DNA from: an uncultured Barnesiella sp.
GTDB taxonomy: Bacteria > Bacteroidota > Bacteroidia > Bacteroidales > Barnesiellaceae
DNA length: 56,444 nucleotides
Direction of reading: 5' to 3'
Assembly (NCBI GenBank): GCA_944320015.1
Contig: CALUFO010000015.1
Location: 1-56,444, forward strand
This document shows, piece after piece, positions 1 to 56,444 of this stretch. The stretch's first letter is position 1, and each line of letters opens with the position of its first letter. The notes under the pieces were generated by a model. That model was not told the origin of the DNA. It saw only the letters and a program-made list of their open reading frames with translations, and searched no databases. The position numbers and the translations under genes were made by a program.

Positions 1-48
1 TTCCCGGAGACTTCCTGCTCCGGTAAAAAGTAATGTGGTCATCTTTTT

Positions 49-92
49 CTATAATAAAACAAAGAGACCGCCCAAAAGAGATTTTGGGTCGG
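49..92 (-). terminator. Rho-independent terminator after asd
   Basis: Inverted repeat CCGCCCAAAA (68-77) / TTTTGGG plus CGG (82-92) around a GAGA loop, with one bulged T. Read on the minus strand it is followed by a T-rich run (about 49-67), and it sits about 50 bases beyond the asd stop. Confidence 0.6.
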
Positions 93-139
93 CCTCGTAT
101 TCTATCATATCGTCACCGAGGCTGTTTCAAGGGTATGCC

Positions 140-1144
140 CTATTTGGCATGCTCCAGCAAGTACTCGGCGATCTGCACGGCGTTCAAAGCCGCCCCTTTC
201 TTGATTTGGTCGCTCACCGTCCAGAAAGTCAAACCATTGGGATTGGAAATATCGGCACGGATACGGCCCACATATACCGGATCGTGACCCGCTTTTTCCA
301 ACGGCATAGGATATATTCGATTCGAGGGATCATCTTCCAACACGACTCCTTTCGCATGGGCAAACGCCTCGCGAGCCTCGGCCACCGAAACGGGACGTTC
401 AGTCTCCACCCAAATGGCCTCTGAGTGAGCCCGCATCACCGGCACACGCACACAAGTAGCGCTCACCGCAATATCGGAGTGCATGATTTTGCGGGTCTCG
501 TTGTACATCTTCATTTCCTCTTTGGTGTACAAATTATCGGTAAAGACATCGACCTGAGGAATCAAATTATAAGCCAACTGGTAAAAAAACTTCTCCACGG
601 TGGGAGCCTCGCCGGCCACAAGCTGTTCATACTGCTTTTTCAATTCGGCCATAGCCGACGCTCCGGCGCCACTGGCAGCCTGATAGGTAGCCACATGCAC
701 TCTCTTAATATGAGAAATCGATTCAATCGCTTGAAGAGCGACTACCATTTGAATCGTAGTACAGTTGGGATTGGCGATAATTCCACGGGGACGCACAAAT
801 GCGTCGTCGCCGTTCACTTCGGGAACCACCAAAGGCACATCGTCGTCCATGCGGAATGCGCTCGAATTGTCGATCATGATAGCTCCATACCGGGTTATTG
901 TCTCGGCAAACTCTTTTGATGTCCCGGCGCCGGCCGACGTAAAGGCTATGTCCACGCCCTTAAAATCGTCATTGTGTTTCAGCTCCTTGACAACAATCTG
1001 TTTACCTCGGAAGGCATATTCACGTCCAGCACTGCGAGAAGACCCGAACAACAGCAATTCGTCGATCGGGAAATTCCGCTCTTCCAAAACTCTCAGGAAC
1101 TCTTGTCCGACAGCGCCACTGGCGCCCACAATAGCGACTTTCAT
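140..1144 (-). CDS. asd: Aspartate-semialdehyde dehydrogenase
   Basis: Reduces aspartyl phosphate to aspartate semialdehyde with NADPH, the branch point to lysine/diaminopimelate, threonine and methionine; cytoplasmic. The 334-residue protein has the family's usual length. It opens with the nucleotide-binding loop GASGAVG (residues 7-13) and has the NPNCTT active-site segment with the catalytic cysteine at Cys128. The ATG at 1144 is the first codon before the Rossmann strand MKVAIVGA. The gene stands alone on the minus strand, divergent from the antiporter at 1380, with its own TATATTTG element at 1206-1213 and a terminator beyond its stop. Nothing is truncated or odd. Identification rests on the full-length match to the family pattern. 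Confidence 0.96.
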
Positions 1145-1205
1145 CTTCTTTTCTTTATAATTTTATTTGGGAATCCAATTTATTCCGAAATTCTAAAAAT
1201 CGGTG

Positions 1206-1240
1206 CAAATATACAACTATTTAGCTGATTTTATAACAAA
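1206..1240 (-). promoter_or_regulatory. Promoter of asd (TAnnTTTG type)
   Basis: On the minus strand, TATATTTG (1206-1213) is a perfect Bacteroidota -7 element. A TTTG at 1237-1240 may serve as the -33 element, but the 23-base spacing is a little long. Confidence 0.5.
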
Positions 1241-1310
1241 ACGAACAAATTATATTATTCTTCCTGTATTTTCGTCATAGCTACAATCTCAAAATAGAAG
1301 CTCCAAAATT

Positions 1311-1342
1311 TTTGCAAGAGATAACTTTTATTACTATTTTTG
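1311..1342 (+). promoter_or_regulatory. Promoter of the first antiporter gene
   Basis: TTTG (1311-1314), 20 bases, TATTTTTG (1335-1342): both elements and the spacing match the Bacteroidota consensus. It lies 38 bases before the ATG at 1380 and is divergent from the asd promoter. Confidence 0.7.
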
Positions 1343-1379
1343 TTGCAGATTATTGTTTCCCAGTTAAAATTTCAGGGTT

Positions 1380-3533
1380 ATGGGCGGCATTACAGTTCTA
1401 CCTATCGAGAATCCGGTATTGATATTCTTCATCGTACTGGTTATTATCTTATTAGCCCCTATTCTCCTCAATCGTATCCGCATACCTCACATCATCGGGC
1501 TAATCATCGCCGGTATCATTGTGGGGCCCAACGGGCTCAATTTGTTGGCACGAGACAGCAGTTTCGAGATTTTCGGCAATGTGGGGATTCTTTACCTTAT
1601 GTTTCTGGCCGGACTCGAAATCGACATGTATGATTTCAAGAAAAGCAAGAAAGACGGCATCATATTCGGGCTTTACACCTTTCTCGTCCCCATGATTTTG
1701 GGGACGGTAATCAGCTACTATACCCTGCATCTCGACTTGATGACCTCTATCCTACTGGCAAGTATGTATGCGTCGCACACACTCATCGCCTATCCCATCA
1801 TCAGCCGATACGGGATCTCCCGTTGCCGGGCGGTTCCCATCACGATTGCGGGGACTATCTTTACCGTGCTGGGCGCCCTAATCATTTTGGCCGTCATATC
1901 GGGTATGGTGCGAGGCGATCTGACCGAATTCTTCTGGCTCAGGCTGTCGGTCAATATCGCTATTTACAGCGTGGCCATCCTTTACATTTATCCCCGTCTC
2001 ACCCGCTGGTTTTTCAAAAACTTCAACGACAACGTCACCCAATTCATCTTCATACTCGCACTTGTCTTTCTCGCCTCCTACATGGCGCAAGTCATCGGGT
2101 TGGAAGCCATCTTGGGCGCGTTTTTCGCCGGTATCGTTCTCAACCGATTCATTCCCAACGTATCGCCGTTGATGAATCGCCTCGAATTTGTAGGTAACGC
2201 ACTTTTCATTCCCTACTTCCTCATCGGAGTGGGCATGCTCATCGACCTAAGAGTTATTTTCAGTGGTACCGAAACCCTCATCGTAGCCATAAACATGTCG
2301 GTCGTAGCCACTGTGTGCAAATGGCTTGCGGCGTGGTTTACCCAAAAAAGCTGCCGTATGACCAAACTCGACCGACAACTTATCTTCGGCCTCAGTAACG
2401 CGCAAGCGGCAGCGACTTTGGCCGCAGTCATCATCGGCCACGACATCGGACTATTCGGCGAAGAGATTCTCAACGGAACTATCGTGATGATTCTCGTAAC
2501 GTGTATCATCAGTTCGCTCGTCACCGAGAAAGCGGCTCGCCGCATGGTTATCGAAATACAAAACAACGAACCGACAAACTACAAGTCGCCCATACAAAAC
2601 GAGCGGATACTTATACCCGTGGCAAACCCCGACACAATCGAGAACCTCATCAATCTGGCCCTGCTGCTAAAATCGCCCCAGCGAAACTCAACACTCTATG
2701 CCCTGCATGTGACCGACGATGAGAAAAAAAGCAACTTCTTCTCGCAATCGTTACTCGAACAGGCCGGGAAAATAGCCTCGTCGGCCGACACGAAACTGGA
2801 ACCTATCGCCCGATATGACATGAACATCACCAGCGGTATTATCCATACCATGAAGGAGAAAAACATCTCGGAGGTCGTACTCGGGTTACACCGCAAAGCC
2901 AACATCGTCGACACCTTCTTCGGCGCGAAAATCGAGTCGCTGCTGAAAAACACCAATAAGATGATTCTCATCTCGAAGTGTGTCAACCCCATCAACACCA
3001 TTACCCGCATCGTTATCGCCGTTCCCCGCAAAGCCGAATACGAAACCGGCTTCGCCCGTTGGATAGACCGAGTGGCCAACATGGCCAAGCAAATCGGCTG
3101 CCGTGCCATATTTTATGCCTATGCCGAAACGATTCCTTATTTGAAAGCGCGCCTACGAGCCGGACGTTACAATATCCGCAATGAGTTTGAAGTCGTGGAA
3201 AGCTGGGACGACATCCTGCTCCTCGCCAACGTCGTTCTCGACGACGACCTGTTCATTGTCGTGAGCGCAAGACCCACCTCGGTGTCGTTCAACTCCGACG
3301 CCGACAACATACCGGCTTTCCTTTCGAGATATTTCGCCAACAACAACCTAATCGTTCTATATCCCGAGCAATTTGGAACAGCCGAACCTGCACCCTCCTC
3401 ATTTATCGAGCCCCTGTCGCACGACATGCTCAGCCATACCGAGATATTGGGCATCGAAAAGATTTTCCGCCAGCTCATCGCCTATAAAAAACGGTGGACC
3501 CATCGTAACCGCAAGAAAAAGATAGACCTGTAA
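1380..3533 (+). CDS. CPA2-type cation:proton antiporter with USP-like C-terminal half (paralogue 1)
   Basis: Predicted inner-membrane monovalent cation/proton exchanger. Residues 1-400 form about 12 hydrophobic segments with CPA2-family landmarks (IPHIIGLIIAG near 35-45, FLAGLE near 75-80, FGLSNAQAAATLAA near 340). Residues 415-710 are soluble and resemble two tandem universal-stress-protein domains, which in this family act as regulatory modules. The gene is monocistronic with its own promoter. A close full-length paralogue lies at 16578-18710. In the helix where the paralogue reads TAITDSLTLL, this copy reads TIFTVLGALI, so the aspartate is replaced by Val163. That acidic residue is normally part of the ion-binding site, so this copy may exchange by an altered mechanism, act as a channel or sensor, or be inactive (inference). 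The substrate ion cannot be told from sequence. Confidence 0.88.
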   Translation: MGGITVLPIENPVLIFFIVLVIILLAPILLNRIRIPHIIGLIIAGIIVGPNGLNLLARDSSFEIFGNVGILYLMFLAGLEIDMYDFKKSKKDGIIFGLYTFLVPMILGTVISYYTLHLDLMTSILLASMYASHTLIAYPIISRYGISRCRAVPITIAGTIFTVLGALIILAVISGMVRGDLTEFFWLRLSVNIAIYSVAILYIYPRLTRWFFKNFNDNVTQFIFILALVFLASYMAQVIGLEAILGAFFAGIVLNRFIPNVSPLMNRLEFVGNALFIPYFLIGVGMLIDLRVIFSGTETLIVAINMSVVATVCKWLAAWFTQKSCRMTKLDRQLIFGLSNAQAAATLAAVIIGHDIGLFGEEILNGTIVMILVTCIISSLVTEKAARRMVIEIQNNEPTNYKSPIQNERILIPVANPDTIENLINLALLLKSPQRNSTLYALHVTDDEKKSNFFSQSLLEQAGKIASSADTKLEPIARYDMNITSGIIHTMKEKNISEVVLGLHRKANIVDTFFGAKIESLLKNTNKMILISKCVNPINTITRIVIAVPRKAEYETGFARWIDRVANMAKQIGCRAIFYAYAETIPYLKARLRAGRYNIRNEFEVVESWDDILLLANVVLDDDLFIVVSARPTSVSFNSDADNIPAFLSRYFANNNLIVLYPEQFGTAEPAPSSFIEPLSHDMLSHTEILGIEKIFRQLIAYKKRWTHRNRKKKIDL

Positions 3534-3618
3534 GGCTATCCCTCCGTTCTCTTCTGCATCGGATAACATATGAGGAGCTTGCGCAACTGTGAAGTTCACC
3601 CCGCCAAGGATAAAAAAG

Positions 3619-3652
3619 AAAAAGGGAAAGACCTTGCGATCCTTCCCTTTTT
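3619..3652. terminator. Bidirectional terminator between antiporter 1 and HU
   Basis: AAAAAGGGAA (3619-3628) pairs perfectly with TTCCCTTTTT (3643-3652). A-tract and T-tract flank the G/C core, so it can stop both the rightward antiporter transcript and the leftward HU transcript, which converge here. Confidence 0.75.
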
Positions 3653-3673
3653 ATGCCGTCATAAAATAAATGC

Positions 3674-3946
3674 TTATTTTACTTTGTCTGCCAATTCAGC
3701 GCCGGCTTTGAATTTAACCACTTTCTTAGCAGCGATAGTGATTTTTTGTTTGGTAGCAGGGTTAATACCAGTGCGAGCAGCTTTTTCGGCAACACCGAAT
3801 GTTCCGAATCCGATAAGCGCAACTTTGTCGCCTTTAACCAAAGATTCCGAAACAGCATCTACAAAAGCTTCCAATGCTTTCTTAGCATCAACTTTGCTCA
3901 ATCCGGCTTTTTCTGCCATGGCATTGATCAATTCAGTCTTGTTCAT
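3674..3946 (-). CDS. HU-family histone-like DNA-binding protein
   Basis: Small dimeric nucleoid protein that bends and compacts DNA. At 90 residues it has the exact family length. The N-terminal helices (MNKTELINAMAEKAGLS) are followed by the saddle motif GFGTFGV (46-52) and the DNA-intercalating arm with Arg59, Gly60 and the conserved Asn-Pro at 62-63. The C-terminus is lysine-rich. It is transcribed alone from a textbook promoter at 3997-4027 and ends at a bidirectional terminator. Bacteroidales carry several HU paralogues; this one looks like the housekeeping HU-alpha/beta type rather than IHF. Confidence 0.95.
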   Translation of the reverse strand: MNKTELINAMAEKAGLSKVDAKKALEAFVDAVSESLVKGDKVALIGFGTFGVAEKAARTGINPATKQKITIAAKKVVKFKAGAELADKVK

Positions 3947-3996
3947 AACATGTATAATTTAAAGTTAAGTAAATAATCTCCATGAAGAGCAGTACG

Positions 3997-4027
3997 CAAA
4001 TGTAAAGATTAAAATGAAATACTGCAA
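3997..4027 (-). promoter_or_regulatory. Promoter of the HU gene
   Basis: On the minus strand: TTG (4025-4027), exactly 20 bases, TACATTTG (3997-4004). One of the cleanest promoters in the window, consistent with an abundant nucleoid protein. Confidence 0.75.
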
Positions 4028-4083
4028 ACAATAAAGTAAAAAAATATAATAAAAGCCTCGAATTTATAATATAAGCACAGCAC

Positions 4084-4117
4084 ATTTGACTAAATACTCG
4101 AAAAATCACTATTTTTG
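4084..4117 (+). promoter_or_regulatory. Promoter of the rhomboid-EEP-peptidase run
   Basis: TATTTTTG at 4110-4117 matches the -7 consensus. TTTG at 4084-4087 is a possible -33 element at 22 bases. It gives a leader of about 75 bases before the ATG at 4197. Confidence 0.5.
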
Positions 4118-4196
4118 CTCGCAAAATCAGGGCTTAATCAATTTTATAGTCCATACTGTAAAAGGATTATCCCACACTAAGAAAGAACGTATTTAT

Positions 4197-4895
4197 ATGC
4201 AAAACAGATCTTTTTTCGGATCGATACCGCCGGTCACGCTCAATTTGATTATCATCAACTTCATCGTGTGGTTGGCGGCATTGACCTTGCCCAAAATCGC
4301 CGGCATAGACCTGAACTACCGGTTGGGGCTGCACTATTTCGAAGCCGACGATTTCAATGCGATACAGCTGATCACCTATATGTTTCTCCACGATACCAAC
4401 AGTATCGACCATATTTTTTTCAACATGTTCTCGGTTTTCATGTTCGGTAGAACGCTCGAAGCCGTGTGGGGAGGCAAACGATTTCTGTTTTACTACATCA
4501 CGACCGGTGTAGGTGCGGCTTTGACACAAGAGATAGCTTGGTACTTCGAGTTGCATTCGGCCATCGCGCCAATTGCCGACCAACTGGGGTGGGAGCAAAC
4601 ATCTCGCCTATTCAACCAGTTTGTCACCGTAGGCGCCTCAGGTGCCGCATTTGGTATCCTGCTGGCGTTCGGCATGCTCTTCCCCAATGCTCCGCTCTTT
4701 ATCATATTCATTCCCATACCCATCAAGGCAAAGTACTTCGTGATCTTCTACGGACTCCTCGAATTGGTATTCGGGATCAGCGGAACCATGAGCAGCGTGG
4801 CACACTTCGCTCACTTGGGCGGTATGCTCTTCGGGTTCTTCTTAATTCGTTATTGGAAAAAGAAAGGAATAGGCGGTGGCGGCTTCTATTATTGA
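4197..4895 (+). CDS. Rhomboid-family intramembrane serine protease (first of tandem pair)
   Basis: Membrane protease that cleaves substrates within or next to the bilayer. The 232-residue protein has six hydrophobic segments. It carries the catalytic serine in GASGAAFG (Ser148) and the catalytic histidine in HFAHLGG (His206), with the conserved HIFFNMF segment near residue 72. I chose the ATG at 4197 because the open frame upstream of it starts before the promoter element at 4110-4117. Its last 20 bases overlap the start of the next rhomboid gene. The overlap implies translational coupling of the two proteases. Substrates are unknown. Confidence 0.9.
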   Translation: MQNRSFFGSIPPVTLNLIIINFIVWLAALTLPKIAGIDLNYRLGLHYFEADDFNAIQLITYMFLHDTNSIDHIFFNMFSVFMFGRTLEAVWGGKRFLFYYITTGVGAALTQEIAWYFELHSAIAPIADQLGWEQTSRLFNQFVTVGASGAAFGILLAFGMLFPNAPLFIIFIPIPIKAKYFVIFYGLLELVFGISGTMSSVAHFAHLGGMLFGFFLIRYWKKKGIGGGGFYY

Positions 4896-5784
4896 CTCTC
4901 TCAAACAGCAGTTCAAGCAAGGCTCTATACTACTGCGCCTCATCTACATAAACGTAGCCGTATTTATACTGCTGCGCTTGGCTTGTGTGATCCTGATGTT
5001 ATTCAACCTCGACGGCTCGATTATATTCCCGTTCATCGAAATGCCGTCGGCGCCCTACGAGTTCATCACCCACCCGTGGACGTTGCTCACCTACATGTTT
5101 GTGCATTACGATGTGTGGCACATACTCTTCAACATGCTGTGGTTCTATTGGTTCGGTCAAATATTCCTAATGGCTTTCGGCGAAAAACAGATGGTAGGGC
5201 TGTATTTATTAGGCGGCGTCGCAGGCGCGCTGCTATACCTACTCTCGTATAACCTCTTCCCCTATTTCGAAGGGAAACAAAGCCTCATGTGCGGAGCGTC
5301 GGCCTCGATTATCGCCATCGTCGTGGCGACCGCATTCCGCATGCCCAACTATAAAATCAATCTTCTTTTCCTCGGTGCCATACCGCTGAAATACATCGCT
5401 ATCGTTACCATTATCATCGATCTGCTCAGCGTCACATCGTCCAACGGAGGTGGCCACATAGCCCACCTCGGAGGCGCCTTGCTCGGATACTGGTTCGTTG
5501 CACGCTGGGAAAAAGGCAAAGACATCACCGCCCCCATCAACCGGCTTATCGACCGAATTGTCACCGCTTTCAAACCTCGCCCCCGGATACGCATTTCACG
5601 GCCTTCGGCTCGACGAAGCTCAACCCACACATCGACCCGCCCCGAAACCGACATGGAATACCGTTCCCGCAAGAAAAGAGAAAGCGACGAAATAGACGCC
5701 ATTCTCGATAAAATCAAACATTCGGGATATACCTCGCTCTCGGCCGAAGAGAAAAAAAGACTTTTCGAGGCCGGGAAAAAATAG
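4876..5784 (+). CDS. Rhomboid-family protease with C-terminal DUF6576-like tail (second of tandem pair)
   Basis: A second rhomboid, 302 residues, starting with GTG at 4876 inside the end of the upstream gene (20-base overlap) behind a purine-rich stretch. The membrane core (about 20-210) keeps Ser142 in CGASASI and His197 in GGHIAHLGG. The usual GxSG is GASA here, so the residue after the serine is changed. Residues 215-270 form a basic, proline/serine-rich linker. The end (about 272-302, EIDAILDKIKHSGY...LSAEEKKRLFEAGKK) matches the short helical domain that often ends Bacteroidota rhomboids. It is probably active, possibly with different selectivity from its partner. The EEP gene starts 7 bases after its stop. 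Confidence 0.9.
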   Translation: MAASIIDSLKQQFKQGSILLRLIYINVAVFILLRLACVILMLFNLDGSIIFPFIEMPSAPYEFITHPWTLLTYMFVHYDVWHILFNMLWFYWFGQIFLMAFGEKQMVGLYLLGGVAGALLYLLSYNLFPYFEGKQSLMCGASASIIAIVVATAFRMPNYKINLLFLGAIPLKYIAIVTIIIDLLSVTSSNGGGHIAHLGGALLGYWFVARWEKGKDITAPINRLIDRIVTAFKPRPRIRISRPSARRSSTHTSTRPETDMEYRSRKKRESDEIDAILDKIKHSGYTSLSAEEKKRLFEAGKK

Positions 5785-5791
5785 CAGCAAG

Positions 5792-6868
5792 ATGAAACAC
5801 ATCGTCAAAGTCATATTGCTTTTGCTGAATGCTCTGTGGGGGATTCTGCTCATCATGGGAGCCTACTCGGCCTACTGCCCCACCCGCATAGGCGTGTTGC
5901 TCGAACTTTTGTTTCCTTTGACACTCTTCATTTGCATCATATTCCTTTTTATTTGGCTCGCTTTCAATCCCCGGTATATTTGGGTTCCGGTTGTGGCGTT
6001 GGTGTTTTCTTGGGGAGGAATCGCCCGATATTGCCCCATACACAAGTCGCAACACCCCGACGACGCTCGACCCGGGTTTACCTTGATGACCTACAATACC
6101 TATTTCTTCCTCGACTACGAAGGCGCAGAGACTCCGCAAAATCGCACACTTTCGCATATCCTTTCACAAAATGCCGACATCGTCTGTTTACAAGAAAGCC
6201 AATCTCTGGCTTGGCCAAGCCCCGGCTTGAAAATACTGCAAAACCAAATCGACAGCATACACGCGCGATACCCATACCGTATCCCCACCGAACACGGATT
6301 GAATTTCCTCTCGAAATATCCAGCCGAATTACTGTTCGACACGATCTACTCCGAGTCGAGCTCAGTCGCTATTTACCGGGTTGAGATAGACCACCAAGAA
6401 GTCACGATTGTCAATCAGCATATGGAGTCTATCGGGCTTACCCAAACCGACAAAGAGCTCTATCACGAAATGACTGCCCGTCCCAATACCGACTACCTCG
6501 GCGAAGTTAAAAAACACCTGCTCTCCAAACTCGTAAAAGCGGCCTCGGCTCGTAACCGGCAAGCCGACATCACCGCTCAAAAAATAGAAGATACCCCCGG
6601 CAACATGATCGTCTGCGGCGACTTCAACGATTCTCCCCTTTCCTACTCTGTGCGTCGATTCAGCCGTATGGGATTCCGCAACGCATACAACGAGTTGGGG
6701 TTAGGGCCCGGTATCACTTACCATGCCAACCGCTTCTGGTTCCGCATCGACCACATGCTCTACAAGGGCGACATGGAAGCCCAATGGCTCACGAGGATAC
6801 GCAACAAAAGTTCCGACCATTACCCGCTTGTCGCTCGGTTCATCTGGGAAAAACACGACAATCATTAA
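5792..6868 (+). CDS. Membrane-anchored endonuclease/exonuclease/phosphatase (EEP) family protein
   Basis: Predicted metal-dependent phosphodiesterase or phosphatase facing the periplasm. Residues 1-80 hold two or three hydrophobic segments. The EEP fold follows with its usual landmarks: Asn102 in TYNT, Glu135 in CLQES, the GDFND motif at 276-280 and the Asp342-His343 pair in SSDHYP. The family spans nucleases, sphingomyelinases and inositol phosphatases, so the substrate cannot be assigned. It is common in Bacteroidota directly downstream of rhomboids; here the spacing is 7 bases, so co-translation with the two rhomboids is likely. Length (358) is normal for the membrane-anchored form. Confidence 0.88.
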   Translation: MKHIVKVILLLLNALWGILLIMGAYSAYCPTRIGVLLELLFPLTLFICIIFLFIWLAFNPRYIWVPVVALVFSWGGIARYCPIHKSQHPDDARPGFTLMTYNTYFFLDYEGAETPQNRTLSHILSQNADIVCLQESQSLAWPSPGLKILQNQIDSIHARYPYRIPTEHGLNFLSKYPAELLFDTIYSESSSVAIYRVEIDHQEVTIVNQHMESIGLTQTDKELYHEMTARPNTDYLGEVKKHLLSKLVKAASARNRQADITAQKIEDTPGNMIVCGDFNDSPLSYSVRRFSRMGFRNAYNELGLGPGITYHANRFWFRIDHMLYKGDMEAQWLTRIRNKSSDHYPLVARFIWEKHDNH

Positions 6869-6886
6869 CACATAAATATTAATCTC

Positions 6887-8977
6887 ATGAAAAAACTTTT
6901 AGTCACGTCATTAGCTTGTTTTATGATGATTTCTTGCAGTCAAAAAGAAAATCCGCTCCTTGGCGAGTTCGACACGCCATTTGGAGTTCCGCCTTTCGAA
7001 CAAATCAAGCCGGAGCACTACATGCCCGCTTTTGAAGAGGCTATCCGTCAACACGACGCCGAAATCGAGGCCATCGTGGCCAACCCCGAAGCCCCGACTT
7101 TCAAAAACACAATCGAGCCGCTCGAATTCAGCGGTATGCTACTGACTCGTATAAACCTGATATTCAGCAGTCTCACCGAAGCCGAGACCAACGACGAGCT
7201 GCAAGCTATTGCCAAAGAAATCTCGCCGAGATTGACCGAGCACTACGACAACATTTCGCTCAATCCCGGCTTGTTCGCCCGCATTAAAACCGTATATGAA
7301 AACCGTGAAAACGAAGGTCTTGACCCCGAGCAAATGAAAGTCCTCGAAAACCACTATAAAGATTTCGTACGCGCCGGAGCCCTGCTCTCCGAAGCCGACA
7401 AAGACTCCCTGCGCGAAATCAACAAAGAATTGGCCATGCTCTCGATACAGTACGGCGATAACGCCTTGGCCGAATCGAACGCTTTCCAACTGGTCATCGA
7501 CAATAAAGCCGATCTCGCCGGGCTGCCCGAAGCCGTAATTACCGCCGCTGCCGACGAAGCCGCCGCCCGCGACATGGCCGGGAAATGGGTATTTACCCTC
7601 GACGCCCCCAGCCGCATTCCCTTCTTGCAATATGCCGACAACCGGGAATTGCGCGAGAAAGTGTACAAAGCCTATGTCAACAAAGCCGACAACGACAACG
7701 AGCACGACAACAAAGCCATTGTCTCGAAAATGGTCAACCTCCGATTGAAAAAAGCCCATCTCATGGGATTCGAAACTTATGCCGACTTTGCCCTCGACGA
7801 CCGCATGGCAAAAACCGATGAAAACGTGAACAACCTCATCGACCGTGTGTGGAGCGCCGCAATCCCCCGAGCCAAAGAAGAGGTGGCCGATATGCAAAAA
7901 ATTATCGACGCCGAAGGCGGCGCGTTCAAACTCGCCCCGTGGGACTGGTGGTACTATGCCGAGAAAGTGCGCAAAGCCAAATACGACCTCAACGAAGATG
8001 AGTTGAAACCCTATTTCAGCCTCGACAACGTGCGCGAAGGAGCTTTCATGGTCGCCAATAAACTCTATGGAATCACAATCACCGAACTCGAAAACATGCC
8101 GGTATATCACCCCGACGTACGGGCTTTTGAAGTGAAAGACGCCGACGGCAAACATTTGGCCGTATTCTATACCGACTACTTCCCCCGTCCCGGCAAACGC
8201 GCCGGCGCATGGATGTACAACTTCCGTGAATCTTATGTGCAAGACGGAAACGAGGTGCGCCCCGTTGTATATAATGTCGCCAACTTTACCAAACCGACAG
8301 CCGACACACCCTCGCTGCTCACCATCGACGAAGTACAAACCCTCTTCCACGAGTTTGGCCATGCCCTGCACGGCATGCTCACCCGTTGCCACTATCCGTC
8401 GGTGAGCGGAACCAACGTGGCCCGCGACTTCGTGGAACTTCCTTCGCAAATCAACGAGCATTGGGCCACACACCCCGAGGTGTTGAAACTCTATGCCAAA
8501 CATTACCAAACTGGCGAAATAATCCCCGACTCCCTCATCGAGAAAATGGAGGCTGCCGCTAAATTCAATCAAGGTTTCGCCACGACCGAATTTCTCGCCG
8601 CCGCCATTCTCGATATGCGTTGGCACGAAATCGACGAAGCCAAAGATTATGACGTGCGCCAATTCGAGAAAGAGGTGGCACAATCCATCGGACTCATCGA
8701 CGAAATCACCTACCGCTATCGCAGCACCTATTTCTCGCACATTTTCACCAACGACTATTGTGCCGGATATTATAGCTACGTTTGGGCCGAAGTCCTCGAT
8801 GCCGACGCATTCGACGCATTCATCGAACATGGCATCTTCGACCCTGCCACGGCCAAGGCGTTCCGTGAGAATATTCTCGAAAAAGGAGGTAGCGAAGACC
8901 CCATGGCCCTCTACCGTCAATTCCGAGGAGCCGACCCCAACCCCGACGCTCTGCTGCGTAATCGTGGTTTGAAATAA
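6887..8977 (+). CDS. dcp: M3-family zinc metallopeptidase, peptidyl-dipeptidase Dcp-like lipoprotein
   Basis: Oligopeptide-degrading zinc peptidase, probably releasing C-terminal dipeptides from short peptides in the periplasm. The 696 residues match the Dcp subgroup in length. The N-terminus is a lipoprotein signal (MKKLLVTSLACFMMISC, lipid cysteine Cys17), which sets it apart from the cytoplasmic E. coli enzyme. The zinc site HEFGHALHG is at about residues 488-496 (His488, Glu489, His492), followed by the usual downstream Glu region with VARDFVELPSQ. It starts 18 bases after the EEP gene and probably ends the rhomboid-EEP-peptidase run; a hairpin follows its stop. Confidence 0.92.
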   Translation: MKKLLVTSLACFMMISCSQKENPLLGEFDTPFGVPPFEQIKPEHYMPAFEEAIRQHDAEIEAIVANPEAPTFKNTIEPLEFSGMLLTRINLIFSSLTEAETNDELQAIAKEISPRLTEHYDNISLNPGLFARIKTVYENRENEGLDPEQMKVLENHYKDFVRAGALLSEADKDSLREINKELAMLSIQYGDNALAESNAFQLVIDNKADLAGLPEAVITAAADEAAARDMAGKWVFTLDAPSRIPFLQYADNRELREKVYKAYVNKADNDNEHDNKAIVSKMVNLRLKKAHLMGFETYADFALDDRMAKTDENVNNLIDRVWSAAIPRAKEEVADMQKIIDAEGGAFKLAPWDWWYYAEKVRKAKYDLNEDELKPYFSLDNVREGAFMVANKLYGITITELENMPVYHPDVRAFEVKDADGKHLAVFYTDYFPRPGKRAGAWMYNFRESYVQDGNEVRPVVYNVANFTKPTADTPSLLTIDEVQTLFHEFGHALHGMLTRCHYPSVSGTNVARDFVELPSQINEHWATHPEVLKLYAKHYQTGEIIPDSLIEKMEAAAKFNQGFATTEFLAAAILDMRWHEIDEAKDYDVRQFEKEVAQSIGLIDEITYRYRSTYFSHIFTNDYCAGYYSYVWAEVLDADAFDAFIEHGIFDPATAKAFRENILEKGGSEDPMALYRQFRGADPNPDALLRNRGLK

Positions 8978-9006
8978 CCCCGAACGGTTTGTTCACCAAC
9001 TCATAC

Positions 9007-9036
9007 AAGGGCTGTCCGTATTGTGGGGCAGCCTTT
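9007..9036 (+). terminator. Hairpin terminator after the M3 peptidase gene
   Basis: An 11-pair stem (9007-9017 with 9026-9036, two G-T wobbles) follows the stop at 8977. The T-run is only three bases, so termination may be partial. Its right arm overlaps the -33 element of the next promoter. Confidence 0.5.
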
Positions 9037-9066
9037 GTCATATTCAACCAATTTGTTCTATCTTTG
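9034..9066 (+). promoter_or_regulatory. Promoter of the acyltransferase gene
   Basis: TTTG (9034-9037), 21 bases, TATCTTTG (9059-9066). The ATG at 9086 follows after 19 bases. It shows that the acyltransferase gene has its own transcript. Confidence 0.7.
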
Positions 9067-9085
9067 CACCATCAACCCCAAAAGA

Positions 9086-10078
9086 ATGGAACGTTCACCT
9101 GCCCCGACCATACAAAAAAGACGCATCGACAGCATCGACCTGTTCAAAGGAATAGCGATTATCGTCATTGCTTGGAAACACACCATTCACCCTCAATGTC
9201 TCGACCTCGTGAACGTAAGTTCTCTCTTTTTCATCATATCGGGAATCTTCATCAAAGACGAGCCTTTCCTCCCTTTTCTGAGAAAAAAGATTAGAACGAT
9301 ACTCGTTCCCTTTCTCTTTTTCTATCTGCTCTCGTATCTCGCCCGCATCGTCTTTTACATAGGGCATCATCGCACCCTGTGCGGATTTGACTGGGGAATC
9401 CTGTGGGATTTGTTCACAATCTCCGACAAAGCCCACTATCTTTCGGTAAATATTCCGCTCTGGTTTCTCGTATGCCTCTTTGTCATGGAGATAATCTTTT
9501 GGGGGCTAAACCGCATATTGAAGGAGACAAAGGCTCGCACATACGTCCTCTTGACCATTATCGCAGTCCTATACCTATTTTTCGAGACCATCGAGAATTG
9601 GCGCACACCGCTCATGCTCAACACCGCCATCGAGTGTCTCCCCTATTTCATTATGGGAAATCTCTTTGGCCTTGCAATCTCCCATTATCTAATCGAGGCT
9701 ACTCGCCCCCGGTTTTTCATCGCGGTCATTTCGATAGTCTTGTTTACCGCTCTTCAATATTTGCCGTTCGATATTTCGGTGCTTCCTCTTTTCAAATCGC
9801 TCTCTCTGTTCATGGCGCTGCTTGCCATGCTCTCTTATGTCGAAGGAAACCAATCGGTCATCGCCCGTTTTGTACGCACCTTCGGCGAATCGTCCCTACT
9901 CATCATGGGAGTGCATGTAATCATATTGGCTCCCTTGCAACCGATAGCCACTGCTATCACAGGCAGTTCCAACCTATTGGCCGGAGCCATCGCTCTCACC
10001 CTCACCCTGCTCGTCATCTACCTGCTCATACCCGTTGTGAACAAGTATATACCTTGGGCTGTGGGGAAGAAAAAATAG
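9086..10078 (+). CDS. Acyltransferase-3 family integral membrane protein
   Basis: Predicted to move an acyl group (often acetyl) across or onto a surface glycan. The 330 residues are almost wholly hydrophobic with about ten membrane segments. The N-terminus has the family signature: the RIDSIDLFKGIAIIVIAWKH region carries the conserved Asp-hydrophobic-Lys/Arg-Gly and the key histidine (His32). The ATG at 9086 is preferred because the frame upstream runs through the promoter (9034-9066). No sugar-pathway genes are adjacent, so the acceptor is unknown. The gene is convergent with the S41 protease gene, 89 bases away, and I see no clear terminator in that gap. Confidence 0.82.
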   Translation: MERSPAPTIQKRRIDSIDLFKGIAIIVIAWKHTIHPQCLDLVNVSSLFFIISGIFIKDEPFLPFLRKKIRTILVPFLFFYLLSYLARIVFYIGHHRTLCGFDWGILWDLFTISDKAHYLSVNIPLWFLVCLFVMEIIFWGLNRILKETKARTYVLLTIIAVLYLFFETIENWRTPLMLNTAIECLPYFIMGNLFGLAISHYLIEATRPRFFIAVISIVLFTALQYLPFDISVLPLFKSLSLFMALLAMLSYVEGNQSVIARFVRTFGESSLLIMGVHVIILAPLQPIATAITGSSNLLAGAIALTLTLLVIYLLIPVVNKYIPWAVGKKK

Positions 10079-10167
10079 GACCCTGTCCAACCAGCATATA
10101 ACAATGCGAAGTGGGCCGAAGAAGCAAACATGCCCCTCGCCCCGCCTCGTATAAATCAACTTCACGA

Positions 10168-11760
10168 CTACTCCCTCGGTTGTAACAACCGGTTATATTC
10201 GACATCGTCGTTGATAATCTCCATCGCTTTTGTAAACAAAGCATTCTCGGGATTCATAATACGGAAATAGGCCGCCGTGTCGAACATATCGCGGGCAATA
10301 AGCGCCTTCACTTGCAAAGCGATCAACGCACGAGATTTCTGATACTGTTCTTCGTCGTACTTCACTTTTTCGGCCTCGCCCAATTTCAGCAAATCGGCGA
10401 GCATTTCATCGGTCACGACGAAACCCTCGGCAAACTGCTCTATATCCTTATATTGCTTGACAAGCTCTTTGCGATGCTCATCGAGATAGTTCACCGGATA
10501 TTGATTCAATACCCCTTTGGCCAGCAAGTCACGATGAAAATCGGTATAAATCGTCGTATCCAATGGGACAAAGACATCGGGCATAATACCCCCGCCGCCA
10601 TACACCGTGCGTTTATTTTTGAGGGTCTTGAATTGCAGTGAATCGGGAAAGTGAATACTGTCGGTATAGACAAGTTCCCCGTGGTTGAAACGATCGAGCA
10701 ACTCGCGTTCATATGCCTCATGTCCCTTGTCATAAGGTTTCTGTATGCTCCGTCCCGATGGGGTATAATAACGAGCCACCGTGAGGCGTATCATCGATCC
10801 GTCGGGGAACGGGATAGGCCGTTGAACCAGTCCCTTCCCAAAGGTGCGGCGCCCTACAATGACACCCCGATCCCAATCTTGAACGGCTCCCGACAGGATT
10901 TCGCTGGCCGAAGCCGAACTTTCGTCGACCAACAAAACCAACTTGCCCCGTTGGAATAACCCTTGCTTCGTGGCAAAAGCGTCGTCGCGGGGTGAACGGC
11001 GGCCTTCGGTATAAACAATCGACTGGCCATCGCCCAAAAACTCATCGGCCATCGCAATCGCACTGACCAAATATCCTCCTCCGTTTCCCTGCAAATCGAC
11101 AATCAGGTTTTTCATGCCTTTCTTTTTCAGTGATTTAAGTGCGTCGGCAAACTCCTTGTCGGTTGTTGCGGCAAAACGGCTCACCCGTATATAGCCCGTC
11201 TCCTTATCGGCCATATACGAAGCGTCGATGCTGTAAATGGGAATCTTATCGCGTATGATTCGAAATTCAATCGGTTCTTTCACCCCTTTGCGCAGCACGC
11301 TCACCCGCACCTCGGTACCGGCCTCGCCTCGCAAACGCTTCATAATATCGGTATTTTTCATCTTCACCCCGGCGATAACCGTGTCGTTCACCGTGATTAT
11401 GCGGTCGCCCGCCAAAATACCTACTTTCTCCGAAGGGCCTCCCACAATCGTCTGTATCACATACAACGTATCTTTGTTCATATTGAACTGGATACCTATC
11501 CCGCTGAAATTCCCTTGCAACGGTTCGTTCATCTCTTTGGTCTCCTCGGCTGTCGTATAGGTCGAATGCGGGTCGAGTTCATCGAGCATTCCCCGTATGG
11601 CGTCCTCGACCAACTTGTTCTCGTCGACCTCATCGACATAGAGATTCGTAATGGCAAAATCGGCAAGGCTCAACTTGCGCATTCCCTCGCTTTGGCCTTG
11701 TGCCCGCACCTCTCCCGCTATCACCGACAGTAGGAGTGTCACCAACAACAATCGTTTCAT
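10168..11760 (-). CDS. S41-family C-terminal processing protease (CtpA/Tsp-like)
   Basis: Periplasmic serine protease that trims or degrades proteins from the C-terminus. 530 residues: cleavable signal peptide (MKRLLLVTLLLSVIAGEVRA), PDZ domain about residues 85-165, then the S41 core. The catalytic Ser-Lys dyad is visible as Ser284 in SASASE and Lys309 in TFGKG, with Asp295 at the spacing seen in E. coli Tsp (Ser430/Asp441/Lys455). It is the last gene of the minus-strand run parE-coaD-ctp, 13 bases after coaD. The C-terminal ~150 residues are a helical extension typical of the Bacteroidota enzymes. Natural substrates are unknown. Confidence 0.93.
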   Translation of the reverse strand: MKRLLLVTLLLSVIAGEVRAQGQSEGMRKLSLADFAITNLYVDEVDENKLVEDAIRGMLDELDPHSTYTTAEETKEMNEPLQGNFSGIGIQFNMNKDTLYVIQTIVGGPSEKVGILAGDRIITVNDTVIAGVKMKNTDIMKRLRGEAGTEVRVSVLRKGVKEPIEFRIIRDKIPIYSIDASYMADKETGYIRVSRFAATTDKEFADALKSLKKKGMKNLIVDLQGNGGGYLVSAIAMADEFLGDGQSIVYTEGRRSPRDDAFATKQGLFQRGKLVLLVDESSASASEILSGAVQDWDRGVIVGRRTFGKGLVQRPIPFPDGSMIRLTVARYYTPSGRSIQKPYDKGHEAYERELLDRFNHGELVYTDSIHFPDSLQFKTLKNKRTVYGGGGIMPDVFVPLDTTIYTDFHRDLLAKGVLNQYPVNYLDEHRKELVKQYKDIEQFAEGFVVTDEMLADLLKLGEAEKVKYDEEQYQKSRALIALQVKALIARDMFDTAAYFRIMNPENALFTKAMEIINDDVEYNRLLQPRE

Positions 11761-11773
11761 TTCCTGTCCTAAA

Positions 11774-12247
11774 TTATACCAATTTCAAACCCTTGGGAAC
11801 AAACTCCTCCACACTGTGCCCAAACCGTAGAAGTTCCCGCACAATCGTAGAACTGATATGTGTCAATTCGGGTTCGGTAAACAAAATAATGGTTTCCACG
11901 CCCGACAGTTTCCTGTTCACATCGGCAATCGTTTTCTCATACTCAAAATCGTTGACCGACCGAATACCCCGCAAAATAAACCGGGCATTGTACTTTTTCG
12001 CCAAGTCCATGGTCAAACTGTCATACGCCACAACATGTACCCGGGGATTGTCTTGAAAAAATTCCTGCAACATATCCAGCCGCTGCTCTACCGTGAAATA
12101 GGTGCGCTTCGAATCGTTGATACCGATAGCGATTACCACTTCGTCGAGCAGTTCGAGACCCCGGTTCACAATAGACATGTGCCCGATCGTAAAGGGGTCG
12201 AAAGTCCCGGGGAATACGGCTATTCGTTTAGACGAGATTGGTGTCAT
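11774..12247 (-). CDS. coaD: Pantetheine-phosphate adenylyltransferase
   Basis: Fourth step of coenzyme A synthesis: ATP plus 4'-phosphopantetheine gives dephospho-CoA and pyrophosphate; cytoplasmic. At 157 residues it has the normal length. The nucleotidyl-transferase signature [10 protein letters not shown] is near residues 14-23, and the second adenylate contact region contains the [10 protein letters not shown] and [11 protein letters not shown] segments expected of CoaD. The start overlaps the end of parE by 20 bases, so it is probably translationally coupled. The pairing parE-coaD-S41 protease is a common Bacteroidales gene order. Confidence 0.96.
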
Positions 12248-14093
12248 CTTCTATAACCAGATTTTGTATAATAAAATTTTGTCGCTCCATGGTATTCTTA
12301 CCCATATAAAATTCGAGCAAATCTTTCACTAAATCTTCCTTGCGCAGCAATACCCGGTCGAGGCGCATATCGGGGCCTATAAATTGCCTGAACTCGTCGG
12401 GCGAAATTTCGCCCAATCCTTTGAAGCGGGTCACTTCGGGGTTCGCGCCGCATTTCTTGATAGCGGCGAGGCGCTCTTCGTCGGTATAGCAATAATAGGT
12501 TTCCTTTTTATTCCGCACCCTGAACAACGGCGTTTGCAAAATATAGACATGACCTTTCTTGATCAAGTCGGGGAAAAATTGCAAAAGGAAAGTTATCATC
12601 AACAAGCGAATGTGCATACCGTCGACATCGGCATCGGTAGCGATAATCACTTTGTTGTACCGAAGCCCCTCGATGCCATCTTCGATATTGAGAGCCGCCT
12701 GCAACAGGTTGAACTCTTCGTTCTCATAAACGACTTTCTGGGTCAACCCATAGGTGTTCAACGGCTTGCCCCGCAGCGAAAACACAGCTTGTGTCTCCAC
12801 ATCACGGATTTTTGTAATCGACCCGCTCGCCGAGTCGCCCTCGGTGATAAAGATACAGCTCTCTTCTTGCCTGTCGCCTTTGGCATCGTTATAATGGATG
12901 CGGCAGTCACGCAGCTTGCGGTTGTTCAAATTGGCCTTCTTGGCACGCTCCCGAGCCAGTTTCGTCACGCCGGCGATAGCTTTTCGCTCTTTCTCCGACG
13001 CCAATATCTTTTTCAACATGACCTCGGCCACATCGCCATGCTTGTGCAAATAGTTATCCAGCTCTTTTTTCATGAAATCGCCGATAAACTTCGCTATCGT
13101 GGGACCCTCGGGTCCCATGTCCTTCGACCCCAGTTTGGTCTTGGTTTGCGACTCGAACACCGGTTCTTCCACCTTGATGCTGATAGCCGCCACCATACCG
13201 TTGCGAATATCGGTGTATTCGAAATTTTTGTTATAAAATTCCTTGATTGTGCGGCTGGCCGCCTCACGGAATGCCGACAAATGGGTACCGCCCTGTGTCG
13301 TGTGCTGCCCGTTCACAAACGAGTAATACTCCTCTCCATACTGATTGCTATGCGTAATAACCACCTCGATATCGGTACCCTTCAAATGGACAATGGGATA
13401 CAGCGGATCGGTAGTCATGTATTCGTTGAGCAAATCGACCAATCCATTGCGGGAATGGAATTTACGCCCGTTCAACAAAATCGTCAACCCGGTGTTCAAG
13501 AACACATAATTTTTAAGAAGCGGTTCGATCAGTTCTTCCCGATAAGCGTAGTTCTTGAAAATCGTCCCATCGGGGGCAAACTGCACCAACGTGCCATTCG
13601 CCTCGTCGGTAGGAATCAACCCGCTTTCCGAGACCGTTTCGCCACAGGCATAGCTCACCGAACTGCTCATGCCGTCGCGGTACGACTGAATGAAAAACGA
13701 CGACGACAAAGCGTTCACCGCCTTAATACCCACTCCGTTCAGCCCCACCGATTTCTTAAACGCCTTCGAGTCGTACTTGCCGCCCGTATTCATTTTAGAC
13801 GAGACATCTTTCACCTTGTCGAGAGGGATACCCCGGCCATAATCTCTTACCGAAACTATCTCGCTCGAAATCTCTACGACAATCTGTTTGCCAAATCCCA
13901 TCATATGCTCATCGAGGGCATTGTCGAGCACCTCTTTCAATAGCACATATATACCGTCATCGGCATGGGAGCCATCGCCCAACTTCCCGATGTACATACC
14001 GGGACGACGACGTATATGTTCTTTCCAATCGAGGGTTTTAATGGCGTCGGAACCATATTCGAGGTCTGTGTGTATATTTGTGTTTTCTTCCAT
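12228..14093 (-). CDS. parE: DNA topoisomerase IV subunit B
   Basis: ATPase subunit of the type IIA enzyme that decatenates daughter chromosomes; partner of ParC, not in this window. 621 residues. The GHKL ATPase part has RRRPGMYIG near 28-36 and GRGIPLD near 110. The TOPRIM part has EGDSASGS, the ParE form; the GyrB gene at 19122 reads EGDSAGGS. It is also followed by FSLRGKPLN, typical of ParE. ATG at 14093. It is the first gene of parE-coaD-ctp, with a TATCTTTG element 41 bases upstream. Confidence 0.94.
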
Positions 14094-14133
14094 AAATTTC
14101 TATCGCTCACCGGTTTCATATCGGCTTTCTTCA

Positions 14134-14141
14134 CAAAGATA
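14134..14141 (-). promoter_or_regulatory. -7 element of the parE-coaD-ctp operon
   Basis: TATCTTTG on the minus strand, a perfect -7 consensus 41 bases before the parE ATG. I see no good TTG at the expected distance upstream. Confidence 0.5.
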
Positions 14142-14194
14142 ACGCTAAAAAAAGAGTAAAAAAAGAATATCTCTCTTTTTACCCTGTTTTTAAG

Positions 14195-14243
14195 AAATAA
14201 AAAGGAAGCCCGCACCGCCGATACACCTTGCCGGGCGAGCTCC
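14195..14243 (-). terminator. Probable terminator after rnr
   Basis: On the minus strand an imperfect stem (GGAGCTCGCCCG... with CGGGCTTCC) is followed by TTTTTATTTC. It lies 26 bases beyond the rnr stop. The internal loop lowers confidence. Confidence 0.4.
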
Positions 14244-14268
14244 CTATGTGGTTTTGAGCCTAAGGATT

Positions 14269-16410
14269 CTATTCTTCCGCCAAAGCGAAATCGAGCTGTT
14301 TCCGCTCCAAGTTGGCGCGGGCTACCTTGATGCGGATAGGATCGCCCAAGCGATATATACGATGCTTGCGACGCCCCATGAGGCAATAGTTTTTCTCGTC
14401 AAACTCGTAGTAATCGTCTTCGAGGTCGCGTATCGGCACAAGGCCTTCGCACTTGTTTTCATTGATTTCGACATACAATCCCCATTCGGTGATTCCCGAT
14501 ATGACTCCGTCGTACTCCTCGCCCAACCGCTCGCTCATAAACTCTACCTGCTTGTATTTGATCGAAGCCCGCTCGGCGTTGGCTGCCAGTTGTTCCATAT
14601 CCGACGCATGCTTGCACTCGTCCTCGAGCGATTGCACATTCACGCTGCGGCCTCCTGCCATATAGCGCTCCAGCAACCGGTGTACCATCAAATCGGGGTA
14701 GCGGCGTATCGGCGAGGTGAAATGCGTGTAATAGTCAAACGCCAAACCGTAATGGCCTATATTCACCGTCGTATAGACTGCTTTGGCCATAGCTCGTATG
14801 GCTATGGTTTCCACCAGATTTTCTTCGGGGCGTCCCTGTACCTTGGACAACAAGCTGTTGATGCCTTTCGACAACTCGCTTTTGCTTCCCTCTGTCTTGA
14901 TTTTATAGCCAAATCGGGTGATAAAGGCCGCAAACGACGACATCTTGTCGGGGTCGGGCAGGTCGTGTACCCGGTAAACAAAGGCTTTCGGTTTCTTCCC
15001 GTCTTTGGGATTGCCGATAAACTCGGCGACCGTGCGGTTGGCCAACAGCATAAACTCCTCGATGAGTTTGTTCGCCTCCTTCGACACTTTGAAATAAACG
15101 CTCAAAGGTCTGCCCTGCTCGTCTATTTCAAATTTGACCTCATGCCGGTCGAAGTTGATCGAACCATGTTCAAACCGACGTTTACGCAATTTTTGCGCCA
15201 AATCGTTGAGAGCCAATATTTCTTCTTTATAATCGCCTTCGCCGGTCTCGATGACGGCCTGCGCCTCCTCGTAGGCAAACCTCCTATTGGAGCGTATCAC
15301 CGTGCGGGTGATATGCGACTTCAATACCTCGGCATTGTCGTTCAGCTCGAAAATACACGAGAAGGTCAATTTATCTTCATCGGGGCGCAACGAACAAATT
15401 TCGTTGCACAGCCGCTCGGGCAACATGGGGACGACACGATCCACCAGATATACCGATGTCCCCCGGCTCTCGGCCTCCTTGTCGATAATACTGCCGGGCT
15501 TCACATAATAACTCACGTCGGCAATATGCACTCCCACTTCCCAATGCCCGTTGGACAAGCGGCGAATCGACAAAGCGTCGTCGAAATCCTTGGCGTCTTT
15601 GGGGTCGATCGTGAATGTGGTCACATTCCTGAAATCCTCCCGGGCAGCAATCTCGGCCGGGGTAATCACGTCGGGTATCTTATTGGCCGCCTTTTCCACC
15701 GCGGCGGGATAACGATAGGGCAAGCCAAACTCGGCCAGTATCGCATGAATCTCGGTATTGTTCTCGCCGGCCGGGCCCAAAATATCCACCACCTCGCCGT
15801 ATGGATTGCGGGCGCGGTCGGGCCACTCGGTAATGCGCACGACGGCTTTATCGCCTGTCTTACCGCCTTTGAGCGCGTTCTTGGGGATAAATATATCGTT
15901 AGCCAGTACTTTGTTGTCGGTCAGCAAGAAAGCAAAATGCTTCTGTACCTCGAGCGTCCCTACAAAAGTTTGCTGGTTCTTCTCGATAATCTCGACCACC
16001 TCGCCTTCGGCGTCGTGCCCCCGGCGCTTGGCATAGACCAGCACCCGCACCCGGTCGCCGTCCATGGCGTGCATCGAGTTGCGCTCGGCAATAAATATCG
16101 ATTCGTTCTCGTCGGTAATCACATGATTCTTGCCGTTTGACCGACGCTCAAAACGACCCACGACCTCGGTTCCCCGGCTGTTGGCTTTATACTTGCCGGG
16201 CGAGACCTCGATGAGAAAATTCTGCTCCGCCATACCTTCGAGCAGCTGGAACACCATCTGTTTTTGGGGTGTGGTGGTGGCTCCAACCCCATGTGCGACC
16301 TGTTTATAGTTAAACGCCCGCTTCCTGTCTTGATTGAAGAACTCGACCATCAAGGCCAACATATCTTCTTTTTTGATTCTCTTGGAACCTTTCTTTTTCG
16401 TTTGTTTCAT
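14269..16410 (-). CDS. rnr: Ribonuclease R
   Basis: Processive 3'-5' exoribonuclease that degrades structured RNA and helps in rRNA quality control. 713 residues with the standard order: N-terminal winged helix/cold-shock regions (about 1-225), RNB catalytic domain with the acidic cluster DPKDAKDFDDAL (Asp269, Asp275, Asp277, Asp278), and a C-terminal S1 domain (about 630-713). A basic N-terminus (KKKGSKRIKKED) and an acidic last turn (LAEE) are visible. It lacks the long Lys-rich tail of E. coli RNase R. The gene is alone on the minus strand and divergent from antiporter 2. Confidence 0.95.
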   Translation of the reverse strand: MKQTKKKGSKRIKKEDMLALMVEFFNQDRKRAFNYKQVAHGVGATTTPQKQMVFQLLEGMAEQNFLIEVSPGKYKANSRGTEVVGRFERRSNGKNHVITDENESIFIAERNSMHAMDGDRVRVLVYAKRRGHDAEGEVVEIIEKNQQTFVGTLEVQKHFAFLLTDNKVLANDIFIPKNALKGGKTGDKAVVRITEWPDRARNPYGEVVDILGPAGENNTEIHAILAEFGLPYRYPAAVEKAANKIPDVITPAEIAAREDFRNVTTFTIDPKDAKDFDDALSIRRLSNGHWEVGVHIADVSYYVKPGSIIDKEAESRGTSVYLVDRVVPMLPERLCNEICSLRPDEDKLTFSCIFELNDNAEVLKSHITRTVIRSNRRFAYEEAQAVIETGEGDYKEEILALNDLAQKLRKRRFEHGSINFDRHEVKFEIDEQGRPLSVYFKVSKEANKLIEEFMLLANRTVAEFIGNPKDGKKPKAFVYRVHDLPDPDKMSSFAAFITRFGYKIKTEGSKSELSKGINSLLSKVQGRPEENLVETIAIRAMAKAVYTTVNIGHYGLAFDYYTHFTSPIRRYPDLMVHRLLERYMAGGRSVNVQSLEDECKHASDMEQLAANAERASIKYKQVEFMSERLGEEYDGVISGITEWGLYVEINENKCEGLVPIRDLEDDYYEFDEKNYCLMGRRKHRIYRLGDPIRIKVARANLERKQLDFALAEE

Positions 16411-16526
16411 AATATGGGGGTTTTTTACCGTACTAAAAACTTCTCTCTACAAAGAAAGCAAAATTTCTCGAATAAGCGGCATAGTATGCGAAAATAAAAA
16501 TGCGGGGGAGAATGAGCGGCAGTCCG

Positions 16527-16558
16527 TTTTCCCAATCCACCAAAAATATTTACTTTTG
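16527..16558 (+). promoter_or_regulatory. Promoter of the second antiporter gene
   Basis: TACTTTTG (16551-16558) fits the -7 consensus and lies 19 bases before the ATG at 16578. The upstream TTTT at about 16527 is only a weak -33 candidate. Confidence 0.55.
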
Positions 16559-16577
16559 TATCCTAAAAATAAAAAAC

Positions 16578-18710
16578 ATGGCAGCCCTGATCAACTTTGG
16601 GGAACATCTACCTATCACCAACCCCACTTGGATATTCTTCCTTGTGCTGTGTATCATTCTGTTTGCTCCCATTTTGCTGAACAAATTGAAGATACCACAC
16701 CTCATCGGCATGATTCTGGCGGGGATTCTCATCGGCGAACACGGATTCAACCTATTGGCGAGGGACAGCAGTTTCGAGTTGTTCGGACAAGTGGGGCTTT
16801 TTTATATCATGTTTTTGGCGGGGCTGGAAATGAATATGGAGGATTTCCACGCTATCCGCTGGAAAGCTATCGTATTCGGGATACTCGCCTTTATCATACC
16901 TTTGGTCTTAGGCTTTTTCAGCAATATTTTCGTACTCGAATACGGGGTTGTGTCCTCCATATTGTTGGCCAGCATGTACGCCTCGCACACCCTCATTTCC
17001 TATCCCATTGTCACACGGTACGGCGTGGCCCGGCATCGCTGCGTGAGCATTGCCGTGGGGGCTACCGCCATTACCGACAGCCTCACCCTGCTGGTGCTCG
17101 CCATCATCGGCAGCATGTACAAAGGCGAGGCCGCCGGCAGTTGGTCGTGGTTGGAGTTGATTCTCAAATTCTTGCTGGCCGGGGTTTTCATCGCCTACTC
17201 GTTCCCCCGTATCGGACGGTGGTTCCTACGGAAGTATGAAGACGGCATCGTGCAATTCATTTTCATTTTGGCCATGGTGTTCCTCGCCGCCGGGCTCATG
17301 GAACTGGTCGGCATGGAAGGGATTCTCGGCGCGTTCTTCGCCGGGCTGGTGCTGAACCGGCTCATTCCCACAGTCTCGCCGTTGCGCAACTACCTCGAAT
17401 TTGTGGGCAACGCATTGTTCATACCCTATTTCCTCATCGGCGTGGGCATGATTATCGACATGAAAGTGTTCTTCGGGCACATCGAATCGATGAAGGTTGC
17501 CGGCGTGATGACGGTAATGGCGCTGGGTACAAAATGGATAGCGGCATGGGCCACCCAAAAAATCTACGGCATGAAGAAAATAGAGCGGCAATTGATGTTT
17601 GGCCTGAGCAACGCGCAAGCCGCCGCCACTTTGGCCGCCGTCCTCGTGGGATACAGTATCATTCTGCCCGACGGTAGCCGGTTGCTCAATGAAGATGTGC
17701 TCAACGGGACCATCGTGCTTATCCTCGTCACCTGCGTCATCAGCTCGATAACCACCGATATAGCCGCCCGCAAAATGGCACTGAGCGAATTGCCGCCCGA
17801 CAGTTCGAAATCGAGAGTCGACAACGAGAAAATCCTCATCTCGTTCAGTAACCAGCAGAATGTCAAAAACCTCATTTATTTGGCTTTGCTGGTGAGCAAC
17901 CCCAAGAAAAACAACGGACTGGTGGGTCTGCATGTCATGTATGACAACTGCACCGAAGAAGACCGCCAGCGCGGGAAGATGTTGTTGCGGCAAGCACAGG
18001 AAATCGCGGCAAAAGCCGATGTGACCCTGCAAACCCAAAACCGACTTGCCACTAACTTATCGAACGGAATACTCCATGCCTCGAAAGAAAACGACGTGTC
18101 GGAAATCATCGTCGGGTTACACATACGAGCCACCCAAGACGAGTCGTTCTTCGGCCCTGTCCTTCTGAACCTGTTGAACAAGATGGACCGGCAAATCATG
18201 ATACTCCACGCCATTACGCCCATCGACCGGGTGCGCAACATTCATGTCGCCATTCCCAAAAACGCCGAGTATGAAGCCGGATTCTACCGTTGGCTGGAAC
18301 GTATCGCCCGAATGGGACAAAACACAAACTCCCGGATTTTCTGGCATGGCCACCCCCAAACCCTCTCTTTAATACAGTCTTACCTGCAACATTACCACAC
18401 GGGAGTAGTACGGGAAATGTGCGAGACCGACGGCGGGAACGAGTTGAAACGCCTATCGACCATTATGCAACCCGACGACCTCATGGTCATTATCATGGCT
18501 CGTCACGGATCTGTTTCATTCCGTCCCTCTCTCGAACATGTCCCGCATCAAATCAATGCCTACTATACCGAGAAGAACTTCATACTTCTTTTCCCCGACA
18601 GCTATGCCCGCACTTCGTCGGAACTCACTTTCGTCGAGCTACACGGCACACGAGGTACATACGAAAAGAAAAAAAGGTGGTTCAATTTCCTGTGGGAAAA
18701 GAAAGAATAA
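16578..18710 (+). CDS. CPA2-type cation:proton antiporter with USP-like C-terminal half (paralogue 2)
   Basis: Full-length paralogue of the protein at 1380-3533, 710 residues. The ATG at 16578 is chosen because it gives the same N-terminus as paralogue 1 and lies just downstream of the promoter; the frame extending upstream to 16500 crosses that promoter. The membrane half (about 15-410) shares KIPHLIGMILAG, ARDSSFELFG, ASMYASHTLI, LEFVGNALFIPYFLIGVGM and FGLSNAQAAATLAA with paralogue 1. This copy keeps Asp167 in TAITDSL, the acidic residue expected at the ion site, so it is the better candidate for a working exchanger. Residues 420-700 resemble two universal-stress modules. It is monocistronic and divergent from rnr. 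Confidence 0.9.
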   Translation: MAALINFGEHLPITNPTWIFFLVLCIILFAPILLNKLKIPHLIGMILAGILIGEHGFNLLARDSSFELFGQVGLFYIMFLAGLEMNMEDFHAIRWKAIVFGILAFIIPLVLGFFSNIFVLEYGVVSSILLASMYASHTLISYPIVTRYGVARHRCVSIAVGATAITDSLTLLVLAIIGSMYKGEAAGSWSWLELILKFLLAGVFIAYSFPRIGRWFLRKYEDGIVQFIFILAMVFLAAGLMELVGMEGILGAFFAGLVLNRLIPTVSPLRNYLEFVGNALFIPYFLIGVGMIIDMKVFFGHIESMKVAGVMTVMALGTKWIAAWATQKIYGMKKIERQLMFGLSNAQAAATLAAVLVGYSIILPDGSRLLNEDVLNGTIVLILVTCVISSITTDIAARKMALSELPPDSSKSRVDNEKILISFSNQQNVKNLIYLALLVSNPKKNNGLVGLHVMYDNCTEEDRQRGKMLLRQAQEIAAKADVTLQTQNRLATNLSNGILHASKENDVSEIIVGLHIRATQDESFFGPVLLNLLNKMDRQIMILHAITPIDRVRNIHVAIPKNAEYEAGFYRWLERIARMGQNTNSRIFWHGHPQTLSLIQSYLQHYHTGVVREMCETDGGNELKRLSTIMQPDDLMVIIMARHGSVSFRPSLEHVPHQINAYYTEKNFILLFPDSYARTSSELTFVELHGTRGTYEKKKRWFNFLWEKKE

Positions 18711-18736
18711 ATCGATCTGCCCTTGCCATCGGAGGC

Positions 18737-19006
18737 TCAAACAATCATCAGCAGCCCGAAACCCATACCCAAATAGAGAAACATCGTGATCAACGACCAC
18801 GCAAAACGTGCTTTTACAAAGGGTTCGCCCGTCGACCGGCACCGCCCCGGATAACGCAATACCCCGGCCATGGGTATGACAAACAGCACCGCCATAGCTC
18901 CTTGCAGCCAAGCCACTCCGAAATATACCCCCAGCAAAAATATCCCGAAAATAAAAAATGCCGCCAACTCCATGTAGCCCAAACTGTTCAACGCTTTCCG
19001 TTCCAT
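18737..19006 (-). CDS. Small membrane protein of unknown function
   Basis: An 89-residue frame starting MERKALNSLGYMELAAFF. I recognise no family. Three hydrophobic stretches are visible (about 10-28, 31-48 and 68-88), so it is probably an integral membrane protein with a short basic loop (RYPGRCRSTGEP) between the second and third. The ATG at 19006 is favoured over one 24 bases upstream because AAAGAGAG precedes it. It lies beyond the gyrB terminator on the same strand and ends 26 bases from the converging antiporter gene. The coding call rests on length, the ribosome-binding site and hydrophobic pattern only. Confidence 0.5.
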   Translation of the reverse strand: MERKALNSLGYMELAAFFIFGIFLLGVYFGVAWLQGAMAVLFVIPMAGVLRYPGRCRSTGEPFVKARFAWSLITMFLYLGMGFGLLMIV

Positions 19007-19074
19007 AACTCTCTTTTTGCAGCCCTGCACAACCGGCTCGGCTGTCGCCTCGCTTTCGTTATTATTTAAACAAC

Positions 19075-19101
19075 GTCAGCCCGATAAAACACCGGGCTGA
19101 C
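19075..19101 (-). terminator. Terminator after gyrB
   Basis: Perfect 9-bp stem GTCAGCCCG / CGGGCTGAC with a 9-base loop, 21 bases past the gyrB stop. On the minus strand it is followed by GTTGTTTAAATAAT. Confidence 0.6.
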
Positions 19102-19121
19102 TGGAATAAACTCATTCTACA

Positions 19122-21113
<1,992 letters not shown>

Positions 21114-21190
21114 CTATGCCTGCCAACTCGCAGGATACCAATTAGAAACATTTCAATCGCAGCGTAAACCGCCACTTTTCCACCAACAAA

Positions 21191-21198
21191 CAAAAATA
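21191..21198 (-). promoter_or_regulatory. -7 element upstream of gyrB
   Basis: TATTTTTG on the minus strand, 114 bases before the gyrB ATG. No well-spaced TTG is seen upstream. The 264-base gap 21078-21341 between the gyrB start and the TM2 gene holds nothing else I can recognise. Confidence 0.4.
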
Positions 21199-21341
21199 CA
21201 AAAAAAAGTTGGATTGACGAAACATCAAGTCAAGAAATCGCACCATACAAATTATGGAGCAAATTATGGACACAATAGAAGTCCGCAAGGGGCTTCACCA
21301 GCGTCGACGGGAAAGGAGATAGACCATCCTACACTTTAACT

Positions 21342-21680
21342 TCAATCCACATACTCTTCCAAAGTCCGATAATTCGCTGTCCGGGCAACTCGCATAATCA
21401 AGAACCAATCGATAATTGTCCAAATGCCTCCAAATCCGGCGGTCAACAACTTCAATATTCCGAGCCCCACATTCCCCACATAAAAACGATCTACCCCCAA
21501 CGTCCCCCAAAAGAGAGAAAGCACCAATGCCAAAACAGGGCTCTTAAACCTCATGACAAGCAGAGCATTCCACCAAGAATCATCGGCCCTATGTAATATG
21601 CTCTGTACAAAGATTAGGTCGTCTTCATTGAAATACCGGCCATTTTGCATCAAAAACATATCGACTTTATATGCTTCCAT
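21342..21680 (-). CDS. TM2-domain protein
   Basis: A 112-residue membrane protein. The C-terminal half has the TM2 pattern: a first hydrophobic helix (SPVLALVLSLFWG), the short turn GTLGVDRFYVGNVGLGILK, and a second helix around GFGGIWTIIDWFLI with the conserved Asp-x-Phe. The N-terminus (MEAYKVDMFLMQNGRYF) resembles other Bacteroidota TM2 proteins. I place the start at the ATG 21680, preceded by GAAGAGG; an in-frame ATG at 21701 is possible. The frame stays open further upstream, but that part runs through a terminator and a tRNA gene and cannot be coding. Biochemical role unknown. Confidence 0.8.
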   Translation of the reverse strand: MEAYKVDMFLMQNGRYFNEDDLIFVQSILHRADDSWWNALLVMRFKSPVLALVLSLFWGTLGVDRFYVGNVGLGILKLLTAGFGGIWTIIDWFLIMRVARTANYRTLEEYVD

Positions 21681-21714
21681 TGTATCCTCTTCATCAGCCA
21701 TAAAGATATAAAAA

Positions 21715-21741
21715 AATGCGACAGATTTTTTCTGTCGCATT
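21715..21741 (-). terminator. Terminator of the tRNA-Glu/rpsT transcript
   Basis: Perfect 11-bp stem AATGCGACAGA / TCTGTCGCATT with a five-base loop, starting 3 bases after the tRNA 3' end and followed on the minus strand by TTTTTTAT. A classic strong intrinsic terminator. Confidence 0.85.
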
Positions 21742-21743
21742 CG

Positions 21744-21815
21744 TAGCCCATAGGAGAATCGAACTCCTCTTTCAAGAATGAAAATCTTGCGTCCTAGCCG
21801 ATAGACGAATGGGCC
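21744..21815 (-). tRNA. tRNA-Glu (anticodon TTC), copy A
   Basis: 72-nt cloverleaf. The acceptor stem GGCCCAT pairs with ATGGGCT (one G-T at the end) and the discriminator base is A. The anticodon arm is CAAGA-TTTTCAT-TCTTG, giving anticodon TTC. The T arm is AGGAG-TTCGATT-CTCCT. The CCA end is not encoded. Identical to copy B at 22160-22231. Confidence 0.95.
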
Positions 21816-21871
21816 ATACCTATCACTCGGCGGGCATAGAATCCCCACCGGGTTTTTCGTTCTTTACGGAA

Positions 21872-22123
21872 TTACAATTTGTTGACGTGAAGAGCCAGTT
21901 TCGACTTCAAGTTGGCGGCTTTGTTTTTGTGAATTACATTTTTCTTAGCCAAGCGATCCAACATCGAACTAACTTTTACATACAAAGCTGCGGCTTCTTC
22001 TTTCACAGTAGTAGCGCGCAATTTACGAACAGCGTTACGAGCTGTTTTTGCATAATAGCGATTACGCAAGTTTCTTACTTGTGTTTGTCTAATTCTTTTT
22101 TTCGACGATTTATGATTTGCCAT
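21872..22123 (-). CDS. rpsT: 30S ribosomal protein S20
   Basis: Primary 16S rRNA-binding protein of the small subunit body. 83 residues, lysine/arginine-rich, almost all helical. It begins [13 protein letters not shown], the S20 signature, and has RNAVRKLR and [16 protein letters not shown] further on. An AGGAG Shine-Dalgarno sequence lies 9 bases before the ATG, strong for this phylum. It sits between two identical tRNA-Glu genes on the same strand, 36 and 56 bases away, so the three are probably one transcript from the promoter at 22289-22320 to the terminator at 21715-21741. Confidence 0.96.
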
Positions 22124-22159
22124 CTCAATAGTCTCCTAAATATTTTTTATTTCACTTTG

Positions 22160-22231
22160 TAGCCCATAGGAGAATCGAACTCCTCTTTCAAGAATGAAAA
22201 TCTTGCGTCCTAGCCGATAGACGAATGGGCC
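22160..22231 (-). tRNA. tRNA-Glu (anticodon TTC), copy B
   Basis: The same 72 bases as copy A, with the same stems and TTC anticodon. The identity stops exactly at the tRNA ends, so only the tRNA is duplicated. It is first in the tRNA-Glu/rpsT/tRNA-Glu transcript. Confidence 0.95.
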
Positions 22232-22243
22232 TTTGATAAAAAT

Positions 22244-22270
22244 GCGCCTTAGATATATAAAGTAAGGCGC
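22244..22270 (-). promoter_or_regulatory. Leader hairpin before tRNA-Glu/rpsT, attenuator-like
   Basis: Perfect 8-bp stem TAAGGCGC / GCGCCTTA with an 11-base loop, between the promoter and the first tRNA. On the minus strand it is followed by ATTTTTATC, like a weak intrinsic terminator. Function inferred only from position and shape. Confidence 0.45.
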
Positions 22271-22288
22271 CCTTTCCAAATGCGAGTG

Positions 22289-22320
22289 CAAATATAGAGA
22301 GGTTTTTTGAATTGGCAAAA
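22289..22320 (-). promoter_or_regulatory. Promoter of tRNA-Glu-rpsT-tRNA-Glu
   Basis: On the minus strand: TTTTG (22316-22320), 19 bases, TATATTTG (22289-22296). A perfect promoter, with the first tRNA 58 bases downstream. Confidence 0.75.
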
Positions 22321-22435
22321 TTTTTCTCTAAAAATCTTTCATTTACCGTATCTTATAGGTGTTTTCAACAGGGTAAAGAGCCTCTTATCGCTCGGTCTCC
22401 GGGTCGTCGCGCCTGTATTTCTAAACAAAAAGCGC

Positions 22436-22443
22436 TATTTTTG
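22436..22443 (+). promoter_or_regulatory. -7 element of recO
   Basis: TATTTTTG, 19 bases before the recO ATG. A second TATTTG follows at about 22452. It is divergent from the tRNA-Glu/rpsT promoter. Confidence 0.5.
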
Positions 22444-22462
22444 CATAAAACTATTTGCAAGC

Positions 22463-23188
22463 ATGCTCGAGAAATCTTTGGGAATTGTACTGCACATCAT
22501 TCCCTACAACGACAAAATAGCGGTGGCGCACCTCTATACCGAGCGGTATGGACGCACCTCCTACCTATTCCCACAAGGAACAGGGAAAAAAGCGTGCATG
22601 CTACGCTCCCTGTTCATGCCTTTCTCGATTTTGGAACTCGACATAGATCGTCGCAACAGCCGCGAACTGCAAAAGATCGTCGAGGCCCACACGGTCGTTC
22701 CACTTCAAAATATCTATGCCGACCCGGTTAAAAACGCCGAGGCTCTTTTCCTCTCGGAAGTCTTGTGCCAAACAATCAAAGAGCCCGAACCCAACCCACA
22801 GCTGTTTACTTTTATCGCCCGAGCCATACAAGTGCTCAACCTCATGGAGGAAGGGAAAGCCAACTTTCACCTTTGCTTTCTCTTGCAATTGTGCAACTTC
22901 CTCGGGTTCAGCCCCAACATGGAGAGCTACCGGCCGGGATATTTCTTCGACATGCTCAACGGGGTATTTTCCTCAACACGCCCTGCTCACAGCTATGTTC
23001 TCGACTCCCGGGAATCGGAGGTATTTGCCCAACTCACCCGCATGGATTTCAACAACCTGCGCTATTTCCGCTTCAACCGAGGCGAGCGGAATACCGTGCT
23101 ATCCCGCATTCTCACTTACTACCGGCTGCACCAGCCCGGAATCGATGAATTGCGTTCGCCCGAAATATTGCGGGCTATCTTTGACTAA
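22463..23188 (+). CDS. recO: DNA repair protein RecO
   Basis: Recombination mediator of the RecFOR pathway that loads RecA on gaps and anneals strands. 241 residues from the ATG at 22463, chosen because the preceding open frame runs across the promoter and has no similarity to RecO. The N-terminal OB-fold part starts MLEKSLGIVLHIIPYNDKIAV, and the helical C-terminal part contains LCFLLQLCNFLGFSPN. The paired CxxC zinc cysteines of some RecO proteins are absent, as expected for the Bacteroidota form. Single gene, followed by tRNA-Arg. Confidence 0.9.
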   Translation: MLEKSLGIVLHIIPYNDKIAVAHLYTERYGRTSYLFPQGTGKKACMLRSLFMPFSILELDIDRRNSRELQKIVEAHTVVPLQNIYADPVKNAEALFLSEVLCQTIKEPEPNPQLFTFIARAIQVLNLMEEGKANFHLCFLLQLCNFLGFSPNMESYRPGYFFDMLNGVFSSTRPAHSYVLDSRESEVFAQLTRMDFNNLRYFRFNRGERNTVLSRILTYYRLHQPGIDELRSPEILRAIFD

Positions 23189-23212
23189 TCTGCGACTCAT
23201 CTCCCGCAAAGG

Positions 23213-23243
23213 TTGGCGAATACAAAATTTTATACTACTTTTG
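23213..23243 (+). promoter_or_regulatory. Promoter of tRNA-Arg
   Basis: TTG (23213-23215), 20 bases, TACTTTTG (23236-23243), with the tRNA beginning 12 bases later. Confidence 0.75.
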
Positions 23244-23254
23244 TCCCCCGAAAC

Positions 23255-23326
23255 GCCCTTGTAGTTCAATGGATAGAACGGAAGTTTCCTAAACTTTAAA
23301 TCCGAGTTCGATTCTCGGCGGGGGTA
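23255..23326 (+). tRNA. tRNA-Arg (anticodon CCT)
   Basis: 72-nt cloverleaf. The acceptor GCCCTTG pairs with CGGGGGT (with G-T pairs) and the discriminator is A. The anticodon loop TTCCTAA gives anticodon CCT, reading AGG. The T arm is CCGAG-TTCGATT-CTCGG. The CCA end is not encoded. It has its own promoter and is followed by a strong hairpin terminator. Confidence 0.94.
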
Positions 23327-23334
23327 CAAAAAAA

Positions 23335-23362
23335 GGAATCCGAGGCCCGGATTCCTTTTTTT
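23335..23362. terminator. Bidirectional terminator between tRNA-Arg and secDF
   Basis: Perfect 8-bp stem GGAATCCG (23335-23342) / CGGATTCC (23348-23355), with A-run on the left and seven Ts on the right, so it can serve both the rightward tRNA-Arg and the leftward secDF transcripts. Confidence 0.85.
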
Positions 23363-23387
23363 GTCTATATCCAACAGCAACTTGCCT

Positions 23388-26366
23388 TTACTTAGCAGCC
23401 TCTTTGGCAGCTTTTTTGGCAATACTGCGACGCTGTATTTCATAAGCGATAGGTGTAGCCACAAACAAGGTCGAGAACGTACCGATGATTACACCGAACA
23501 ACATGGCGAATGCAAAGCTGCGAACCGACTCGGCACCCAGCAAGAGGATACACAACAACACGATAATCGTACTTTGTCCCGTATTGATTGTACGAGGCAG
23601 CGTACTGTTCAACGCACTATTGATCGACGTCATCAAGTCTCGCTTGGGATAGAGGGTCTTCTCTTCACGGATACGGTCGAAGATCACCACCGTATCGTTC
23701 ACCGAGTAACCGATAACCGTCAATACCGCAGCTACGAAATTCTGGTCGATTTCCATCGAGAAGGGCAGAACGCCATACAGCAACGAATACAAGCCCACAA
23801 CCGAGAATGTGGTGAAGGCTACCGAAGCCAGCGTACCCACACTGAACGCAATGTTGCGGAATCGGAACAAGATATACAAGGCCATCGCAATCAACGAGAA
23901 GAGCACAGCCCAGTATGCGCCTACTTTAATATCGTCGGCGATAGTAGGTCCTACTTTCTGGCGGCTTTGAATCATATTGCTGCTAAATTCCTCCAACGAA
24001 ACGCCGTCCAAAAGACTTTGCATACCGTCGTAAAGTTTCTTCTCTATTTCCTTGTCAACGCCTTCGCCCGTATCGCCGATGCGGTAGTTGGTAGAGATAC
24101 GCACTTGATTGCTGCTCGTGATGGTGATTACCGACAACGAGCTTCCTTCGAACGAGGGCTCGAGCATGTTCTCGATTTCAAGCGGGCTTACCGGTTGTTC
24201 GAAGCGAACCACAAAGTTGCGGCCTCCCGAGAAATCGATACCTTGATTCATTCCACGCGTGAGGAACGAAACGACAAACATGGCAACGATAGCCAAAATG
24301 CAGATATAACCTATCTTGCGCAAGCCCACGAAGTTGATGTGGGTATCGGTGAGGAAGTTACGCGAGATGGGCGTGGTGAAAGTCATGTTGTTGAATTTTC
24401 CACGGTTCAAACCGGCCTCGAAAATGAGACGGGTAATAAAGATAGCCGTGAAGAACGAAGTGGCGATACCAATAATCAAGGTCGTGGCGAAACCCAAGAT
24501 GGGACCCGTACCGTAGATCAGCAGAATCACACCCGTGATGATAGAAGTCAAGTTCGAGTCGAAGATTGCCGAGAAAGCGTTCTTATAACCATCGGCAACC
24601 GCCGACTTCATGCTCTTACCGGCGCGCAACTCTTCTTTGGTACGCTCGAAGATAAGCACGTTGGCATCGACCGCCATAGCCAAGGACAACACGATACCGG
24701 CAATACCCGAGAGGGTGAGCACAGCTTGCAACGACGCCAAAATACCCATCGTGAAGAACAAGTTGCAGAGCACCCCGAAGCTGGCGACAAGTCCCGGAGT
24801 CCAGCCATACATGATAATCAAATAGGCCATCAACAACACCAAAGCCACCAAGAACGAAACCAATCCGTTTTGGATAGCTTCTTGTCCCAACGAAGGACCG
24901 ATAATATCTTCCTGAACAATCGTCACGGCAGCGGCCATCTTACCCGAGTTCAACACGTTGGCCAAGTCCTTGGCCTCTTCGGGCGAGAAATTGCCGGAGA
25001 TTTCGGAGCTTCCGCCCGAAATAGCCGAATGAACATTGGGGAACGAATATACTTGGTTGTCGAGTACGATAGCGATGGCGTTGCCGATATTGTCGCGGGT
25101 CAGTTTCTCCCAAGTCTTGGCGCCCTCGGCATTCATGGTCATGCTTACCACCGAGCCTTTCAGTTTATCAAAATCGTCACGGGCGTCGGTAATCACGTCG
25201 CCACCCAACGGTGCTTTGCCTCCTTTACCAGCTTTCAAGGCAACCAGCTCATACATAGTCCCTTTCTCATCGATAGCCTTCACCGTCCAGCGAAGAATCA
25301 AGTCGCTGGGCAGAATATCTCGGGCAATTTTGCTTGCCAACATCGCATTCACGGCAGCCGTATCGTTTTTGTGAACGATACCGATTACCGGCGAGCCGGC
25401 ATAGCTTTGCGAATAATTCAGCAACGAAAGCAACGGATTTTGTTTACGGAAGAGCGCCAAAGCCTCGGCTTCGGTAGACTCTTGTTGTAATTTTTCTTTC
25501 AACGCCAAAGCCGCGCTGTCGGCAGCCACAGTAGCGGTATCGGCGGTAGCTTCGGCAACCACGGGAGCCTCTTCCTTGGGTTGAGCCTCCTCTTCCTGTG
25601 CGGCATTGGCGGCAGCGATAGCATTGTTCACGGCTTCGAGTTTCGCAGCGAGTTGTTCCAATTTGTAGGTTTCCCAAAATTCGAGGTTCGCACTACCTTG
25701 CAACAATTTTCTCACACGCTCGGGCTCTTTGATACCCGGCAACTCCACCGAAATGAGGCCGTCTTTCTCCAGCTTCTGAATATTGGGAGCAACCACACCG
25801 AAGCGGTCGATACGCGTGCGCAACACGTTGTACGAGTTGTCTACCGCGCTGTTCAGCTCATTGCGCAGAACAGAGATTACCTCTTCGTTGGTCGAGCGAG
25901 GAGTTATCTTCTCTTTCAATTGGAAAGTACTGAATATAGCCGACAGCCGCACATTGGGATCGATCTTGCGATACTCGTCGTAGAACGACATGATAAAGTC
26001 GTTGTTACCGGATTGTGCAGCCTGTGCGGCAGCGATAGCTGCATTGAAATTGGGGTCGGGGTTATTGTTCGACAACGATTTGAGCACGTCGGCCACCGAG
26101 ATTTGCAGCGTTACGTTCATACCGCCTTTCAAGTCGAGACCCAAACCTATTTCCATTTCACGGCATTGCTGATATGTGTAATACCACCAATACACTTTTT
26201 CCGTAGAGATAGAGTCGATATAATGTTTATACTTCGCCTCATCGCCAGCAGCATACTCTTTCGCCTTGTTGTTGTAAACAGCGGTTACAACCGAGAACGA
26301 AATGTAAAACAAGCAGATAAGCGTAAGCAAAACCGCAATGACTCTAATAAATCCTTTGTTTTGCAT
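23388..26366 (-). CDS. secDF: Protein translocase subunit SecDF (fused)
   Basis: Proton-driven accessory of the Sec translocon that pulls exported proteins into the periplasm. 992 residues, a natural fusion of SecD and SecF as is usual in Bacteroidota. The SecD half has the GLDLKGGMNVTLQI periplasmic-domain start near residue 75 and the VDANVLIFERTKEE membrane motif near 570. The SecF half carries GMNQGIDFSGGRNFVVRF near 710 and DTVVIFDRIREE near 905. About 12 membrane segments. An Ala/Glu-rich stretch with EEEAQPKEEAPVVAEA near residue 260 is a low-complexity insert in the periplasmic domain. Own promoter at 26422-26455. Confidence 0.96.
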   Translation of the reverse strand: MQNKGFIRVIAVLLTLICLFYISFSVVTAVYNNKAKEYAAGDEAKYKHYIDSISTEKVYWWYYTYQQCREMEIGLGLDLKGGMNVTLQISVADVLKSLSNNNPDPNFNAAIAAAQAAQSGNNDFIMSFYDEYRKIDPNVRLSAIFSTFQLKEKITPRSTNEEVISVLRNELNSAVDNSYNVLRTRIDRFGVVAPNIQKLEKDGLISVELPGIKEPERVRKLLQGSANLEFWETYKLEQLAAKLEAVNNAIAAANAAQEEEAQPKEEAPVVAEATADTATVAADSAALALKEKLQQESTEAEALALFRKQNPLLSLLNYSQSYAGSPVIGIVHKNDTAAVNAMLASKIARDILPSDLILRWTVKAIDEKGTMYELVALKAGKGGKAPLGGDVITDARDDFDKLKGSVVSMTMNAEGAKTWEKLTRDNIGNAIAIVLDNQVYSFPNVHSAISGGSSEISGNFSPEEAKDLANVLNSGKMAAAVTIVQEDIIGPSLGQEAIQNGLVSFLVALVLLMAYLIIMYGWTPGLVASFGVLCNLFFTMGILASLQAVLTLSGIAGIVLSLAMAVDANVLIFERTKEELRAGKSMKSAVADGYKNAFSAIFDSNLTSIITGVILLIYGTGPILGFATTLIIGIATSFFTAIFITRLIFEAGLNRGKFNNMTFTTPISRNFLTDTHINFVGLRKIGYICILAIVAMFVVSFLTRGMNQGIDFSGGRNFVVRFEQPVSPLEIENMLEPSFEGSSLSVITITSSNQVRISTNYRIGDTGEGVDKEIEKKLYDGMQSLLDGVSLEEFSSNMIQSRQKVGPTIADDIKVGAYWAVLFSLIAMALYILFRFRNIAFSVGTLASVAFTTFSVVGLYSLLYGVLPFSMEIDQNFVAAVLTVIGYSVNDTVVIFDRIREEKTLYPKRDLMTSINSALNSTLPRTINTGQSTIIVLLCILLLGAESVRSFAFAMLFGVIIGTFSTLFVATPIAYEIQRRSIAKKAAKEAAK

Positions 26367-26421
26367 GTGATTATTACTTTATTTTTTGTTTTGAATTGAA
26401 TTTCGTATTTTTATCAAGGTG

Positions 26422-26455
26422 CAAAGATATATTATTTTTTTACAGAAGCCCAAAA
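26422..26455 (-). promoter_or_regulatory. Promoter of secDF
   Basis: On the minus strand: TTTTG (26451-26455), 21 bases, TATCTTTG (26422-26429), about 55 bases before the secDF ATG. Confidence 0.7.
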
Positions 26456-26816
26456 TTATTCGAGTTATTTATTATTAGCGTGGTTTCAACACCTCCGCCC
26501 ATGCCGCCTCCCATATATCGGAGGAAGAGTCCCAAGCAAATCCTCGCTGATTTTCCTCTGCGCTTTTCTGCTCCAATCCACAACAGCACTCTCTCGCACA
26601 CCTCATGCTGTTCGATTTCAACAGCATGAGCAAGGCGTCTGTTAATATGGTTGAATTTTTTACTATTTTAACCCCTCTACAATATCATCATCTTTGCTTT
26701 TCTTAATAACTTTACAAAAAGAGTTCATCACTCCCTACTGAAAAGGTATTTCAATACAGCAATACGAAATGACATCCATAAATATATAGTTATTGTTTAA
26801 TTAAAATGTTTAGTTT
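26456..26816. other. Gene-free region with a more GC-rich island
   Basis: Between the secDF promoter and the next gene I find no convincing gene. A short frame at 26396-26629 crosses the secDF promoter and has no recognisable domain. The stretch of about 26480-26640 is more G/C-rich than its AT-rich flanks. It holds a CCTCC/GGAGG stem near 26507-26524 and the perfect hairpin at 26602-26630. It may be a structured RNA, a leader of the downstream gene or a decayed gene. Confidence 0.4.
26602..26630. repeat. Perfect inverted repeat (hairpin)
   Basis: CTCATGCTGTT (26602-26612) and AACAGCATGAG (26620-26630) pair over 11 bp around the loop CGATTTC. Neither strand has a T-run after it, so it is not an ordinary terminator. 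Confidence 0.8.
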
Positions 26817-29800
26817 ATGAAACATGCATGTTTACTTTTAACGGCTATGACACTGCTGGCATTCCCCGGCCGGGCCGATAATCTTGAAGCCGAGGGGAAA
26901 GCCGAGATTGTGTTATCCGTGACCATGGAGGACATCTTGGGGAACGGAACAGGTTACCAGATGTTGCTCGACGGCAGTCACTCGACGTATGGCGATATTA
27001 TCTTGCCCGACCTGCAAATATTGACAGGGGAGTATGGCGATATATCCTCGGAAATCTACGACCGCTTCAATTACAAAATACCGGAAAATGCCGACGGGGC
27101 ATTGTCTACATCGAACGTCCTGCGGGGCACCCAACAAAGCATCTTCGTGGAACCGGGCGTGTACGACTTCTGCATAACAAACCCTTCACCCAACATGTGG
27201 ATGGCCATTGCCAATGGCGAGTTCGGGCGATTCGACGATTATGAATTCCGTGCCGGATACACCTATCTGTTTGAAGTGAAACTAAACGGATTGGTCGATA
27301 TCATCGAGCATCACCCCCATTTCGATTTGGCGGTAGACCAAATCAATGTCTCCGGCCTCTCGGGCAGCGAAGAAACAATCTCCGTGAACCTGTCAAATGC
27401 CGGTCAGCAAAGCATGACCGAGGAGATGAATTTTTGCTACTCGATCAACGACGGCGAACCCGTGGTCGAGCAGGCTAAAATCGACCTTCAACCCGGCGGA
27501 GGCTCAACATACAAATTCACGACGAAATGCGACTTATCCTCTCCCGGCTCATACAAGATACAGGCATGGATAGAGTGCGCCTCGGACCGTATCCACTACA
27601 ACGACACGCTGGTTTCCACCTTCGAACACAAGGAAATCCTGAAATTGCCGTTTACCGATGATTTCAGCGACGAAAGTTCTTTTCAGCGCTGGACTATATT
27701 GAATATGAATAACGACGATAAAACATGGGAGCACAACAATCTACTCGAAGACGCCAATGGCGGAACAGGTATCGCCCTTTATCTGTACTCATGGAAAAAT
27801 GCTGCCAATGACTACATGGTCACGCCCCCAATACAAATCGAGCAAGGAGAAATCAATGTCTCGTTCGATTACATGACATCGACCATTTCGCCCGAAAACT
27901 TCGAACTGATGTACGGGACAAGCAGCGACCCGGCAACCATGACGGTCATCGAACAGTACACCGACGTGACAGCCGATTCATGGCAGAAAGCGTTCAATAC
28001 GGTCGATATACCCGAGGATGGCACCTATTATTTTGCCCTCCATGCGTTTTCCGAGAAAAACATGTACCGTATCCAGATAGACAATTTCAACATCAATCAA
28101 GGCGCGTTCAGCGGTCAACCCAAATTGACCCTCACCAACGTCGTATTGCCCGTGTCGGGGTGTGACTTGTCTACGGAATCGCCGGTGAAGTTCGTCGTAA
28201 AGAACGAGGGAACCAACCAGACCGAGAAACTTTATTACAGCTACCAACTGCGCGGGAACGACGGAGAAGGGACTTGGATCAACGAGGAGCAAGACTTGGC
28301 TTTATTGCCCAACGAAGAGACCGAAATTACGTTTGCGCAAACCGCCGACTTCTCGGCTCTCGGCTGGCATTATGTGGAAGTGCGGGTTTCGTATGATGGA
28401 GAAGAATATGTGTCCGCACAAGATTCGGTACGCAACTTCGAACCGATAACCACCCTGCCGTTTGTTTCCGATTTTACGCGGAGCGACGGCAACTACAGCG
28501 ACTGGGTGTCCGGCGAAAATGGTGGATGGGCTGTTAATATCATCTACGACGGCTATGGTTCTTACAACTGCGAGAAAGAAAACGTGCCGCTCATCTCGCG
28601 ATGCCTGACTCTGGACAAAGGCCAATACCGCATGATACTGGAATACTACATGGGCGGAAGTGCCGAAGAAGGCGACAGTGACGATTTCGACGTATTGTTG
28701 GCCCTCTCGGGAGAAGATATGGACAAGGCCGAGGTGTTGAGATCTTTTACCAACGTGACGACAAAAGAGGGTCTCGACACGATACCGTTCACCATCGAAG
28801 AGGCTGGCCAATATGTCCTCGCCGTGAAGTCGACAAAACTCTCCTATCTGAACCTGACCAGAGTGCGGGTAGAATCGATGAAAGAGCACGATTTGGCCAT
28901 CGAGGCTTTTGAGACGGGCTTATACCACATGATGCCCGTGGAGCACTTCAATACTCAGCATGAATTCCACGCCAAAGTACTCAACAAAGGCAACGCCACG
29001 GCAGAGCCGTTTGACTTTGTAGTAACTGTCGGCGACAAGGAACTCGTAAGGAAAACCGTGGAAGAGGCTATATTGCCCAATGCGGCATTGGATGTCACGG
29101 CAGAAGCCACTATCGCCAATGTGCCTGTCGGGCTGGCCAAAATCTCGGCCATGATAGACTATGCCTCCGATGAAAATCGAAATGACAACATCGCATCGGT
29201 CGAGGTTCTTGTCTCCGATTCGACCTTTGCCACAGATATAGAAGAACTCGAAGACTTTGTTGACGGTGTAGCCGGCACATCGGAGATGACATACGGCAAT
29301 TTGTTCCATATCTCGCAAACAGACACCCTTACCTCGATAACCGTGGGATTAGGCGGGAAAGGCGTCGCCGACCACGATTGCGATTTCGAACTGAGCGTTT
29401 ACAAAGAGAGCAACCTTCAAGTGGAATTGATAAAAACGGTTTCTTGCCACATGAGCCTCGATGAGATAGGAAAACCCTACTCCTATCCCTTCCCCCCAAC
29501 CGAACTGGAAGCAGGCAACTATTATTTCGAAATCCACCAATTGAATGGAGATGACCTTGTATATGTGGCATTCGACAACGAGGATTCGGGCTACTTCTAT
29601 TACAACTATGAAGGCGGATTAATCAAAGTCGACGATTACGGCAACATACACCTGCGCCCGAACTTCGGCGAGGTACCTCCTCAATCCGGAATCAGTCAAA
29701 TAGACGGCAAAGAGGCTGTTTATTGTGTGAACGAAACCGGGGCTACATCGGTATTCTCGACCGAGGAAATAGCAGAGGTTTCTGTTTACGACATATCCGG

Positions 29801-29939
29801 TAGATTGCTCCACCATCGAAATGTCGGCGCAAACGAGTATCGCATAGACAATGCCGGATTGGCCGAAGGCTTGAATATATGGGTGATTAATACCACAAAC
29901 GGCAAACAATATAAAATAAAGACGGTTCTGCGCAAATAA
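26817..29939 (+). CDS. Large secreted protein with T9SS type A sorting domain and adhesin-like modules
   Basis: Predicted cell-surface or secreted protein, 1040 residues. It has a Sec signal peptide (MKHACLLLTAMTLLAFPGRA). CARDB-like beta modules are suggested near 165-265, 435-540 and 690-800, with strings such as FDLAVDQINVSG and SVNLSNAGQQ. Two jelly-roll or cleaved-adhesin-like stretches start LPFTDDFSDESSFQRW (about 280) and LPFVSDFTRSDGNYSDW (about 545). The last 80 residues fit the T9SS C-terminal sorting domain: VSVYDISGRLL, then GLAEGLNIWVI, then a basic end KTVLRK. No catalytic motif is visible, so adhesion or binding is more likely than hydrolysis. The gene is monocistronic and ends before tandem hairpins. 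I found no good -7 element close to its start. Confidence 0.85.
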   Translation: MKHACLLLTAMTLLAFPGRADNLEAEGKAEIVLSVTMEDILGNGTGYQMLLDGSHSTYGDIILPDLQILTGEYGDISSEIYDRFNYKIPENADGALSTSNVLRGTQQSIFVEPGVYDFCITNPSPNMWMAIANGEFGRFDDYEFRAGYTYLFEVKLNGLVDIIEHHPHFDLAVDQINVSGLSGSEETISVNLSNAGQQSMTEEMNFCYSINDGEPVVEQAKIDLQPGGGSTYKFTTKCDLSSPGSYKIQAWIECASDRIHYNDTLVSTFEHKEILKLPFTDDFSDESSFQRWTILNMNNDDKTWEHNNLLEDANGGTGIALYLYSWKNAANDYMVTPPIQIEQGEINVSFDYMTSTISPENFELMYGTSSDPATMTVIEQYTDVTADSWQKAFNTVDIPEDGTYYFALHAFSEKNMYRIQIDNFNINQGAFSGQPKLTLTNVVLPVSGCDLSTESPVKFVVKNEGTNQTEKLYYSYQLRGNDGEGTWINEEQDLALLPNEETEITFAQTADFSALGWHYVEVRVSYDGEEYVSAQDSVRNFEPITTLPFVSDFTRSDGNYSDWVSGENGGWAVNIIYDGYGSYNCEKENVPLISRCLTLDKGQYRMILEYYMGGSAEEGDSDDFDVLLALSGEDMDKAEVLRSFTNVTTKEGLDTIPFTIEEAGQYVLAVKSTKLSYLNLTRVRVESMKEHDLAIEAFETGLYHMMPVEHFNTQHEFHAKVLNKGNATAEPFDFVVTVGDKELVRKTVEEAILPNAALDVTAEATIANVPVGLAKISAMIDYASDENRNDNIASVEVLVSDSTFATDIEELEDFVDGVAGTSEMTYGNLFHISQTDTLTSITVGLGGKGVADHDCDFELSVYKESNLQVELIKTVSCHMSLDEIGKPYSYPFPPTELEAGNYYFEIHQLNGDDLVYVAFDNEDSGYFYYNYEGGLIKVDDYGNIHLRPNFGEVPPQSGISQIDGKEAVYCVNETGATSVFSTEEIAEVSVYDISGRLLHHRNVGANEYRIDNAGLAEGLNIWVINTTNGKQYKIKTVLRK

Positions 29940-29953
29940 GGTAAACTTTCTTA

Positions 29954-29986
29954 GGTAAGACAAAGCCGGGAACCAGTTGTCTTACC
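29954..29986 (+). repeat. First of two hairpins after the T9SS cargo gene
   Basis: GGTAAGACAA (29954-29963) pairs perfectly with TTGTCTTACC (29977-29986), starting 15 bases after the stop codon. It has no T-run of its own; a true terminator follows. Confidence 0.75.
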
Positions 29987-29994
29987 GCATCGAG

Positions 29995-30043
29995 TACTGC
30001 AATAAAGGAGCGATTAAAAGTTCTTTTATTGCAGTATTTTTTT
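29995..30043 (+). terminator. Terminator after the T9SS cargo gene
   Basis: Perfect 12-bp stem TACTGCAATAAA (29995-30006) / TTTATTGCAGTA (30025-30036) with seven Ts after it. Confidence 0.85.
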
Positions 30044-30085
30044 GTCCAACTTTTAAGGGCACTTCAAAACGAAAACTTCGTTTTC

Positions 30086-30118
30086 TTTTGTCTCTGCGCT
30101 CGCCTTTGCTTATCTTTG
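30086..30118 (+). promoter_or_regulatory. Promoter of the lipoprotein-DUF3108 pair
   Basis: TTTTG (30086-30090), 20 bases, TATCTTTG (30111-30118). It predicts a leader of about 80 bases before the ATG at 30203. Confidence 0.75.
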
Positions 30119-30202
30119 TTCCGAATAGATCGATTCGGCAAAACAGGGCAGAACTTGTTCCTATTCTTATTTGTATTATCTTTACATTCAAAACATTTGA
30201 CA

Positions 30203-32080
30203 ATGAATCCGCAACGCCCTCTTTCCACGATAACAGCCTATCGGCTGGTCGCCTTGTTCATTTTGGCGATTTCCATATATTCCTGTGCCAATATGTCGAG
30301 ACCCGGCGGAGGCCCCCGCGACGAGACCCCGCCTGTTTTCATCAAAGGTGTCCCGGCTCCCGGCGCATTGAATGTATCGAAACAAGAAATCGAAATCGAA
30401 TTTAACGAAATCATTCAAGTTGAAAAACCGTCGGAGAAAGTAATCGTGTCGCCTCCGCAAAAAGACATGCCCGAGATACGCACTTCGGGGCGCAAAGTGA
30501 CCGTCACCCTCAGGGATTCATTGCTCCCCAACACGACCTATACCATCGATTTTTCCGACGCTATCGTCGACAACAACGAGAAAAACCCGCTGTATAGCTT
30601 TGCCTACTCTTTCTCAACCGGCTCCAAAATCGACTCTTTGCAAGTGTCGGGCATACTGCTCAACGCCCGCGACTTGGAGCCGATAACCGGCATGCTGGTG
30701 GGACTACACAGCAATCTCGACGACTCGGCCTTCCAAAAACTGCCGTTGGAACGAATCGCCAGTTCCGACGAATTGGGGCACTTCACCATACGCAATGTCT
30801 CTCCCGGTAAGTATCGGCTATTTGCTTTGAAGGACCTCAACCGCGACTATCGATTCGACAATCCCTCGGAAGATATTGCCTTTTTCGACTCTATCGTCAT
30901 TCCCACAGCCGATGTCAAACTACATGTCGACACGATTTGGAAAGACAGCCTTACCATTGACACCATCATCGAGTACAACCACACTCATTTCTACCCCAAT
31001 GATATTCTGCTCTCCTCGTTCAACGAAGGGTTCCAATCGCAATATCTCGACAAAAACGAACGCACCGACCGCCGCAAGATAGGCCTCTATTTCACAGCGC
31101 CAGCCGACTCGCTCCCCCGCTTGAAACCTCTCAACTTCGACCAAGAAGATTGGGCGATTATCGAGCATTCTATCCACAACGACTCGATAGTATATTGGAT
31201 AAAAGACTCTACTATCTACAACATGGATACGCTGCTCTTTGCCGCCGAGTACCTGCGCACCGACTCGCTCCGGCAACTGTCGCTCTACAACGACACGCTC
31301 AAATTCATTATGAGACGCACCAAAACTCCCAAGAAGAAAGAGAAGAGAAAAGACAACGACTCGATCGAAGCCCCCGAAATACAATTCCTCCAAATGAATT
31401 CCAAATACGGCTCGACATTGGATCTTTACAGGCCACAGCGATACACCTTTGCCGAACCTCTGCAAAGTTACGACCTAGCCAAGATTCATCTCGAACAAAA
31501 ACGAGACACCCTGTGGATTCCCATAGCCGACTCGCTATACACTTTCCAACAGGATTCTATCGCCATACGGGACTACACGCTCTCTTACAAATGGACACCG
31601 GGAGAGTCCTACCGCATTGTTATGGACTCGATTGCCTTTACCAATATTTACGGACTATTTACCAACACATACGAACAAGAGTTCAAAATCAAAGCGCTCG
31701 AAGAGTATGCCAACCTCTATTTCACCATTTCGGGGGTGACCGACTCGGCTTTTGTCGAAATACTCGACTCGGGCGATAAAGTCGTGAGGACCGCACCTAT
31801 CATCGACGGCGGAGCCGAATTTATGTATATGAATCCCGGCACTTACTATGCCCGCATCTTCATCGACAGCAACGGCAACGGCAAATACGACACCGGAAAC
31901 TATGCCGAGAAACGACAACCCGAAGAAGTCTCGTACTATCCGCAAGAACTCGAACTGAAAGCCAATTGGGACATCGAACAGGAATGGGATATCTATGCCA
32001 CTCCCGTCGACCGGCAAAAGCCCGACAAGATAAAAAAGAACAAGCCCAAAGAGAGGAAACAAAGTTACGGACAATATTAA
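30203..32080 (+). CDS. Ig-like (SbsA-type) domain lipoprotein
   Basis: A 625-residue predicted lipoprotein. A short basic stretch and a hydrophobic helix lead to a lipobox with Cys28 (SIYSC), followed by RPGGGPRDETPP. Residues about 40-135 form a bacterial Ig-like domain with the typical DETPPVF...GAL..S...EI.F.E pattern and NTTYTIDFSDAIVDNN. A carboxypeptidase-regulatory-like beta module follows near 140-230 (GILLNARDLEPITGMLVGL). The C-terminus has an internal EF-hand-like DSNGNGKYDTGNYAEKRQPE segment and a Lys-rich tail. The ATG at 30203 is chosen because the upstream open frame starts before the promoter. It is followed after 11 bases by the DUF3108 gene. Role unknown; conserved surface protein in Bacteroidales. 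Confidence 0.82.
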   Translation: MNPQRPLSTITAYRLVALFILAISIYSCANMSRPGGGPRDETPPVFIKGVPAPGALNVSKQEIEIEFNEIIQVEKPSEKVIVSPPQKDMPEIRTSGRKVTVTLRDSLLPNTTYTIDFSDAIVDNNEKNPLYSFAYSFSTGSKIDSLQVSGILLNARDLEPITGMLVGLHSNLDDSAFQKLPLERIASSDELGHFTIRNVSPGKYRLFALKDLNRDYRFDNPSEDIAFFDSIVIPTADVKLHVDTIWKDSLTIDTIIEYNHTHFYPNDILLSSFNEGFQSQYLDKNERTDRRKIGLYFTAPADSLPRLKPLNFDQEDWAIIEHSIHNDSIVYWIKDSTIYNMDTLLFAAEYLRTDSLRQLSLYNDTLKFIMRRTKTPKKKEKRKDNDSIEAPEIQFLQMNSKYGSTLDLYRPQRYTFAEPLQSYDLAKIHLEQKRDTLWIPIADSLYTFQQDSIAIRDYTLSYKWTPGESYRIVMDSIAFTNIYGLFTNTYEQEFKIKALEEYANLYFTISGVTDSAFVEILDSGDKVVRTAPIIDGGAEFMYMNPGTYYARIFIDSNGNGKYDTGNYAEKRQPEEVSYYPQELELKANWDIEQEWDIYATPVDRQKPDKIKKNKPKERKQSYGQY

Positions 32081-32091
32081 TCCCCTCCCGT

Positions 32092-32886
32092 ATGAACGAT
32101 TATTCCTTCTTATCGATAACGCAGAAGTTGCGGCACACCATTCTTGCCGTTCTCCTTTGGAGCGCAACAGGTATGGGGGCGCAAGCTCAAAATCTCCCGG
32201 GATTACAACCCGAGCTGCTCTCCTACGATGTGATTTACCAATTGGGGTTCCTCTGGAAACGAGCCGCCACAGCCACCCTGCAATTGACCGAAAATCCGCA
32301 GAGCTATCACTCTGTGCTCCAAGCCAAAACACTCCCCTTCGCCGACAACATATTCAGGGTGCGCGACACCCTTGTGTCGACCATGCAACGCAACAATAAG
32401 CTCGTCCCCATATACTACGCCAAGCTCGCCGACGAAGGCGGCACCTATCGTAAAGACGAAGTAAATTACACTTACGACGGGCTGGAAACGACAGGGAAAA
32501 TAAGACTATACCGTCCGAAACGGAATGCCGTCGAGGACTATATCCTCACCGAGCCGGGAATCGTCTACGACATGTTGAGCATATTCTATGTCATTCGCTC
32601 GTTCGACTTCCGCAACATGGAAATGAACCAAATCTATAAAACCAAAATCTTCTCGGGCAAAAGCCTCGAATACCTCAATATCGAATACTTGGGACAAGAA
32701 ATCCTCAAACAGAACAAAAAAGAATACAGCACCTTCAAAGTGCGATTCCGATTCTACGACGATACCGGGAAAAAGACCAGCGACAATATCTCGGCGTGGA
32801 TCGGTATCGACGACCGGCGCATCCCGCTGAAAGTCGAGGGGAAACTTCCTTTGGGCTCCATGAAAGCCGTCTACACAGGCCAGTGA
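32092..32886 (+). CDS. DUF3108-domain exported protein
   Basis: 264 residues from the ATG at 32092, with a signal peptide ending near GAQAQ. The rest fits DUF3108, a beta-rich periplasmic domain: ELLSYDVIYQLGFLWKRAATATLQL at the start, TEPGIVYDMLSIFYVIRSFDF in the middle, and ISAWIGIDDRRIPLKVEGKLPLGSMKAVYT at the end. The family has no known reaction; it resembles outer-membrane-assembly or lipid-handling folds only loosely. It lies 11 bases after the Ig-like lipoprotein, so the two are probably co-transcribed and may act together at the envelope (inference). Convergent with the WYL gene. Confidence 0.85.
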   Translation: MNDYSFLSITQKLRHTILAVLLWSATGMGAQAQNLPGLQPELLSYDVIYQLGFLWKRAATATLQLTENPQSYHSVLQAKTLPFADNIFRVRDTLVSTMQRNNKLVPIYYAKLADEGGTYRKDEVNYTYDGLETTGKIRLYRPKRNAVEDYILTEPGIVYDMLSIFYVIRSFDFRNMEMNQIYKTKIFSGKSLEYLNIEYLGQEILKQNKKEYSTFKVRFRFYDDTGKKTSDNISAWIGIDDRRIPLKVEGKLPLGSMKAVYTGQ

Positions 32887-32911
32887 CCCGAATACGACCT
32901 ACACATCTTTA

Positions 32912-33814
32912 TCATTTCTCGTAACACTTCATATTCTGTTTGAGGTGCGAAATGACCGCCTCCCTCAATACCGGCGGAGCCACCACCTCGACCGACCAGT
33001 ATCCCAGCGAATAAATCTCCTGCATAAAGTCGAACGTAAGTTTCACTCGGTAGCAAAAAATCGAGAAACGGTCGGTGCGCTCACACTCTACTTGGCTCTC
33101 GTGCAGAGGCAAGGTCCTCAAATAATTGGCCTGCAAAGCGGGAACTTTCAACACCACCTCCTGCGCCGGCATATCGTCGTAAGTAATCCCGAAACAATCG
33201 GCGAAATAGTCGGCCGGAGAGAAATCCTCGGGATAGACGAATGTGCGGTCGCTCCATTCGAGCGAAGCTATGCGGTCGAGCGCATAGGTCTTTATTTTCA
33301 TATCGGTAAAATCCTTTGCTATCATGTACCACCGCTGCCGAAACAATTTCACGAAATAGGGCGCTACCGGCGCATGTGTCCCCGTCATGCGGCGAAACGA
33401 GCGATATGACAGCAGCAAAATGTGATTTTCCCTCATCGCCTCACACACGATGCGCAGGTATTTTTGTCCCGAAGGAATATTCTCGAGGACGATACGCTCC
33501 CTCAACATTTCGCTCTCGTGCAAAAGGCTGTTCACGGCAAAAGCGTTCAAGGCCCACATGCGCCCGCCATTCTTTTGCAAGGCCTCCGAATCCTCGATAT
33601 AATATTCATAGGTAGAGGTATCGCATTCGATATTTACATCGAACATCTCCTGTATCGCCTGCCGGTAATTCATGAATGTGCGACGAGCCATAGGTTTGCC
33701 CTCGGAGTATTCGCTCTTCAACCACAAGTCGTCGACCTCCCGACGGGTAAGCCGGCCATAACGTTGCAACGTATCGATGAGCCACACATATTTATTAAAA
33801 AGCGCTTTTGCCAT
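32912..33814 (-). CDS. WYL-domain transcriptional regulator
   Basis: 300 residues. The N-terminal part (about 1-70) looks like a winged helix-turn-helix (YVWLIDTLQRYGRLTRREVDDLW). A WYL domain at about 135-225 follows, a ligand- or nucleic-acid-sensing SH3-like fold, here with the core string RQRWYMIAKD. The C-terminal part (about 230-300) is the WCX-like extension. WYL proteins regulate diverse genes including defence and stress loci. No defence genes are adjacent, so the target cannot be inferred. Monocistronic between the convergent DUF3108 gene and topA. Confidence 0.85.
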   Translation of the reverse strand: MAKALFNKYVWLIDTLQRYGRLTRREVDDLWLKSEYSEGKPMARRTFMNYRQAIQEMFDVNIECDTSTYEYYIEDSEALQKNGGRMWALNAFAVNSLLHESEMLRERIVLENIPSGQKYLRIVCEAMRENHILLLSYRSFRRMTGTHAPVAPYFVKLFRQRWYMIAKDFTDMKIKTYALDRIASLEWSDRTFVYPEDFSPADYFADCFGITYDDMPAQEVVLKVPALQANYLRTLPLHESQVECERTDRFSIFCYRVKLTFDFMQEIYSLGYWSVEVVAPPVLREAVISHLKQNMKCYEK

Positions 33815-33912
33815 AGTAGAACTATTTTTTTCCCCTCAAAAATAATACTCGCCGCACAAAATCCCTGCACCCGGCAGCCTCTATTTTCGGAACCGACAAG
33901 GCCGGCCACTTG

Positions 33913-33946
33913 AAAAAAGACGCCTCCCCGTGAAAGAGAAGGCGTC
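33913..33946 (-). terminator. Terminator after topA
   Basis: GACGCCT (33919-33925) / AGGCGTC (33940-33946) stem, followed on the minus strand by six Ts, about 30 bases beyond the topA stop. Confidence 0.75.
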
Positions 33947-33974
33947 CTTTGCAATAACCTATTTGGTTTTCGTT

Positions 33975-36305
33975 TTATTTCGTTGTCTTCCTGCGAACCG
34001 GCTTCTTTTTGGCCAGAGCCTTGTCGGCCAACTCGATAATCTTCATACAGTCGGCAAAGGAGAGCGACGCAGGTTCGGAGCCTCGGGGCAATTTATAATT
34101 CTTTTTCTTATAAGCGATATAAGGACCGTAACGGCCATTAAGCAATTCAAGGTCGGCATCCTCGTCAAACTTCTTGATAAGCCGTTGGCTCTCGGCCTCC
34201 CGTTTCTGTTTAATCAACTCGATAGCCTCTTCGAGCGATACCCCTTGGGGAGTGTACTCTTTGGGGAGCGACACATATTTGCCATCGTGACGGATATAAG
34301 GACCGAAACGACCGATTCCCACAACCACGGTTTTTTCCTCGAAATCGCCTAAGGTGCGAGGCAGCTCAAAAAGTTTCAACGCCTCTTCGAGCGTAATGGT
34401 GCTCATCGACTGCCCTTTCTGCAACGAAGCAAACAGCGGTTTCTCTTTATCCTCGGTCGTGCCTATCTGCACCAACGGGCCGAAACGGCCTATTTTCACC
34501 GACACGGGGCGGCCGCTCTTGGGGTCGGTGCCCAACACCCGTTCACCCACCTTATGCTCCAACCGCAGAGCCAACGCATTTTCCACCACCGGGTGAAACA
34601 ACTTATAGAAATGGTCTATCTCGTCGCTCCAAACCTTTTTCCCCTCGGCTATATCGTCGAACTGTTGCTCTACACGAGCCGTAAAGTTGTAATTGAGAAT
34701 ATCGGGGAAATACTCGGTGAGAAAATCATTGACCACCACACCTATGTCGGTAGGCAACAATTTGCCTTTATCGGCACCGGTAATCTCGGTTTTCGACGCA
34801 GATTTGATATTTCCTTCACACAGGGTCAATTGCCGGTATGTGCGCTCGGTTCCCTTGCGGTCGCCTTTCTCCACATAGTCGCGTTGCTGTATGGTCGAGA
34901 TGGTAGGCGCATAGGTCGAAGGGCGGCCTATGCCCAACTCTTCGAGTTTGCGCACCAAACTGGCCTCGGTATATCGGGCAGGAGCCTGCGAGAAACGCTC
35001 GGTCGCCGTCGCCGTGGTCAAGGCCAATACGTCGCCTTTCTTCAAGGCCGGCAGCATTTTGTCGTTCCCTTCGGCATCGGTGTCTTCGTCGGTCGACTCC
35101 ATATACACCCTCAGAAAACCGTCGAACTTCAATACTTCTCCAACGGCTACAAAATATTCCTCTCGTCCCGAAATGGAAATGGTCGCCGTCGTCCTTTCCA
35201 GCTCGGCGTCGCTCATCTGCGAAGCGATAGTGCGCTTCCAAATCAACTCGTACAACCGATTCTCCTGCGACGACAAGCTAATCTCGTGATGACCGATGTA
35301 GGTGGGACGAATCGCTTCGTGCGCCTCTTGCGCCCCTTTGGTATGAGTATGATAATTGCGGGTATGCAGGTATTTCTCGCCCAATGTTTTTACAATTTCG
35401 TCTCTTGTCGTATTGATAGCCAACGACGAAAGGTTCACCGAGTCGGTACGCATATAAGTAATATGTCCCGCTTCGTAAAGCCGTTGCGCCACCATCATGG
35501 TCTGCGCTACCGAAAAGCCCAATTTCCGAGCGGCCTCCTGTTGTAAAGTCGACGTGGTAAAAGGCGCCGCTGGCGATCGTTTCGCCGGTTTCACCGTCAC
35601 ATCACTAATCGAGAAAGACGCAGTCTTGCAGGCTTCGAGCAAAGCCATTGCCTCGGCCTCGGTTTTTAAGCGGTGGTTCAATTCGGCTTTCAAAACTTCT
35701 CCACCGGGAAGAAGAAAATCCCCAATGACCCGATAAGAAGCCTCGGGCACAAACGCCGATATTTCGCGTTCCCGCTCGACAATGAGCCGGACAGCCACCG
35801 ATTGCACACGCCCAGCCGACAACGCCGGCTTCACTTTTTTCCAAAGTACCGGCGAAAGTTCAAAACCCACGATGCGGTCGAGCACCCGCCGAGCTTGCTG
35901 GGCATCGACAAGATTCATATCTATGTCGCGGGGATTGGCAATGGCGTGAAGTATGGCATCTTTGGTAATTTCATGAAAAACGATGCGCTTCGTTCTCTCC
36001 GGTTGCAATTTCAACACCTCGAACAAGTGCCAAGCGATAGCTTCTCCTTCGCGGTCTTCATCGGAAGCCAACCAAACCATTTCGGCCTTGGCTGCCTTTT
36101 CCTTCAACGTTTCTACCAATTTTTTCTTGTCGACGGGGATTTCGTAAATGGGCTTATAGCGATGAGCTATATCCACGCTGAAATCTTTTTTCTTCAAGTC
36201 ACGGATATGCCCGTAGCTCGAAAGGACTTCGTAATCTTTCCCCAGAAATTTCTCTATCGTTTTTGCTTTCGCCGGAGACTCTACAATTACCAAATTCTTT
36301 GCCAT
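33975..36305 (-). CDS. topA: DNA topoisomerase I
   Basis: Type IA enzyme that relaxes negative supercoils through a single-strand break. 776 residues. TOPRIM domain at the N-terminus (VIVESPAKAKTIEKFLG; acidic triad in SDEDREGE, Asp82-Glu83-Asp84). The active-site tyrosine is Tyr284 in HITYMRTDS. The C-terminal third has repeated Topo_C modules (ELPRTLGDF..., GRFGPYIRHDGKYVSLP, NGRYGPYIAYKKKNYKLP) and a Lys/Arg-rich end. No Cys4 zinc ribbons are present, unlike E. coli TopA. Own promoter at 36333-36361 and own terminator. Confidence 0.96.
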   Translation of the reverse strand: MAKNLVIVESPAKAKTIEKFLGKDYEVLSSYGHIRDLKKKDFSVDIAHRYKPIYEIPVDKKKLVETLKEKAAKAEMVWLASDEDREGEAIAWHLFEVLKLQPERTKRIVFHEITKDAILHAIANPRDIDMNLVDAQQARRVLDRIVGFELSPVLWKKVKPALSAGRVQSVAVRLIVEREREISAFVPEASYRVIGDFLLPGGEVLKAELNHRLKTEAEAMALLEACKTASFSISDVTVKPAKRSPAAPFTTSTLQQEAARKLGFSVAQTMMVAQRLYEAGHITYMRTDSVNLSSLAINTTRDEIVKTLGEKYLHTRNYHTHTKGAQEAHEAIRPTYIGHHEISLSSQENRLYELIWKRTIASQMSDAELERTTATISISGREEYFVAVGEVLKFDGFLRVYMESTDEDTDAEGNDKMLPALKKGDVLALTTATATERFSQAPARYTEASLVRKLEELGIGRPSTYAPTISTIQQRDYVEKGDRKGTERTYRQLTLCEGNIKSASKTEITGADKGKLLPTDIGVVVNDFLTEYFPDILNYNFTARVEQQFDDIAEGKKVWSDEIDHFYKLFHPVVENALALRLEHKVGERVLGTDPKSGRPVSVKIGRFGPLVQIGTTEDKEKPLFASLQKGQSMSTITLEEALKLFELPRTLGDFEEKTVVVGIGRFGPYIRHDGKYVSLPKEYTPQGVSLEEAIELIKQKREAESQRLIKKFDEDADLELLNGRYGPYIAYKKKNYKLPRGSEPASLSFADCMKIIELADKALAKKKPVRRKTTK

Positions 36306-36332
36306 AAGCGCAACGTTCGTTCAAATTTTGCG

Positions 36333-36361
36333 CAAAAATAGAAAATCGAATTGTAATACAA
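36333..36361 (-). promoter_or_regulatory. Promoter of topA
   Basis: TATTTTTG (36333-36340) on the minus strand, with TTG at 36359-36361 (18-base spacing), 27 bases before the topA ATG. Confidence 0.55.
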
Positions 36362-36436
36362 CGCTTTTTTCTACTTTTTTATTAAATAATGTATATTCCT
36401 CATCACAGGTATATGATGCGAGAAGCGGACAATCTC

Positions 36437-38107
36437 TCAAAATTTCAGGTCGACTCCAAGCATAAAATTGATTCCCTGCGCAGGTATACCGTAAAAGACA
36501 TCGTATTTACAATTCAACAAATTGTTGGTGAGCCCATAGACCGAGAGCCACGAAGTAAAAGCATACGACGCTTTCAGATGGACGAGGTGCATATCGTCCA
36601 AAGAGCCGAGCGAGCCATAGTCGCGTCCGGCGGCAAATCGATAGCCGGCGTCGAGGAGAAGCGAACGAATCGGCTTGTAGCGCACATCGACGCCACCGCA
36701 CCATTGCGGGCGGTTATACGACATCACCGAGCCGCCTGCGTCCTGAGTCCAGCGACGATAACCGACACGAGCCGACACATCGAGTATCGATCCGTAGCGA
36801 TACGAAATGTCGGCATCGGCTTTCCAGCCGCAGACATCGGCGCCTGCAAAATGCGACACGCCTGTCAACTCTCCATTGGAAGCTATCTCGGGCAATAAAA
36901 ACAACAAGTCCTTCCCAATCTCATATCCGCCCGACACTCCTATCGAAAATCCTCGCAAGGCATTGACTCGGAAACCCAGTTCGGCGTCGAGCGGCACATA
37001 GGTGTTTACAGCCACTTCCGAAGGGTTGAAATAGAGCGTATAACCCGACAGTTCGTGCCATGTATTCAGCGATTTGCCTCCGGCAAGACGGGTATAAAAT
37101 TGTAAATCGGGAATAATTGTCCAGTCAAAACGCACATCGGGGGAGAAGCGGAATATCGTCCCGTCGTTGAACGATATATCGACTTTCAACCCGGCCGAGA
37201 GCGACAGCCTGTCATTGTGCCAACCGTACCGGGGATTCAACGACAGCATTCCATAACCCGACTCCGATTGCAACCGGTTATACCCTATATAATCGAAAGA
37301 ACCGTCCAGTGAAATATCGCTATGCGTATCGATAGGCGCCGACAGTAAGAAATCGGCCTCTACCCAATTCTCGGCCGCTCCTTTGTCGGCCTGCATATAC
37401 CCACGGCGATAGCCATACCGCGAATAACCCACCGAGACCTCATAATGCAGTTCCTCGGCCGGCGAGGTCGATACCACCCGGCTTTTCAAGAAAAAGCGGT
37501 TGATCTCCTGATTGGGAGAAGCCAATCCTTGCAAATCGGGAGAACGCAGCCCATAGTAATTGAACGAGTCGTACCGGTAGCCGCCGTTCACTTCCAAATC
37601 GAGTTTACCGAAAGAGTGAAGATAATCGACCCCCACGCGCTCGTCGAGCCGGCGCATCTTTTTCGATTCGGGATATTGGGGCAACGCTTGGTTATAATCT
37701 ACCGTACCGCATGTCGAGCGATGTTGCACCCACACACCCAATTGATTTTTTTCGTTCTGTAAAATACGGTATCCGGCATTCCCTGCCATATTCCAATAAT
37801 TTCCCAACCCGAAATCGACATATCCACGCGACAAATTTTCGCGCGGTTTTTCACCGAACCCGCCGGGAGGCAACAAGACCGGCCGGGCTTCGAGCGGTGC
37901 CGGCACACTCCAATCGCTGTACCGAATCGACCGCCGGGTTACAGTGGGAGCCTCCACCTCGGGAAGAGTATTGATTTTCGACGCATCACGCACGATGGGC
38001 GTAAAGTCTTTTTCTATGGTCACTTCCCTACGCAAAGAATCGGAACGCTCCTGCGCCGACATTATGAGGGGAAAGGCAAGTATAATCAAAAAAGAAAACC
38101 GTTTCAT
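36437..38107 (-). CDS. Outer-membrane beta-barrel protein, TonB-dependent-receptor-like without plug
   Basis: 556 residues with a signal peptide (MKRFSFLIILAFPLIMSAQ). After a short linker (EVTIEKDFTPIVRDASKINTLP, about 28-50) the rest is alternating beta strands with many Tyr/Trp girdle residues, ending in a C-terminal aromatic residue (VDLKF), as outer-membrane barrels do. It resembles proteins often labelled TonB-dependent receptor in Bacteroidales, but I see no plug domain and no TonB box, and it is much shorter than SusC-type receptors. It starts 26 bases after the large TPR gene, so the pair is probably co-transcribed. Role unknown; a TPR-assisted surface or transport complex is a guess. 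Confidence 0.78.
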   Translation of the reverse strand: MKRFSFLIILAFPLIMSAQERSDSLRREVTIEKDFTPIVRDASKINTLPEVEAPTVTRRSIRYSDWSVPAPLEARPVLLPPGGFGEKPRENLSRGYVDFGLGNYWNMAGNAGYRILQNEKNQLGVWVQHRSTCGTVDYNQALPQYPESKKMRRLDERVGVDYLHSFGKLDLEVNGGYRYDSFNYYGLRSPDLQGLASPNQEINRFFLKSRVVSTSPAEELHYEVSVGYSRYGYRRGYMQADKGAAENWVEADFLLSAPIDTHSDISLDGSFDYIGYNRLQSESGYGMLSLNPRYGWHNDRLSLSAGLKVDISFNDGTIFRFSPDVRFDWTIIPDLQFYTRLAGGKSLNTWHELSGYTLYFNPSEVAVNTYVPLDAELGFRVNALRGFSIGVSGGYEIGKDLLFLLPEIASNGELTGVSHFAGADVCGWKADADISYRYGSILDVSARVGYRRWTQDAGGSVMSYNRPQWCGGVDVRYKPIRSLLLDAGYRFAAGRDYGSLGSLDDMHLVHLKASYAFTSWLSVYGLTNNLLNCKYDVFYGIPAQGINFMLGVDLKF

Positions 38108-38133
38108 AACTTGTATATATCTGTTGAATCGTT

Positions 38134-41100
38134 TTACTCCGTTTTTCCCAACCGGGACAATTTCGCATCGATACGCGAAAGAATATCGTCATCACCGGCC
38201 GGATAATTATTCCGCAGACTCTGTAAATATTGCCGGGCTTGGAACGTGTCGCCCCGTGTCTCATAAATATCGGCCATGAGCAAGAAGGCTCGAGCCAGCC
38301 AATAATTATGAGGTGTACCTTTGTCGATGAAGGTATTCAACGTCTTTTCGGCCGTATCGAACGCCTTATTGTCAAACTGGTACTGAGCCAACCGATAGGC
38401 ACTCTCCGCCCCGTAAACCGAGCGGGTGTCTTTGGCCAGTTCCTCCCAATCGGCGGCGGCCTCTTTTCCTCGATTGGTATGGGCATAAGCATCGGCTCGG
38501 GCAAACAACACCTCTTGACGCAGGTCGGGCGACAACTTACTTTCGCCGAGCAACCCTTCGGCCGAGGCCAACACGTCGTCATATTGCTGTTTGTTATGTG
38601 CGATGCGAAGCATTCCCAAGCGAGCCGCCTGCTTGTTTTCGCCATTCGTCGCTTTCTTTTCCAAGGCTTTGAAGCCGACGAATGCCTCGTCGTAACGAGC
38701 TTTCAAATAGAGAATCTCGCATTTGCGAGCCAGCGACTCTTCGGCAAACTGCCCGTCAGGACTGTGTGTCACCACATAATCAAACGCCGATAACGCCTTG
38801 TCATATTCCTTCGCCGCAAACGAAGCCTGCCCCACATAATAGTTGGCCGGAACAAGGAATGCGCCCGATGGATAATTAGCGATGTATCGTTCGAGCGAAG
38901 CGACGCCTTTACCCGTCATATAGGTACGCTCGGCGGCCATATAGGAAAGCGAATCGAGTTCGGTTACCGGAGCCTGTTCCGACAGGCCTACCCGATTCAA
39001 ATAAGCGGCATAGGCATCGACAGCGTCACGCTCTACATACACCGACTTCAAATCGGCCACCGCCACACGAGCCTCCTCACTGGTGGGATAGCGCTCTATC
39101 ACTTGTTGGTAGGCAGCTATCGACTTATCGGTTTGCCCGTTGTTGAAATAAACCATACCCAACTGCAAACCTCCTTTGCGGGCGATCGCACTCTGCGGAT
39201 AATCGGCAATCAACCGTTCATAACAAACAATGGCGTCGTCGTTGCGATTGAGTATCGTATAGGATTGCCCCTTCTCAAACCAAGCGTTGGGCAGGTATGT
39301 CGAGCGGGGATAATCGGCTATCAACCGGTCGAGCAGCTCGATTTTTCGCAACTGTTCTTTTTGCAATCCCGCCATAAAGGCCTGTTGAAAAAGAGCATAA
39401 TCGCCGGTCGACGCATCGGTCACCCGAGCCTGTGCATAATATTTTTCGGCCTCGGCATACCGGCGGGCATAGTAATAGCAATCGCCGGTACGGGCATAGG
39501 CGTCGGCCAACATAGGTTTATTAGTTCCCGCCTGCGAAGACAAGTAATGCGAATAGCCGTCGAGTGCCTGTGCAAAATTGTGCTGCTTGAATTGGCAATA
39601 CGCCCAGTCGTACCACGCCAACGAATACATCGCACTGCGCTTGTCCTTACAAGCCGATAGATAAGCCGAGTAATTGCGAGCCGCGCTTCCATATGCTCCT
39701 TCACGATATTGGCACTCGGCCAACCAGAACTGCGCCTTTGCCCGAATATCGGTATCATAACGCCCCACGGCTATGGCTCGATTGAACAACGATTTCGCCT
39801 CGTCCATGCGGGAATTGGCAAAGGCTTCGGTACCCAACTGGAACAGTATGCGTTGCTTGGCCGCAAGGATTTTGGGATCGGGTCGCTCTATCTTCTCTAT
39901 CGAAGCGAGTGCCGACCGATAATTACGAGTGGTCATATAGACCTCGACCAAATAGTCGTTGATGTTATCGGCATAGCGCGATTGGGGGAACTCATTCAAA
40001 AACCGCTCGAACACTCCTACCGAATTGTCGAACGGCGAGGCTGTGCCCTCATAGAGCAAGAGGGCATAATTGTAAAGAGCGGTCTCCCTCACTTGACGGT
40101 CGTGGCTCCCCTGCGAAGCCATTTCAAAAGCCATGCGGGCATTGTTTTTATCCCCGCTCCGCAAATAAGCCTGCCCGATATAAAGATAGGAGTTTTGGGC
40201 GAGCGGATCGTTCACAGGAGTCACCTGTCCCAAATAGTCGATAGCCTGCGCGTCGTCTCCCCGACGATAGGCCATAATGCCCAACGCATACAGCGACGAC
40301 CGCTCGGGATTGTCGCAACGTCGCAGATAACGGTCGAGATATTCGGCCGCCATTTTGTCATCGCCCTCTTGATATGCGCTTTCTCCCATGAGACGCAACA
40401 GTTCGGTATAGGAATCGGTGTCGGAAGCCGTACGACCAAGCAACACTTTGCCCTCCGACAACACTTGCGCAAACCGTTTTTCCCCAAAGTATATTTGCAA
40501 CATGTGCAGGCGGGCAGAATAGCCATACCGGCTGTCGTCAGCGACTTTGGAAAAACCGGTTAACGCCGCGCGCTCGTCGCCTTCGTTCATCTGGATATAG
40601 GCCAGATAAAAAGTGGCTCCTTCGTGAAACCTTTTCTTCCCGACAAGAATCTGAAACAACGGTTTGGCCGCCGCCATGTCGCCGGTCTTCAACAGCGAAC
40701 AGGCCATGCGGTACCCCCACCGGTCCTCTTCGTCACCGGTGAGCAGACTCACGTTTATCGAGCGATAAACCTGCAAAGCCTCGGCATACTCCTGCCTGTC
40801 GTAATAATAGTCGGCCAATACCAACCGAGCCTGTACCGCATGGCTCGATGCCGGATAATCCCGCAAAAAAGCCTGTAACCGGGCTACCGCTTCGGACGAC
40901 TGGTTGCGTGCCTCGGAAAGAGCGATATACCAGTCGGCCGTCTCGCGCAACTCCTCCGGCAAATCGATCCGGCAAGCCTCTTGCATCACATCGACACAGC
41001 CCACATAGTTTCTCTCTTCAAAAAGGAATATACCCCTATTGATCAAAGATTGATAATCGTTATAGACCGGTACTCCCGGCTCGACCGCCAAAAGTTGCCC

Positions 41101-41148
41101 CGCATACACCACGGCAAAGATGACTATAATCGCTCGTCTCATGCACAT
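38134..41148 (-). CDS. Large tetratricopeptide-repeat protein, exported
   Basis: 1004 residues. N-terminal signal sequence ([18 protein letters not shown]), then TPR-like helix pairs along the whole length. Typical repeat strings are [69 protein letters not shown] and [17 protein letters not shown] count well over 20 such units. No enzymatic domain is visible, so it is a periplasmic or outer-membrane-associated scaffold. It begins 2 bases after the U32 gene (an in-frame ATG 6 bases further in is possible) and precedes the barrel gene by 26 bases. The gene order suggests that TPR protein and barrel form one complex (inference). Confidence 0.85.
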
Positions 41149-41150
41149 AC

Positions 41151-42410
41151 CTATTTTGTTTTAAGTTCCGAACTATCCACCCATTTAAACAATTTATCCG
41201 ATGGCCGTATCTTCTCATCGACCCGCATCGAGAAACGGTCGCCCTTCACGGCTGTTTCAACCGGTTTCAAATCGACCCGTATCTCTTCGACCTTGCGGAA
41301 GAGGGCTCCCGTCGTGGGGCCTGTAATCAACACCTCGTCGCCTACGCTCAACGAACCGCTTTCGAGCAGAAACTCGGCCACTCCAAGATTGGAAAAATAT
41401 TTCACCCCTTTACCGATATAAACCTTCCGACGGGTCGCTGCCGAGCCATAGTTATGCGTCCACTCGCCCAACCGCTGCCCCAAATAATATCCATTCCAAA
41501 ATCCCCGGTTAAAGACCGTCGAGAGCCGCTCGTTCCACCCGGCGATTTTCTCATCGGTAAACTCGTCGTTCAAATAGGCCTCTATCGCCTCGTTATAGCA
41601 CGAGACGACGGTGCGCACATATTCAGGTCCCCGGGCGCGGCCTTCGATTTTGAATACCCGCACTCCCGAGTCGATGAGTTTGTTGAGAAAATGAATCGTC
41701 TTCAAGTCTTTCGGTGACATGATATAGGCATTCTCCACCGCCAGTTCATCGCCGGTCTCCCGGTCTCTCACCTCGTATGACCGACGGCAAATCTGCATGC
41801 AGGCACCTCGGTTGGCCGAGGCATTCATCTCGTGCAAACTCAAATAGCACTTCCCCGAGACCGCCATACACAATGCTCCGTGACAAAACATCTCGATACG
41901 CACCGGCTCACCGCCCGGCCCCACAATGCGCTCGCGCTCGATAGCCTCGTGAATATGGCCAACCTGCTCCATATTCAGCTCCCGAGCCAATACCACCACA
42001 TCGGCAAAGTGAGCATAAAACCGCAACGCCTCGACATTCGAAATGTTCAACTGAGTCGAGAGATGTACCTCCACCCCTCTCTCCCGGGCATAAGTCATGG
42101 CCGCCACATCGCTGGCGATAATCGCCGATATGCCCGCTTCTTTGGCGGCATCGACAATCTGGTGCAGCAAAGCGATATCTTCGTCATAAATAACGGTATT
42201 GACCGTCAAATAGCTCTTTATATCGTGTTCGTTACAAATACGGGCTATTTCGCGTAAATCGTCTATCGTAAAATTATTCGATGAGCGGGCTCGCATATTC
42301 AATCCCTCGATACCGAAGTAGACCGAATCGGCTCCTCCCTGTATAGCGGCGGCCAACGAGTCGTACGAGCCCACCGGCGCCATAATTTCAAAATCGCTTC
42401 TCCTCATCAT
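41151..42410 (-). CDS. U32-family peptidase / tRNA hydroxylation-type protein
   Basis: 419 residues of the U32 family, historically called collagenase-like proteases; relatives TrhP and RlhA act in RNA hydroxylation. Landmarks: [26 protein letters not shown] at the N-terminus, [20 protein letters not shown] with clustered cysteines near 170-190, and the signature [11 protein letters not shown]...[17 protein letters not shown] near 235-275. The C-terminal beta domain (about 335-419) matches the usual peptidase_U32_C-type barrel. Whether this copy is protease-like or RNA-modifying cannot be settled by eye; the cysteine cluster favours the RNA-modification group. It lies 10 bases after mutS and 2 bases before the TPR gene. 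Confidence 0.88.
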
Positions 42411-42420
42411 AAAAGCTATC

Positions 42421-45036
42421 TTATTTCCCCGTAATTATCTTTTTTATCTCATTCAGTTTGTTCAACGCCTCTACCGGTGTGAGGTTATTGATATCGGCTT
42501 GTAGAATTTCGTCGCGCACCTGCGAAAGTACCGGGTCGTCGAGTTGGAAGAAACTCAACTGCATACCACCTCTCGACGAAGCGATCTCGGCAGTGGGCTT
42601 GGCAATTCCGTTCTGCCGGTTTTCCGACTCCAACTGCTTCAAAATCTGGTCGGCTCGTTTCACAATGCTCTGCGGCATACCGGCCAGTTTGGCCACATGG
42701 ATACCGAAACTGTGTTCGCTGCCGCCTCGTACCAATTTGCGCAAGAAAATCACCTTATTGTCGATTTCCTTGACCGATACGTTGTAATTGACAATGCGCT
42801 TATATGTACGCTCCATCTCGTTCAATTCGTGATAATGGGTCGCAAAGAGGGTCTTGGCCCGAGCCTTGGGGTGTTCGTGAATATGCTCCACGATAGCCCA
42901 TGCAATGGAGATTCCGTCGTAGGTACTCGTGCCGCGCCCCAACTCGTCGAACAGTACCAGACTGCGCTCCGACAGATTGTTGAGAATATCGGCCGCCTCG
43001 GTCATCTCGACCATGAATGTCGATTCGCCCAGCGAAATATTGTCCGAGGCTCCCACCCGGGTGAATATCTTGTCCACGATTCCTATACGAGCCGCTTCGG
43101 CCGGTACATAACTGCCTATTTGCGCCATCAACACGATAAGTGCGGTTTGCCGCAACAAGGCCGATTTACCGGCCATATTGGGTCCGGTAATCATCATTAT
43201 CTGCTGCCGGTCATTGTCGAGTTCGACACTGTTGCCGATATATGGCTCCCCCGGAGGCAACTGCTTCTCGATAACGGGGTGACGCCCCTCTTTGATATCG
43301 ATAGCCAACGAGTCGTTCACCTCGGGTCGAATGTATTTATTCTCTACGGCCGATTTGACAAACGACAGCAGGCAGTCGAGGCGGGCGATAAGATTCGAAT
43401 CGTGTTGTATGGCCGGGATATACTCGGTCAGCGACAAAATGAGGTCGTTGAACAATTGCGTCTCCAACGAGAGGATTTTCTCCTCGGCGCCCAAAATCTT
43501 CTCTTCATACTCTTTCAACTCCTGTGTGATATACCGCTCGGCGTTTACCAACGTCTGTTTCCTGATCCACTCGGAAGGGACTTTCTCTTTGTGTGTGTTG
43601 CGCACCTCTATATAATACCCAAACACATTGTTGTATCCTATTTTGAGACTGGGGATACCGGTCTTTTCGCTCTCACGCTGTTGCACATGCAGCAAATAGT
43701 CTTTCCCCGAATAAGAAATTTCGCGCAACTCGTCCAACTCGGCATTCACCCCTTTGCGGATAATCCCGCCTCGATTCACCAAATTGGGTGCGTCGGGATT
43801 GATTTCGCGCTCGATGCGGTCTCTGACGAGGACACAGCAATTCAACTGCTCGCCGATACGTTGCAGCACCGGCTCATCGCTCTGCATACACACCGCTTTG
43901 ATAGGTTCTATCGCCGATAGAGCCACTTTCAACTGTACCACCTCACGGGGCGAAATGCGGCCTACGGCCACCTTAGAGATGAGCCGCTCCATATCGCCTA
44001 TCGTATCGAGTTGAGGCTCGATAACCTCCCGAGCCTCGGGGTGGCGAAAGAAATACTCCACCCCGTTCAACCGATCCTCGATAGGCTTCACATCTTTCAA
44101 TGGGAAAATAATCCACCGTTTGAGCATGCGGGCTCCCATCGGGGTAACCGTGCGGTCGATCACGTCGAGCAGGCTTTTCCCCCCTTCATTCATGGGTGCG
44201 AGCAATTCGAGGCTTCGCACCGTAAATTTATCGAGCCGCACATATCGCTCCTCTTCGATGCGCGACAACGAAGTGATATGCGAAATTTGCGTGTGCTGTG
44301 TAATATCGAGATAATGCAGCAACGACCCCGCCGCGATAATCGCATTGGGCATGTTGTGAATGCCGAAACCTTTCAGGTTCTTCGTCTCGAAATGGCGCAA
44401 CAGGCGATCCGAGGCAGCCTCGTCGGTATAAACCCAGTCGTCCAATTCAAACGTAAAAAAGCGGCTTCCGAAGTGCTCCTCGAACAGTTTCCGCTTCGTT
44501 CGCTCGAACAACACCTCTTTGGGGGCAAAGTTGCCCAACAACTTATCGACATAATCGTAGTTGCCCTCGGCCGCCAAAAACTCTCCGGTCGAAATGTCGA
44601 GAAACGCCACTCCCACCTTATTGTTCTTCCCGAAGTGGACTCCCGCCAAAAAGTTATTCTCGCGATGATCCAGTATATTGTCGTTGATCGACACCCCCGG
44701 TGTCACCAACTCGGTAATTCCCCGTTTGACCAGTTTTTTGGTCAGCTTGGGGTCTTCCAACTGTTCACAAATAGCCACCCGCTTGCCGGCTCGCACCAGC
44801 TTGGGCAAATAGGTATCGAGGGCATGATGCGGGAATCCCGCCAGCTCTACATACTGAGCGGCTCCGTTTGCCCGCCGGGTGAGGGTAATGCCTAAAATTT
44901 CCGATGCCACCAACGCATCGTCCGAAAAAGTTTCATAAAAATCCCCCACCCTGAAAAGCAATATCGCATCGGGATGCTTGGCTTTCATCTCGACATACTG
45001 CTTCATTAGCGGAGTTTCAACAATTTCTTTGGCCAC
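42421..45036 (-). CDS. mutS: DNA mismatch repair protein MutS
   Basis: Recognises mismatches and small loops and starts repair. 871 residues. Mismatch-binding N-terminal domain with the phenylalanine-glutamate clamp in [11 protein letters not shown] (near 24-34). ATPase domain with Walker A GPNMAGKS at about 617-624 and the [12 protein letters not shown] Walker B region. The start is GTG at 45036; this gives the family's usual N-terminus ([14 protein letters not shown]), and the ATG at 45006 would remove conserved residues. It heads a four-gene unit with U32, TPR and barrel genes. A -7 element TATCTTTG lies about 50 bases upstream. Confidence 0.96.
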
Positions 45037-45085
45037 GATCTGTCTTTTATCTTCTTGATTTGATTACTTTCCTGTTTAAGAGTAA

Positions 45086-45093
45086 CAAAGATA
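45086..45093 (-). promoter_or_regulatory. -7 element of the mutS operon
   Basis: TATCTTTG on the minus strand, 49 bases before the mutS start. No other element of this type is seen ahead of the U32, TPR or barrel genes, where the gaps are 2-26 bases. Confidence 0.55.
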
Positions 45094-45114
45094 ACGGTTT
45101 CGGGCGAAATTGTG

Positions 45115-45175
45115 AAATAAAAAAATATAAACGCATTTTAGCTCCTTTCAAGAAGGTACTAAAATGCGTTTATAT
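45115..45175 (-). terminator. Strong terminator after the CotH-kinase gene
   Basis: A 17-bp perfect stem (45125-45141 with 45159-45175, core TATAAACGCATTTTAG) and a 17-base loop that can form a small CCTT/AAGG inner stem. On the minus strand seven Ts follow. It lies 30 bases past the CotH stop. Confidence 0.88.
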
Positions 45176-45205
45176 ATTCAAGCTCGACTAAGTCTATCTC
45201 AAAGA

Positions 45206-46603
45206 TCAATACAATCCAAAATTCTCATGACTTGAAATATAATCAACTCTATTCAAAATCCATTGCCTCAATCGTGCTGCATTCTCCTTAAAATCGAAAG
45301 ATCCTTTTGTTACTCCTGCAACTACAGGCCATCTTACCCCATTTTCTATGGCCGAAGGCTCTATCTGCTCTGCATATTGGTCCATATAATCCAACAATTG
45401 GGGAAGCAAATTTTCCTTGAAATAATTGAATCTCTCTTCATACATAGCTCTAAACTCAGGAGTAGAACATAATTTTCTAAAAAATGGTTCTCCTTTTAAC
45501 GGCTCCCACTTCCCTAACAATATAATATTGAATACATCATTTTCCAACCCGTTATTATACGTGAAAGCCCAATCAAAATCCCAAATAGGGCCAAAATGAT
45601 ATACATCGTCAAGACTCCTTTTATAAACATAAACACTATTGGGCCACGTTATTTCACCATTTCCACAAACATTATAAACTATCATATAGTTTACAAGAGA
45701 CTCCATGTCCAAACAATCTGTGAGATCTTCTCCATTATAGACTTTTTCTTCAAATGAAGCAAAATCATTTTGCCAAATACTCAACAAAGAATCTGGTGTA
45801 ATTCCTTTTATCTCGGCAATCTCTTCAAGATCCGGATCTTTTACCATGACTGGAAGGTCATAGTTAGTTGTCCTAAATTTATATGTTTCATCATAATTAG
45901 AATCTAATTCAAATAAGATACCGGATTCTTCGTCTATATCAACGCTTCCTCCCGTTATACCTATTTTCTCTGTAATAATATATGCACCTTTAAATATCCC
46001 ATTGAAATAAACTCTTATCGGTTGACAATGATTGGTATAGGGCATTCCCAACAATTGACCTATTTTCAGAGCAACCGTATTTCTCATTAAAGAACAATCT
46101 ATATAGTTGGCAATTAACGCATAACTTTTTGCTTTTTCAAAACCAAAGAGTGAAACCTTTTTATCAAATTTGAAACGATACGGTTTTTTAGGCCATTGCC
46201 ATGTAGAATTTCCTCGCCCTTTAATAGATACCGGCAAAGAATCTACATCCTCAAATAATCCGTTTCCATCTATTCGAAGAATGGCATTTAAATACGTTTC
46301 TTTATCTACCAATTCTTCCAAATCGGGATTATCTGGAATAGTGATATATAATGTAGGAACATTCGTTCCTAACTCACATCTTGTTATATTCGACAACGGT
46401 ATAGCCAATTGAGACTCTTCCTTGTTTACAATCATACTATCCCCATCATGCAATACATGGGAAATGCTGTCTATTTCTTTAGTCTTTATGGAATAAAAAT
46501 TAGAATCCGCACAATGTACATGAAGCCAAGAATGAGGTTGTTCCCCATACGAAAATAGTGGCAATAAAAGTAAAAGGCATAAAAATTTTCTCATTTTTCT
46601 CAT
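45206..46603 (-). CDS. CotH-kinase family exported protein
   Basis: 465 residues from the ATG at 46603 (an ATG at 46594 is equally possible), with a hydrophobic signal peptide (FLCLLLLLPLFSYG). Residues about 20-85 form a short beta module with YSIKTKEIDSISH and PLSNITRCEL, of a kind common at the N-terminus of Bacteroidota surface proteins. The CotH fold follows: LRIDGNGLFED, SIKGRGNSTW, KPYRFKFDKK, ALIANYIDCSLMRN and the kinase-like GPIWDFDWAF near 360. CotH proteins phosphorylate partner surface proteins in spore coats, and are common exported proteins in Bacteroidota, where their substrates are mostly unknown. The gene is clearly AT-rich compared with mutS, and sits 48 bases after the small T9SS-tagged gene. 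Own terminator. Confidence 0.85.
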   Translation of the reverse strand: MRKMRKFLCLLLLLPLFSYGEQPHSWLHVHCADSNFYSIKTKEIDSISHVLHDGDSMIVNKEESQLAIPLSNITRCELGTNVPTLYITIPDNPDLEELVDKETYLNAILRIDGNGLFEDVDSLPVSIKGRGNSTWQWPKKPYRFKFDKKVSLFGFEKAKSYALIANYIDCSLMRNTVALKIGQLLGMPYTNHCQPIRVYFNGIFKGAYIITEKIGITGGSVDIDEESGILFELDSNYDETYKFRTTNYDLPVMVKDPDLEEIAEIKGITPDSLLSIWQNDFASFEEKVYNGEDLTDCLDMESLVNYMIVYNVCGNGEITWPNSVYVYKRSLDDVYHFGPIWDFDWAFTYNNGLENDVFNIILLGKWEPLKGEPFFRKLCSTPEFRAMYEERFNYFKENLLPQLLDYMDQYAEQIEPSAIENGVRWPVVAGVTKGSFDFKENAARLRQWILNRVDYISSHENFGLY

Positions 46604-46651
46604 TTTTTTGTGTGTACTTGATAAAACAAATCCCCCTATAATAATCAATTA

Positions 46652-47113
46652 TTATTTCTTTGTTACTATAAATTTTCGCGAGATATTATTATATGTTAGA
46701 ATATATACCCCATTTGACAATTGACTTATATCCATTCTAAATTCGCCATCGCTTCTATTCGTGGCTATAAGCTTACCATACATATCATAAATACGAACCA
46801 CAGTCCCGGCATTCAATCCGATTATTTGTATATCATTCCCTGTAAACAAAAATGTTTCGGATTGCAACTGATCCTCTACAGCCGAAGAAATTCCCGAATA
46901 ATAAAATCCTTTTACATCTCCAAGAGTGAACCGGTTGTTTTCATTTTCACTTTCAAATACAAGTTCATTCTCAGTAAACTTCATGACCAAATCTGAAGAC
47001 AATTCTACCTCTACAATAGTATTATCCTTAAATTCAACATTTACTTTCCTACTATTTGCATACAATACAGAACATAGCAATAATGCCACTACGATTAGAC
47101 CCAATTTTTTCAT
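46652..47113 (-). CDS. Small exported protein with T9SS type A sorting domain
   Basis: 153 residues from the ATG at 47113, preceded by AAAGAG. Signal peptide (KKLGLIVVALLLCSVLYA), then a short beta module (KVNVEFKDNTIVEVELSSDLVMKF, LGDVKGFYYSG), then about 65 residues that fit the T9SS sorting domain (VVRIYDMYGKLIATN, ISQLSNGVYILTYNN, RKFIVTKK). There is nothing between module and sorting signal that could be a catalytic or binding domain, so the whole protein is little more than a tag with a 60-residue head. The gene is AT-rich, as is the CotH gene that follows it after 48 bases. A promoter is at 47154-47186. Confidence 0.8.
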   Translation of the reverse strand: MKKLGLIVVALLLCSVLYANSRKVNVEFKDNTIVEVELSSDLVMKFTENELVFESENENNRFTLGDVKGFYYSGISSAVEDQLQSETFLFTGNDIQIIGLNAGTVVRIYDMYGKLIATNRSDGEFRMDISQLSNGVYILTYNNISRKFIVTKK

Positions 47114-47153
47114 CTCTTTAATTTTAGTTATTAACTTTATTATCATATTTTCA

Positions 47154-47186
47154 CAAAAGTAGTATATTTTTTTCTTTCCATATCAA
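47154..47186 (-). promoter_or_regulatory. Promoter of the small T9SS protein and CotH gene
   Basis: TACTTTTG (47154-47161) on the minus strand, with TTG at 47184-47186 (22-base spacing), 40 bases before the ATG at 47113. Confidence 0.6.
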
Positions 47187-47273
47187 CTTCAATAAAAATA
47201 TCAACAAATACTATCCCCGATACACATGTCTCTCTATTAAAATACCGAGCCAATACTCAAAAACAAACCTCGA

Positions 47274-48395
47274 TTATACTTTCAAAAATATCCGTTTGCG
47301 ATACAAAAAGTAGAGAAAAAACCAACAACAAGCTACGTATCCTATGCGGAGAACGACCTCTCCAGCCGAAGCACTCACACATCGGCCTACCCACTCGCAC
47401 AATCCGCCAAACAAAAAGCGATTCATGTGCGAAAATCCCAATATCTGTTGAGCCAGATATATGGTAATGGAATTTAAGCCTATTACTCTGAAAAATAGAG
47501 TCCAAGAACTGCACCCTTTCACATCTACCACATAATAAAACAATGCAAACAACACATACGAGAGTCCTCCTACAAAGCAGGTAAACGAACTGCTCCATAA
47601 CATCTTGTTTATCGGGAATACTTTGTTCCACATCAACCCAACAACAATCAATGCAGCACCGATTCCTACCAACAGAAGGCTCTTGCGCACACCGTCGCCT
47701 ATTTGCTCTGACCGGACTATCTCTCCGGCATAAATACCCAACAATGCAGTAACTACTGCCGGCAACGTACTCAACAATCCCTCGGGATCAAAATTCCCAT
47801 AGGCCAATTTCCCGGGCAACAAATGTCGGTCGACATAACCCACAAGATTGCCTTCGAGTGAAAGAGACGAAGCTCCTGCTGCATCGGGTGCCGGCACAAA
47901 AGCCAGCAACAACCAATATCCAATCAGAATAATAGCGATCAAGCCATATTGAACCGACTTTTTCAAATACATATAAATAAAAGCGCCCAACATCCATGCC
48001 ACACCGATACGCCCCAACACACTGGCCACACGCATCTCAGAGAAATCCAATTCAAAAAAACCATTATACACCATTCCCAACACCACAAGCACAATCGCTC
48101 GCCGGAATATCCGAAAGGCAATTCCCCGATTGGTAGCACCTTTAATCCGTTGTTTTGCTAACGAAAAAGGGAAAGAGACTCCCGCAATAAATAAAAACAA
48201 AGGGAATATCATGTCGTGCTGCGTAAAACCATTCCACTCCACATGCGACATGTGTCCGGCCACCACATCGCCCACCGCCGTGGGAAAGCATTCGTTCAAC
48301 GCTATGACCAACGGGGCAAACCCCATAATGAAAAGCATATCGAAACCTCGCAAAGTATCCAGTGACAACAACCGGCCGTCTCTCTTTTTCTCCAT
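47274..48395 (-). CDS. DUF5009/heparan-alpha-glucosaminide N-acetyltransferase-like membrane protein
   Basis: 373 residues with about ten membrane segments. The N-terminus (RLLSLDTLRGFDMLFIMGF) is the hallmark of the DUF5009/DUF1624 group related to lysosomal HGSNAT, which moves acetyl from acetyl-CoA across a membrane to an amino sugar. A conserved histidine region (HMSHVEWNGFTQHDMIFPLFLFIAG) follows near 65-90. I start at the ATG 48395; the frame further upstream would pass through the palindrome at 48419-48435. The acceptor sugar is unknown; peptidoglycan or glycan amino sugars are plausible. Monocistronic, with an unusually perfect palindrome 24 bases ahead of the ATG. Confidence 0.85.
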   Translation of the reverse strand: MEKKRDGRLLSLDTLRGFDMLFIMGFAPLVIALNECFPTAVGDVVAGHMSHVEWNGFTQHDMIFPLFLFIAGVSFPFSLAKQRIKGATNRGIAFRIFRRAIVLVVLGMVYNGFFELDFSEMRVASVLGRIGVAWMLGAFIYMYLKKSVQYGLIAIILIGYWLLLAFVPAPDAAGASSLSLEGNLVGYVDRHLLPGKLAYGNFDPEGLLSTLPAVVTALLGIYAGEIVRSEQIGDGVRKSLLLVGIGAALIVVGLMWNKVFPINKMLWSSSFTCFVGGLSYVLFALFYYVVDVKGCSSWTLFFRVIGLNSITIYLAQQILGFSHMNRFLFGGLCEWVGRCVSASAGEVVLRIGYVACCWFFLYFLYRKRIFLKV

Positions 48396-48418
48396 AAAAA
48401 TTCTATTTATACATCGTC

Positions 48419-48435
48419 CTTGTATAATATACAAG
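48419..48435. promoter_or_regulatory. Perfect palindrome upstream of the DUF5009 gene, possible operator
   Basis: CTTGTATA-A-TATACAAG, eight pairs around one base, 24 bases before the ATG at 48395. The symmetry and position suit a dimeric regulator, but no such regulator is adjacent. Confidence 0.45.
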
Positions 48436-48538
48436 CCAATGGTATATTCTATCCAACTCATGGCATAAAATAAACCATTTCAAAACAGAATTGTAAAGCC
48501 AAAAAAGATTGATTATATAAACAATATGGCAAAACGTC

Positions 48539-50080
48539 CTAAGCGTCACCCCAATTCTCCCGGTCGAGATTACGGTAATTCACCGCTTCGTTGATGTGCT
48601 GTACCTGTACAGTCTCGCTACCGTCCAAATCGGCAATGGTACGGGCGACTTTCAAAATACGGTCATAAGCCCGCGCCGACAGGTGGAAACGCTCCATCGC
48701 ATCTTTGAGCCGCTTGAGGCCGGCCTCGTCGGGCACGGCATATCGGTTCAACAACCGGGTTGTCATCTGAGCGTTACAATGAATCCCGGGATACTCGGCA
48801 AACCGGGCGGCTTGGATTTCACGGGCAGCCACGACTCTCCGGCGTATCGCCTCGCTCGGTTCTGCCGGGCGGGTATCGGAGATTTTCTCAAACGGGACAG
48901 GGACAATCTCTACCTGTATATCTATGCGGTCGAGCAACGGACCCGATATTTTTCCCAAATATCGTTGTATCGCTCCGGGACTACATATACACTCTTTCTC
49001 GGGGTGGTTATAATAGCCGCAGGGACAAGGGTTCATCGATGCTACCAGCATCACCCCGGCGGGATATTCTATCGAGTATTTTGCCCGGGCGATGGTTATT
49101 TTGCGGTCTTCGAGCGGCTGGCGCATCACTTCGAGTACCTGTCGAGAAAATTCGGGCAACTCATCGAGAAACAGCACGCCATTATGCGCCAACGAGATTT
49201 CACCCGGTTGAGGGAATGTACCGCCTCCTACCAACGCGACCGACGAAATCGTGTGGTGCGGCGCCCTGAAAGGGCGTTGCGACAACAGCGAACTGCCCCG
49301 TTCCATACGTCCGGCCACCGAGTGTATCTTGGTCGTTTCCAACGCTTCTTGCAAGGTGAGCGGGGGTAATATCGAAGGCAACCGCTTTGCCATCATTGAC
49401 TTCCCGGCTCCCGGAGGGCCTATCAAAATAATATTGTGCCCTCCCGCAGCAGCCACTTCAAAAGCCCGTTTCACGCTCTCTTGCCCTTTTACATCGCTAA
49501 AATCAAGGTCGAAGTGGGTATATTCCTTGAAAAATTCGGCACGGGTATCGATTACGGTCGGTTCCAATTCAACCTCGCCATTGAGGAAGCGTATCACCTC
49601 TGTAATATTCTCTACCCCATACACATCGAGGTTATTCACGACTGCCGCCTCACGCACATTGGCTTTGGGGATAATCAACCCTTTGAAACCCTCTTCCCGA
49701 GCCTTGATGGCTATGGGCAAAGCTCCCTTGATGGGGAGAATCGTACCATCGAGCGACAACTCCCCCATGAGCATATAATCGTTTAATTTTTCATCTTTGA
49801 TTTTTTCGTCGCTGGCCAAAATTCCTATCGCCAAAGGCAAATCGTATGAAGAGCCCTCTTTGCGAATATCGGCCGGCGACATATTCACGATTACCTGCCT
49901 CCTCGGGAATTTATATCCGTTATGCTCCACCGCCGAGAGTATTCGTTCGTGGCTCTCCTTCACAGCGGCATCGGGCAGCCCCACCATTAAGAAGCGTATC
50001 CCCTGCGAACAGTTGACTTCAATGGTCACGACAATGGCCTCAATCCCTTGAACGGCAGCTCCGAAAACTTTTACCAGCAT
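48539..50080 (-). CDS. comM: YifB/ComM-family Mg-chelatase-like AAA+ ATPase
   Basis: 513 residues. An N-terminal Lon-protease-like domain (about 1-165) is followed by a magnesium-chelatase-type AAA+ core with Walker A GPPGAGKS at about 220-227 and LFLDELPEF as Walker B, and a C-terminal helical lid ending SETVQVQHINEAVNYRNLDR. The relative ComM is a helicase that drives branch migration during natural transformation; in Bacteroidota the protein is widespread and its role is less clear. It follows the thioredoxin-fold lipoprotein gene by 24 bases. Confidence 0.93.
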   Translation of the reverse strand: MLVKVFGAAVQGIEAIVVTIEVNCSQGIRFLMVGLPDAAVKESHERILSAVEHNGYKFPRRQVIVNMSPADIRKEGSSYDLPLAIGILASDEKIKDEKLNDYMLMGELSLDGTILPIKGALPIAIKAREEGFKGLIIPKANVREAAVVNNLDVYGVENITEVIRFLNGEVELEPTVIDTRAEFFKEYTHFDLDFSDVKGQESVKRAFEVAAAGGHNIILIGPPGAGKSMMAKRLPSILPPLTLQEALETTKIHSVAGRMERGSSLLSQRPFRAPHHTISSVALVGGGTFPQPGEISLAHNGVLFLDELPEFSRQVLEVMRQPLEDRKITIARAKYSIEYPAGVMLVASMNPCPCGYYNHPEKECICSPGAIQRYLGKISGPLLDRIDIQVEIVPVPFEKISDTRPAEPSEAIRRRVVAAREIQAARFAEYPGIHCNAQMTTRLLNRYAVPDEAGLKRLKDAMERFHLSARAYDRILKVARTIADLDGSETVQVQHINEAVNYRNLDRENWGDA

Positions 50081-50104
50081 AGTATCAGATTTTTAACAAA
50101 CAAT

Positions 50105-51181
50105 TTATGGCTCTATCACACGTTCTATGGAAGCCCTCAACGAATCGGGCAAAACGCCCCGCGCCACCACTCTTCCCGTCGAATCGGCTACCAACAAATG
50201 GGGCAGTGAATGTATATGAAGGCGCTTTACTCCCGAATGGAGATAACCGTTTTTGAGCCAGCGTTGTTCCCAACGAATAGTCGAATCGGATTCCACCCGG
50301 TGCCGCCATACGGCACTGTCGCGATCAAGCGAGATAGAAACTACCTGTAATCCCAACGTGTCGTAACGGTCGGTTATCTCTTGCAAAAAGCCATTGAATT
50401 TATCGGTGCCAAACGTTTCGGCCGCCCAAAAACAGAGTACAGTGGCCTTTGATTCGTCGGGGCTCAGAACTTCGATCGTATCGGCCAACGTGTGCAGGGA
50501 GAAACGGGGCAGCACCGTGTCGCTCTGTTGTTCGATTTTGTCACGTCTATATTCGGCCAAAGTAATCGCCCACGGCTCCGAAAGGAGCGATTGGTCCAAC
50601 AATTGAATCAACGAATCGCAATAAGACTCATCGGCCTCGCCTATCAGATAGCTGTCGAGCAGTATCACACTCACCGGCGAATCCTTGTGTTTCCCCACAT
50701 AGGTGGCCACCACCCCGCGCAACTCGTCATTCAGTTGTTCATATCGCCGGGTTCTCCACCCCGAAGCCGAGGTATTCCGCTCGGACAACCAAGTTTGCAA
50801 CAACTCTTTATGCTCTTGATTGAACTTAAACAAGTCCTTGTTCAAGGAGCTACCCTTCACTTTCAATCCAAACGGGTCTTGCCCGTCGCCCGATAGCTCT
50901 ATGCGGTCGCCATCTTGCACATATATCCGAGTAAACGGTGTCTTGTCGAAATAGTAAAATTGTATAGGTATCAGTGTCGACGACGAATTTTTGAGCGTGA
51001 TAAATCCATTTTGCGGGCGCAGCGTGTCGACGACAATCCCGTGGTCGAGACTATACACGGCATACAACGGCCGGCCGCCCAAATTATTGATAGTCCCTTC
51101 TATCACAAATTCGTTATCCTTGCCGCCGCAACCCGACAACAACAAGGCAAAAAAACAGAGTATCGCTCCCGCTTTGTTCAT
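50105..51181 (-). CDS. DUF4369/TlpA-like lipoprotein, thioredoxin fold without cysteines
   Basis: 358 residues. Lipoprotein signal (LLLSGC, Cys18). Residues about 24-115 fit DUF4369 (FVIEGTINNLGGRPLYAVYSLD...). Residues about 225-355 fit the thioredoxin/AhpC-TSA fold. At the active site, where relatives read WAxWCxxC, this protein reads WAAETFGT (252-259); both redox cysteines are threonine. Cys250 lies just before the site but cannot replace the pair. It cannot act as a normal disulfide oxidoreductase; a binding or scaffold role is possible. The divergent promoter region to the phospholipase gene holds its promoter at 51204-51234. Followed by comM after 24 bases. Confidence 0.8.
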   Translation of the reverse strand: MNKAGAILCFFALLLSGCGGKDNEFVIEGTINNLGGRPLYAVYSLDHGIVVDTLRPQNGFITLKNSSSTLIPIQFYYFDKTPFTRIYVQDGDRIELSGDGQDPFGLKVKGSSLNKDLFKFNQEHKELLQTWLSERNTSASGWRTRRYEQLNDELRGVVATYVGKHKDSPVSVILLDSYLIGEADESYCDSLIQLLDQSLLSEPWAITLAEYRRDKIEQQSDTVLPRFSLHTLADTIEVLSPDESKATVLCFWAAETFGTDKFNGFLQEITDRYDTLGLQVVSISLDRDSAVWRHRVESDSTIRWEQRWLKNGYLHSGVKRLHIHSLPHLLVADSTGRVVARGVLPDSLRASIERVIEP

Positions 51182-51203
51182 GTGAATTGGTTTTCTGTTC
51201 TTG

Positions 51204-51234
51204 CAAATGTACTCGATTTACAGGAGAAGCCCAA
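51204..51234 (-). promoter_or_regulatory. Promoter of the thioredoxin-fold lipoprotein-comM pair
   Basis: On the minus strand: TTG (51232-51234), exactly 20 bases, TACATTTG (51204-51211). Confidence 0.75.
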
Positions 51235-51404
51235 CTTTATCCCCACAAAACCCGCTATAAATATCGCAACACCCGAAAAAAAGACGAAAAAGAACGGCTT
51301 TTTTATGGCTGTTTCCACCACAAGTTCTTATATATTTGTAAAATATCGGGAAATGTCTTAGCAAAAAGCTCCGACGAAAATGTCTTTCTGCTTTCGACTT
51401 TCAC

Positions 51405-51412
51405 TATATTTG
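51405..51412 (+). promoter_or_regulatory. -7 element of the phospholipase gene
   Basis: TATATTTG, 16 bases before the ATG at 51429. A TTTCTG about 16 bases upstream is only a weak -33 candidate. Confidence 0.5.
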
Positions 51413-51428
51413 CAAAAACAAGCCTTCT

Positions 51429-52259
51429 ATGAAACGTCTCGCGATTCTTCTCCCGGTTCTCCTCCTAACTATCGCAGCCAACGCCCAGATACGCAGCGAC
51501 GTCCCCAAATATAACCCCGACAGCGTGCGCGCCGAATTGGATAAAAGGCCTTACTTTTCTCTCTTCAAAGACAACTATTTCATCGGGGGTACCACCATCG
51601 GGGGCAAACCTACCGGACAAAACTCCGACGTGAAGTTTCAATTGAGTATCAGCCAACGGCTCACCAAGAGCAAACTGCCTTTCGACACCTACCTGTTCAT
51701 CACTTATACGCAAAAAGCCTTTTGGAATGTATTCCAAAAATCGCTTCCCATGTATGACCTCAACTACAATCCCGGCATAGGATTGACACACCCGGTCATC
51801 TATCACGACCGTTTCATCGGACAAGTTACCCTCCTCATCGAGCATGAATCGAACGGGCAAGATAGTATTTGGTCCCGCAGTTGGAACAGAGTCTCCCTCA
51901 TGGGAGCGCTCGCCTTCGACCGCAACGTAGAGTTCCAATTCAAAACATGGATTCCTATCATCGACAGCGGCAACAACCGCGACATACTCAAATACTATGG
52001 CATTTTTCAACTGGCCGGCAGCTACCTAAGCGACAACCGCCGTTTCGGAGGCTCGATTATCCTTACCAAACGCAGCGGCTGGAACCTCAATTTCAACACC
52101 GTCGTCGAATTGTTCGTCAGGCTCTTCAAAAACGAAAACCAATATCTATTCCTGCAATACTACAACGGCTATGGCGAAGGTCTGCTCGACTACAACAAAT
52201 TCCACTCCCGCCTGCGCATCGGGTTTGTCATTAAACCGCAGAATTTCAGCAACTTCTGA
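51429..52259 (+). CDS. pldA: Outer-membrane phospholipase A (OMPLA family)
   Basis: Outer-membrane barrel that hydrolyses phospholipids in the outer leaflet and so guards asymmetry. 276 residues with a signal peptide ending ANAQ. The catalytic triad is intact: His139 and Ser141 in EHESNG, with Asn153 twelve residues later, the same spacing as E. coli His142/Ser144/Asn156. The rest is amphipathic beta strands, ending FVIKPQNFSNF. Calcium-dependent dimerisation is known for the family. Monocistronic, convergent with metK. Confidence 0.92.
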   Translation: MKRLAILLPVLLLTIAANAQIRSDVPKYNPDSVRAELDKRPYFSLFKDNYFIGGTTIGGKPTGQNSDVKFQLSISQRLTKSKLPFDTYLFITYTQKAFWNVFQKSLPMYDLNYNPGIGLTHPVIYHDRFIGQVTLLIEHESNGQDSIWSRSWNRVSLMGALAFDRNVEFQFKTWIPIIDSGNNRDILKYYGIFQLAGSYLSDNRRFGGSIILTKRSGWNLNFNTVVELFVRLFKNENQYLFLQYYNGYGEGLLDYNKFHSRLRIGFVIKPQNFSNF

Positions 52260-52272
52260 TTAATAAAAGTTT

Positions 52273-52304
52273 CTCCCCTATGCCACTATCGTGATACAGG
52301 GGAG
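52273..52304 (-). terminator. Probable terminator after metK
   Basis: CTCCCCT / AGGGGAG stem with an inner CAC/GTG pair, followed on the minus strand by AAACTTTTATTAAT. It lies in the 145-base gap between the convergent pldA and metK genes; I see nothing else there. Confidence 0.4.
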
Positions 52305-52404
52305 GAATATAGGTACATTTGAATTCCCATCTGTGCGGCGAAGCCACATAAGAGAGGCTTCACACAGCGACAGAAAGGTTGAAAATCATATTCATCGGGG
52401 AGAG

Positions 52405-53727
52405 TCAACCGAGATTAAAGGCTTTCTTCACTACATCTACATAGTCGAGTTTCTCCCAAGTGAACAACTCCACCTCACGCACGACCGGCTCGGTGTTGTA
52501 GTGCGACGTGAAAGTCTTGACCACGGTCTGCGGTTTACGTCCCATGTGGCCATAGGCGGCCGTCTCCTCATAAATGGGATTGCGCAACTTCAACCGCTCC
52601 TCGATGGCTTTGGGGCGCATATCGAAAATCTCGCCCACCCGGCTGGCAATCTCGGCATCGCTCATCGGCACATGCGATTTACCGTATGTATTTACATAGA
52701 TACTCACCGGCTCGGCCACGCCAATGGCATACGACACCTGCACCAGAATCTCGTCCGACACACCGGCGGCAACCAAGTTCTTGGCAATATGCCGGGCGGC
52801 ATATGCCGCCGAACGGTCGACCTTCGAAGGATCCTTGCCCGAGAAAGCTCCTCCGCCGTGACCACCTTTGCCCCCATAAGTGTCGACAATGATTTTACGG
52901 CCGGTCAACCCGGTGTCGCCATGAGGCCCGCCAATGACAAACTTGCCCGTGGGATTCACCAGCAGCACGAGCCGGTCATCGAAAAGAGCCTGCACCCGCT
53001 CGGGCAATTGGGCAATAACCCGGGGCAGCAATACATTTTTCACATCGTTATAGATTGTCTGCAACATTTCCCGGTCGGCAGCGTCTTGCGCCTCGGGCGA
53101 GTCGTCGACCGGTGTCACAAACTCGTCGTGCTGGGTCGACAGCACAATCGTGTGAACCCGCACAGGTTCGTTCTGCTCGTTGTATTCGATAGTCACTTGT
53201 GACTTGGAATCGGGACGCAGGTACGACGTCACACGGCCTTTGCGCAAATAGGTCATGGCCGAAGCCTCGCGGCGAATGGCCGCCAACTCGGTAAGCAACA
53301 GGTGCGACAGATCGAGCGAAAGCGGCATGTAGTTGTCGGTCTCATTGCAGGCATAACCAAACATCATACCTTGGTCGCCGGCTCCCTGCTCCATAGCATC
53401 GGCTCGCTCCACACCTCGATTAATATCGGCCGACTGCTCGTGTATCGCAGAGAAAACGCCGCACGAGTCGGCATCGAATTTATACGAACTTTTATTATAT
53501 CCGATACGATGAATCACACGACGGGTAACCTCCATCAAATCGACATAGGCATTCGATTTAACCTCGCCCGCCAAAACGACCTGCCCGGTCGTCACAAGGG
53601 TTTCGCAAGCAACTTTCGAGTTGGGGTCATACGCCAGAAACTCGTCAAGCAAAGCGTCCGAAATTTGATCGGCCACTTTATCGGGGTGTCCTTCCGACAC
53701 CGATTCCGAGGTAAACAAATAGTTCAT
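52405..53727 (-). CDS. metK: S-adenosylmethionine synthase
   Basis: Makes S-adenosylmethionine from methionine and ATP. 440 residues, longer than E. coli MetK (384) but usual for Bacteroidales, which have extra loops. Landmarks: [15 protein letters not shown] near 11-25, [16 protein letters not shown] at 115-130 and [22 protein letters not shown] near 285-305, all binding ATP, methionine or metal. Its long leader (about 178 bases from the promoter at 53912-53943) contains a candidate SAM-binding aptamer, which would give product feedback. Monocistronic, with a probable terminator downstream. Confidence 0.96.
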
Positions 53728-53789
53728 GGTTTCTCTCTTGAATAAATAATAAACACTTCTTTTTCAAGGAAGAAAGACTGCAATTTCCA

Positions 53790-53797
53790 CAAAAGTA
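53790..53797 (-). promoter_or_regulatory. Possible second -7 element for metK
   Basis: TACTTTTG on the minus strand, 62 bases before the metK ATG and downstream of the aptamer candidate. No -33 TTG at a fitting distance. If used, it would bypass the aptamer. Confidence 0.3.
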
Positions 53798-53841
53798 AAA
53801 ATGATTTTCGATAAAGCCGGCCGGGCGGTGAAAGCCCTGTA

Positions 53842-53895
53842 ACGCAGTTTTAGCATTTTTTTTCGTGGTTGCAAGCAGCCAAATCCTTCCACAGT
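53842..53895 (-). promoter_or_regulatory. Candidate SAM-II/SAM-V-like riboswitch upstream of metK
   Basis: Read on the minus strand: helix strand TGTGG (53889-53893), then a 20-base loop with GATTT (53881-53885) and CTTGCAA, then the second helix strand CCACG (53864-53868), an A-run, then TGCTAAAA (core GCTAAAA at 53848-53854). This is the order of conserved elements in the SAM-II/SAM-V pseudoknot core: P1, GAUUU, UUGC, P1', A-rich, GCUAAA. It starts about ten bases after the predicted transcription start and precedes a SAM-synthesis gene. I could not draw all of the second pseudoknot helix by eye, so the class is uncertain. Confidence 0.6.
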
Positions 53896-53911
53896 TTTTG
53901 CAATTGCGCAG

Positions 53912-53943
53912 CAAAGATAATACACGCCATGTGCAAAAACAAA
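53912..53943 (-). promoter_or_regulatory. Main promoter of metK
   Basis: On the minus strand: TTTG (53940-53943), 20 bases, TATCTTTG (53912-53919). It predicts a leader of about 178 bases that begins just before the aptamer candidate. Confidence 0.7.
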
Positions 53944-54020
53944 TTTTTATGAACAATTTCCGTCCCATTGGGAAAGGCAGAAGTTTACCACAACGGAGAG
54001 CCTCCTCCCCGCCCCGGCGA

Positions 54021-54497
54021 TCACCGCTCCTTCAACCCGGCCAATATCTCGGTAGCTGTCTTGCCCAACACAGGGTGCACCCACTGCGGAGCAATCTCGG
54101 CAAGCGGCTCCATGACAAAAGTGCGTTTGTGCATATAGGGGTGAGGCAATACCAATACATAGGTATCGAGTATCAACCCGTCGTAATCGAGCAAGTCAAT
54201 ATCGATGAGCCGGTCGACATACGTCCCGTCACCCCTGCGGTGTTTTTTACTTCCCAACTCCCGCTCGATGACTTGCACGATATTCAAAACCTCCTCGGGC
54301 GACAATTCGGTATCGACCGCCACCGCCGCATTACAAAAGGTGTGTACCGACTGGTATCCCCACGGAATCGTTTTATAAAACGACGACACGGCAACAACCG
54401 CTCCCACCCGCTCGCCTATCCGGGCGATAGCCTTTTTAATAATCTGCTCTTTATTCCCTAAATTCGAGCCTAAGCCCAAATACACTCGCTTCCCCAT
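54021..54497 (-). CDS. folK: 2-amino-4-hydroxy-6-hydroxymethyldihydropteridine diphosphokinase
   Basis: Transfers pyrophosphate from ATP to hydroxymethyl-dihydropterin, the step before dihydropteroate synthase in folate synthesis. 158 residues, the usual single-domain length. Landmarks: VYLGLGSNLGNKEQ at the N-terminus, SSFYKTIPWGY near 39-49, and the signature RRGDGTYVDRLIDIDLLDYDG near 82-102, followed by LPHPYMHKRTFVMEPLAEIAP. Monocistronic. Two TTTTGCAAAA palindromes lie upstream at 54555-54568 and 54608-54623. Confidence 0.96.
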   Translation of the reverse strand: MGKRVYLGLGSNLGNKEQIIKKAIARIGERVGAVVAVSSFYKTIPWGYQSVHTFCNAAVAVDTELSPEEVLNIVQVIERELGSKKHRRGDGTYVDRLIDIDLLDYDGLILDTYVLVLPHPYMHKRTFVMEPLAEIAPQWVHPVLGKTATEILAGLKER

Positions 54498-54794
54498 TGT
54501 TTTTTCTCTTTTTGCGCTACTAAGATAACAAAAAGGGCGGTTTTTACAAAAAACATTTTTGCAAAAATCTACTTATTCAACTTAATAAAAAAGGCTGTTA
54601 TCTCCATTGGTTTTGCAAAACCATGTTTCGTGGAAAAACCTATTTTATCCTCCTAAAACCACAAGCCCCAATAACACACGACACAAGCACCGGGAAATAA
54701 TCCCCAAGACAATGCGAAGGGGTCACCCCGAAGCCCGGGATAACCCCTTCGGCGGCAATTGCCACCAAGTGTCTGTCGAGCGTCGGAGACTCGA
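54498..54794. other. 297-base region between folK and the GHL10 gene
   Basis: No convincing gene. It holds two palindromes sharing the core TTTTGCAAAA, ATTTTTGCAAAAAT (54555-54568) and TGGTTTTGCAAAACCA (54608-54623), centred 54 bases apart. A 9-bp hairpin CGAAGGGGT / ACCCCTTCG at 54715-54751 could be a weak terminator for the gene at 54795 (no long T-run). A 258-base open frame from 54607 overlaps the GHL10 coding end and looks spurious. Confidence 0.6.
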
Positions 54795-56288
54795 TTATAA
54801 CTTCACTTTCTTTGTTTTTCCTTTGCTCTCGTTGTGCATGCGGTCGACAGCCGTCACCACATAAACATATTCGCGGGTTCCCTTCTTATAAGGAAGCAAA
54901 CATTTCGTGTCGCGGGTCACCGTTACCAAATGAGAAGTATCGTAAAGGCTGATTTCCTCTTCCGGGTCGAATCGATAGACACAGAAATAGATTTGTTTCT
55001 GCATCTCGTCTTTGGTATTCCGCCGTTTCCATTGCAATTCATACCCTTCGGGAGTCCATTTGGCCTTCAATCCCTTCACCTCGTCGGGAGCCTCGCTATC
55101 GATAAAGGTATAGGCCGGAATAAGCGCAGGCACGGCATGATAATAGTCGGTCAATTCATCGGCAATACCTTTATAGTTCCCGAGAAGCAAATAACCCGGC
55201 CAAAAACAGTTGCCCCCCACGTTATCGAGGTAGCGGCTCAACTGCATTTTATGATTGAGTTGGGTATAGATGGGGTTCACATCGGTAGCGTTCATGGTGC
55301 GTGCCACATCTTGCCCGATATAAAGGTGCCGACCATTGGCATGATTGTTCCACCAATAAATGAGGGTTTCGACACAGGCCGCCTTGTGGCCTATCTCCCA
55401 ATAAAGTTGCGGCAACATATAGTCCACCCAACCCTCACGAGTCCACAACAAAACATCGGCATAGAGTTGGTCGTAATTTTGCAGGCCATTGGTGGCGCTG
55501 CCGTCGGGGTCGCTCTTTTGGTTGCGATAGATGCCAAACGGGCTAATTCCGAAACGCACCCACGGTTTGCGAGCTTTGATAATCCCGTTCAACTCTTTAA
55601 TGAGCAAATTCACATTCTCACGGCGCCAATCGCCTCGTTCCATGCCGTTGCCGTAGCGGGCATAGCTCTCGTCGTCGGGGAACTCACTCTCGGCAATGGG
55701 ATAAGGGTAAAAATAATCGTCCATGTGAATGGCATCGACATCGTAACGAGTGACAATATCGTCGACTACCTTGCCGATAAACTGGCGACACTCGGGCAAT
55801 CCCGGGTCGAAATAGAGTTGCTTGCCATACTGCACAAACCACTCGGGGTGTTTGTGATAGATATGCGAAGGCGCCCACTTCTCCTCGGCATTGCCTACCC
55901 GATAGGGATTGAGCCATGCGTGCAACTCCATATTACGGGCATGGCACTGCTCGATCATATACTGCAACGGATCCCACAACGGATTGGGAGCCACACCTTG
56001 CTCACCGGTAAAATACTTGCTCCACGGTTCCAAATCGGATTGGTAAAACGCATCGGCCGTAGGACGCACTTGAAAAATCACCGCATTGATTCCCATACGG
56101 TGCAAACTATCCAACATTTGGTCGAAGTAGGCTTGCATCGTGGCTTTATCCATCTCACGGTACCGGCCTTGCCCTACCGTATGAATCCACGCTCCTCGAA
56201 ACTCCCGCTTGGGATGCTCGGCTGCCAGCGAAAGCTCTCCGCCCAGACAAAAAAGCAAAAATAACGATAAATAAATTTTAAGTTTCAT
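54795..56288 (-). CDS. GHL10-type (DUF187) glycosyl hydrolase-like exported protein
   Basis: 497 residues from the ATG at 56288, which gives a clean signal peptide (KIYLSLFLLFCLGGELSLA); a start 36 bases upstream would overlap the promoter. The body is a TIM-barrel of the GHL10 family: EFRGAWIHTV near 30, INAVIFQVRPTADAFYQS near 70-90, LHAWLNPYRV, VDAIHMDDYFYPYP near 205 and GISPFGIYRN. The last ~100 residues form a fibronectin-type-III-like domain (LKAKWTPEGYELQWKR, YVVTAVDRMHNES). The family is related to GH10-like enzymes with uncertain substrates, possibly peptidoglycan or plant/host glycans. Promoter at 56311-56340. Confidence 0.9.
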   Translation of the reverse strand: MKLKIYLSLFLLFCLGGELSLAAEHPKREFRGAWIHTVGQGRYREMDKATMQAYFDQMLDSLHRMGINAVIFQVRPTADAFYQSDLEPWSKYFTGEQGVAPNPLWDPLQYMIEQCHARNMELHAWLNPYRVGNAEEKWAPSHIYHKHPEWFVQYGKQLYFDPGLPECRQFIGKVVDDIVTRYDVDAIHMDDYFYPYPIAESEFPDDESYARYGNGMERGDWRRENVNLLIKELNGIIKARKPWVRFGISPFGIYRNQKSDPDGSATNGLQNYDQLYADVLLWTREGWVDYMLPQLYWEIGHKAACVETLIYWWNNHANGRHLYIGQDVARTMNATDVNPIYTQLNHKMQLSRYLDNVGGNCFWPGYLLLGNYKGIADELTDYYHAVPALIPAYTFIDSEAPDEVKGLKAKWTPEGYELQWKRRNTKDEMQKQIYFCVYRFDPEEEISLYDTSHLVTVTRDTKCLLPYKKGTREYVYVVTAVDRMHNESKGKTKKVKL

Positions 56289-56310
56289 TGTATTGATTTT
56301 ATTTCCGAAA

Positions 56311-56340
56311 CAAAGATAGTACAACTGCGTGAAAAAACAA
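56311..56340 (-). promoter_or_regulatory. Promoter of the GHL10 gene
   Basis: On the minus strand: TTG (56338-56340), 19 bases, TATCTTTG (56311-56318), 23 bases before the ATG at 56288. Confidence 0.7.
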
Positions 56341-56393
56341 GTTTATCCATTTAAAGGTTACCGATTTGTCACGGCTCTTTCATTTAAGAAAGC

Positions 56394-56444
56394 ATGGAAG
56401 TTACAAGAGCGCTGTTATTTTATAGCGAATACGAGCATGGTTGG
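56394..56444 (+). CDS. Possible start of a gene cut by the window end
   Basis: An ATG at 56394 opens a frame (MEVTRALLFYSEYEHGW) with no stop before the edge. A CTTTC/GAAAG repeat precedes it. Only 17 codons are visible and I see no strong ribosome-binding site or promoter, so this may be chance. Confidence 0.2.
   Translation, partial: MEVTRALLFYSEYEHGW

Follow-up and report, generated by a model that had tools for sequence, protein, structure and literature searches.

How a SAM-II aptamer could control metK when it ends 112 nt before the start codon is the question raised by a locus of an uncultured Barnesiella sp., a member of a phylum (Bacteroidetes) whose mRNAs are described in PMC6847099 as lacking Shine-Dalgarno (SD) sequences, with initiation tuned by mRNA structure. 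We analysed this locus within its window, a stretch of 56,444 nt, and compared it with metK leaders from the genus and the order. Our favoured answer, which we hold to be likely, is a SAM-II riboswitch that would shut off metK at plentiful SAM, most likely by making the start codon inaccessible.

The SAM-II aptamer and its metK context

The riboswitch locus lies on the minus strand, where a promoter (53943-53912) is followed by the aptamer, the 112-nt leader and metK. The -33 element TTTG (53940-53943) and the -7 element TATCTTTG (53912-53919) are separated by 20 nt, are both invariant in the nine genus leaders and follow the consensus TTTG/TAnnTTTG given for promoters of the phylum in PMC7366714. 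A sigma-70 promoter scan found no promoter, whereas the phylum's own consensus does match. Since the pattern TTTG-N19-21-TAnnTTTG occurs ten times in the window and 0.73 occurrences are expected from shuffles, many of the ten are probably real promoters. The gene metK (52405-53727, minus strand) was assigned to methionine adenosyltransferase by Pfam and NCBIfam (TIGR01034, 490 bits), its ATG is at 53727, and folK lies upstream of aptamer and metK in the same direction. Other neighbours encode a phospholipase A1 family protein (PF02253; 51429-52259, plus strand), a GHL10 glycosyl-hydrolase-like protein (PF02638; 54795-56324, minus strand) and a YifB family AAA ATPase (TIGR00368; 48539-50080, minus strand). 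Elsewhere in the window, two tRNA matches of equal score (54.8 bits) lie 416 nt apart on the minus strand (21744-21815 and 22160-22231) and are perhaps a duplicate.

The aptamer proper occupies positions 53840-53898 of the minus strand, where the covariance model RF01726 (“SAM-II long loop”) is matched over its full length (model positions 1-60) with 67.4 bits against a gathering threshold of 44 and an E-value of 6.6e-11 over the window. A sequence-only reading had placed a “SAM-II/SAM-V-like” element at 53842-53943, leaving the strand unstated, and had suggested a covariance search as a check. This search thus bore out the SAM-II part of the label; the SAM-V part fell away, as the SAM-V model was not among the six matches that the region 53700-54100 gave at E up to 10. 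The model of the alphaproteobacterial SAM-II (SAM_alpha, RF00521), which has P1, L1, core P2 and an association with methionine/SAM genes in common with the element (PMC1273637), reaches only 18.8 bits here against its gathering threshold of 36.

All of the elements that had been read from the letters, namely the promoter, TGTGG, GATTT, TTGCAA, CCACG, the A-run and GCTAAA, are found on the minus strand. Their described spacing, promoter and aptamer lying within ten bases of each other, holds at most when counted from the presumed transcription start, since 18 nt separate the -7 element from TGTGG. In the covariance-model alignment, stem P1 is formed by UGUGG (53889-53893) and CCACG (53864-53868) with no non-standard pair marked. 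Between these strands follow L1 GAUUU (53881-53885; 159 of 187 leaders have GATTT here), GGCUGC (53875-53880), which combines the 5′ strand of the outer helix P2a with the linker C, and UUGCAA (53869-53874), which contains the 5′ strand of the core pseudoknot helix P2. The A-run lies between CCACG (53868-53864) and GCUAAA (53854-53849), the 3′ strand of core P2, and CUGC (53844-53847) would be the 3′ strand of P2a, with a U.U mismatch against GCUG. The letters of L1 and core P2 (GAUUU, UUGCA, GCUAAA) are therefore all present in the window; core P2 was judged from the sequence alone because the pseudoknot does not contribute to the score of the Rfam model. The window element is an ordinary member of SAM-II (RF01726), secure as to family, with SAM as its predicted ligand. 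It is also of a known kind, since a few Bacteroides-group occurrences were mentioned in 2005 (Corbino; B. thetaiotaomicron is named in a figure legend, PMC1273637) and “SAM-II long loops” (RF01726) were described from Bacteroidetes and marine sequences in 2010 (Weinberg; PMC2864571). With the latter our element shares sequence and structure model as well as phylum, at a score above gathering and in a metK context.

The window genome carries one SAM-II copy, and SAM-II is present in all nine genus genomes searched. Of 393 genomes sampled from the order, 266 have a match, which exceeds the cut-off in 263. Among 139 loci fetched by a SAM-II match, metK adjoins the aptamer in 137; the exceptions are locus L122, for which the wrong flank was retrieved, and L154, where one of the two SAM-II copies of genome G091 (L154:121-179) lies before a metH-like gene, whose score of 175 bits, obtained over a 128-residue fragment, falls short of the whole-protein cut-off. 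Among 80 loci fetched by metK instead, a regular expression found the SAM-II core in 56 and Rfam found SAM-II in 11 more. The proposal that SAM feeds back on metK in a Bacteroidales genome, made in the sequence-only reading, fits this gene context.

The comparisons below use 187 distinct leaders, 132 from SAM-II matches and 55 from the metK search (regular expression only); tests on leaders have n = 186, one short leader having been dropped. As 13 of the 26 metK loci (out of 217) without a core by regular expression do have SAM-II by Rfam, most with inserts, this set leans to compact aptamers. Matches of 71-107 nt, for a model of 60 positions, were seen in L089, L091, L098, L101, L105 and L114, and in the alignments of L087 and L093 the insert follows the P1 3′ strand and precedes the A-run. 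The last two loci, from a named strain (L087) and a metagenome bin (L093), each carry SAM-I (RF00162) as well as SAM-II, at 2532-2651 (plus strand) and 1048-1130 (plus strand) in L087 and at 819-927 (minus strand) and 1049-1131 (plus strand) in L093. The two riboswitches of L093 stand back to back, flanked on one side by metK and on the other by a gene of opposite direction that, judged by eye, resembles one for an O-acetylhomocysteine/cystathionine-type enzyme. According to a 2007 survey, no species had both SAM-I and SAM-II (PMC2258182).

The outer pseudoknot helix P2a

The second pseudoknot helix had been called not obvious in the sequence-only reading, which is accurate for P2a only. Core P2 keeps its letters UUGC and GCUAA in the window, and the outer helix GCUG/CUGC has its internal U.U mismatch in all nine genus leaders. 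We did not treat P2a as defining, because it is variable in the class, with a 5-bp P2a reported for 60% of SAM-II in PMC6061858, and is absent from the pairs of the Rfam model.

The base before UUGC divides the 187 distinct leaders into two groups, with A in 103 of them and C in the other 84. The three inner P2a pairs can all form in 78 of the 103 linker-A leaders and in 10 of the 84 linker-C leaders. After removal of repeats, the linker-A group retains these pairs in 50 of 72 leaders against 38.2 in shuffles (0 of 2000 as high), whereas the linker-C group has them in 9 of 58 against 7.8 (705 of 2000 as high); allowing any shift of 0-4 positions gives 14 of 58 against 13.0 in the latter. Linker-A leaders thus covary in P2a and linker-C leaders, the window included, do not, which sets the window aptamer apart within the SAM-II long loops of PMC2864571. 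Since the aptamer is an ordinary Rfam member, the suggestion of a “divergent or new variant” applies to the P2a detail and the expression platform only. The element is a variant in its missing P2a and its co-evolving leader, not a new class.

A leader complementary to its own aptamer

The consensus fold of the nine genus leaders has a G+C-rich hairpin after the aptamer (53823-53838), in which four of the nine have both partners of one pair changed. A stretch between variable ones, CCGGCUUUAUC at 53810-53820 of the minus strand, is identical in all nine. Further downstream, folding and the genus alignment point to three segments that are complementary to the aptamer: UUUUGUGG (53787-53794) to the P1 3′ strand and the following A-run, GCAGUC (53776-53781) to GGCUGC (53880-53875), and UUCUUCC (53768-53774) to GGAAGGA (53890-53884). 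When the window leader is folded freely, the 5′ half of the aptamer pairs with the leader. Across the genus, these three helices comprise 21 pairs and all 189 cells are paired, against 48-68% when the strands are slid; none of the pairs is changed on both sides in the nine leaders, which hence provide no covariation. Taken by itself, the window gives modest evidence: the whole leader folds no better than its shuffles (z -0.72), and 70 of 2800 control stretches from the same window pair with the aptamer as well as the leader does.

Across leaders, pairing with the own aptamer was stronger than in shuffled leaders, with a mean z of -1.89 and p ≤ 0.05 in 88 of 186. The nine genus leaders range from -2.1 to -3.0; z is above -1 in 47 of the 186 leaders and 0 or more in 10. 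When control stretches from the same locus were used, for 68 leaders, the excess was smaller than against shuffles (median percentile 0.21, Fisher p 1e-7). We also carried out a swap test among 55 dissimilar leaders (species), in which each leader was kept and the aptamers were exchanged. Own aptamers gave -21.93 kcal/mol and permuted ones -18.40 (sd 0.37), with 0 of 20,000 permutations as low and negative residuals in 50 of the 55 leaders. Controls with the reversed aptamer, the reversed leader, the promoter stretch and a metK coding stretch had permutation z values of -1.15, -0.67, -1.81 and -0.81, respectively, the promoter stretch being not wholly flat (729 of 20,000). By segment, the signal is strongest in the loop with UUGCA (0 of 20,000), lower in the 3′ part of P1 (183) and lowest in its 5′ part (1349). 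With foreign aptamers, SAM-II leaders pair no better than 24 metK leaders lacking the regular-expression core (p 0.67), an impure control set as 11 of the 24 hold a SAM-II match; the signal therefore rests on the leader's own aptamer. Our computations show that an aptamer and the leader downstream of it are complementary and co-evolve across species.

Start-codon accessibility and mode of control

We calculated how much energy it takes to open the start region (-18 to +9) when the aptamer is present and when it is removed, removal serving as a stand-in for SAM binding. Over 186 leaders, the mean cost is 5.09 kcal/mol with the aptamer and 6.99 without it, being higher without it in 155; the mean difference under the null is 0.44 (p 6e-17), and 62 of the 186 leaders beat all 12 of their shuffles. 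Among the 55 dissimilar leaders, the cost is below that of the shuffled-aptamer control in 46. Removal raises it by 2.7-6.8 kcal/mol in the nine genus leaders and from 6.90 to 9.56 in the window, where one of 12 shuffles reaches this difference. The consensus fold without the aptamer predicts that UUCUUCCUUG pairs with CAAGAGAGAA (53731-53740) just before the AUG, 96.6% of 149 cells being paired against 52-59% when slid, with no two-sided change in the genus. In the free fold the aptamer pairs with the same UUCUUCC, so the aptamer-paired and start-paired folds are mutually exclusive. In silico and across leaders, mutually exclusive aptamer/leader pairings thus alter the accessibility of the start. 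Direct leader/start pairing taken alone was rejected as a candidate: against shuffles its signal in the class as a whole is weak (mean z -0.45, p ≤ 0.05 in 18 of 186) and not significant in the window (p 0.16).

These results point to what is probably an antisequestor-type translational OFF switch. Without SAM, the 5′ half of the aptamer would pair with the leader through GGAAGGA/UUCUUCC, GGCUGC/GCAGUC and the P1 3′ strand with UUUUGUGG, so that the leader, held by the aptamer, could not fold over the start codon and translation would be ON. With SAM, the pseudoknot would lock and release the leader, UUCUUCCUUG could then pair with CAAGAGAGAA and translation would be OFF. For the nine genus leaders, a calculation that omits pseudoknot and ligand energy predicts an advantage of 9.6-17.0 kcal/mol for the free over the aptamer fold, so the choice between folds is probably made kinetically, while the RNA is being transcribed.

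A first alternative is an ordinary SAM-II riboswitch that attenuates transcription; many SAM-II elements of proteobacteria, having putative terminators, are predicted to do so (PMC1273637, PMC2258182). Terminator-like sites in 9 of 186 leaders against 3.8 expected speak for it, whereas the region 53650-54020 of the window has none and no run of at least four T directly follows the G+C hairpin in any of the nine genus leaders, and we regard attenuation as unlikely here. It is this lack of a terminator-like site in the window leader and the scarcity of such sites in other leaders, together with structure-tuned initiation in a phylum without SD sequences, that led us to propose translational control. 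Another mode of translational control is similarly improbable in our view: the SAM-II riboswitch would use a different platform, and the complementarity would reflect a constraint on folding or RNA stability rather than a switch. The weakness of direct start pairing as a class and the 70 of 2800 control stretches in the window are in keeping with this, whereas the aptamer-specific co-evolution seen in the swap test and its four controls and the difference in start opening with and without the aptamer argue against it. We see hardly any room for a decayed second aptamer of a tandem pair: GTGGAA does occur both in P1 and downstream, but the matches with E up to 10 from the region 53700-54100 include no second SAM-II, and the downstream bases complement P1, the loop and P1/L1 in reversed order. 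A switch to another ligand, or death of the aptamer, through loss of P2a is just as implausible, for although linker-C leaders lack P2a covariation, L1, UUGCA and GCUAAA are intact, metK is kept and the score is 67.4 bits.

The antisequestor switch proposed here would differ from the platforms described for this class elsewhere. In metX SAM-II and in SAM-V, P2a directly occludes the SD sequence (PMC6061858, PMC10907184), and a 2024 review counts SAM-II among the direct-occlusion riboswitches (PMC10907184). Our proposal has the translational OFF logic and a SAM pocket of the SAM-II kind in common with these systems, but at metK P2a lacks conservation and it is the released leader that would cover the start, an indirect form of occlusion; with the aptamer 112 nt from the start, direct occlusion does not fit the metK leader. 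The metA SAM-II riboswitch of Sinorhizobium meliloti (PMC9373788) likewise has its aptamer far from the start codon used and exerts translational control, as proposed here, but it requires an SD sequence in the riboswitch, whereas the phylum considered here does without SD sequences and the helix that we suggest is an antisequestor. Among the literature matches listed, which covered PMC2864571 without its supplement, we found no description of an expression platform for SAM-II in Bacteroidota.

Overall, the aptamer itself is one more case of a known family. There is about an even chance that the platform is a previously undescribed, Bacteroidota-wide arrangement for metK, in which the leader's co-evolving anti-aptamer, once released by SAM, would cover an SD-less start and the large linker-C subgroup would have given up P2a. 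Should the proposed platform prove correct, it would separate Bacteroidota SAM-II from the direct-occlusion and terminator models for SAM-II elsewhere, and would give a concrete answer to how riboswitches can control translation in a phylum without Shine-Dalgarno sequences.
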